The notes under the pieces were generated by a model that saw nothing but the letters and a program-made list of their open reading frames with translations, was not told the DNA's origin and made no database searches. This document shows, piece after piece, positions 1 through 35,007 of a stretch of 35,007 nt of DNA. This DNA is from Acidimicrobiaceae bacterium (lineage in GTDB: Bacteria > Actinomycetota > Acidimicrobiia > Acidimicrobiales > UBA8592): assembly GCA_002720485.1 (NCBI GenBank), contig PBIQ01000006.1, positions 1 through 35,007 of the forward strand, written 5' to 3'. Position numbers and translations under genes: made by a program. Positions within the stretch are counted from its first letter, which is position 1. Every line of letters starts with the position of its first letter.

Positions 1-1
1 T

Positions 2-1192
2 AAGTTCTTTGGAGAGAACCCCATTTACGATGAAAAGAATCAACCCATAGCGCCAGCTAAATGGAGATTCCCGGGCAGGGGTCGAGTCGAATCGCAGTTA
101 AGACGAGCACAAGGTCTTCTGGGGCAAGCAGAACAAACTCTCAACAAACTGCCAATACGTGGAAATCAGGCAATGGTTGTTGCCGACATTGAAGACCGTA
201 AAAATGAGATCGATAAAGCCTTAGAGTATGTCACGCTATATGGAAAGTACGTGGAATGCGAAGCCTTATACTCGGTTGATAATCTTCTTTCTCTTTGGGA
301 TTCACTACCTGAAGAAGATAAAGAAATATTCTCTTTCGACCCAAGATCTATCGACTGGTACGAGTACGTATACAACATCCACTTACCTACCGTAATTACC
401 AAAGGAAGAGTAAAAACTTCCCCATCCAAATCCTCTACGAAATCCCGATCTTCCCGGCTGAGAAATCAGGTATTGGACTCCCGGCGCCAACTAGCAGTGT
501 TTGATCTTGAAAATACTCTGATCGCCTCAAATGTCGTTTCATCATGGAGTTACCTCGCCACAAAGAGGCTGCCAAAAGCTGAGAGAGTCAAACTGGTAAC
601 AAAAACATTGGCACAAGCGCCAAGTATGCTCGCTTTAGATAGAAAGGATCGTAGTGATTTCTTACGAAGCTTCTACCGTCGATACGCTGAAGCACCGATA
701 ACTCAAATCGACGACGATTCTTTCGAAATGTTTAGCGAAATGATTTTGACCAAATCGTTCCCCGCAGCCATACGCAGAGTCCGCGAACACAGAGCCCTTG
801 GGCACAGAACATTATTGATAACCGGTGCATTAGATTTCGTCGTCAAACCATTACAACCACTTTTCGATGACATCATTTCTGCGACTCTTTCTCATGATGG
901 AAACACATACACTGGACAAATGAAGCAAGTCCCCCCTATCGGTGAAACTCGGGCAGCGGTTCTTCGCCGGTTCGCCGAAGAGAACAATTACGATCTATCT
1001 GAAGCTGTCGCGTACGCTGATTCGGCGAGTGACTTGCCGATGCTCGAAGCGGTAGGCTTTCCAGTTGCTGTCAATCCAGAGCCCAAGCTGGCTGCATTAG
1101 CCAACCGGCGTGGATGGCTAATTGAAAACTTTAGGCCTGTAGCAGGGTCACCTTCTAAACTGCTTCCTCTCGGTTCAAGAGTAAGGAGATAA
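2..1192 (+). CDS. Fatty acyl-CoA reductase / HAD-IB phosphatase-like fusion, 3' part (partial)
   Basis: The reading frame is open from the first bases of the window, so this is the C-terminal part of a larger protein whose start lies outside. The first ~135 visible residues resemble the C-terminal (sterile/FAR_C) domain of actinobacterial SDR-type fatty acyl-CoA reductases, including FDPRSIDWYEYVYNIHLP near nt 335-390. The rest is a HAD-IB domain: motif I FDLENTL (nt ~500-520), motif II LLITGA (nt ~813-830) and motif IV YADSASDLPML (nt ~1014-1046). The second catalytic Asp of motif I (DxD) is Glu here (GAA, nt 509-511), and no clear motif III Lys is seen near PPIGETRAAVL. In the family, the reductase makes fatty aldehyde or alcohol from acyl-CoA; the role of the HAD half is unknown. 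An AAGGAG at 1183-1188 just before the TAA probably serves the next gene, 4 bp downstream. The NAD-binding domain is not visible, so the reductase call rests on the C-terminal part. Confidence 0.7.
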   Translation, partial: KFFGENPIYDEKNQPIAPAKWRFPGRGRVESQLRRAQGLLGQAEQTLNKLPIRGNQAMVVADIEDRKNEIDKALEYVTLYGKYVECEALYSVDNLLSLWDSLPEEDKEIFSFDPRSIDWYEYVYNIHLPTVITKGRVKTSPSKSSTKSRSSRLRNQVLDSRRQLAVFDLENTLIASNVVSSWSYLATKRLPKAERVKLVTKTLAQAPSMLALDRKDRSDFLRSFYRRYAEAPITQIDDDSFEMFSEMILTKSFPAAIRRVREHRALGHRTLLITGALDFVVKPLQPLFDDIISATLSHDGNTYTGQMKQVPPIGETRAAVLRRFAEENNYDLSEAVAYADSASDLPMLEAVGFPVAVNPEPKLAALANRRGWLIENFRPVAGSPSKLLPLGSRVRR

Positions 1193-1196
1193 GCGA

Positions 1197-2813
1197 GTGA
1201 GTGATGACCGAAGAAGAAATCCACGACCCGGTCTGGTTTTAGACGTCGACAGGTCAACGCCGCCGGTGCTTTTTCACCACGGAGAAGGATTCCGACTGGA
1301 AAAACTTCCTGCTGGGCGCTCGAGAATTCTTTACCCACCTGAACCCCTCCCTGGCTTACGAAATCCCGATAGGCACATCCAAGAAGCGCTTGAAAATCCT
1401 ATGGGTGATTCCCCACCTCTTTCAGCACTACTAAAACCAGGGATGAAATTAACAATAGCTTTCGACGATATCTCATTACCTCTTCCACCAATGAGAGCAC
1501 CTGATATTAGGCAACGGATCATAGAAGCAGTCCTTGATCAAGCCGCCCAGCAAGGTGTAGATGACGTTCATATCATTGCCGCTTTAGCACTTCACAGGCG
1601 AATGACTGAAAGTGAACTCCGACACGCAGTTGGAGACCGTGTCTACGATGCTTTTGCCCCTTCCGGACATCTTTACAACCACGACGCCGAAGACCCTGAT
1701 GGAATGACTGTCATCGGAACAACTCACCATGGTGAAGAGGTTCAAATAAACCGAAGAGCCGCCGAATCTGACCTAATCGTCTACGTCAACATCAATCTTG
1801 TTGCAATGGATGGGGGTTGGAAAAGCACTGCCACTGGACTCTCGGGATACACTGCCTTACGCCACCACCACAACCCCCAGACAATGGTCAAATCACGTAG
1901 CTTTATGGATCAAGAAAACTCTGAACTCCACAAATCCAATTGGCGTCAGGGGAAAGTACTTAGAGATTCAGACATAAATATTTTTCAAATCGAAACAACA
2001 GTGAACAACAACACGTTTGGACTTGATGGCCCGCTTGCCATGTTGCAAAAACGTGAGTGGGAATGGAATTTGCGAGATCGAACGGCGTTCATTGGGTATC
2101 AAGCCGGTTTACGCCGAATGAGCGCTTCGGCTAAACGGAAGATATTTAACTCTTGGCAATCCCCTTACGAGCTAACGTCAATCCAGGCAGGCGAAGTTGA
2201 AGCGGTACATAAACTGACAACTGAAAATGTGTATAAGCAGCAACTTGTCAACGTGGATGGGCAGACAGATGTGCTCACAATGGGACTACCTTACATCTGT
2301 CCGTACAATGTTAATTCCGTAATGAACCCCATACTTGTGGCTTGTCTAGGCCTTGGCTACTTTTTCAACATGTACCGCGGAAAGCCTCTCGTTCGCGAAG
2401 GCGGAGTGGTAATAATGACGCATCCGACGCCATGGGAATTTCACCCTGTCCACCACCCAAGCTACATTGATTTTTTTGAAAGAGTTCTGAGCCAAACCAA
2501 AGATCCTATAGTAATGAGCCAACGCTTCGAAAAAGCTTTCGCTGAAGATGAATGGTACCGACATCTCTATAGAACGTCGTACGCGTATCATGGAGTTCAC
2601 CCTTTCTACATGTGGTATTGGTGCGCTCATGCACTTGATCACCTCGGTCAGGTAATCATTGTCGGTGGAAACACTGACGCTGTCCGACGTCTGGGTTTCC
2701 GTTCGGCTACTACGCTTAATGACGCCTTTGAAATAGCCAGTGACGTAGTCGGCCCTCAACCTTCTGTCACCCACTATCACAGTCCACCGATCTTAATGGC
2801 CAATGTCCAATAA
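1197..2813 (+). CDS. LarA-like (DUF2088) lactate racemase-domain protein
   Basis: 538 residues, GTG start with AAGGAG 8 bp upstream. The N-terminal half follows the LarA N-domain: IAFDDISLPLP (res ~88-97), LALHRRMTESEL (130-141), NHDAEDPDGM (161-170), a NRRAAESDL segment (185-193) and GGWKSTATG (206-214), whose Lys209 aligns with the lysine that carries the nickel-pincer cofactor in LarA. The second half matches the LarA C-domain only loosely (VIIVGGNTDAVRRLGF) and is rich in His, Tyr and Trp. LarA enzymes are usually ~420-430 residues, so this is ~110 longer. The Arg of the usual DDxTRP motif is Leu94, and no larB, larC or larE maturation gene is in the window. It sits 4 bp after the reductase/HAD gene and 9 bp before an acyltransferase, so its substrate may be lipid-linked rather than lactate; that is inference. 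The fold is fairly sure, the reaction unknown. Confidence 0.7.
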   Translation: MSDDRRRNPRPGLVLDVDRSTPPVLFHHGEGFRLEKLPAGRSRILYPPEPLPGLRNPDRHIQEALENPMGDSPPLSALLKPGMKLTIAFDDISLPLPPMRAPDIRQRIIEAVLDQAAQQGVDDVHIIAALALHRRMTESELRHAVGDRVYDAFAPSGHLYNHDAEDPDGMTVIGTTHHGEEVQINRRAAESDLIVYVNINLVAMDGGWKSTATGLSGYTALRHHHNPQTMVKSRSFMDQENSELHKSNWRQGKVLRDSDINIFQIETTVNNNTFGLDGPLAMLQKREWEWNLRDRTAFIGYQAGLRRMSASAKRKIFNSWQSPYELTSIQAGEVEAVHKLTTENVYKQQLVNVDGQTDVLTMGLPYICPYNVNSVMNPILVACLGLGYFFNMYRGKPLVREGGVVIMTHPTPWEFHPVHHPSYIDFFERVLSQTKDPIVMSQRFEKAFAEDEWYRHLYRTSYAYHGVHPFYMWYWCAHALDHLGQVIIVGGNTDAVRRLGFRSATTLNDAFEIASDVVGPQPSVTHYHSPPILMANVQ

Positions 2814-2822
2814 GGAAGAACG

Positions 2823-3815
2823 ATGCCTCAGAGACTGTCAACTAGAGAGATACGGAGGAGAACGAAGCAAATACGTCGCGCCATAGACGGAACACGGCGA
2901 CGGTTAATTAATCTGAAATTTATCCGAACAGCCCAATTCCCTTATCGCCCTCCATCGGTGCCAAAAGGAATCGATCCTCTACCTAAAAAATCAAAAACTG
3001 GTAGCTCATTCAGAACCGACTGGGCGAGACGAACACCTGCCCAGACTTTCCGGATGCTATTTAGCGAATTCCCGATGAGGCCAATTATTCAGTTCCTAGC
3101 AAAGCCCTCCATGATTGGAATTGATTCTCTTGCTGATATCCCTAACTATCAGCCGGTAATATTTGTGGCCAATCACCATAGCCATATCGACACTCCCCTC
3201 CTTCTAACTAGCCTTCCCATCCGATGGAGAAAGAAACTTGTCGTGGGGGCTGCTGCTGACTACTTTTTTTCCACAAGAATTACGGGTACGCTTTCTGCTT
3301 TGTTCATTGGAGCGATCCCAATCGAACGTAGAAAGATTACTCGAAAATCATCTGACGACATCGCCGATTTGATTGACAAGGGTTGGAGTTTCATGGTTTT
3401 CCCCGAGGGAGGAAGGTCACCTGATGGCTGGGGCCAGCCTTTCCGAGGAGGCGCAGCGTACTTGTCACTTCGATGCAACGCCCCTGTTGTCCCAATCCAT
3501 ATAACTGGAACTGGTGCCATTCTTCGCAAAGGTCGGAATCTTCCAAAACCTTCGAAAACAACAATCAATTTTGGGCGGCCTATTTGGCCCGGCGTAGAAG
3601 AAAGTTCTCGCTCCCTTGCCAAACGCATTGAAGTTTCTGTCGCTCAGCTCGCCGATGAAACTTCTAGTAACTGGTGGGAAGCAAAGAAGCGACTGTACGA
3701 GGAAAAGACGCCAACTCTTCATGGGCCCGAGGCAAGTAGCTGGAGAAGGGCGTGGGAACTGAGCGGACGAAAGAGAAAACAACAAAACCCCAGTCGGAAT
3801 TGGCCAAAAATCTAA
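2823..3815 (+). CDS. PlsC-type 1-acyl-sn-glycerol-3-phosphate acyltransferase family protein
   Basis: 330 residues, ATG start with AAGGAAG upstream. The acyltransferase signature is complete: NHHSHIDTP (res ~117-125) is the catalytic HX4D block, followed by IPIERRK, FPEGGRSPDGWG (res ~197-208) and VVPIHITGTG. Family members move an acyl group from acyl-CoA or acyl-ACP to lysophosphatidate or a related acceptor at the inner membrane. The first ~60 residues are very basic and have no membrane segment, an extension beyond a minimal PlsC. The gene closes the operon with the reductase/HAD and LarA-like genes, so it may esterify an unusual backbone, for example a fatty alcohol or alkylglycerol product; a plain PlsC role is the alternative. 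A 78-bp gap follows before aconitase. Confidence 0.85.
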   Translation: MPQRLSTREIRRRTKQIRRAIDGTRRRLINLKFIRTAQFPYRPPSVPKGIDPLPKKSKTGSSFRTDWARRTPAQTFRMLFSEFPMRPIIQFLAKPSMIGIDSLADIPNYQPVIFVANHHSHIDTPLLLTSLPIRWRKKLVVGAAADYFFSTRITGTLSALFIGAIPIERRKITRKSSDDIADLIDKGWSFMVFPEGGRSPDGWGQPFRGGAAYLSLRCNAPVVPIHITGTGAILRKGRNLPKPSKTTINFGRPIWPGVEESSRSLAKRIEVSVAQLADETSSNWWEAKKRLYEEKTPTLHGPEASSWRRAWELSGRKRKQQNPSRNWPKI

Positions 3816-3837
3816 TTTTAGGGAGCGGTCAAGTCGT

Positions 3838-3843
3838 TATAAT
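3838..3843 (+). promoter_or_regulatory. Candidate -10 element (TATAAT) for aconitase
   Basis: A perfect TATAAT lies 50 bp before the aconitase ATG in the 78-bp gap after the acyltransferase gene. No good TTGACA-like -35 is found 16-18 bp upstream (the sequence there is AT-rich), so the element is plausible but weak. Transcription would start near 3850, giving a leader of ~45 nt that contains the AGGAAAG ribosome site at 3881-3887. Confidence 0.4.
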
Positions 3844-3893
3844 TTGAACTCGACCCTGCTAGATTATGAAAGACACAGTCAGGAAAGAGAATA

Positions 3894-6179
3894 ATGGCAG
3901 TAAATGCATCAACTCCTATTGAACTTATTGAAGGCGTATACGCAAGCCTCGAAAAACAAATAGCTTTTGGCCGAGACCACTTCAATCGACCGCTTACTCT
4001 CGCTGAAAAAATCCTCATAAACCACCTTGATAGAAACGACCAAGAACTGACTAGAGGCAAGTCATACGTTGATTTACGGCCAGATAGAGTCGCCATGCAA
4101 GACGCAACCGCACAAATGGCGTGGCTCCAGTTTATGACTGCTGGACTCGACGAAGTTGCCGTACCAACTACCACCCATGCCGATCATTTGATACAAGCAA
4201 AAATTGATGGCAAACAAGATCTCCTGAATGCGAATCACACGAATGCTGAAGTTTACGACTTTCTTGAAACTGTCTGCGCGAAATACGGAGCTGGCTTCTG
4301 GAAACCCGGAAGCGGAATCATCCATCAAGTCGTTTTAGAACAGTATGCATTCCCAGGTGGAATGATTATTGGAACCGACAGCCACACTCCTAATGGTGGT
4401 GGACTTGGAATGATAGCTATTGGCGTAGGCGGAGCGGACGCTGTAGACGTAATGACCGGCTTTCCTTGGAATGTTAGGTGGCCAAAATTGATCGGCGTGC
4501 ACCTTACCGGCTCGTTAAATGGGTGGAGCGCCCCTAAAGACATTATTTTGAAAGTGGCTGAAATCTTAACGGTAAAAGGCGGAACCGGAGCAATAGTTGA
4601 ATATTTCGGCGAAGGAGCAAACAGCTTATCAGCCACAGGAAAAGCAACTATTTGCAACATGGGAGCTGAAATCGGAGCGACAACTTCCGTTTTCCCCTAT
4701 GACGAAGCTATTGAGCGATACCTGAAATCCACTTCTCGAGAAGCTGTTGCAGACCTTGCAAACCAGCATGCAAGCAACCTAAAAGCCGACCAAGAAGTCC
4801 TCGATAACCCTGAAAAATTCTTCGATCAAGTAATCGAAATTGACCTATCACAATTACGTCCTCACATTAACGGACCGCATACACCTGATCTCGCCCGAGA
4901 ATTAAAAGATCTCGGTCAAGAAGCTACTGAAAATGGATGGCCACTTGAAATCAGCGCGGCCCTTATCGGCAGCTGCACCAACTCTTCATATGAAGACATA
5001 ACACGTGCTGCGTCAATCGCCAGAGAGGCAGCAGCTTCTGGACTCAAAACCAAAACACGTCTCCTCATTACCCCCGGATCAGAAAAGGTCCGAGCTACCA
5101 TTACCCGTGACGGACTTCTTGCTGACTTTGAAGCTCTTGGAGCAGTTGTATTGGCAAATGCTTGCGGCCCATGTATCGGCCAATGGGATAGATCGCTGGA
5201 AGATCATGAACCCGGAACACCCAATGTTATCGTCACCTCCTACAACAGGAATTTCCCCAAACGTAACGATGGCGATCCAGCCACCCTTGCTTTTGTCACC
5301 TCACCAGAAACCGTTATGGCCGTAGCCCTTTCAGGAAGGGTCGATTTTGACCCAGTCACCGACGAGTTGGTAAATGAAGACGGAGAAAGCGTCAAGCTAT
5401 CCACACCTGAAGGACTGGAACTCCCCCCCAGTGGTTTCGACCCCGGAGAAGACACCTTCCTTCCTCCCCCATCCGATGGAAGCGAAGTAGAAGTTCTCGT
5501 TTCTCCTGACTCCAACCGCCTCCAACTTTTAACTCCATTCAGCCCATGGGACGGAAACGACTATGAGGATCTCCCTATACTTGTCAAAGCAAAAGGGAAA
5601 TTCACAACTGACCATATTTCCATGGCAGGTCCATGGCTCAAATACCGTGGCCATTTAGAGAACATCTCCGGAAACCTATATTTGGGAGCTGTCAACGCAT
5701 TCTCTGGATATGAAGTAGGACACGGCAAGAACCTATTAACTGGCGAAGTACAGACTTTCCCTGATATCGCGAAGTCATATCATGAATCGGGACAACAGTG
5801 GGTTGTGATAGGTGATGAAAACATGGGAGAAGGATCAAGCCGAGAACACGCCGCCATGGAACCAAGGTTCCGCCTAGGAGTTGTTGCTATAGCAAGAAGC
5901 TTTGCCCGAATACATGAAACCAACTTGAAGAAACAAGGGATGCTTCCTCTCACCTTTATTAACCCTGACGACTACGACCGCATAGAGGAGAATGACCGAA
6001 TTAGTGTATTGGGCCTAGCAGATTTAACACCAGGGAACCCCGTCACTGTTGAAGTCAGAAAATCAAATGGGGACACTTTTACTTTTGAAACTACCCATAC
6101 TTTCAGTGAAGAACAAATAAAGTGGTTTGTTTCCGGGTCTGCACTAAACGTTATACGTGAACAAACTGCTGAAGATTAG
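3894..6179 (+). CDS. acn: Aconitate hydratase (mitochondrial-type aconitase)
   Basis: 761 residues, the full length of mitochondrial-type aconitases (about 750-780). It interconverts citrate and isocitrate in the TCA cycle in the cytoplasm. The three [4Fe-4S] cysteines are seen: Cys361 in LIGSCTNSS, and Cys424 and Cys427 in [22 protein letters not shown] (res 160-170) and the swivel-domain [14 protein letters not shown] (active-site Ser and Arg) are intact. The ATG has AGGAAAG 6 bp upstream. It is followed on the same strand by a LysR gene, a carboxyltransferase and citrate synthase, so two consecutive TCA enzymes lie within 6 kb. Unlike the AcnA type (~890-930 residues) common in high-GC actinobacteria, this is the shorter form. 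Confidence 0.96.
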
Positions 6180-6217
6180 TTAGGGCGAAATCTCTCTTCA
6201 GAAGGCGGGTTAGGAAA

Positions 6218-6236
6218 CTATCTAATATATAGATAG
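6218..6236. promoter_or_regulatory. Palindromic LysR-type operator candidate (T-N11-A)
   Basis: CTATCT-AATATAT-AGATAG is a perfect 6-bp inverted repeat with a 7-bp AT-only spacer. Inside it, TCTAATATATAGA (6221-6233) fits the T-N11-A rule for LysR-type binding sites. It lies 36 bp before the likely start of the LysR gene, a usual place for autoregulation. The AT-rich core could also serve as a -10 element. Confidence 0.5.
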
Positions 6237-6271
6237 GATACAAAAAATCGTTATTCTGAGAGATGGCTAGT

Positions 6272-7177
6272 ATGGACATTCGACAATTAAACGCCCTAGT
6301 TGCCGTAGTTGACCACGGTACGTTCAGTGCCGCAGCTAGTGCCTTACATACTGTGCAGTCAAATGTTTCAACTCATATCCTTCGACTTGAACGTGAACTC
6401 GATGTTGCCCTTATCGATCGCACTTCTGGGACGTTGACCGAAGAAGGAGTCCTTGTAGTTGAACGAGCTAGAAGAATACAAACCGAGCTTGAAGCAATAG
6501 CCCTAGACGTCACAGCACTCCACTCAGAAGTCGGCGGAATCGTCAAACTAGGGCTAATTGGCACAACGGGGCGATGGCTATCACCAAAGCTTCTAGATTC
6601 CATTAACGAGACGCACTCAAAAATAATTGTACAAATCGTTGATGCAACAACTAGCAGTTTGATCCCACTCGTAGTTCAAGGCAATGTCGATGGGGCCGTA
6701 GTGAACCTTCCCATATCCCACCCAGATATTCTCATAGAGCCACTTTTTGAAGAAGAGCCGATGCTCGTCGCACCCAAAAACCATCCCCTTGCACAATTTG
6801 ACAAGATCTTGCCGGAGCATCTTGCCGCCTATCCCCTACTCCTCAACCCTAAGGGAGTCCCATTTCGAGACAGCTTGGACCAAGATCTTGCAAAAGAAGA
6901 TATTACATTAACCCCTAAGGCAGAAGTTGACGGGATGAGACTCCTTGCTTCGCTAGCAGCAGACGGATTCGGAGCGGCTGTACTTCCTGCAACTGCTGCT
7001 CAGGGTAGCGAAGAATGGAAACGGATCCCCCTACCTGGCTTCACAAGGCGTGTCGTCGGCTTCGCCGTCAATAGACGCGTACCCTTGTCTGCAACTGCTC
7101 GAGCTGTTCGTGATGCACTCAAAAAAACAATCAGCGACCATGGTTCGCATCAAGACGGCATTTTCATGGCGGCTTAA
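6272..7177 (+). CDS. LysR-family transcriptional regulator
   Basis: About 301 residues from the ATG at 6272. An in-frame ATG at 6263 exists, but the purine-rich GAGAG at 6258-6262 touches it, whereas it lies 9 bp before 6272, and MDIRQLNALV is the typical LysR beginning. The N-terminal winged helix-turn-helix (res ~1-60) contains GTFSAAASALHTVQSNVSTHI and LERELDVALIDR. Residues ~90-290 form the periplasmic-binding-like effector domain (VKLGLIGTTGRWLSP; DGFGAAVLPA near the end). The effector is unknown. A T-N11-A palindrome upstream suggests autoregulation, and the flanking aconitase and carboxyltransferase genes, both on the same strand, are possible targets. Confidence 0.92.
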   Translation: MDIRQLNALVAVVDHGTFSAAASALHTVQSNVSTHILRLERELDVALIDRTSGTLTEEGVLVVERARRIQTELEAIALDVTALHSEVGGIVKLGLIGTTGRWLSPKLLDSINETHSKIIVQIVDATTSSLIPLVVQGNVDGAVVNLPISHPDILIEPLFEEEPMLVAPKNHPLAQFDKILPEHLAAYPLLLNPKGVPFRDSLDQDLAKEDITLTPKAEVDGMRLLASLAADGFGAAVLPATAAQGSEEWKRIPLPGFTRRVVGFAVNRRVPLSATARAVRDALKKTISDHGSHQDGIFMAA

Positions 7178-7225
7178 ATTCCCTATTCTTCCAATTTCTA
7201 AACCTTCAGCTACTAAGATCATATT

Positions 7226-8584
7226 GTGAGCACAGAAACTACTACTTCAGTCGAACTGCTGGCACAGATATCTTCGAATTCAAAAGTCGCTCATCATAAG
7301 CGCGACTCTGGTGATTACATAAGTGTAAGCATCGGATCTCCATCTGAACCTATTGCACTAAGTGGTAATGATGGCATCAAACTAGCTTCTGGCGCTGAAA
7401 CCGCTTTTCACCACCGAATTCCATTAGTCATCCATCTAAATTCAACCGGCGCCCCTCCCGATTCTGGTATAGAAGCACTTTATGGATGGGGGTCAGCCGC
7501 AAAACAACTAACAAGATGTTCCGGTGTCATACCGACGATAATCTGCGTTCATCAAGCAGCAGTTGCTGGATCTGCACTACTTTTAGGACTCGTCGATTTC
7601 GTAATAATGGTCAAAGATTCTTTTACTTACGTAAGTGGACCAAGAATGGTTCAAGAGTTCACAGGCGTGCCTGTAGACCAAGAAGCCCTCGGAGGTTCTG
7701 GTAAACACGCTCAAACATCAGGAGTTGCATCTTTCGTTGCCTCCGATAGCGACTCCGCAATTGAACTAATCGATGAACTGCTTTCGCTCATTCCACAAAA
7801 CTCTGCCTCTCTGCCAATACATGTTTCATCGAGCGACCCAACGGACCGTGATTTAAACGGGATAGAAGGTATCATTCCTCAATCAGCAACGGGAAGCTAC
7901 GACGTCCGAGACATCCTTAAAGAAGTTTTCGATGACGGCTTACTCACAGAAATCCGGAAAGAGTGGGCCACTAATCTTGTCACATCCTTCGCAACATTAG
8001 GAGGTCACCCTGTCGGCGTCGTAGCAAATCAACCCCAGTCACTTGCTGGGACCTTAAATATAGCCGCATCACAAAAAGGAGCAAGATTTGTAAGCTTCTG
8101 CGATGCGTTTAACATACCGATAATAACTTTCGTCGATACCCCCGGTTTTCAGCCCGGCAAAGACCTCGAATGGCGCGGAATGATCCGGCATGGAGCTCAA
8201 TTGGCTTTCGCATACGCACAAGCAACTGTTCCAAGAATATGCGTCACGCTGAGGAAAAGTTACGGTGGCGCCTACATTGTCATGGATAGCAAATACATGG
8301 GCAACGACCTCTCTATCTCCTGGCCGTCAGCAGAAATTGCTGTAATGGGAGCAAAAGGAGCTGTAGAGATCCTCCACCGAAAGGCAAACGAGGAGGAGCG
8401 GTCAATTCTTGAGGAGGAATATGAGAACCGCCTTCTTAATCCCTATATGGCAGCTGAGCGGGGTTCAGTAGATATCGTCATTACGCCTGCTGAAACCCGA
8501 AGAAAGGTTTTTGCTGCACTCCAACCACTCCTAACAAAGAGAGAGAAGCTCCAAAAACGGCTTCATGCCAATACTCCTCTCTAA
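7226..8584 (+). CDS. Acyl-CoA carboxylase carboxyltransferase (AccD/PccB-like)
   Basis: 452 residues, GTG start with no strong ribosome site. Both crotonase-like halves of a biotin-dependent acyl-CoA carboxyltransferase are present. The N half has LNSTGAPPDSGIEALYGWG, SGVIPTIICVHQAAVAGSALL and a GGSGKHAQTSGVA oxyanion segment (res ~152-164). The C half has FVDTPGFQPGKDLEWRGMIRHGA, TLRKSYGGAYIVMDS and WPSAEIAVMGAKGAVEIL. The family moves carboxylate from carboxybiotin to acetyl-, propionyl- or longer acyl-CoA. At 452 residues it is shorter than the usual ~510-530, because the ARERIDLLLDPGSF-type N-terminal block is absent, and the first ~55 residues are divergent. No biotin carboxylase/carrier subunit is in the window. 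Substrate cannot be told. It may be a specialised paralogue rather than the housekeeping subunit. Confidence 0.88.
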   Translation: MSTETTTSVELLAQISSNSKVAHHKRDSGDYISVSIGSPSEPIALSGNDGIKLASGAETAFHHRIPLVIHLNSTGAPPDSGIEALYGWGSAAKQLTRCSGVIPTIICVHQAAVAGSALLLGLVDFVIMVKDSFTYVSGPRMVQEFTGVPVDQEALGGSGKHAQTSGVASFVASDSDSAIELIDELLSLIPQNSASLPIHVSSSDPTDRDLNGIEGIIPQSATGSYDVRDILKEVFDDGLLTEIRKEWATNLVTSFATLGGHPVGVVANQPQSLAGTLNIAASQKGARFVSFCDAFNIPIITFVDTPGFQPGKDLEWRGMIRHGAQLAFAYAQATVPRICVTLRKSYGGAYIVMDSKYMGNDLSISWPSAEIAVMGAKGAVEILHRKANEEERSILEEEYENRLLNPYMAAERGSVDIVITPAETRRKVFAALQPLLTKREKLQKRLHANTPL

Positions 8585-8679
8585 ATTCGGATATAAGAGA
8601 TGGAATAAGTCAACTTTGCTAGTAAAAGCGGCCTGATTTTCCGATACAATGACGTACTGATCAACGCTTGGAGTAACAC

Positions 8680-9948
8680 TTGTCAGAGTCAATTACCGTC
8701 ACCGATAATCGATCCGGAGAGTCTGTTGAGATCCCGATTGTTCATGGTGGAGTTGAGTCCAGTGCATGGACTAAATTACTTCCAGATCTTTGGTTTAAGG
8801 ACGAAGGCTTTGCCGCTACTGCTGTGACAAATAGTTCAATCACCTTTATTGACGGAGCAGCTGGGCAACTTGAATACCGAGGGTACCCAATAGAGGATTT
8901 AGCAAGCAACTCCTCATTTCTGGAAGTTGCATTCCTGCTACTCAATGGAGAGCTTCCAAACCAAGATGAATTGACTTCATGGGAAGAAACGATCGCAGAA
9001 AACTCTGATCTAGATCCCAACCATCACAATGCATTGCTTCAGGCCTTCCAAAAAGACTCCCACCCTATGGGCATGTTGACCTCGGCTCTTGCGGCATTAT
9101 CTTCTATGTACCCTGATGCCCGTGAAATTGAAGATCCTGCAATTCGGGCCAAACACACCATCAATCTAATCGCAAAAATTCCATCGATTGCCGCAGCAGC
9201 CGAAAACTTTCGGAACGGCAAGGAAATTCAGTCTTCCAGGCATGATCTTAGCTACACAGAGAACTTTCTTTCTGCAATATACCGCGACGGCGATAGCGAA
9301 TACCTACCTGACCCCATATTCACAAAAGCCTTGGAGCAGCTCTTTATTCTTCATGCTGACCACGAGCAGAATTGCTCAACGACTGCCGTTCGTGTAGTTG
9401 GCTCTGCCCACGCTGACCCATATTCGGCGATTGCTGCTGGAAGTGCAGCATTATCTGGCCCAAGACATGGAGGAGCGAACGAAGCTGTCATTAATATGCT
9501 CGACGAAATTGGCACATTGGAAAATGTCGATGCTTTCGTTGATTCAGTCAAGAACGGTGATGATTTACTTTGGGGGTTTGGCCACCGCGTCTATAAAAAC
9601 TATGACCCAAGAGCTCAAATCATTAAGGACACCGCCCATCAGATCTTTGAAGTAACTGGAAAGAATCCAAAATTAGATATCGCTTTAAAACTTGAAGAAA
9701 CTGCGCTTGCTGACGATTATTTCATCAGCCGAAAGCTGTATCCAAATGTTGATTTCTATAGTGGACTTATCTATCAGGCTATGGGCTTTCCTGTGAATAT
9801 GTTTACAGTTCTCTTTGCTATAGCTAGAACGTCTGGCTGGCTTTCACACTGGAACGAAATGCTCGAGAGAAATACACGAATTGCACGACCAAGACAGCTG
9901 TACGTAGGAAATTCAACACGGGAATTCACAAGCATCCAAGATCGATAG
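8680..9948 (+). CDS. gltA: Citrate synthase
   Basis: 422 residues, a normal length for type II citrate synthase. It condenses oxaloacetate and acetyl-CoA. The TTG start is supported by GGAG at 8670-8673 with a 6-bp spacer and by a standard N-terminus. Catalytic residues are seen: His263 in GPRHGGANEAV, His302 in GFGHRVYKNYDPRA and the Asp in NVDFYSG (res ~357). HADHEQNCSTTAVR and the C-terminal RPRQLYVG are also typical. A TACAAT at 8645-8650 could be a -10 element but lacks a good -35. The stop is 1 bp from the stop of rsmE on the other strand. Confidence 0.97.
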   Translation: MSESITVTDNRSGESVEIPIVHGGVESSAWTKLLPDLWFKDEGFAATAVTNSSITFIDGAAGQLEYRGYPIEDLASNSSFLEVAFLLLNGELPNQDELTSWEETIAENSDLDPNHHNALLQAFQKDSHPMGMLTSALAALSSMYPDAREIEDPAIRAKHTINLIAKIPSIAAAAENFRNGKEIQSSRHDLSYTENFLSAIYRDGDSEYLPDPIFTKALEQLFILHADHEQNCSTTAVRVVGSAHADPYSAIAAGSAALSGPRHGGANEAVINMLDEIGTLENVDAFVDSVKNGDDLLWGFGHRVYKNYDPRAQIIKDTAHQIFEVTGKNPKLDIALKLEETALADDYFISRKLYPNVDFYSGLIYQAMGFPVNMFTVLFAIARTSGWLSHWNEMLERNTRIARPRQLYVGNSTREFTSIQDR

Positions 9949-9949
9949 A

Positions 9950-10654
9950 TTACGACCTGCTTCCTGTAGTCCTAAATGATTCCATCATCGCTCCAGCGAC
10001 GATCGCCGCTGTTTCAGCTCGAAGCACCTGATCGCTAAGGCAAACTTTAGGTAAATTAAATGCGTATTCACTTTGGGACCATCCTCCTTCAGGCCCTATG
10101 GCTAGACATGTGCAACTCTCAGTAATTTGAACTCCACTCGCATCAGCCATTGCTACTCCTGAAAGAGCCGCAACATCTACGAAAGAAGATACGAAAGTAA
10201 CCTGAGGCAACCAAATTCCTTTAGATTGCTCGAGAGCAGAATGAGTGACGCGCTGCAATCGTTGCTCGTTCTTCAATTGTTTTGATTGATCCCACAACGG
10301 TACTGAGTGCTCGGCGGGGAATAAAACAATCTTGTCTATGCCGATTTCAGTTAGTTTCTGCACAGCAAGATCTGGCTTGCCTGATTTAGTAAGGGAAATG
10401 GCAATGGTCAAAGAATGTCTTCGTTCCTCCTCAAACCGGATTTCATCCACATTTTTAAGAAAGTTTCCAGAAAAATTGAATACTCCCCAAGCCCCCTTCC
10501 CGTCTGTCGCAGTAATGAGACTATTAGGTTTGATTCGAAGAACTTTCTTTAAGTGATGAAGCTTCTCCTCGCTCAATTCTGGTGTTTCTAGATTCTCTAA
10601 AAGGACGTGAGGGTAGCTTAAACTTGCTAAATCTCTAATGCCCAAGTCACGCAT
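9950..10654 (-). CDS. rsmE: 16S rRNA (uracil1498-N3)-methyltransferase RsmE
   Basis: About 234 residues from the ATG at 10654, which follows the dnaJ stop by one base (TGA-A-ATG) and suggests coupled translation. A longer frame to 10705 exists, but it would overlap dnaJ by ~50 bp and adds residues not typical of the family. The N-terminal PUA-like domain has LHHLKKVLRIKPN. The SPOUT domain has LAVQKLTEIGIDKIVLFPAEHS, IGPEGGWSQSE and LSDQVLRAETAAIVA, the deep-knot SAM-binding residues. RsmE methylates N3 of U1498 in the decoding region of 16S rRNA. It is the last gene of the lepA-dnaJ-rsmE block, and dnaJ-rsmE adjacency is common in Actinobacteria. Confidence 0.93.
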   Translation of the reverse strand: MRDLGIRDLASLSYPHVLLENLETPELSEEKLHHLKKVLRIKPNSLITATDGKGAWGVFNFSGNFLKNVDEIRFEEERRHSLTIAISLTKSGKPDLAVQKLTEIGIDKIVLFPAEHSVPLWDQSKQLKNEQRLQRVTHSALEQSKGIWLPQVTFVSSFVDVAALSGVAMADASGVQITESCTCLAIGPEGGWSQSEYAFNLPKVCLSDQVLRAETAAIVAGAMMESFRTTGSRS

Positions 10655-10655
10655 T

Positions 10656-11753
10656 TCAGCGACGCTTACGGTTTCTGGACTTCTTATTAGGTGCCATTTC
10701 ATCACGCATCTGCGCTAATTCACTCAGCAGCTTTCTTTCTTCCTTAGTTAGATCCACTGGAGTGTCAACAACGATAGTAACGATCAGATCCCCCCGGCCT
10801 CTTCTTTGTAGTTTAGGAACACCCTTACCGCGAAAACGAATCCGCTCTCCGGTACGAGTTCCAGCAGGTATCTGGAGATGCTCCTCACTATCGACTGTCG
10901 AATACTCGATGGAGGCCCCTAGAGCGGCTTGAGTAACTGGAATCCATAGCTCTTCATAAAGATCATCACCAACTCGCTCAAATCTCTCATGCTCCGCCAC
11001 CTGATAACGGACGTGTATATCCCCGATTCCGCCACCTCTCGGACCGGCATGACCCATCCCTGATAATCTCTGAGTCACTCCGGTCGTTATACCTACTGGA
11101 ATACCAACCGTGTATCCCTTTTTCTTCCTCTCAGTTCCTGTTCCAGTGCATGTTCTACAAGGATCAAGAATCACTGAACCATACCCATGGCAGGCTCGAC
11201 ACTCTACCGTGGACATCATCTGCCCTAGCAAACTCTGTCGCACTTCTTGGACGATCCCTCTCCCTTCACATCTCGAACACGATTCTGGTGCACTCTCACC
11301 TCTTGAACCACTCGCTTCGCATGTTTCACATGGCACTGACACTTCGATTTCAAATGTGGTTTCACCACCTAGAACAACCTCTTCTAAAGTGACGGTCACT
11401 AGAACTTCTGCATCACTCCCCCTTGGCGGGCCAGATTGCCGGAAGCTTGAATTGCTAAATGGGCTACTCCCCCCAAAAAATGCTTCAAAGATATCCGAAA
11501 TTCCTCCCGCACCTTGAAAGCCTGATTGCGGCCCACCCCCTAGAGTCCCGAATTGGTCATACTGGCGACGCTTCTGATCATCGCTTAGAACTTCATAAGC
11601 TTGCGCTACCTCTTTAAATCTCTTCTCTGCTTCTGCATCTCCAGGATTAGCATCAGGATGATATTTGCGAGCTAAAGTCCGGTACGCCTTTTTGATTTCA
11701 TCCTGAGTTGCGTTCCGTGATAAGCCCAGAATCTGATAGAGATCTGTATCCAT
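10656..11753 (-). CDS. dnaJ: Chaperone protein DnaJ
   Basis: 365 residues from the ATG at 11753; a GTG directly before it (11756) is also open, but GAGAG lies 6 bp upstream of that GTG-ATG pair. The domains are in standard order. The J-domain carries the DnaK-stimulating HPD (in YHPDANPGD). A Gly/Phe-rich linker follows ([13 protein letters not shown]). Four zinc-finger CxxCxGxG-type repeats are [24 protein letters not shown] and CRTCTGTG (the first lacks one Gly). Two C-terminal substrate-binding domains complete the protein. It is a co-chaperone of DnaK (not in the window). In many actinobacteria hrcA precedes dnaJ; here lepA does, 58 bp upstream. Confidence 0.97.
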
Positions 11754-11811
11754 CACTGGCTCTCTCTATCTCTAGTTTGCATTATCATCAAAATCCCTCA
11801 GGCTTTACCGA

Positions 11812-13599
11812 TCAATCACCCAGTTTAAGCGCAGAAATAAAGGCTTCTTGAGGAACGTCCACTCTTCCAATCGATTTCATCTTCTTTTTACCTTCTTTTT
11901 GTTTTTTTAGCAGCTTATTTTTTCTCGTCACATCGCCACCGTAGAGCTTTGCCGTAACATCCTTTCGATATGCCTTTACTGTTTCCCTAGCTATTATTTT
12001 GCTAGATATTGCTGCTTGAATCGGAACATCAAATTGTTGCCTAGGTATCAGCTCTTTCAATTTTTTACTCATTTGTTGACCATACTCGTATGCCTTAGAG
12101 CGGTGAACAATCGAACTAAATGCATCCACAGATTCTCCCTGAAGCAAGATATCGACTTTAACTAAATCAGACGCAGCATAGCCATCATTGTCGTAGTCCA
12201 TGCTTGCGTACCCTTGCGTGCGGCTTTTCATCTGATCAAAGAAGTCCATCACTACTTCAGCGAGCGGCATTCTGTAGACCAACTCCACTCGTTCGGGAGA
12301 TATGTACTCCATCTTCTCCATACTCCCCCTTCGAGTCTGACATAAGTCCATTAAGGATCCTGTATAAGTACTTGGGGTGATAATGGAAGCTCGTAGATAT
12401 GGCTCCTCTATCGATTCAACCAAATTTTGTTGTGGGACGTCACTTGGATTATCCACATGAATAATTTCACCATTGGAGAGCGTAATTCGATATTCAACCG
12501 AAGGGGCAGTAGAAATTAAACTCAGGTCAAATTCTCTTTCTAACCGCTCACGAACAATTTCCATATGTAATAAGCCAAGAAAGCCACATCGAAATCCGAA
12601 TCCTAACGCCCCAGAAGTTTCTGGCTCGTAGGTAAAGCTTGAATCGTTCAATCTGAGCTTCTCTAAAGCATCCCTTAAACTAGGGTACTCATCGCCGTCG
12701 ATTGGGTACAGTCCGCTAAAGACCATTGGTTTAGGTTCACGGTATCCCTCCAGAGGCGACGCTGCTTTCCTATGGACCTCTGTAATCGTTTCTCCTGCTC
12801 GTGCATCTCCTACATCTTTAATTCCTGCGATAAGATAACCAACCTCCCCTGCGGAGAGCGTTTCCACCGGTGCAGTATCAGGCTTTCGGATTCCTATCTC
12901 TTCAACACCTGACGTCTTTCCTACTTGCATGAAATAAAGTTTGCTATCGGATGACAATTCACCGTTCATTACTCTAATTGAGCTGACTACTCCCCTGTAT
13001 TGGTCATAATGGCTGTCAAAAATCAGTGCTTGAAGTGGGCTATCAATTTCCCCGTTTGGAGGAGGTACACGATCCACTATTGAATCCAATAGCTCAGATA
13101 CGCCTTCCCCTGTCTTTGCGCTCAGTCGAAGAACCTCCCCTGCCGGTATTCCAAGTACCTGCTCTATTTCACTGGCGCATGCATCAGGTTCTGCTGCTGG
13201 AAGATCAATTTTGTTCAGAGCCGCCACAATTTCTAAATCATTTTCTAAAGCTAGGTAAGTGTTAGCGAGAGTCTGCGCCTCTATCCCTTGAGCTGCATCT
13301 ACCAGAAGGATAACACCTTCGCATGCTGCAAGAGAACGAGAGACTTCATACCCGAAATCAACGTGACCAGGAGTATCTATCAGATTTATTGTCACATCAC
13401 CATGCTTTAGTGAAACGCTCTGGAGTTTGATGGTTATTCCTCGTTCACGTTCAAGGTCCATCGAATCTAAATACTGCTCTCTCATTTCGCGCGGATCCAC
13501 AGCTCCACATATCTCGAGCATCCGATCAGCGAGGGTAGATTTCCCATGATCGATATGAGCGATTATCGCTATGTTACGTATATTTGACTGTTGCATCAT
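11812..13599 (-). CDS. lepA: Elongation factor 4 (LepA), back-translocating GTPase
   Basis: 595 residues from the ATG at 13599, the usual ~600 for LepA. The frame reaches back to another ATG at 13644, but those 15 residues ([15 protein letters not shown]) are not family-like, and neither start has a clear ribosome site. The G domain shows [14 protein letters not shown] (P-loop), the RGITIK switch [13 protein letters not shown] and [11 protein letters not shown]. The C-terminal domain specific to LepA is complete, with [21 protein letters not shown] near the end. It binds the ribosome and acts in initiation and elongation fidelity. It is divergent from rpsT. Confidence 0.96.
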
Positions 13600-13653
13600 T
13601 ACTTTTACTGTAGGTGTCTGATTTTTATGCTGCTTGGGTAGCATACGAGATAA

Positions 13654-13666
13654 CTACCGATGGTAG
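13654..13666. repeat. Short dyad CTACC-GAT-GGTAG between lepA and rpsT
   Basis: A perfect 5-bp inverted repeat with a 3-bp spacer lies in the ~68-110 bp divergent region between lepA (-) and rpsT (+). A TATAAG follows at 13671-13676 on the + strand, and TATGCT appears on the - strand near 13645. The dyad could be an operator or a small leader hairpin, but its short arms make chance likely. Confidence 0.25.
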
Positions 13667-13711
13667 GTGCTATAAGGGCAACTTCCATCAATTCAATCCG
13701 AAGGTCAGGAA

Positions 13712-13963
13712 ATGGCAAACATTAAAAGTCAAATTAAGCGTAACCGGCAAAACGAAAAACGCCGTGGACGCAATAAGGCAATACGATCTGAAATAAACTC
13801 TCGTGTTAAAAACGCTCTTCAAGCAGATGGGGGCGATGAAGAGGCACTTAGGCTAGCCATAAAGAAAATCGACAAAGCTGCAAGTAAAAACATACTCCAT
13901 AAGAATACCGCAGCTAGGAAAAAAAGTAGATTAGTTAAGCGATTCAACGACTTGAACAGCTGA
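13712..13963 (+). CDS. rpsT: 30S ribosomal protein S20
   Basis: 83 residues, highly basic, with the S20 pattern [21 protein letters not shown] at the start and a C-terminal [17 protein letters not shown]20 binds 16S rRNA early in small-subunit assembly. The ATG has AGGA directly upstream (13706-13709) and AAGG a little further up (13700-13703). The gene is divergent from lepA and converges on holA, with 1 bp between the two stop codons. The rpsT-holA neighbourhood is common in bacteria. Confidence 0.97.
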
Positions 13964-13964
13964 T

Positions 13965-14978
13965 CTAAGCGAGGTAAAGATAAGCCAATCTTGCTACTAG
14001 CACTTCGAGGATAACGTCTCCTGTAAGGGCTGATTTCCCCCGTAACGCCAAGTCAGCATCAGATAGAAGAGATATCGCTTTCCTTGATTTAGAATTCCCT
14101 AATTTCCGCGCTTCTTGAAGTGATTTCCCCGCGCGAAATGATGATCCTTTGTCGCCTAAAACACCGGCGGCTTCTTCAGCGCTTCCGATACCTAAACCGG
14201 CAAGACGAAGGATCCTGCTGAAGTGGCCGTGCAAAGTAGCAAGAATTTGCATTTCATGGCGACCGCCAGATTGCCGAAGCCGCTTAAGTTTTTGCAACGC
14301 TACTGTAGCATTTCCGCTGGCTATTGCATCTGTCAGTTCCCAAGGTGGAACCCCGCCCGCGGATCCTAAATAAGGGATTACATCTTCACGGGTCACTAAG
14401 TTATCTTCACCAAAAGCACTCTTCAACGTTTTAAGAACTGCTTGGACGTTCGCTAGGTCTTCTCCAATGTTCTCCACAAGAGCATCTGTGGCTGCTTTGT
14501 CTAGCGATACACCGCTAAGTGCAATTTGGTCTCGGATCCATACTCCTGTTTTACGGCCAACTCGAGTGTCGATGACCTGACCGCATTGCTCTATCATCTC
14601 GATGAGAGGCTTCGGAATTTGCCCTAATCGCTGCTGTTGCGGCCCTTTCTCCCAGACAAGAACCAATCTCGTTGTATCTAAAGGATTTTCTAAATACTCC
14701 AGAAGAGGCCCTATCATGTCTTTCTTTGAAAACACCCCCATATCTCTTCCTACTACTACACGGGAATCTGTTAAGAACGGGATTGTTTGGGCTGCTGTGA
14801 GAAGAGCTTCAAGCGAATAGTCCCCATTGTCAGCCCGATGATTAGCCTCGTTTACCTCTTCGACTCCGATCTCGCGGCTCTCTCCGTTGAGAAGATCATC
14901 AGTAAGTGACCTTAGTGCATTGCCCACTAAGGTCGGGTCATCTCCTCTTATCAAGTAAGCGTCTGCAAAGTCAACCAT
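13965..14978 (-). CDS. holA: DNA polymerase III delta subunit
   Basis: About 337 residues from the ATG at 14978; a TTG two codons upstream (14984) is the alternative and neither has a ribosome site. The fold order is that of HolA: an N-terminal RecA-like domain beginning AYLIRGDDPTLV, TIPFLTDSRVVVGRD (res ~68-82), LVLVWEKG, the middle domain with LDKAATDALVENIGEDLANVQ, and a C-terminal collar domain with WELTDAIASGNATVALQKL. HolA binds and opens the beta sliding clamp within the clamp loader. It lies 42 bp downstream of the thioredoxin-like gene, on the same strand. Confidence 0.9.
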   Translation of the reverse strand: MVDFADAYLIRGDDPTLVGNALRSLTDDLLNGESREIGVEEVNEANHRADNGDYSLEALLTAAQTIPFLTDSRVVVGRDMGVFSKKDMIGPLLEYLENPLDTTRLVLVWEKGPQQQRLGQIPKPLIEMIEQCGQVIDTRVGRKTGVWIRDQIALSGVSLDKAATDALVENIGEDLANVQAVLKTLKSAFGEDNLVTREDVIPYLGSAGGVPPWELTDAIASGNATVALQKLKRLRQSGGRHEMQILATLHGHFSRILRLAGLGIGSAEEAAGVLGDKGSSFRAGKSLQEARKLGNSKSRKAISLLSDADLALRGKSALTGDVILEVLVARLAYLYLA

Positions 14979-15020
14979 GTTCAAGAATACATCAGTTTTG
15001 AACTGCTTCAGAAGGAAGAT

Positions 15021-15722
15021 CTAGTAAATTTCCCTTGACAATTTCTGACGGTATGTTTTCGCTTGATCACTGTCTGGGCCCAGTACATCAAGGAGATCTA
15101 CGAATTCTTCACGGGCCTTGTCATCGCCTTTCACACTTACCAACAACTCGTCTAGGCGATTCAATATTTCTGTTTGGCTTATCTCACCTGTTCTTATTTG
15201 AGCAGCAATGTGTCGAGTCTCTGCGGACTCTGGAATCCTGGTTAGCAATTCAAGCGCTTCTTCGCCCTTTCCTTCCCTGTTATAGATTTTTGCGAGTTTG
15301 GTGATAGCTTCTGGATGGTCTGGGATTGCCTGAAGAATCTCTTCAAGCGATTCTAAGGTCTCTTCTTCCAGCAACTGTTTGACGATTTCATCTTGTTCGC
15401 TTGGAAGAAGACCCTCAATAAATGCTGCAACCTCTCCTTCTCCTTTTGCCCCTACGAAGCCATCCACGACTTCACCGTTTTTGATTCCGAAGACTGCGGG
15501 GATACTTTGCACTTGGAAGCTTTGAGCGACCTGAGGGTTCTCATCGATATTGACCTTCACTAATTCGACTTTCCCCGCAGTTGCTTTTACACACTTTTCA
15601 AGAATTGGTCCTAGTGCTTTGCATGGCTCGCACCATGGAGCCCAAAGGTCCACGATCACTGGAACAGTTTCAGAACGGATAATTACATCGTTATTGAAAG
15701 TTTCATCGGTTACGGGCTTCAT
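15021..15722 (-). CDS. Thioredoxin-domain protein with TPR tail (CnoX/YbbN-like)
   Basis: 233 residues. Residues 1-110 form a thioredoxin fold with the active site WAPWCEPCK (Cys31 and Cys34) and the cis-Pro segment QVQSIPAVFG. Residues ~115-233 form a TPR-like helical tail (IPDHPEAITKLAKIYNREGKGEEALELLTRIP), as in the chaperedoxin YbbN/CnoX. E. coli CnoX has an inactive SQHC site, whereas this one keeps a redox-active CxxC. No signal peptide is seen, so it is cytoplasmic. The ATG has no ribosome site; TATATT lies 7 bp upstream (15729-15734), suggesting a leaderless transcript. Likely role: holding and redox repair of unfolding proteins, by family. Confidence 0.85.
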   Translation of the reverse strand: MKPVTDETFNNDVIIRSETVPVIVDLWAPWCEPCKALGPILEKCVKATAGKVELVKVNIDENPQVAQSFQVQSIPAVFGIKNGEVVDGFVGAKGEGEVAAFIEGLLPSEQDEIVKQLLEEETLESLEEILQAIPDHPEAITKLAKIYNREGKGEEALELLTRIPESAETRHIAAQIRTGEISQTEILNRLDELLVSVKGDDKAREEFVDLLDVLGPDSDQAKTYRQKLSREIY

Positions 15723-15765
15723 AGGGCCAATATAGCCAATCGATGTTTATTTGCACCACGTTATT

Positions 15766-15891
15766 TCAATACTCAGAAATATCTGTGACAATCATCTCTT
15801 CGTCAGCGAATACCATTTGATTATTCGATAAACAATGGGGGCAGTGCAACTCATCAGATTCCAACTCCTTGTCGCATACTTCGCAATACAT
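15766..15891 (-). CDS. 41-residue putative zinc-ribbon protein
   Basis: This small frame begins ATG at 15891 and stops with TGA at 15766-15768. The protein has Cys3, Cys6, Cys17 and Cys20 as CEVC and CPHC 10 residues apart (MYCEVCDKE... then LHCPHC), a spacing that can bind one zinc. The remaining half is acidic (FADEEMIVTD). A purine-rich AGAAGAGAG lies ~8 bp upstream of the ATG. It is preceded by a tRNA-Ala gene on the same strand and followed by the thioredoxin-TPR gene, with a gap of 43 bp. I do not recognise a family; a small metal-binding or nucleic acid-binding role is a guess. Conservation would be the test. Confidence 0.6.
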   Translation of the reverse strand: MYCEVCDKELESDELHCPHCLSNNQMVFADEEMIVTDISEY

Positions 15892-15916
15892 ATTTGCTGC
15901 TCTCTTCTTCGCTACG

Positions 15917-15989
15917 TGGAGCTAAGGGGAATTGAACCCCTGACCTCTTCCATGCCATGGAAGCGCTCTACCAACTGAGCTATAGCCCC
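15917..15989 (-). tRNA. tRNA-Ala (anticodon GGC)
   Basis: On the - strand a 73-nt cloverleaf folds fully. The acceptor GGGGCTA pairs with TAGCTCC, including the alanine identity pair G3:U70. The D-arm is GCTC-AGTTGGTA-GAGC. The anticodon arm is CTTCC-ATGGCAT-GGAAG with anticodon GGC, and the T-arm is AGGGG-TTCAATT-CCCCT. The discriminator is A73. CCA is not encoded (ACG follows), so it is added after transcription. It reads GCC and GCU alanine codons and lies between rsfS and the zinc-ribbon gene, all on the - strand. Confidence 0.97.
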
Positions 15990-16022
15990 TTGCGAAGGTA
16001 CTGTATCCAACTTTTTAATATT

Positions 16023-16424
16023 TCAGCGAAGATCTGTTGCTTGAACGGGTGGGAAGTCAATAAGTGGCCTGTCGCTCCACAGTCTCTCAAGCTGGTAATA
16101 GTCTCGTTCTTTTGAGTCAAATACATGAACGAGAAATTCGCCATAATCCATCAATACCCATTTATAGTCGTCGTTTCCTTCGATCCGAGTTGGCGACGGA
16201 CCTCCCGCTTCTTTAAGGGCACTTTCTACTTCTTCTGAAATTGCTTTTACTTGCCGATTAGTTCTTCCAGTTGTGATAACAAAGTACTCAGCGATCGCAA
16301 AAACATCGCCTACATCGACAATCACGGTATCGTGGCCAGATTTTTCTTCGATTGCTTCTCCGGCGAGCAAAATCCATTTGGCCGATTCAATATCTGAGCC
16401 GACTAGGGTATGAGAGTCTCCCAT
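16023..16424 (-). CDS. rsfS: Ribosomal silencing factor RsfS
   Basis: 133 residues with the RsfS/Iojap pattern: HDTVIVDVGDVFAIAEYFVITTGRTNRQVKAI, then a C-terminal WVLMDYGEFLVHVFDSKERDYYQLERLW. RsfS binds L14 and blocks joining of ribosomal subunits when nutrients are short. The ATG directly follows the stop of the LytR_C gene (TAG-ATG) with AGGA upstream, so the two are translationally coupled. The nadD - LytR_C - rsfS order is common in Actinobacteria. Confidence 0.96.
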   Translation of the reverse strand: MGDSHTLVGSDIESAKWILLAGEAIEEKSGHDTVIVDVGDVFAIAEYFVITTGRTNRQVKAISEEVESALKEAGGPSPTRIEGNDDYKWVLMDYGEFLVHVFDSKERDYYQLERLWSDRPLIDFPPVQATDLR

Positions 16425-17579
16425 CTAGTTCCTATCTTTCAGTTCATCGCCGATGATAACTGTTATTTCGACCGCTGCATCCGTAAGGGGCTCGAAAAAT
16501 ATCTCGCCCCCACCTAGCGCCTGTTGGAATCGTTCAGCAAGCCCAGCGTCCTTCTCATCATGATAAATCAACTCAGTTTTCCTATTGAATTCAGACGAGT
16601 TTCCCATGATGAGAATCTGGGCTCCCGCCTTCACTAAACTCGGAGAATAAACCGCCGCTAAATCCAGTCCTCCTACTCCATCAAGCAAGCGAACCGTTGT
16701 TCTTGACCCAGGGCTACTAGGAAGTGGGAATGGAATCATATCCAAAACAGCATCTCTGGCAGCAGCTTTTTCGATATGTGCTTCCTCTGAATTCTGAGCT
16801 TGCGGCAATTCTACAATGACTAAATCGCCCTGAGATAAACCTGAGACCATTCGCCCGAAACCACTTTCTACTTCTCCAGGAATCAGTGAGGCGTCGTCCT
16901 CTATCGCCAGTGCTTCAATCCATGCCAGCCAGAACAATTGCTGTCGTATACGGCGCAATTCCCCTGAAACGTCATCAGAAGAGTCGGCGATAAATTGGCC
17001 TACTCCGCTAGATCGTAACTCTATATCGCCCCCATACTGGCAACATCGAGAGTCATCTACTGCGGAAACCTCGCTTACAGCAATTTCATAGGATGGGACC
17101 TTGAGATCAACACTAAGTGGAGATACGGGAGCGAGATAAGAGTCCCAATTCGATGCAAACATCGTATTGCTAGTTGTGAATCCAATATTCAAATAAGCCT
17201 TGAGGGATCTCTCTGTTTCGTTAGGCCCTTCAGAAGCGTAGATCGAAGCAATTGTATTTTCTTGCCCCAGAATTGTTTCAGGTTTTAACAATAGAAGCGA
17301 CCCGCCCTCATCGTTAGGACCCAGAGCAATAACGGCGACCATTGCGAGGTTTCCGTCATCATCCACGGCAAATGTTAGGTGCGAAGGGGTAGCGGTAACG
17401 TAAGTTAGATAGCCCGCTTCGGAAGGGTCCACAACTACGTCGCCAAAATCCCCGTCAGTTGATTTGAGTATTGCGTCGGTTGCGTTCCAAACAAACAAAG
17501 GAATGGCAATGAGAAAGGAAAGAGTTAGTACTGGAAATACCCACATCCACCATGGCTTCTGTAGAAATAGCTTCTTCAA
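16425..17579 (-). CDS. Membrane-anchored LytR_C-domain protein, degenerate LCP-like
   Basis: About 384 residues from a TTG at 17579. This start is preferred because AGGTGA (17587-17592) lies 7 bp upstream and the protein then begins MKKLFLQKPWWMWVF; a longer frame to 17639 would overlap nadD by 53 bp. Residues ~9-30 form one membrane segment (VFPVLTLSFLIAIPLFVW), with the rest outside. Residues ~50-270 sit where an LCP (LytR-CpsA-Psr) phosphotransferase domain is expected, but I do not find the usual conserved Asp/Arg motifs; only fragments such as LLLLKPETILG and a KAYLNIGF-like helix hint at it. Residues ~290-375 resemble the LytR_C domain (TTVRLLDGVGGLDLAA, AGAQILIMGNSS). Likely a cell envelope protein that has lost or remodelled the LCP catalytic site. 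Also possible: an unrelated domain in the same locus. Confidence 0.6.
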   Translation of the reverse strand: MKKLFLQKPWWMWVFPVLTLSFLIAIPLFVWNATDAILKSTDGDFGDVVVDPSEAGYLTYVTATPSHLTFAVDDDGNLAMVAVIALGPNDEGGSLLLLKPETILGQENTIASIYASEGPNETERSLKAYLNIGFTTSNTMFASNWDSYLAPVSPLSVDLKVPSYEIAVSEVSAVDDSRCCQYGGDIELRSSGVGQFIADSSDDVSGELRRIRQQLFWLAWIEALAIEDDASLIPGEVESGFGRMVSGLSQGDLVIVELPQAQNSEEAHIEKAAARDAVLDMIPFPLPSSPGSRTTVRLLDGVGGLDLAAVYSPSLVKAGAQILIMGNSSEFNRKTELIYHDEKDAGLAERFQQALGGGEIFFEPLTDAAVEITVIIGDELKDRN

Positions 17580-17586
17580 TCGCTTT

Positions 17587-18174
17587 TCACCTATACAAGC
17601 CTTTTTGGTCAATGTAATCCCCAACAGAGTTCGGAACAAGGTGGTCTATAGGGTCTCCTGACTTTACAGCAGACCTTATAGCTTCTGACGAAACATCAAA
17701 TCTTGGACCGTCAAGAGTCACGAAGTTGAACTGCTTCTCAGCATCGGAAAAGTGAAAACCTGGGCGCCCTACCACAATAATTTCAGCGTATTGTTCTAGT
17801 TCGTCGGATCTTCGCCATGTAGACATTGTACTTGCATTATCAGCCCCGATGATTAATTCATACCGTGCTTCAGGATCCGCCTCACAGAGAGCTTCGAGGG
17901 TTTCTACTGTTACTGAATCACCACCGCGTTCAATCTCAATATTCGAGGCGTAGAAGCCATCAATTTCTTCTACAGCAAGCTCCACCATGGCCAACCGGTG
18001 AAATGAATCCAGCATTTCTTCTTCGGCTGCTTTTTGCCATTGTATATTTGCAACGACAAAAAGTACTTTATCTAATTGACGATTGGAGGCTACGAATTCA
18101 GCTATGCCGAGATGTCCTAAATGCGGTGGGTCAAAACTGCCTCCCAACACGCCGATTCTTTGTTTACTATCCAC
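17587..18174 (-). CDS. nadD: Nicotinate-nucleotide adenylyltransferase
   Basis: 195 residues with GVLGGSFDPPHLGHLGIAEF (the GSFDPxHxGH nucleotidyltransferase motif), a central LIIGADNASTMSTWRRSDEL, and near the C-terminus DVSSEAIRSAVKSGDP, which carries the SSTxIR-type motif. NadD adenylates nicotinate mononucleotide in NAD synthesis. The GTG start (18174) has no ribosome site; TATAGT lies 8 bp upstream (18183-18188), which points to a leaderless mRNA. It is divergent from the sigma factor across a 378-bp intergenic region. Confidence 0.95.
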   Translation of the reverse strand: MDSKQRIGVLGGSFDPPHLGHLGIAEFVASNRQLDKVLFVVANIQWQKAAEEEMLDSFHRLAMVELAVEEIDGFYASNIEIERGGDSVTVETLEALCEADPEARYELIIGADNASTMSTWRRSDELEQYAEIIVVGRPGFHFSDAEKQFNFVTLDGPRFDVSSEAIRSAVKSGDPIDHLVPNSVGDYIDQKGLYR

Positions 18175-18251
18175 TAAGACATACTATAAAGCAAGGATCA
18201 ATATCATAGGAAATACCTCTTTATCGCAACATAAATTTCCTTGATTTCTAG

Positions 18252-18269
18252 GGTATTTACGGTATTTAG
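18252..18269 (+). repeat. Tandem 9-bp repeat GGTATTTA(C/G)
   Basis: GGTATTTAC (18252-18260) is followed directly by GGTATTTAG (18261-18269). The same heptamer occurs inverted as AAATACC at 18211-18217, 34 bp away. Three copies of one motif in ~60 bp of AT-rich, noncoding DNA fit a regulator that binds repeated half-sites, though AT-rich chance repeats cannot be excluded. Confidence 0.4.
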
Positions 18270-18335
18270 GAAAAAAAATACGAAGAATGCTGGACATTTA
18301 GGAAGAATTCCATTATGGTTAATGTGCTTTTCACT

Positions 18336-18359
18336 AGGTCGATCCCTTGGGGTCGACCT
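18336..18359. repeat. Long near-perfect inverted repeat upstream of the sigma factor
   Basis: AGGTCGATCCC (18336-18346), TT, then GGGGTCGACCT (18349-18359): an 11-bp stem with a single G:U wobble (T18343 with G18352) and a 2-base spacer. It would form a strong hairpin in RNA, or a palindromic protein site in DNA. No U-tract follows on either strand, so it is not a normal intrinsic terminator. Confidence 0.6.
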
Positions 18360-18448
18360 GTCTTGCGACATAGTCTCAAGATATTTGTTAGGCAAACAAA
18401 ACAACTCTCAATAATTCACAGAGCACAGATCCCCCCGGTCCATGCGTT

Positions 18449-18472
18449 GTGGCACAGAGATCAAAGTGGCAC
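18449..18472 (+). repeat. GTGGCAC direct repeat at 17-bp spacing
   Basis: Two exact copies of GTGGCAC begin 17 bp apart (18449 and 18466), ~80 bp before the sigma factor start, and are followed by CTCGTTTTATACG. The place suits an activator site, or an alternative-sigma promoter with a -10-like TTATAC at 18479-18484. This is suggestive only. Confidence 0.35.
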
Positions 18473-18552
18473 CTCGTTTTATACGAATCTGCTTTGTTTT
18501 GATTCCCTAAGAACTAGTGAAAAAGCCAAACCCCCATCGAATGTGAGAAAAC

Positions 18553-19389
18553 ATGAGTGATTCAGTAGGTCAATATCTAAACGAAATAGGACTTGTCCCC
18601 TTGCTTACAGCTGCAGAAGAACGCGAACTCTCTCAGCTAATAGAAAAGGGTGTCGAGGCTCGAGAACGCTTAGCAGCTGGCGAAAAAGGCATCGAACTTA
18701 AGCGTGCCGACCGAAAAGCCGCAGAAGCAAAGGACCGATTTATCCGAGCAAACCTTCGTCTAGTTGTTAGTGTGGCAAGACGCTATCCCCTACCAGCTGG
18801 CATGGAACTCCTAGATCTCATTCAAGAAGGAAACCTCGGGTTAGAACACGCCGTCGACAAATTTGACTGGCGTAAAGGTTTCAAATTCTCCACATACGCT
18901 ACATTCTGGATTCGCCAAGCTATAGGCCGAGCCTTGGATCAAAAAGCCAGCTTAGTTAGGCTGCCCGGTGACCGCTCAGCTAGTTTGCGAGCTGCACTTC
19001 GACAGGTATCTGGCGATGGAGATGAATTAGATGAGGAACACGCCAGACTTCATCGACTAACTACGCCCACTTCACTCGACCGAACTATCGGCGATGATGA
19101 CAGCAATGAACTGGTTGACTTACTACCTGATTCCAACCCTGGTCCAGAACAATCAGTAATGGAGCAAGCCCGTGAAGTTATGGTAATCGACCTCTTAAAT
19201 GTTCTTGATGATCGAGCACGTTACGCTGTCGAACAACGATTTGGTCTTCAAGATGGACGCAAGCGAAGCTACCGAGAAGTAGGCGAAGAATTAGGGGTTA
19301 CAGCTGAAGCTGCCCGTCGTCTTGTAAAGCGTGCAGTAAATATGGTTCGTGAAAATGCCCCTAATCAAGTCGATATTGACGCAGCTTAA
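18553..19389 (+). CDS. Sigma-70 family RNA polymerase sigma factor (group 2-like)
   Basis: 278 residues. It begins at region 1.2 (DSVGQYLNEIGLVPLLTAAEERELSQLIEKG) with no region 1.1. Region 2 has FIRANLRLVVSVARRYPLPAGMELLDLIQEGNLGLE and FKFSTYATFWIRQAIGRAL (2.3-2.4, promoter melting and -10 reading). A region 3.0 segment LVRLPGDRSASLRAAL follows, and region 4.2 is RSYREVGEELGVTAEAARRLVKRAV, a helix-turn-helix for the -35. The core is RpoD-like, but the N-terminus and the acidic region 3 linker (DGDELDEEHARL) are short, so group 2 (SigB/HrdB-like paralogue) is the best fit rather than the primary factor. The ATG has only a weak GTGAGA upstream. It has a long, repeat-rich upstream region. Confidence 0.9.
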   Translation: MSDSVGQYLNEIGLVPLLTAAEERELSQLIEKGVEARERLAAGEKGIELKRADRKAAEAKDRFIRANLRLVVSVARRYPLPAGMELLDLIQEGNLGLEHAVDKFDWRKGFKFSTYATFWIRQAIGRALDQKASLVRLPGDRSASLRAALRQVSGDGDELDEEHARLHRLTTPTSLDRTIGDDDSNELVDLLPDSNPGPEQSVMEQAREVMVIDLLNVLDDRARYAVEQRFGLQDGRKRSYREVGEELGVTAEAARRLVKRAVNMVRENAPNQVDIDAA

Positions 19390-19458
19390 TTAAGGGCAAT
19401 CTTTACAGCCCTTGGAAAATAGCTTGCCTTCTCCCCTAGAAGACGAGAGGATATTAGT

Positions 19459-20817
19459 GTGCTAAAAGAATGGTCTCCGGAGTCTTGGCGTCGATACCCT
19501 GCTGAACAGCAGCCTGACTGGCCTGACGAAGAGCAGGTATCCGCTGTCCTTAAGGAAATATCAGAGTTGCCACCGCTAGTGTTCGCAGGTGAAGCTCGAA
19601 CACTTAGAGAACAATTAGCAGAGGTTTGCAACGGCAGAGCCCTTCTCCTGCAAGCTGGAGACTGCGCTGAATCGTTTGATGCTCTATCAGCAGATGCTAT
19701 CCGAGACAATCTAAAGGTTGTTTTACAGATGGCGGTTGCGCTGACGTATTCGACTGGCTTGCCCGTCGTGAAAGTCGGAAGAATGGCTGGCCAGTTTGCA
19801 AAACCAAGATCGAGCCCTACCGAAACACAAGATGATCTAGAGCTCCCCTCGTTTAGAGGGCACATCGTCAACGATCCAGATTTCAATGCTGGCTCACGAG
19901 AAGCCAACCCGAGGCGACTTCTTCAGGCTTATCACCAGAGCTCCTCGACCTTAAACCTTTTACGAGCATTTACTAGAGGAGGATTTGCAAACCTCGCCCA
20001 AGTTCACTCTTGGAATCAAGAATTCGTTGCTAGCAGTCCTGCCGGAGAGCACTATCGGGAGATCGCCGATGGAATAACCAATGCCCTAGCGTTCATGAAA
20101 GCATGCGGCGTAACATCACTCAATAACGCCGCATTGAACGAAGTGGACTTTTATACAAGCCATGAAGCTTTGTTATTAGGTTACGAAGAAGCCTTAACAC
20201 GCATCGACTCCACCTCTGGGAAATGGTATGACTGTTCAGCACATATGCTCTGGATTGGCGAACGGACCAGGCAAGTAGAGGGCGCCCATCTCGAGTTCCT
20301 TCGAGGGGTTGAGAATCCACTCGGGTGTAAAATAGGCCCTTCTGCGACGCCTGAAGATGTTTTAAAGATTTGCGAAGTACTCAATCCTAAGTCCATTCCT
20401 GGCCGATTAACCTTGATTTCTCGATTTGGTGCAGGAAATGTAGAAGATCGGCTACCCCCTATTGTTGATGCTGTTTCAACTGCCGGGCACCCTGTCGTCT
20501 GGGCTTGCGATCCCATGCATGGAAATACTTTCACCAGTTCTAGCGGCCATAAAACAAGGCATCTCGATGATGTCCTTGCCGAGCTAAGCCAATTTTTCTC
20601 TGTACACCAGTCGCTAGGAACTTGGGCGGGTGGTATTCATGTCGAGTTAACTGGCGGAAACGTAACTGAATGCTTAGGCGGTGCAGATGAATTGTCGGAT
20701 GACGTCCTCCACCAGAGATACGAAACAATGTGTGACCCACGATTAAACGCATCGCAGAGTTTAGAGTTAGCGTTTTTAGCAGCAGAGCAGTTACGTCAGA
20801 ACTATACCCTAAACTAA
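19459..20817 (+). CDS. aroG: Class II 3-deoxy-D-arabino-heptulosonate 7-phosphate (DAHP) synthase
   Basis: 452 residues, close to the 462 of the mycobacterial enzyme. It condenses phosphoenolpyruvate and erythrose 4-phosphate, the first step of the shikimate pathway. Class II motifs are seen: [11 protein letters not shown] (with the metal-binding Cys), [55 protein letters not shown] and the C-terminal [18 protein letters not shown]. The GTG start has AGAGGA 8 bp upstream (19445-19450). It follows the sigma factor by 69 bp, and its 3' end overlaps the VWA gene on the opposite strand by 9 bp. Confidence 0.96.
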
Positions 20818-22281
20818 ATTCTCGACGAAAGATTCCAACTGTCGAAGGTTCCGAACTTCAAACGTCCCTTCACAATAGGCGCTATGTTCACTTACTATCG
20901 AATCACCTGTATCCCAATAGCTTCGTGGTTCGGGATTCAACCAAAAGACTTTTCTTGCTTTCGATTCAATTTCTTTTATGACCCATGACTGCGAAGCGTG
21001 GTAATTGTTCCTAGCATCTCCAAGAATCATTACTGTTGTTTTGGGACCTACGTCTTTACCGTATCTCTCGTTAAAGACCTCGAAAGCATGTCCATAGTCA
21101 GAGTGCCCATCAACCCAGATCACGTCCGCTTCGGTGTTGACACGATGGATAGCAGCAGTAATATCGTCCACTCCTTCAAAGTATTGTGTCACTTCATCGA
21201 TTCCATCGATAAACACAAATGACCGCACCTTAGAGAACTGGCTGTTAAGGGCGTAAACAAGATGTAAAGTAAAGCGTGCAAATGCCGCGACCGAACCTGA
21301 AATGTCAGCAATCACCATTATTTCCGGTTTAGCTGGTTTAGGAAATTTGAATTTCGGTTCTGCAGGAACGCCCCCATACGAGAGCGAATGTCGAACAGTG
21401 TTTCGAAAGTCGAGAGGCCCTTTTCTTCCATGTCGCCTTTTCCTCGCTAAACGAGCCGCTAATTTCCTCGTCAATGGCCAAATAGCACGCTTTAAAGCAA
21501 CCATTTCTTCCCTGCTTGCGTGCATAAAATCAACGTCCTCGGGCAAAGGCTTTCTCAATGTTTTAGCCATCGCCTCTACGCCACGGTCCGCTACAAGACG
21601 TCTTCTGATTTCTGCTTCGATTTGCTTTTTCAGCTCTTCAATTCTGTGTTCATACTCGTCTTTGAGTAAGCGTCGGTTGAGGGAATCAAGTTCAGCATTT
21701 TCCAATTCAGCCTCTTTGAGCATACGTTCAAGAACCCCTTCAAGATCTAAATTACGCAGAGTTCGATACAGATAATATGTGCCGCCAACTGGCCTTCCCG
21801 GTTCCATACCTGCAAAACGCTGAACAGCCACTCGTGAGACTGCACGCATCAGGTTCTGATCAGAGTTCATAAGAGATCTATACAGCATCTCAGCGAGCTG
21901 TTCTTGAGTTAGCCCTTCTTGTCCCCCACCCTGGCCTGGCATTTGTCCGAGCTGTTGTTCATTATCCGAGGCTACGGAATCTTCTGAAGCGGCATCTTCT
22001 AGATCTTCACCCGACAAGGTGTACTCTTCTCCCCGAAGGGAGAAATACACTTCGAAGACTGTTTCAAATGCCCTCCAGTGTGCATGGTTTTTGACCAATG
22101 TCGCCGCTAATGCATACTTGAATGCTTCTCGATCTTCTATAGGTATATGCTTAACGGCTGCTACTGCATCCAAGTTCTCCGTTAGGCTAACCGGAAGTCC
22201 TGCCTGTCGTAGCTCGACTATAAACCCATTAAGTAATTCCAGTAACGGCGACGCCGTTGGAGTTAAGTCCAACTTATCCAT
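20809..22281 (-). CDS. VWA-domain protein, CoxE-like
   Basis: About 490 residues from the ATG at 22281, which overlaps the MoxR stop (ATGGATAA); a TTG at 22296 is the alternative. Residues ~1-90 are helical. A Gln/Gly-rich linker ([12 protein letters not shown]) and a charged helical middle (res ~150-290) follow. The C-terminal von Willebrand A domain starts at [16 protein letters not shown], where DxSGS is the MIDAS metal site. It has [17 protein letters not shown] and [12 protein letters not shown], then [15 protein letters not shown]. It pairs with the MoxR ATPase just upstream, as in CoxD/CoxE pairs that insert metals or mature enzymes. No carbon monoxide dehydrogenase or other client is in the window, so the client is unknown. 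Confidence 0.88.
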
Positions 22282-23179
22282 CGCTACTTTGGTCAATGTT
22301 TAAAGATTCATCGGTAGCAAATTCTTTGACCGTTTTTTCAATGTCTGATCGGTATTTTAAGAGAATATTGACAGTATCTGTAGCAGTTTTCGCGTCAATA
22401 TGGTCCACTCCGAGGTGCACGAGGGTTCTCGCCCAATCCAATGTCTCTGAAACTGAAGGGGCTTTCTTTAGATCTAATTGGCGGACAGATCTTACTACTC
22501 GCGCAATCTGGTCAGAAAGCGCCTCATTGATATCAGGTACTTTAGTTAGAATTATTTCTCTTTCGCGTTCAAGATCTGGGTAATCGATATGCAGGAATAG
22601 ACATCTCCGTTTTAATGCTTCGGAAAGCTCTCGAGTGTTATTTGAAGTTAGAAACACTAAGGGGATCTGCCGAGCAGTTACAGTACCTAATTCTGGTATA
22701 GAAACTTGATAATCAGAAAGGATTTCAAGCAATAGGGCTTCTGTCTCTATCTCTACTCGGTCTACTTCATCAATTAGCAGAACAACTGGGTCTTCACTTT
22801 GAATCGCCTCTAGAAGAGGGCGAGTTAACAAGAATTCATCAGAGAAAATATCATCTTCTATTTCTTCCCACGATCCATCTCCAGTTAGGTTCCGTTCTGC
22901 TTGAATCCTGAGTAATTGTTTCTTGTAGTTCCATTCATACAATGCCTTTGATTCGTCCAATCCTTCGTAGCATTGCAGTCGTATAAGTCGGGCGCCACTC
23001 ATTTCAGCTACGCTCTTCGCTAATTGTGTTTTTCCGGTTCCAGCGGGACCTTCAACTAGGACGGGTTTCTGTAGACGATCACTTAGATAGACGACACCAG
23101 CGATACCTTCGTCAGCGAGGTAGGAAACTTTCTTTAAATTGGATCGGACTTCTGGGACATCATTGAATCTATAGGTCAT
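22274..23179 (-). CDS. MoxR-family AAA+ ATPase (CoxD-like)
   Basis: About 301 residues from the ATG at 23179 (MTYRFNDVPEV); a TTG at 23227 lies inside the upstream palindrome and is less likely. Walker A is GPAGTGKTQLAKS (res ~43-55), Walker B VVLLIDEVDR, sensor 1 LVFLTSNNTRELSEALKRRC, and the C-terminal lid holds PSVSETLDWARTL. MoxR ATPases act as chaperones for maturation of partner enzymes, usually with a VWA protein, here the gene directly downstream with an 8-bp overlap. No clear ribosome site is seen before the ATG. The promoter is probably in the palindrome region shared with murJ. Confidence 0.93.
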   Translation of the reverse strand: MTYRFNDVPEVRSNLKKVSYLADEGIAGVVYLSDRLQKPVLVEGPAGTGKTQLAKSVAEMSGARLIRLQCYEGLDESKALYEWNYKKQLLRIQAERNLTGDGSWEEIEDDIFSDEFLLTRPLLEAIQSEDPVVLLIDEVDRVEIETEALLLEILSDYQVSIPELGTVTARQIPLVFLTSNNTRELSEALKRRCLFLHIDYPDLEREREIILTKVPDINEALSDQIARVVRSVRQLDLKKAPSVSETLDWARTLVHLGVDHIDAKTATDTVNILLKYRSDIEKTVKEFATDESLNIDQSSDG

Positions 23180-23220
23180 AATTTTGAGAGAAGAGGGGGT
23201 AAAGGGGCTGATACGAACTG

Positions 23221-23236
23221 TAGTCAATATTGACTA
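23221..23236. promoter_or_regulatory. Perfect 16-bp palindrome in the moxR/murJ divergent promoter region
   Basis: TAGTCAATATTGACTA is its own reverse complement. It contains TTGACT on both strands (23230-23235 on +, 23222-23227 on -), each a -35-like hexamer. On the + strand, TAGAAA follows at 23253-23258 with a 17-bp spacer, a fair -10 for murJ. On the - strand the -10 match is poor. A repressor or activator bound here could control both genes. Confidence 0.55.
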
Positions 23237-23284
23237 TATGTTAGGTTATCCATAGAAAGACCCATAACGGGTACGCTTAGACAT

Positions 23285-24958
23285 GTGAATGTAAATAAAT
23301 CAGATGCCGGTGATGCTCAGGTAAGTGGTAGGGCTGCCTTGCTTGTTGGTGCTGGAGTAACCCTATCGCGGCTATCCGGCCTGATTCGCGAGCTTGTCCT
23401 TGCCGGTCTCCTCGGGACACGTATAGCTGCTGATGCCTTTAAAGCAGCACTGCAGATTCCTGGACTGCTCCAGAATATCTTGGGAGAAGGGACTTTATCT
23501 GCATCATTCGTCCCTGTTTATAGCCAATTAGTCGATGAAGATAGCCAAGGAGAACATGACGCAGGGGTGGTTGCTGGAGTCGTCCTTTCAGTGCTTGCGT
23601 TGTTAACAGGTGTTGTAGTTTTCATCGGAATAATTGCCGCACGGCCGATCACGAAGCTTCTTTTGCCGGTTCTACCGGACGCAACATTTGAGCTAACTGT
23701 TGATCTGGTTCGTGTTATGTGGGCTGGTTTGGGTTTTATTGTTTTATCCGCTTGGTGCCTTGGAGTGCTCAATTCCCATCGGAAATTCTTTCTATCCTTT
23801 GCAGCACCAATTGCATGGAACGCAGCTCAAATTTTTCTCGCTGTTTTTGCTTGGGTCAATAATTGGGACGATACAGAAATAGCTAAGGCGGCAGCGTGGG
23901 GCGTGCTACTCGGCGGCTTTCTCCAGTTCGCTATCCAGCTTCCAGCTGTCTTTAAGGTCGCTCCGTCCATTCGTGCAAGTTTCCGTATTCGACTCAAGCC
24001 TGTTCAAGATATTTTTGGGAGATTCACTCCAGCCCTTTTAGGCCGGGGAGTTATTCAACTATCAGCATTTTTCGATCTGTTCCTTGCCGGTTTCTTAGCA
24101 GCTGGAGCATTTGCAGGGCTGTCAATAGCCCAGATTATCTACCTTTTACCTATAGGTATTTTCGCTATGTCTATTGTTTCGGCTGACCTTCCTGAGCTTT
24201 CTCGAGACCAAGAAAATACTTCCAAAGTGATAAATCGTATTGCAGTAAGTCAAGAGAGAATCACATTCTACGTAGCATTTTCGGCAGTGGCATTTTTCTC
24301 AATAGGAAAGCCGCTGATCGGAGCTCTCTTTGAGCGAGGCAATTTCACTGAAGAAGATACCTTGTTTGTTTGGCTTATTTTATGCGCCTACAGTTTTGGG
24401 CTCTTTACTTCTAGCATCAGCCGACTTTACCAAAATGCTTGTTATGCAGCTGGAGATACTAAGGGGCCAGCAAAATTCGCTGCTGTTAGAGTCTTGGTTT
24501 CAGGAGCGATAGGTGTGATTTTAATGTTCCAGTTCGACCGTTTCGCAATCGATGTCAATGAGGTTATCAAGATAGGCAATCTACCAGCATTTTCACCACT
24601 GCCGGAGTCTATCCGCTCAGATGACTTGGGGCCCCAAGCATTGGGGGCTGTAGGCCTTGCTCTAGGTAGCGCCTGTGGGTCTTGGGTAGAGTATTCTCGG
24701 CTCAAGAAACGGATGGCTAGTCTCCTACCCTCTTCGTTCAAGTTGCAAAGTCCACTCGTGAAACTCTTCATACCTCTACTAGTCGCTGGTTCCGTCGGTG
24801 CAGTTCTTGCTTGGACTCTTAATGACATCCACAACTTGATACTTGGACCGTCTCTTCTTGCGATAACCGGCATACTTTATGTCTACTTGTCGTATCTATC
24901 AGGATCTGAAACAGCAAGAGAGGTATTACGTGTTACCAAATTTCGCCGGAAACTTTAA
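23285..24958 (+). CDS. murJ: Lipid II flippase MurJ (MviN family)
   Basis: 557 residues, GTG start. A MATE-like polytopic membrane protein with about 14 hydrophobic segments. The N-terminus has the family pattern GAGVTLSRLSGLIRELVLAGLLG, ADAFKAALQIPGLLQNILGEGTLSASFVPVYSQ. Other marks are LFERGNFTEEDT and SRLYQNACYAAGDTKGP. MurJ moves lipid II across the membrane for peptidoglycan synthesis. It has no obvious cytoplasmic extension such as the kinase-like tail of mycobacterial MurJ. There is no ribosome site; transcription probably starts at the palindromic promoter 50-60 bp upstream. Its stop codon overlaps that of proB in a shared TTAA (24955-24958). Confidence 0.93.
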   Translation: MNVNKSDAGDAQVSGRAALLVGAGVTLSRLSGLIRELVLAGLLGTRIAADAFKAALQIPGLLQNILGEGTLSASFVPVYSQLVDEDSQGEHDAGVVAGVVLSVLALLTGVVVFIGIIAARPITKLLLPVLPDATFELTVDLVRVMWAGLGFIVLSAWCLGVLNSHRKFFLSFAAPIAWNAAQIFLAVFAWVNNWDDTEIAKAAAWGVLLGGFLQFAIQLPAVFKVAPSIRASFRIRLKPVQDIFGRFTPALLGRGVIQLSAFFDLFLAGFLAAGAFAGLSIAQIIYLLPIGIFAMSIVSADLPELSRDQENTSKVINRIAVSQERITFYVAFSAVAFFSIGKPLIGALFERGNFTEEDTLFVWLILCAYSFGLFTSSISRLYQNACYAAGDTKGPAKFAAVRVLVSGAIGVILMFQFDRFAIDVNEVIKIGNLPAFSPLPESIRSDDLGPQALGAVGLALGSACGSWVEYSRLKKRMASLLPSSFKLQSPLVKLFIPLLVAGSVGAVLAWTLNDIHNLILGPSLLAITGILYVYLSYLSGSETAREVLRVTKFRRKL

Positions 24959-26055
24959 CTAGTCGGGGAAGCTATCAAAACCAGATCGTCTCGATGAATA
25001 ACTTCCTCTGGAGATCCTTGTGATTGATCTCTGGTGGGTATACCTAGCAGGGGTGCAAGATCACCGGAACCAATTGAGCAAAGACCACGGGCTATGTGGT
25101 TTCCTTCAGTATTCATAACTGAAACTGCTTCACCACTCGACCATTCTCCGGAGATACGCAGGACCCCGACAGCCAATAAGGACCCTCCTTTGTTTACAAG
25201 AGCCTCTTCGGCGCCTTGATCAATTTGAAGTGTGCCGTTCGGCTCTAGAGCAAATGCTATCCAAAGCTTCTTTGCTGATAGCTTCTGTGGGTTTGGCCGA
25301 ACAATGGTGCCTGTATTTGGCTGCTCACTTAGAGCATCAATAACAACTCTCTCACGTTCTGCTGAGGCGATAGTTGTTGTAACACCTGACCACGCCGCCA
25401 TACGAGCAGCAGCTAATTTTGAACTCATTCCCCCGCTTCCCTGAGCTCCTTCTGACTTCCCCAATACAGCTGTCAATTCGGTCGTAGAGTTGATCTCAGG
25501 GATGAGGATTGCGTCCTCATCTATATGCGGATCTGCAGAATAAATACCTTCTGTGTCAGTGAGGATAATGAGCTTTTCGGCATTTACAAGATGAGCCAGC
25601 AGAGCAGCTATGCGGTCATTGTCCCCCCATCTTATAGCATCATCTGCGACAGCATCGTTCTCATTAACTATCGGGACGATTCCAGCCTCTAATAAAGATT
25701 GAAGCGTGGACCTAGCATGAAGATAGCGGGACCTGACAAAAAAATCATCGGGGGCGAGAAGAAGCTGGCCGCATTCTAAATTATGTCGCCCTAGTTCCTC
25801 CCCATATATTGCCATGAGTTTAGGCTGTCCAATAGCAGAAGCAGCTTGAAGAATACGGGAATCGTCAGGCCGTTCGGTGTGATGGCCTAAAGCTGGTAAC
25901 CCAACTCCAATAGCCCCGCTACTCACTAAAATAATGTCTCTGTATGCTTCTCGAACTTCAGCAACTTCATCGCATAGCTTTGCGATTGCTTCTCGTTTAA
26001 TTGATCCGTCTGTTTTCGTTAACGACGAAGTTCCTATTTTTACGACAACTGTCAC
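24955..26055 (-). CDS. proB: Glutamate 5-kinase
   Basis: 366 residues with both domains: an amino acid kinase domain (VVVKIGTSSLTKTDGS at the N-terminus, VSSGAIGVGLPALG, IVNENDAVADDAIRWGDNDRIAALLAHL, GSGGMSSKLAAARMA) and a C-terminal PUA domain (res ~270-350, ending with RDDLVLI). It makes glutamyl 5-phosphate in proline synthesis. The GTG start has no ribosome site; GACAAT lies 6 bp upstream (26062-26067), so the gene may be leaderless. It follows obgE with a 52-bp gap, the common obgE-proB order; proA is not in the window. Confidence 0.96.
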   Translation of the reverse strand: MTVVVKIGTSSLTKTDGSIKREAIAKLCDEVAEVREAYRDIILVSSGAIGVGLPALGHHTERPDDSRILQAASAIGQPKLMAIYGEELGRHNLECGQLLLAPDDFFVRSRYLHARSTLQSLLEAGIVPIVNENDAVADDAIRWGDNDRIAALLAHLVNAEKLIILTDTEGIYSADPHIDEDAILIPEINSTTELTAVLGKSEGAQGSGGMSSKLAAARMAAWSGVTTTIASAERERVVIDALSEQPNTGTIVRPNPQKLSAKKLWIAFALEPNGTLQIDQGAEEALVNKGGSLLAVGVLRISGEWSSGEAVSVMNTEGNHIARGLCSIGSGDLAPLLGIPTRDQSQGSPEEVIHRDDLVLIASPTS

Positions 26056-26107
26056 TTTTCTATTGTCGCAGCATCGCGCTAGAAATTCTTGGATTTACCT
26101 CGAGTAA

Positions 26108-27364
26108 TCAGAAGTCAAAATTTCCATCTTCATGAAACTCGAACTCTAAATCGCCGATCGTTACTATGTCGCCTTCTTTAACTCCAGCGCGTCGAAGCGC
26201 TTTATTTACTCCTAACCTCTCAAGTGAATGCTGAACATATTGAAGAGCTTCTATGTTGGTTAGGTCGTTCAACGCCACCGCACGTTCAGCGCTTCTTCCA
26301 AGGACTTCATATTTGTTGTCTCCGCTTCTTTCAACACGTATTCCTTTGGGTAGAGGTCGATGAATAACTTCATCGCTTCTAACTTCGATAGTTTGAGTTC
26401 GTTCGTGGCTAACGAGACGCTGCATTTCAGCAATAGCATTCTCTAGTCCATATCCAGTTACAGATGAGATAGGAATGCAGGAATCTGGAACCTCCGAAAC
26501 GCCAACGTCATATTTTGATGCCAGAAGTAAGCGTGGCCTATCGAGAAGTTCTGGCTTGTATGTGCCGAGCTCCTTCAAGAGCGTGTCAAGCTGTTCGTTT
26601 GGTGTAGTCCCGTCGTACGGTGCGAGGTCGAGAAGTACCACCAGTACTCTAGCTCGTTCAACATGCCTAAGGAATTGATGTCCTAGACCCTTACCTACTG
26701 AGGCGCCTTCAATAAGCCCAGGTATATCTGCGACTACCATTTCAAAATCTTCGCCAACTTTCACCACCCCTAGATTGGGAACTAGCGTCGTAAATGGGTA
26801 ATCAGCGATTTTCGGACTCGCTGCAGAAATACGAGATATTAACGTGCTTTTACCTACGTTAGGGAAACCTACGAGTGCAACATCGGCTAACAGTTTCAGC
26901 TCTAGTTTAAGCCACTGCTCTTCTCCTGACTCGCCTTGTTCAGCAAAACTAGGAGCACGTCGATTATTGGCTAAAAATCTTGCATTCCCCTTTCCTCCTT
27001 CTCCACCTCTCGCTGCAAGCCACTTGGTCCCAGAAGATGAGAGATCAGCCAGTATCTGCCCTTCTTGCCCTCTAACGATAGTGCCTACCGGGACAGGCAC
27101 TTCTAATGAATTCCCTTTCGCCCCATGCCGACGTTTACCCTCTCCATGCCGTCCATTGTCTGCCCGACGATGAGGGTAGTCTCTGAATGAAAGCAATGAA
27201 GCAGTGTTATGGTCAGCGATGAGCCAGATGTTACCGCCATCTCCTCCATCACCACCGTCGGGACCTCCCCGATTGACGTGCGCTTCTCTTCTGAAAGCAA
27301 CACATCCAGCGCCTCCGTCTCCTCCTCTTACGTTGAGACCGCATTCGTCAACAAAATTTGACAC
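26108..27364 (-). CDS. obgE: GTPase ObgE/CgtA
   Basis: 418 residues. The glycine-rich Obg domain (res ~1-158; GGDGGAGCVAFRRE, GGPDGGDGGDGG) is followed by the G domain: P-loop GFPNVGKS (166-173), DIPGLIEGAS (213-222), and G4 as ASKYD (282-286). The usual N of NKxD is Ser here. The C-terminal OCT domain (res ~340-418) is that of actinobacterial/firmicute forms. ObgE binds the 50S subunit and links its assembly to growth and ppGpp. The GTG start has AAGG ~7 bp upstream. It follows rpmA by 62 bp. Confidence 0.96.
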   Translation of the reverse strand: MSNFVDECGLNVRGGDGGAGCVAFRREAHVNRGGPDGGDGGDGGNIWLIADHNTASLLSFRDYPHRRADNGRHGEGKRRHGAKGNSLEVPVPVGTIVRGQEGQILADLSSSGTKWLAARGGEGGKGNARFLANNRRAPSFAEQGESGEEQWLKLELKLLADVALVGFPNVGKSTLISRISAASPKIADYPFTTLVPNLGVVKVGEDFEMVVADIPGLIEGASVGKGLGHQFLRHVERARVLVVLLDLAPYDGTTPNEQLDTLLKELGTYKPELLDRPRLLLASKYDVGVSEVPDSCIPISSVTGYGLENAIAEMQRLVSHERTQTIEVRSDEVIHRPLPKGIRVERSGDNKYEVLGRSAERAVALNDLTNIEALQYVQHSLERLGVNKALRRAGVKEGDIVTIGDLEFEFHEDGNFDF

Positions 27365-27403
27365 AGTAGTACCTTAGATGGAAACAGATGAAGATAGATG
27401 CCC

Positions 27404-27427
27404 GTTTAAAAAAGTTAGATTTTAAAC
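27404..27427. repeat. AT-rich inverted repeat between rpmA and obgE
   Basis: GTTTAAAA (27404-27411) and TTTTAAAC (27420-27427) form a perfect 8-bp inverted repeat with an 8-bp spacer, just after the rpmA stop codon. On the - strand a run of six T's lies inside the 3' half. The stem is weak; it could be a partial attenuator between the ribosomal genes and obgE, or chance. Confidence 0.3.
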
Positions 27428-27678
27428 TACTCGGGAATGACGTCGACGAGTTTCCTTCCGCGCCTTGACCCAAATTTAACTCTGCCGCTAGCAGTAGCGA
27501 AAAGTGTGTCATCACCTCCGCGCCCAACATTACTTCCAGGATGAAATTTTGTACCTCTCTGACGCACCAGAATGGATCCAGCAGAAACTAAAGTTCCGTC
27601 GTAGGCCTTAACACCTAAGCGCTGTGCATTTGAATCTCTCCCGTTACGGGTAGACCCGCCGCCTTTAGTCTTTGACAT
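27427..27678 (-). CDS. rpmA: 50S ribosomal protein L27
   Basis: 83 residues. The signature [20 protein letters not shown] starts at residue 5, and the rest ([25 protein letters not shown]) fits L27. L27 reaches the peptidyl transferase centre with its N-terminus, here MSKTK. The start has AAAGGA 9 bp upstream. It follows rplU by 4 bp. Confidence 0.97.
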
Positions 27679-27682
27679 CTTG

Positions 27683-27991
27683 CTAGTCCTTTGTTATTGA
27701 AGTGATCTTAATTTCATTATAGTTTTGCCTGTGACCCCATCGGCGCCTCTGGTTACTCTTATTTTTATAAGTAAATCCATTGATCTTTTCCCCGCGACCT
27801 TCGCCAACGATCTCTGCAGTTACTTTGCTTCCCGCCAATTCTGATGGTGTGGCCAATACTGTTTGTCCATCAACAATCATGACAGGAGAAAGGTCTATAG
27901 AAGCTCCAATATCGCCCAATAACTCCACTTTAATAACTTGATCTTTTTCAACGCGGTATTGTTTACCACCGGTCTTAATTACGGCATACAT
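27683..27991 (-). CDS. rplU: 50S ribosomal protein L21
   Basis: 102 residues with [19 protein letters not shown] at the start and [21 protein letters not shown] near the C-terminus, the 23S rRNA-binding part. Usual length for L21. GGTGA lies 4 bp before the ATG. It follows the RNase E/G gene by 70 bp; the rne-rplU-rpmA-obgE order is common in Actinobacteria. Confidence 0.97.
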
Positions 27992-28061
27992 AAGTCACCA
28001 GCCTAGTACTTTCTCTACCAAATACCGACACTTGGCACTGGAGATAGCAAGAAAGATGACC

Positions 28062-29594
28062 TTAACTCTGGGCCTTCTGATAGGACTGCAACAGGCCCTC
28101 CCCGATTCGTTTACGGGTCATCTCCACAAGCCCTAATTCTGAAATTCCTAGTACTTGAGTACGAGTTTTGTCCCGAGATAACGCTTCTCGAAATACTCGA
28201 AGGACTTCTTCACGATTTTTTTGAATTTCCATATCCACAAAATCAATTACGATGATTCCCCCGATATCCCTTAAACGTAATTGCCGCGCCACTTCTTTCG
28301 CCGCTTCTAAGTTATTTTTGTAAACTGTTTCTTCAAGATTTGATGAACCAACATTCTTACCTGTGTTTACGTCAATCACAGTTAGCGCTTCAGTGTGCTC
28401 TATAATTAATGACCCTCCAGAAGGCAGCCAGACTTTTGAATCCAGTGCCTTAGTTAGCTGTTCGTTGACGTACAGTTTCTCAAAAAGTGGAAGATCTTCT
28501 TCAGTTTGATCATGGAGCTCTATACGATCAGCTAATGCAGGTGCCACGGTTGCCAAGTAATCACTCGCTTCTCGGTAGAGTTCCTTATCATCCACGACAA
28601 CAGATCTGTATTGCTTGTTGAACTCTTCTCTGATTACTCGGAAAGGCATTTCTGGCTCTCTATGCAGCAGCGTAGGCGCAGATGCTTTGCTGGCTAGAGT
28701 CTCAATTTCTTTCCATTGAGCTACAAGTCGATCTACATCAAGTTGAATTTCTTGCTTCGTAATGTTTTCTGCAGCTGTTCGGACAATCACTCCATGTTCG
28801 GCAGGCTTCGCTTTTTCAAGTATCTGACGTAGCCGTTTCCTTTCCTTCTCGTGAAGTCTCTTTGAAATACCGAATGTTGAACTATTTGGGACAAGCACAA
28901 CAAAACGCCCAGCTAGGGAATCTTCTTGAGTGAGTCGAGCCCCCTTATGAGCTATGGGGTTTTTCGTAACTTGACAGATAACTACCTGCTTGTTTTTCAG
29001 GACATCTTCAATTCGAGGTGGCTTCTTCTTATCTTCTGCATGTTGTGTGACTAGGTCGCTCTGGTATAGCACTGCGTTTTTGGGTGTGCCGATGTCGACG
29101 AACGCTGCTTCCATACCAGGGAGGACATTCTCGACTTTGCCCAAATATACATTTCCATGGATTTCGCTTACGTCATTTGCTGGTTGCGATACAAAAAACT
29201 CGAGTAGCGAGCGACCTTCCAGTGTAGCTATTTGGGTTAAACCGTCTTCAACATGTACGGCCATGGTGTAGCGTCCAACTGCTTTCCCTTTTCGTTCCTG
29301 ACCGCGCCGTTTCCTCAGGTTAGCTTCATCAAGTTCTATTCGGCCATTATCTTGCGAAGTGCGACCCTGATCAGCAGCTGATCGAGCTTTCCTACGCTTC
29401 CTTCTTTTTCGATTCGTATTCTTTGTTGCAGTAGGAGAGGAATTTTTCTCAGCCTCATTCGCCACAGGCGCTGGCCTAGTATCCCCTATTTTTGGTTTTC
29501 TCTTTTCGGTATTTTTTCCTTCATCAGAGTTTTCTCTACTGTTATCAACATGCGCGCTTGCCCCATTCTTTCGGGCGTCGGCTTGTTCGGACAT
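28062..29594 (-). CDS. rne: Ribonuclease E/G, lacking the C-terminal zinc-link
   Basis: 510 residues. Residues 1-105 are a low-complexity, Lys/Arg-rich extension (NRKRRKRRKARS near res 61). Then comes the S1 domain with GNVYLGKVENVLPGMEAAFVDIG (147-169) and the catalytic DNase I-like part: TVIDVNTGKN (405-414) and VIDFVDMEIQKNREEV (449-464). These carry the Asp pair that binds Mg. The protein ends after LVEMTRKRIGEGLLQSYQKAQS, just where family members carry the CPxCxG zinc-link that holds the tetramer together, so the small domain and any degradosome tail are absent. The bases after the TAA code for no CPxCxG in any frame I checked by eye. The ATG has GAAGGGAA upstream, and it lies 15 bp from the DUF2344 gene. 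Confidence 0.92.
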   Translation of the reverse strand: MSEQADARKNGASAHVDNSRENSDEGKNTEKRKPKIGDTRPAPVANEAEKNSSPTATKNTNRKRRKRRKARSAADQGRTSQDNGRIELDEANLRKRRGQERKGKAVGRYTMAVHVEDGLTQIATLEGRSLLEFFVSQPANDVSEIHGNVYLGKVENVLPGMEAAFVDIGTPKNAVLYQSDLVTQHAEDKKKPPRIEDVLKNKQVVICQVTKNPIAHKGARLTQEDSLAGRFVVLVPNSSTFGISKRLHEKERKRLRQILEKAKPAEHGVIVRTAAENITKQEIQLDVDRLVAQWKEIETLASKASAPTLLHREPEMPFRVIREEFNKQYRSVVVDDKELYREASDYLATVAPALADRIELHDQTEEDLPLFEKLYVNEQLTKALDSKVWLPSGGSLIIEHTEALTVIDVNTGKNVGSSNLEETVYKNNLEAAKEVARQLRLRDIGGIIVIDFVDMEIQKNREEVLRVFREALSRDKTRTQVLGISELGLVEMTRKRIGEGLLQSYQKAQS

Positions 29595-29609
29595 GGGCTA
29601 TTTCCCTTC

Positions 29610-30329
29610 TCATAATGCGCCTACCAGAGAACGCATTTGGGTGGCACCAGCAACTTCTAGTGGGTCGAGTCGCTGACCTCCCTCTTCGACTATTTGTTTT
29701 CTTCTATAAAGCTTGTATTCACTCAGGTGAGGTTCCAAGGAGCGGAGTAATTCGCTCGGCCGCAAGGACCTAGGTTGTGTCCCTAGTTCTGCTTGCACTG
29801 TTATCCTCCCGTCGATCTTCTTATTTTTTCTACGAACTAAATATACTAAGGGTTTGATGTCGTCAATGACTTCTTTCCCTTTTCGTTCCCGTCGTAAAAC
29901 TATTTCATTTTCGGACTCTATTCTATCTAGCCATGAGTCAACCGTGGTGTCATCTTCGTTAACGGTGATGTCCCAGAGACAAGAAGTAACTGTTTGTTGA
30001 AGCGATGGGAATTTTCCTTCCATCACAGAAGCACCATTGATCTCAATACCCGGCGGTAAATTCGAATTTAATAGGCCGCATATCTCTTCAACCTGCAACG
30101 GTGTTTCTTTTGAGTTGTCTATTTGGATGTCAATATACTCACAGTCCGATTCAGCTCCGGTAGGAAGTGCTAGCCCGTATGCAATTTTTGGCCTTGGAGA
30201 GAACCCTTGGCTGTACACAAGCGGAATGCTCGAGACCCGTAAAGTCCTTTCCCAAACTTTAGCGATATCACGGTGACTAGCGAATCGTATTTTTCCGGTC
30301 TTGCTTGACTTAAGTCGAAGGTGGATCAT
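29610..30329 (-). CDS. DUF2344 (TIGR03936) radical SAM-associated protein
   Basis: 239 residues with the DUF2344 start MIHLRLKSSKTGKIRFASHRDIAKVWERTLR and the block PLVYSQGFSPRPKIAYGLALPTGAESDCEYIDI (res ~37-69). The family is linked to the TIGR03960 radical SAM protein, fused to it in some bacteria; here it starts 4 bp after that gene. AAGGA precedes the ATG. Function is not established; the context next to RNase E/G and L21/L27 suggests RNA or ribosome modification, by inference. Confidence 0.9.
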   Translation of the reverse strand: MIHLRLKSSKTGKIRFASHRDIAKVWERTLRVSSIPLVYSQGFSPRPKIAYGLALPTGAESDCEYIDIQIDNSKETPLQVEEICGLLNSNLPPGIEINGASVMEGKFPSLQQTVTSCLWDITVNEDDTTVDSWLDRIESENEIVLRRERKGKEVIDDIKPLVYLVRRKNKKIDGRITVQAELGTQPRSLRPSELLRSLEPHLSEYKLYRRKQIVEEGGQRLDPLEVAGATQMRSLVGAL

Positions 30330-30333
30330 GTCC

Positions 30334-32289
30334 TTAAACTTTTTCGCTTTTCTTTCGTATGGTCAAAAGTTGGGGGGCTTCAGATCCTTTTGTTAGATCT
30401 TGCCAAGTACCTTGGCTTCCGCCAACAGGAGGTGAAGTAGAGGCAACTACATGGTCAAGTCCATATCCGGTACATGCTCCGCAGTCATAGCATGGAGTCC
30501 ATCGACAATCTTCAAGCCCAACTTCCTCAAGAGCATCTCGCCACTCCTGCCAAAGAAAATCCTTATAAAGGCCAGCGTCAAGATGATCCCAAGGTAACGG
30601 CTCTGATTTCTCCCGGTGCCGATAAACATACTTCTCGACAGATAGGCCAAGCTTCTCCATTGACAGTAGCCATCGATCGAGGTCGAAGTGCTCACTCCAC
30701 TCTTGAAATGTTCCGCCAGACTTCCACACTTCCTCGACAAGTGCTGAGAGAGCTCGATCTCCTCTACTGAGAACTCCTTCTATTAGTGTTGCTTTGGGGT
30801 CATGCCATTTGAGTTGAACCCCGCGGATACGACTCGTAGCATCTTTCAATAGATTTATCTTTCGTTGGAGTTCTTCGCTTGTATTTTGCCCAAACCACTG
30901 AAAGGGCGTAAAAGGTTTCGGCACGAAACCACCCACGCTAACAGTAACCGAAGCTTGTTTATTGTATTTTTTGCCAATTTGTACACAGTTTCTAGCCAAA
31001 TCTGCAATACCGAGGGTGTCTTCGTCAGTTTCGGTAGGTAACCCAATGAGAAAGTAAAGTTTCACTCTTCGCCATCCCTGTGAGAAGGCTGATTCTACAG
31101 CACCATACAGATCCTCTTCAGTGATGAGCTTGTTAATAACCTGCCGCATTCGCCATGTTCCTGCTTCAGGGGCGAAGGTTAAACCTGACCGTTTTCCTCC
31201 TTGTATAGTCGCTGCTATATCCACTGTGAAAGCGTCGACACGAAGAGAGGGCAAGGATACTCCCGTCTGCCCGCATGACAAGGGGTTATCCCCGACTGCC
31301 GCTACAGCTTTTTCGATATGGCTATAATCTGCAGTTGATAATGAGGTTAATGCTACCTGGTCGTACCCAGTCTTTCGCAGCCCTGTAGTGACCATAGTTC
31401 GGACTTGATCGAGCGATCTTTCTCGAACAGGGCGGGTTATCATTCCAGCTTGGCAGAATCTACATCCTCTCGTGCATCCTCTAAAGACTTCAACGTTAAG
31501 CCGATCATGAACTACTTCAGTGATTGGTACAAGTTGATTTTTGGGATATGGCCAATCTTCCAAACTGGTGATAGTTCGCTTTTCTATAAGCGCTGGAGTG
31601 TCATCGAATAAAGGTTCCAACATCTGAAACCCGTTCTCGTTTTCTACAGGGTTATACAAAAGGGGCACATATACCCCTTCAATCTGAGAAAGGTTCCTAA
31701 GAATCCTCTCCCTGTCGAGATTTCCCTCCTCACTATTTTTCCATTGATGGATGGCATAGGTTAATTCTGAAACAACTTCTTCTCCGTCGCCGAGGACAAA
31801 GAAATCAATAAAATCAGCTAGAGGCTCGGGGTTGTACGTGCAATGACCGCCCGCTCCGACCAAGGGGTCATCCGCTCCTCGGTCTGCTGAGCGCAAAGGG
31901 ATACCTGATAGGTCGATACAATTAAGGACATTCGTATATACAAGTTCGGAAGATAGATTAAAAGCCAGTACGTCGAACTCATCTGCTGGTCGATGGGTAT
32001 CGACGCTGAAGAGAGGAATATTTTTCGCTCTCATTTCTTCCTCAAGGTCAACCCATGGCGCGTAAGCTCGCTCTGCTTCACCTACTAAAAGTTCATTGAT
32101 TATCTCATAGAGGATTTGCAATCCTTGATTTGGAAATCCGACTTCATATGCATCGGGATATGTCAACAACCATGCCACATTCTTAGGGTTGTGTGGTGGC
32201 CGAACAATTCCTCGTTCTAGCCCGATATAGCGAGCAGGCTTCTCAACATTAAGTAGTAAAGGTTCTATGTCATGCCAAATAGAGGCCAT
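30334..32289 (-). CDS. TIGR03960-type radical SAM protein with B12-binding-like N-domain
   Basis: 651 residues. The N-terminal ~240 residues resemble a B12-binding (Rossmann-like) domain (TYPDAYEVGFPNQGLQILY). The radical SAM domain begins with CTRGCRFCQ, so Cys272, Cys276 and Cys279 hold the [4Fe-4S] cluster; SLSTADYSHIEKAV and SVGGFVPKPFTPFQWFGQ follow. The C-terminus ends with CYDCGACTGYG, a second Cys cluster. Its reaction is unknown. It forms a coupled pair with DUF2344 downstream and follows rodA. Confidence 0.92.
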   Translation of the reverse strand: MASIWHDIEPLLLNVEKPARYIGLERGIVRPPHNPKNVAWLLTYPDAYEVGFPNQGLQILYEIINELLVGEAERAYAPWVDLEEEMRAKNIPLFSVDTHRPADEFDVLAFNLSSELVYTNVLNCIDLSGIPLRSADRGADDPLVGAGGHCTYNPEPLADFIDFFVLGDGEEVVSELTYAIHQWKNSEEGNLDRERILRNLSQIEGVYVPLLYNPVENENGFQMLEPLFDDTPALIEKRTITSLEDWPYPKNQLVPITEVVHDRLNVEVFRGCTRGCRFCQAGMITRPVRERSLDQVRTMVTTGLRKTGYDQVALTSLSTADYSHIEKAVAAVGDNPLSCGQTGVSLPSLRVDAFTVDIAATIQGGKRSGLTFAPEAGTWRMRQVINKLITEEDLYGAVESAFSQGWRRVKLYFLIGLPTETDEDTLGIADLARNCVQIGKKYNKQASVTVSVGGFVPKPFTPFQWFGQNTSEELQRKINLLKDATSRIRGVQLKWHDPKATLIEGVLSRGDRALSALVEEVWKSGGTFQEWSEHFDLDRWLLSMEKLGLSVEKYVYRHREKSEPLPWDHLDAGLYKDFLWQEWRDALEEVGLEDCRWTPCYDCGACTGYGLDHVVASTSPPVGGSQGTWQDLTKGSEAPQLLTIRKKSEKV

Positions 32290-32340
32290 CTTGGATAATC
32301 CATTCGTTAAATCTCAACCCTCTGAAGGATACTCGATACT

Positions 32341-33501
32341 TCACCTGACAACTTCGTACCTTCGCATACGCACATTTAGCACGAGACCAACTGCGACAAA
32401 ATTCGTCAAACTTGACGAACCCCCGTATGAAACAAAAGGTAACGGAATACCGGTTATAGGCATGATGCCTAATGTCATCCCAACTGATTGGAACATTTGG
32501 AAAACTATCATTGTTAAAACTCCCACGCAGAGCAATGTCCCAAGAAGGTCTGCAGATTTCTTTGCTGTCCGCCAACATCGCCAAATGACGATTCCGAATA
32601 AGCCTAGAATCACTACAGATCCAATAAAGCCAAGCTCTTCCCCTACCACTGAAAAGAGAAAATCAGTATGCTGTTCGGGAACAAACTCGCCACGCGTCTG
32701 CTGTCCTTCACCATAACCCTGCCCTCGAAGCCCCCCGGACCCAATCGCTATTTGGGCTTGGGTCTGTTGATACGCTGCCTCTGTTTGGCTGGAGGCTGGA
32801 TCAATAAATGAAGTCAATCGGTCCCTTTGATAATCCTGAAGGAGCCCAGTAGTCCAAATAACTGCGATACCTGCAACACCTGCAAACGTCATTAGGACAA
32901 TGTGGCGCGTTTGAGCCCCACCAACTAAAAGCATCCCCATAGTAATGGCAACGAATACAAGCGCAGATCCGACATCTGTTTCCAAGAGAATCAACCCAAG
33001 GGGAATCACAGCGAGGAAAAGCGCATTGAGAATAGCCCTCTGAGTTAAATAACCGTCAAAACGTTCGAGGTAGCTTGCTAAAGCAAATATAAACGCAACT
33101 TTACAAAATTCTGAAGGCTGCAACTGGAATTGACCAAATTCGAACCAAGCTCTTGTCCCGTTACGCTCAACCCCCAGCGGAGTTAAAACGAGAAGAAGCA
33201 GCAGAGTCGACCCCCAAAACGCTATTGGAACGAATTCCCTAAGGCGCCGATAAGGGATGGATGACGTTACAAGCATCAGCAAAGTCCCTACCACGACAAA
33301 CAAGGTATGGCGAGATAAGAAACTCTTGTCATACATTGTTGGATCACTGCCTCTAGTTGCGCTGTAGACCATCAGAACTCCCGTGACTCCAAGGAGAAGA
33401 CAACTGACAATTAAAGCGAGATCAATGTGAAGCCAAGGGGAGATCGGACTTCCCGTTGGATTTAACGATGATCTCTTTCTGGGCCAACTCAAATCACTCA
33501 T
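32341..33501 (-). CDS. rodA: Peptidoglycan glycosyltransferase RodA (SEDS family)
   Basis: 386 residues and about ten hydrophobic segments, from WLHIDLALIVSCLLLGVTGVLMVYSA on. SEDS marks: ETDVGSALVFVAI, the extracellular loop PEQHTDFLFSVVGEELGF with the essential Asp, and ITGIPLPFVSYGGSS. RodA polymerises glycan strands from lipid II, working with PBP2. It starts 2 bp after the stop of mrdA, so the two form one operon. A RodA rather than FtsW role rests on this pairing. Confidence 0.94.
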   Translation of the reverse strand: MSDLSWPRKRSSLNPTGSPISPWLHIDLALIVSCLLLGVTGVLMVYSATRGSDPTMYDKSFLSRHTLFVVVGTLLMLVTSSIPYRRLREFVPIAFWGSTLLLLLVLTPLGVERNGTRAWFEFGQFQLQPSEFCKVAFIFALASYLERFDGYLTQRAILNALFLAVIPLGLILLETDVGSALVFVAITMGMLLVGGAQTRHIVLMTFAGVAGIAVIWTTGLLQDYQRDRLTSFIDPASSQTEAAYQQTQAQIAIGSGGLRGQGYGEGQQTRGEFVPEQHTDFLFSVVGEELGFIGSVVILGLFGIVIWRCWRTAKKSADLLGTLLCVGVLTMIVFQMFQSVGMTLGIMPITGIPLPFVSYGGSSSLTNFVAVGLVLNVRMRRYEVVR

Positions 33502-33503
33502 GA

Positions 33504-35007
33504 CTAATCTCCAGAGCCGATAGTACTAGCCTCTTGGGCTGCTTCAATATCCGCAGATGATTGTTCCAGCTCTTGCGCTAGTTGGCGCGCTGCTTCGTCT
33601 GCTTCTGCGACGCTTAAGAAACGAGGAACAATCCCGTATGCGATCTGTTCAAAATACCGTCTTATAACTGGGGCTGCTACTGCTCCACCGAATCCAGCTT
33701 CTTCTAGAATGACGACAGCAACGTATTCAGGTTCAGGATTAGGGCCCCAACCTACAAATAATGCGTAGTCTGCAATCAGAGCTTCTAAGCTCTGCTTTTC
33801 AGATGTCCCAGTTTTTCCAGATACTGGCCAATCTTCATGTGGGAAATTCAGAAATGCAGAATAGGCAGTCCCCTCTAGTCCATTATCCGTTCTTCGCCAT
33901 GTGGTAACTCCCGCAAGCCCATCTCTTATCGGTTGAGTGAAGGCGTCTGGGAGGTAAAGCTCTCGAGTTATCCGAGGTTGGAACTCGACTTCTATTTGCC
34001 CAGTAATAGGATTTATGGTCTGTAGCCCAATATTCGGAGCATACAAAGTTCCTCCATTGATAAGTGCTGCATACGCGTTCGCTATCTGTAATGGTGTAGC
34101 CAGCACATCCCCCTGCCCTATTGATGTATTTAACGTGTCACCGGTTAGCCATTTATCGGTTAGAAATGCCTCCGGATTCTGCCTGTAAGCTTCCCGGCGT
34201 GAATCTGGCGTAGGGATCCTCCCACCATTCTCGTTTGCTAATGTAATTCCACTTGGGACACCAAAACCAAAATATCTGGCAGCTACTTGTGGCGACTCTA
34301 AATCGAAGCCTGGGAGAATATCAAAATGAGTTGCAAGGTTATAAAAGTAGGTATCAGACGAATAGGTAAGCGCTAATCGAAGATCCACTTCACCATATGC
34401 AGCAGCACCTGCGTTTTGAAATTCACATGTTCCACCCTCACAAGAAGGAATGGTGAACACACCTTCATCCAAGTACATTGAATTCACACCCAGTATTCCC
34501 CTAGACCCTATCAATCCTGTATCCAAAGCCGCATAGGCAGTAAATGGTTTGAAAGTTGACCCAGGAGGATATGTTCCCTGAATAACTCTGTTAAGAAGTG
34601 GAAGGCTATTCCCGGGATCAATAAGGTCATCAAATTCATCCTGACTGATACCTGAAACGAATAATTCAGGGTCGTAAGTAGGGTATGACGCCATAGCGAG
34701 CACCGAGCCATCTTGCGGATTCATCACAACCATTGCTCCTGCAGGCGCTTTGTAGATGACCACTCCTTCTTCTTCAAATTTTGTAGGCTGCTGGCGGGCT
34801 ATATCTAACCCCTCCTTAAGATATTTTTCTGCCATAGCTTGCAGATCTACATCAATTGTTAGCTGAACATCACTACCTGCCCTTGCTGGGATCTCTTCGA
34901 CGACTTCAAGAATGTTATTGAACTTATCTACGATGACTGTCTTTCTTCCTGGAGTACCTCGCAAAGCATTTTCATAGAAGAGTTCAATACCCGCTTTCCC
35001 GATTTCA
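33504..35007 (-). CDS. mrdA: Penicillin-binding protein 2 (MrdA), 5' end cut by the window
   Basis: The frame stays open to the end of the window, where EIGKAGIELFYENALRGTPG matches the dimerisation/pedestal part of PBP2, so the N-terminal membrane anchor is missing. The transpeptidase domain has all three motifs: STFK (in GTYPPGSTFKPFT, active-site Ser), SSD (YSSDTYFY) and KTG (VSGKTGTSEKQS). It links peptides of new peptidoglycan during elongation with RodA. An insert with a Cys pair (IPSCEGGTCEFQ), outside the cell, may form a disulfide. The acidic tail rich in Glu and Gln (QELEQSSADIEAAQEAS) ends the protein. Confidence 0.95.
   Translation of the reverse strand, partial: EIGKAGIELFYENALRGTPGRKTVIVDKFNNILEVVEEIPARAGSDVQLTIDVDLQAMAEKYLKEGLDIARQQPTKFEEEGVVIYKAPAGAMVVMNPQDGSVLAMASYPTYDPELFVSGISQDEFDDLIDPGNSLPLLNRVIQGTYPPGSTFKPFTAYAALDTGLIGSRGILGVNSMYLDEGVFTIPSCEGGTCEFQNAGAAAYGEVDLRLALTYSSDTYFYNLATHFDILPGFDLESPQVAARYFGFGVPSGITLANENGGRIPTPDSRREAYRQNPEAFLTDKWLTGDTLNTSIGQGDVLATPLQIANAYAALINGGTLYAPNIGLQTINPITGQIEVEFQPRITRELYLPDAFTQPIRDGLAGVTTWRRTDNGLEGTAYSAFLNFPHEDWPVSGKTGTSEKQSLEALIADYALFVGWGPNPEPEYVAVVILEEAGFGGAVAAPVIRRYFEQIAYGIVPRFLSVAEADEAARQLAQELEQSSADIEAAQEASTIGSGD

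Follow-up and report, generated by a model that had tools for sequence, protein, structure and literature searches.

A LarA-like protein of the LarAH14/15/16 family in a conserved actinobacterial operon with a fatty-acyl reductase/HAD fusion and an acyltransferase

Background

NPN (nickel-pincer) enzymes of known reaction isomerise 2-hydroxy acids, whereas relatives without the second catalytic histidine are represented by structures with no known substrate (PMC12611868). The lactate racemase LarA (5huq, 6c1w) stands for the former and the single-histidine proteins LarA_Sp (9q3k) and LarA_Bw (9q3j), whose genes adjoin sugar-phosphate genes, for the latter (PMC12611868). Another family, NF052592 (LarAH_14_15_16), is named "NPN-dependent hydroxyacid isomerase", yet the accessible parts of its literature gave no demonstrated activity for any member. 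A Frankia protein of group 14 was inactive on lactate and in six other activities (PMC7583248). The LarAH15 of a later paper is an oomycete gluconate epimerase (PMC11770544); the group numbers were apparently reused and the two should not be equated. The accessible portion of the published account of LarAH14/15/16 does not describe the lipid neighbourhood reported here, and Table S1 of PMC7583248, which gives the COG neighbours per LarA group, may already show the association for group 14. Literature searches on lipid operons with LarA, DUF2088 in Actinobacteria, reductase-linked ether lipids and the lipids of Acidimicrobiia returned nothing relevant.

Organization of the locus

The window, that is, the whole stretch of 35,007 nucleotides of contig PBIQ01000006.1 from an Acidimicrobiaceae bacterium (GCA_002720485.1), opens with three plus-strand ORFs (Table 1) separated by 4 bp (genes 1 and 2) and 9 bp (genes 2 and 3). 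Gene 2 starts with GTG and gene 3 with ATG, and gene 1 has no start codon because the start of the contig truncates its 5' end. The short gaps, the Shine-Dalgarno-like sites and the conserved order and strand agree with the first-pass annotation, which had read the three genes as a single operon.

Table 1. Features of the operon in window positions; residue equivalences come from profile alignments and an AlphaFold2 model (pLDDT 79, weak active-site loops)
Feature	Position	Strand	Remarks
C-terminal part of fatty-acyl-CoA reductase/HAD fusion (gene 1)	2..1192	+	Sterile and HAD matches; profile match 377-769 of 772
FAR_C ("Sterile", PF03015) segment	209..382	+	41.1 bits, cut-off 35.4
HAD (subfamily IB) phosphatase domain	494..1048	+	Motif I D-L-E-N-T, 503-517
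Shine-Dalgarno-like AAGGAG before gene 2	1183..1188	+	Within the 3' end of gene 1
LarA-like (Lar_N/DUF2088) protein, LarAH14/15/16 family, 538 aa (gene 2)	1197..2813	+	Lar_N; NF052592
Asp91 codon, LarA Asp72 equivalent (NPN ribose)	1467..1469	+	132/132 sequences
Leu94 codon, LarA Arg75 position (Lys76 in S. plurextorum LarA)	1476..1478	+	Leu in 118, Ile in 13 and Cys in 1 of 132; Arg and Lys in none
His133 codon, equivalent of LarA catalytic His108	1593..1595	+	132/132
Asn200 codon, position of LarA catalytic His174	1794..1796	+	N in 130/132; alignments to 6c1w and 9q3j
Lys209 codon, equivalent of NPN-attachment lysine (LarA Lys184)	1821..1823	+	131/132, the remaining one undetermined
His225 codon, equivalent of Ni-ligand histidine	1869..1871	+	132/132
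Shine-Dalgarno-like AAGGAA before gene 3	2812..2817	+	Just 5' of the gene 3 start
PlsC-type acyltransferase, 330 aa (gene 3)	2823..3815	+	PF01553; H(X4)D (NHHSHID, 3171-3191); EGGRS (3399-3419)

What is left of gene 1 covers the Sterile/FAR_C and HAD parts, the NAD_binding_4 half lying beyond the contig edge. Full-length relatives of about 770 residues contain NAD_binding_4, Sterile and HAD together with the Rossmann and YxxxK motifs of fatty-acyl reductases; NAD_binding_4 was seen only in them. With the domain set complete in these relatives, the acyl-CoA reductase/HAD fusion proposed earlier was confirmed. The nearest described enzymes are the FAR/DPW-type reductases (rice fatty-acyl reductase DPW, 7eoz), with which the reductase shares the fold, NAD_binding_4 and Sterile domains, the TGxTGFxG and YxxxK motifs and 28% identity. 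Unlike them, it carries a C-terminal HAD-IB fusion, whose motif I departs from the DxDx(T/V) of HAD-IB: gene 1 and 70 of 77 relatives have DxE, and DxD is found in six of the 77. The other HAD motifs are kept; since the acid/base aspartate is a glutamate in most members, phosphatase activity is uncertain.

Gene 3 belongs to the PF01553 superfamily and is, as had been claimed, of the PlsC type, with the H(X4)D and EGxRS motifs of the PlsC 1-acylglycerol-3-phosphate acyltransferase. It is not a standard PlsC, because it scores 51.6 bits against TIGR00530 (PlsC), whose curated cut-off is 102.95. It further differs in that its family is exchanged for PlsY in one family of genomes (f25): PlsY lies directly upstream of the reductase, in place of the PlsC-type gene, in 8/8 genomes tested.

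Family and active site of the LarA-like protein

Gene 2 encodes a clear member of NF052592 (882.1 bits against a curated cut-off of 740, residues 14-538 matching model positions 2-520). Its AlphaFold2 model (pLDDT 79.4, active-site loops weak) has the two-domain LarA fold, with Z scores of 25-32 over 381-448 residues in comparisons with eleven LarA-family entries. Besides the fold, it shares with the lactate racemase the residues predicted to bind NPN, to attach it and to ligate nickel (Asp91, Lys209 and His225), as well as the equivalent of His108. However, Asn200 stands at the position of the second catalytic histidine, His174; Arg75, which in LarA contacts the substrate carboxylate and the NPN phosphate, is replaced by Leu, Ile or Cys in all 132 sequences; and the C-terminal domain is barely alignable by sequence. 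Canonical 2-hydroxyacid racemisation is disfavoured because the equivalents of His174 and Arg75 are gone, and lactate-type racemisation by this protein appears unlikely. The "racemase" label given at first is doubtful.

The family profile scores 71 bits against canonical LarA and 212 against the single-histidine type. The best matches are LarA_Sp (212 bits, Z 32.5) and LarA_Bw (176 bits, Z 29.1), which also have an asparagine at the His174 position (Asn200 aligns with Asn185/Asn187) and whose Tyr307 and His401 have invariant equivalents (Tyr370 and His468) in the LarA-like family described here. Yet identity to them is 22-23%, His306 and Lys76 are replaced by Pro369 and Leu94, and the genes found here adjoin lipid genes instead of sugar-phosphate genes. 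By sequence, the gene 2 protein is a cousin and not a member of the single-histidine subfamily.

Conservation of the unit and of the NPN cofactor genes

Of 296 Actinomycetota genomes, 66 have the LarA-like gene, 70 have the reductase-HAD gene and 65 have both (Fisher p = 3e-58); the operon is thereby present in about a fifth of the genomes sampled. At loci with enough flanking sequence, order and strand were kept for the reductase (79 of 82) and for the acyltransferase (91 of 96), and LarA-like proteins outside the window's class are 50-60% identical to the window's. The three-gene association is non-random and represents an old conserved unit. Rare co-occurrence in relatives, which the first-pass annotation had named as fatal to its reading, is decisively ruled out, and its tie between a nickel-pincer family member and lipid genes stands. 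More divergent LarA homologues (L130-L132) occur without the reductase and in other contexts.

The three-gene composition described at first was correct and incomplete. In most lineages a Zn alcohol dehydrogenase forms a fourth gene, placed between the reductase and the LarA-like gene and present in 17/17 contexts outside the nearest lineage; in this genome it is displaced, a copy (54-55% identical) being located on a different contig.

Within the window's class, larC was present in 14 of 17 operon genomes and in none of 13 without the operon (p = 5e-6), and larB and larE had the same distribution as larC in both sets of genomes. The complete NPN pathway is confined, in this class, to genomes with the operon. 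Three operon genomes of 95-98% completeness (G250, G276 and G104) gave no larB, larC or larE match above the cut-off, and the three genes were not found in the genome of the window, which is 69% complete; all three are present in its close relatives G298 and G303. As the operon genomes of the window's order have one LarA-family match each, the LarA-like protein is evidently the enzyme that the cofactor serves. These patterns of gene content leave a lipid-pathway role for the predicted NPN enzyme well supported. In some lineages larB and larC lie downstream of the unit. Adjacency to larB, larC and larE together with action on lactate had been named as the other refuting outcome; the adjacency was partly observed and supports the use of NPN, and nothing points to lactate as the substrate.

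The operon ties the single-histidine-type LarA group to concrete partners, namely a reductase, a dehydrogenase and an acyltransferase. With these partners, and with the cofactor pathway retained in one class only next to the operon, the function of single-histidine LarA enzymes becomes directly testable.

Proposed pathway and alternatives

We propose, at a probability of roughly 0.55, that the operon encodes the central part of an actinobacterial lipid pathway not described so far, in which the LarA-like enzyme would carry out hydride transfer on a non-carboxylate hydroxyl. From acyl-CoA or acyl-ACP the reductase would make a fatty alcohol or aldehyde. Glycerol-3-phosphate, or a polyol phosphate resembling it, would be acylated by the acyltransferase, a phosphate might be removed by the HAD domain, and the alcohol dehydrogenase and the NPN-bearing LarA-like enzyme would rearrange hydroxyl and carbonyl groups of the lipid or polyol part. 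By analogy with LarA, the step of the LarA-like enzyme is most likely a hydride transfer, and a substrate other than a carboxylate is proposed because the second catalytic histidine and the carboxylate-binding arginine are missing. Hydride could be taken from one face of the hydroxylated substrate and returned to a neighbouring position or, alternatively, to the other face with the aid of another residue, so that the net reaction would be an isomerisation or inversion of a lipid or polyol alcohol and not the racemisation of a 2-hydroxyacid. A bolder form of this proposal, which we consider unlikely, is that a nickel-pincer enzyme was recruited to membrane-lipid assembly, where hydride transfer would invert or move a hydroxyl or carbonyl of a backbone that is glycerol-like or a long-chain polyol; if true, this would mean an NPN reaction on a substrate that has no carboxylate and, across much of the Actinomycetota, a class of lipid that has so far escaped notice. 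The operon hints that abundant marine and freshwater bacteria make a lipid not yet described, and it offers a specific starting point for working out the role of an uncharacterised class of nickel enzymes.

All characterised LarA relatives use 2-hydroxy acids, some of up to six carbons (PMC11770544), and a fatty-acyl reductase adjoins the LarA-like gene. The enzyme might then act as a racemase or epimerase on long-chain 2-hydroxy fatty acids or on 2-hydroxyacyl groups, which the reductase would convert to 2-hydroxyaldehydes or 1,2-diols for lipids. The change of His174 to Asn (130/132) and of Arg75 to Leu, Ile or Cys (132/132) makes this improbable, as does the Frankia member, inactive in all seven activities tested, hydroxyisocaproate and phenyllactate included (PMC7583248). 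Still more doubtful is a plain lactate racemase or similar enzyme lying by chance beside lipid genes: the Pfam Lar_N match and the nearby larB and larC of some lineages would fit it, but near-perfect co-inheritance with the reductase, the missing catalytic residues and the far lower score to canonical LarA than to the single-histidine type render it extremely improbable.

The eukaryotic ether-lipid enzyme set includes a fatty-acyl reductase and a glycerolipid acyltransferase. The same pairing here, and the PlsY substitution, which points to a glycerol-phosphate acceptor, would suit the synthesis of alkyl- or alkenyl-ether glycerolipids, with the NPN enzyme and the dehydrogenase adjusting a glycerol or ketone backbone; given that no alkyl-DHAP synthase-like gene occurs in the conserved unit among the gene clusters identified, we regard this as quite unlikely. 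Storage wax esters or fatty alcohols, the LarA-like protein having a side function, are very unlikely products. Wax-ester synthesis begins with a fatty-acyl reductase, and WS/DGAT occurs in 11/17 operon genomes of the class, but also in 9/13 class genomes without the operon; it is absent from five operon genomes of the class that are 98-99% complete, from 5/5 genomes of family f25 and from G049, G022 and G227, and a PlsC or PlsY acyltransferase is not a wax synthase. Since many operon genomes lack a wax-ester-synthase family protein, the wax ester suggested at first is not a general product.

Neighbourhood of the unit

Two apparent rearrangements of the unit were discarded. A fusion of the reductase-HAD and LarA-like genes at locus L010 proved spurious, produced by N bases at the stop codon, and a split reductase gene in family f25 was suggested by apparent in-frame stops, yet the frame of locus L114 is intact across both domains. 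Conserved flanking genes encode Ddl and a Mur ligase upstream, and aconitase, a LysR protein, a carboxyltransferase and citrate synthase downstream; they look like stable housekeeping neighbours and not parts of the unit. A TetR gene, weakly FasR-like and mostly divergent and upstream, was found at 47 of 100 loci.

Organization and conservation of the unit

The reductase-HAD, LarA-like and PlsC-type acyltransferase genes of the window (genes 1 to 3) are separated by only 4 bp (genes 1 and 2) and 9 bp (genes 2 and 3), and AAGGAG and AAGGAA precede the starts of genes 2 and 3, respectively. Since the window opens where contig C6 begins, in a genome of 1.49 Mb and 69% completeness, gene 1 is truncated. 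Pfam domains were Sterile and HAD in gene 1, Lar_N in gene 2 and Acyltransferase in gene 3; relatives of gene 1 that are full length, at about 770 aa, carry in addition an NAD_binding_4 reductase domain and keep the TGxTGFxG and YxxxK motifs intact. In structure the reductase came closest to DPW, a fatty-acyl reductase from rice. Of 77 fusion proteins, 70 have D-x-E-x-T as HAD motif I and six have DxD; DxE is an uncommon substitution of the acid/base residue.

Features located in the window and in compared genomes
Feature	Location	Strand	Remark
Gene 1, reductase-HAD fusion	2-1192	+	C-terminal half of longer protein
HAD motif I	503-517		
Gene 2, LarA-like	1197-2813	+	complete
Gene 3, PlsC-type	2823-3815	+	complete
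Downstream block	3894-9948		
Alcohol dehydrogenase copy	G000:C28:7987-9159 (L137)		own genome
Second PlsC-like gene	6325-7029 (beside the dehydrogenase copy)		
PlsY, family f25	L145:4076-4672		
PlsY, family f25	G011:C1:1362840-1363364		
Divergent LarA homologue	L130:8694-10196		outside operon
Divergent LarA homologue	L131:6004-7455		outside operon
Divergent LarA homologue	L132:8723-10117		outside operon

The unit is real and widespread. Eighty Acidimicrobiia-type loci and 20 contexts from other genomes were compared: of the 82 with enough flank to judge the reductase, 79 have it upstream of the LarA-like gene in the same orientation, and 91 of 96 have the acyltransferase downstream of the LarA-like gene. 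Across 296 Actinomycetota genomes, 66 had the LarA-like family above its cut-off, 70 matched the reductase-HAD profile at E <= 1e-100 and 65 had both; of the five with the reductase alone, three (G093, G139 and G255) contain LarA-like fragments of lower score. No biochemical characterization of the unit was found in the literature covered; its gene neighborhood may already be listed in a supplementary table of PMC7583248.

A fourth gene encodes a Zn-dependent alcohol dehydrogenase akin to polyol dehydrogenases. It was present near the LarA-like gene in all 17 contexts beyond the nearest lineage that keep the reductase, in almost every case as the gene separating the LarA-like gene from the reductase, and many Acidimicrobiia loci have it too (37 loci in all, cluster 6). 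It is absent from the operon in the window's lineage, and a copy with 54-55% identity lies elsewhere in the same genome, having moved to a site beside an SDR gene and another PlsC-like gene. A TetR regulator weakly similar to FasR, mostly divergent and upstream, accompanies 47 of the 100 loci.

The LarA-like protein and its probable cofactor

The conserved unit is tied to the synthesis of NPN, the nickel-pincer cofactor of LarA. In the window's class 14 of the 17 operon-bearing genomes have larC, versus none of the 13 that lack the operon, and larB and larE occurred in the same 14 and again in none of the 13. In some other lineages (loci L116 to L118) the acyltransferase is followed, after roughly 0.5-1 kb, by larB and larC. 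As each operon-bearing genome of the order has one LarA-family match, the LarA-like protein is the evident client of the cofactor. None of larB, larC and larE was found in the window's own incomplete genome, and all three are present in its close relatives G298 and G303. None exceeded the cut-off in the operon-bearing genomes G250, G276 (L133) and G104, which are 95-98% complete; these exceptions raise the question of cofactor salvage or of an NPN-free role.

The LarA-like protein falls within an already curated family. Residue equivalences were taken from a profile alignment to solved structures, and conservation from 132 sequences. Asp91, His133, Lys209 (Asp72, His108 and Lys184 of LarA) and the nickel ligand His225 are invariant, the LarA His174 position is Asn200 in 130 sequences, and that of Arg75 is Leu94 in 118, Ile in 13 and Cys in one. 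Because this carboxylate-binding arginine is lost, the substrate probably has no free carboxylate adjoining the hydroxyl. Among relatives of solved structure, the closest are two single-histidine LarAs, from Streptococcus plurextorum (212 bits, Z 32.5) and Blautia wexlerae (176 bits, Z 29.1), whose substrate is not known (PMC12611868). Their Tyr307 and His401 correspond to Tyr370 and His468, invariant in the window's family, whereas their His306 and Lys76 are replaced by Pro369 and Leu94 in the window protein. A Frankia group 14 member showed none of seven activities tested (PMC7583248). More divergent LarA homologues (about 420-540 bits) were also seen in three loci; the neighbors searched in L130 and L132 matched no NCBIfam family.

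Acyltransferase exchange and proposed pathway

In family f25, PlsY (PF02660) replaces the PlsC-type acyltransferase: it sits immediately upstream of the reductase-HAD gene in all eight genomes tested (two tabulated, six further genomes likewise), and a PlsC query of two loci (L114 and L115) detected no PlsC-type gene following the LarA-like gene. The occurrence of two unrelated glycerolipid acyltransferases in one unit argues that the pathway probably includes acylation of glycerol-3-phosphate or a look-alike. In four of the eight genomes the operon-linked PlsY was the sole PlsY found, and there it presumably also has a housekeeping duty. The operon-bearing genomes G268, G078, G051 and G272 gave no PlsY match, so their first glycerol-3-phosphate acylation may rely on another acyltransferase, possibly the operon's own.

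Judging each chemical step by family membership, the reductase would reduce a fatty acyl group, the acyltransferase would acylate a glycerol-phosphate-like acceptor, and the dehydrogenase and the NPN enzyme would oxidize, reduce or isomerize a hydroxyl. Dephosphorylation by the HAD domain is less certain because of the prevailing DxE motif. WS/DGAT is common where the operon is missing; five near-complete operon genomes of the class lack it, and so does every one of the five f25 genomes tested. This distribution rules out wax esters as the general product.

Downstream of gene 3, a block read from sequence as aconitase, LysR regulator, carboxyltransferase and citrate synthase is kept in 19-48 related loci.
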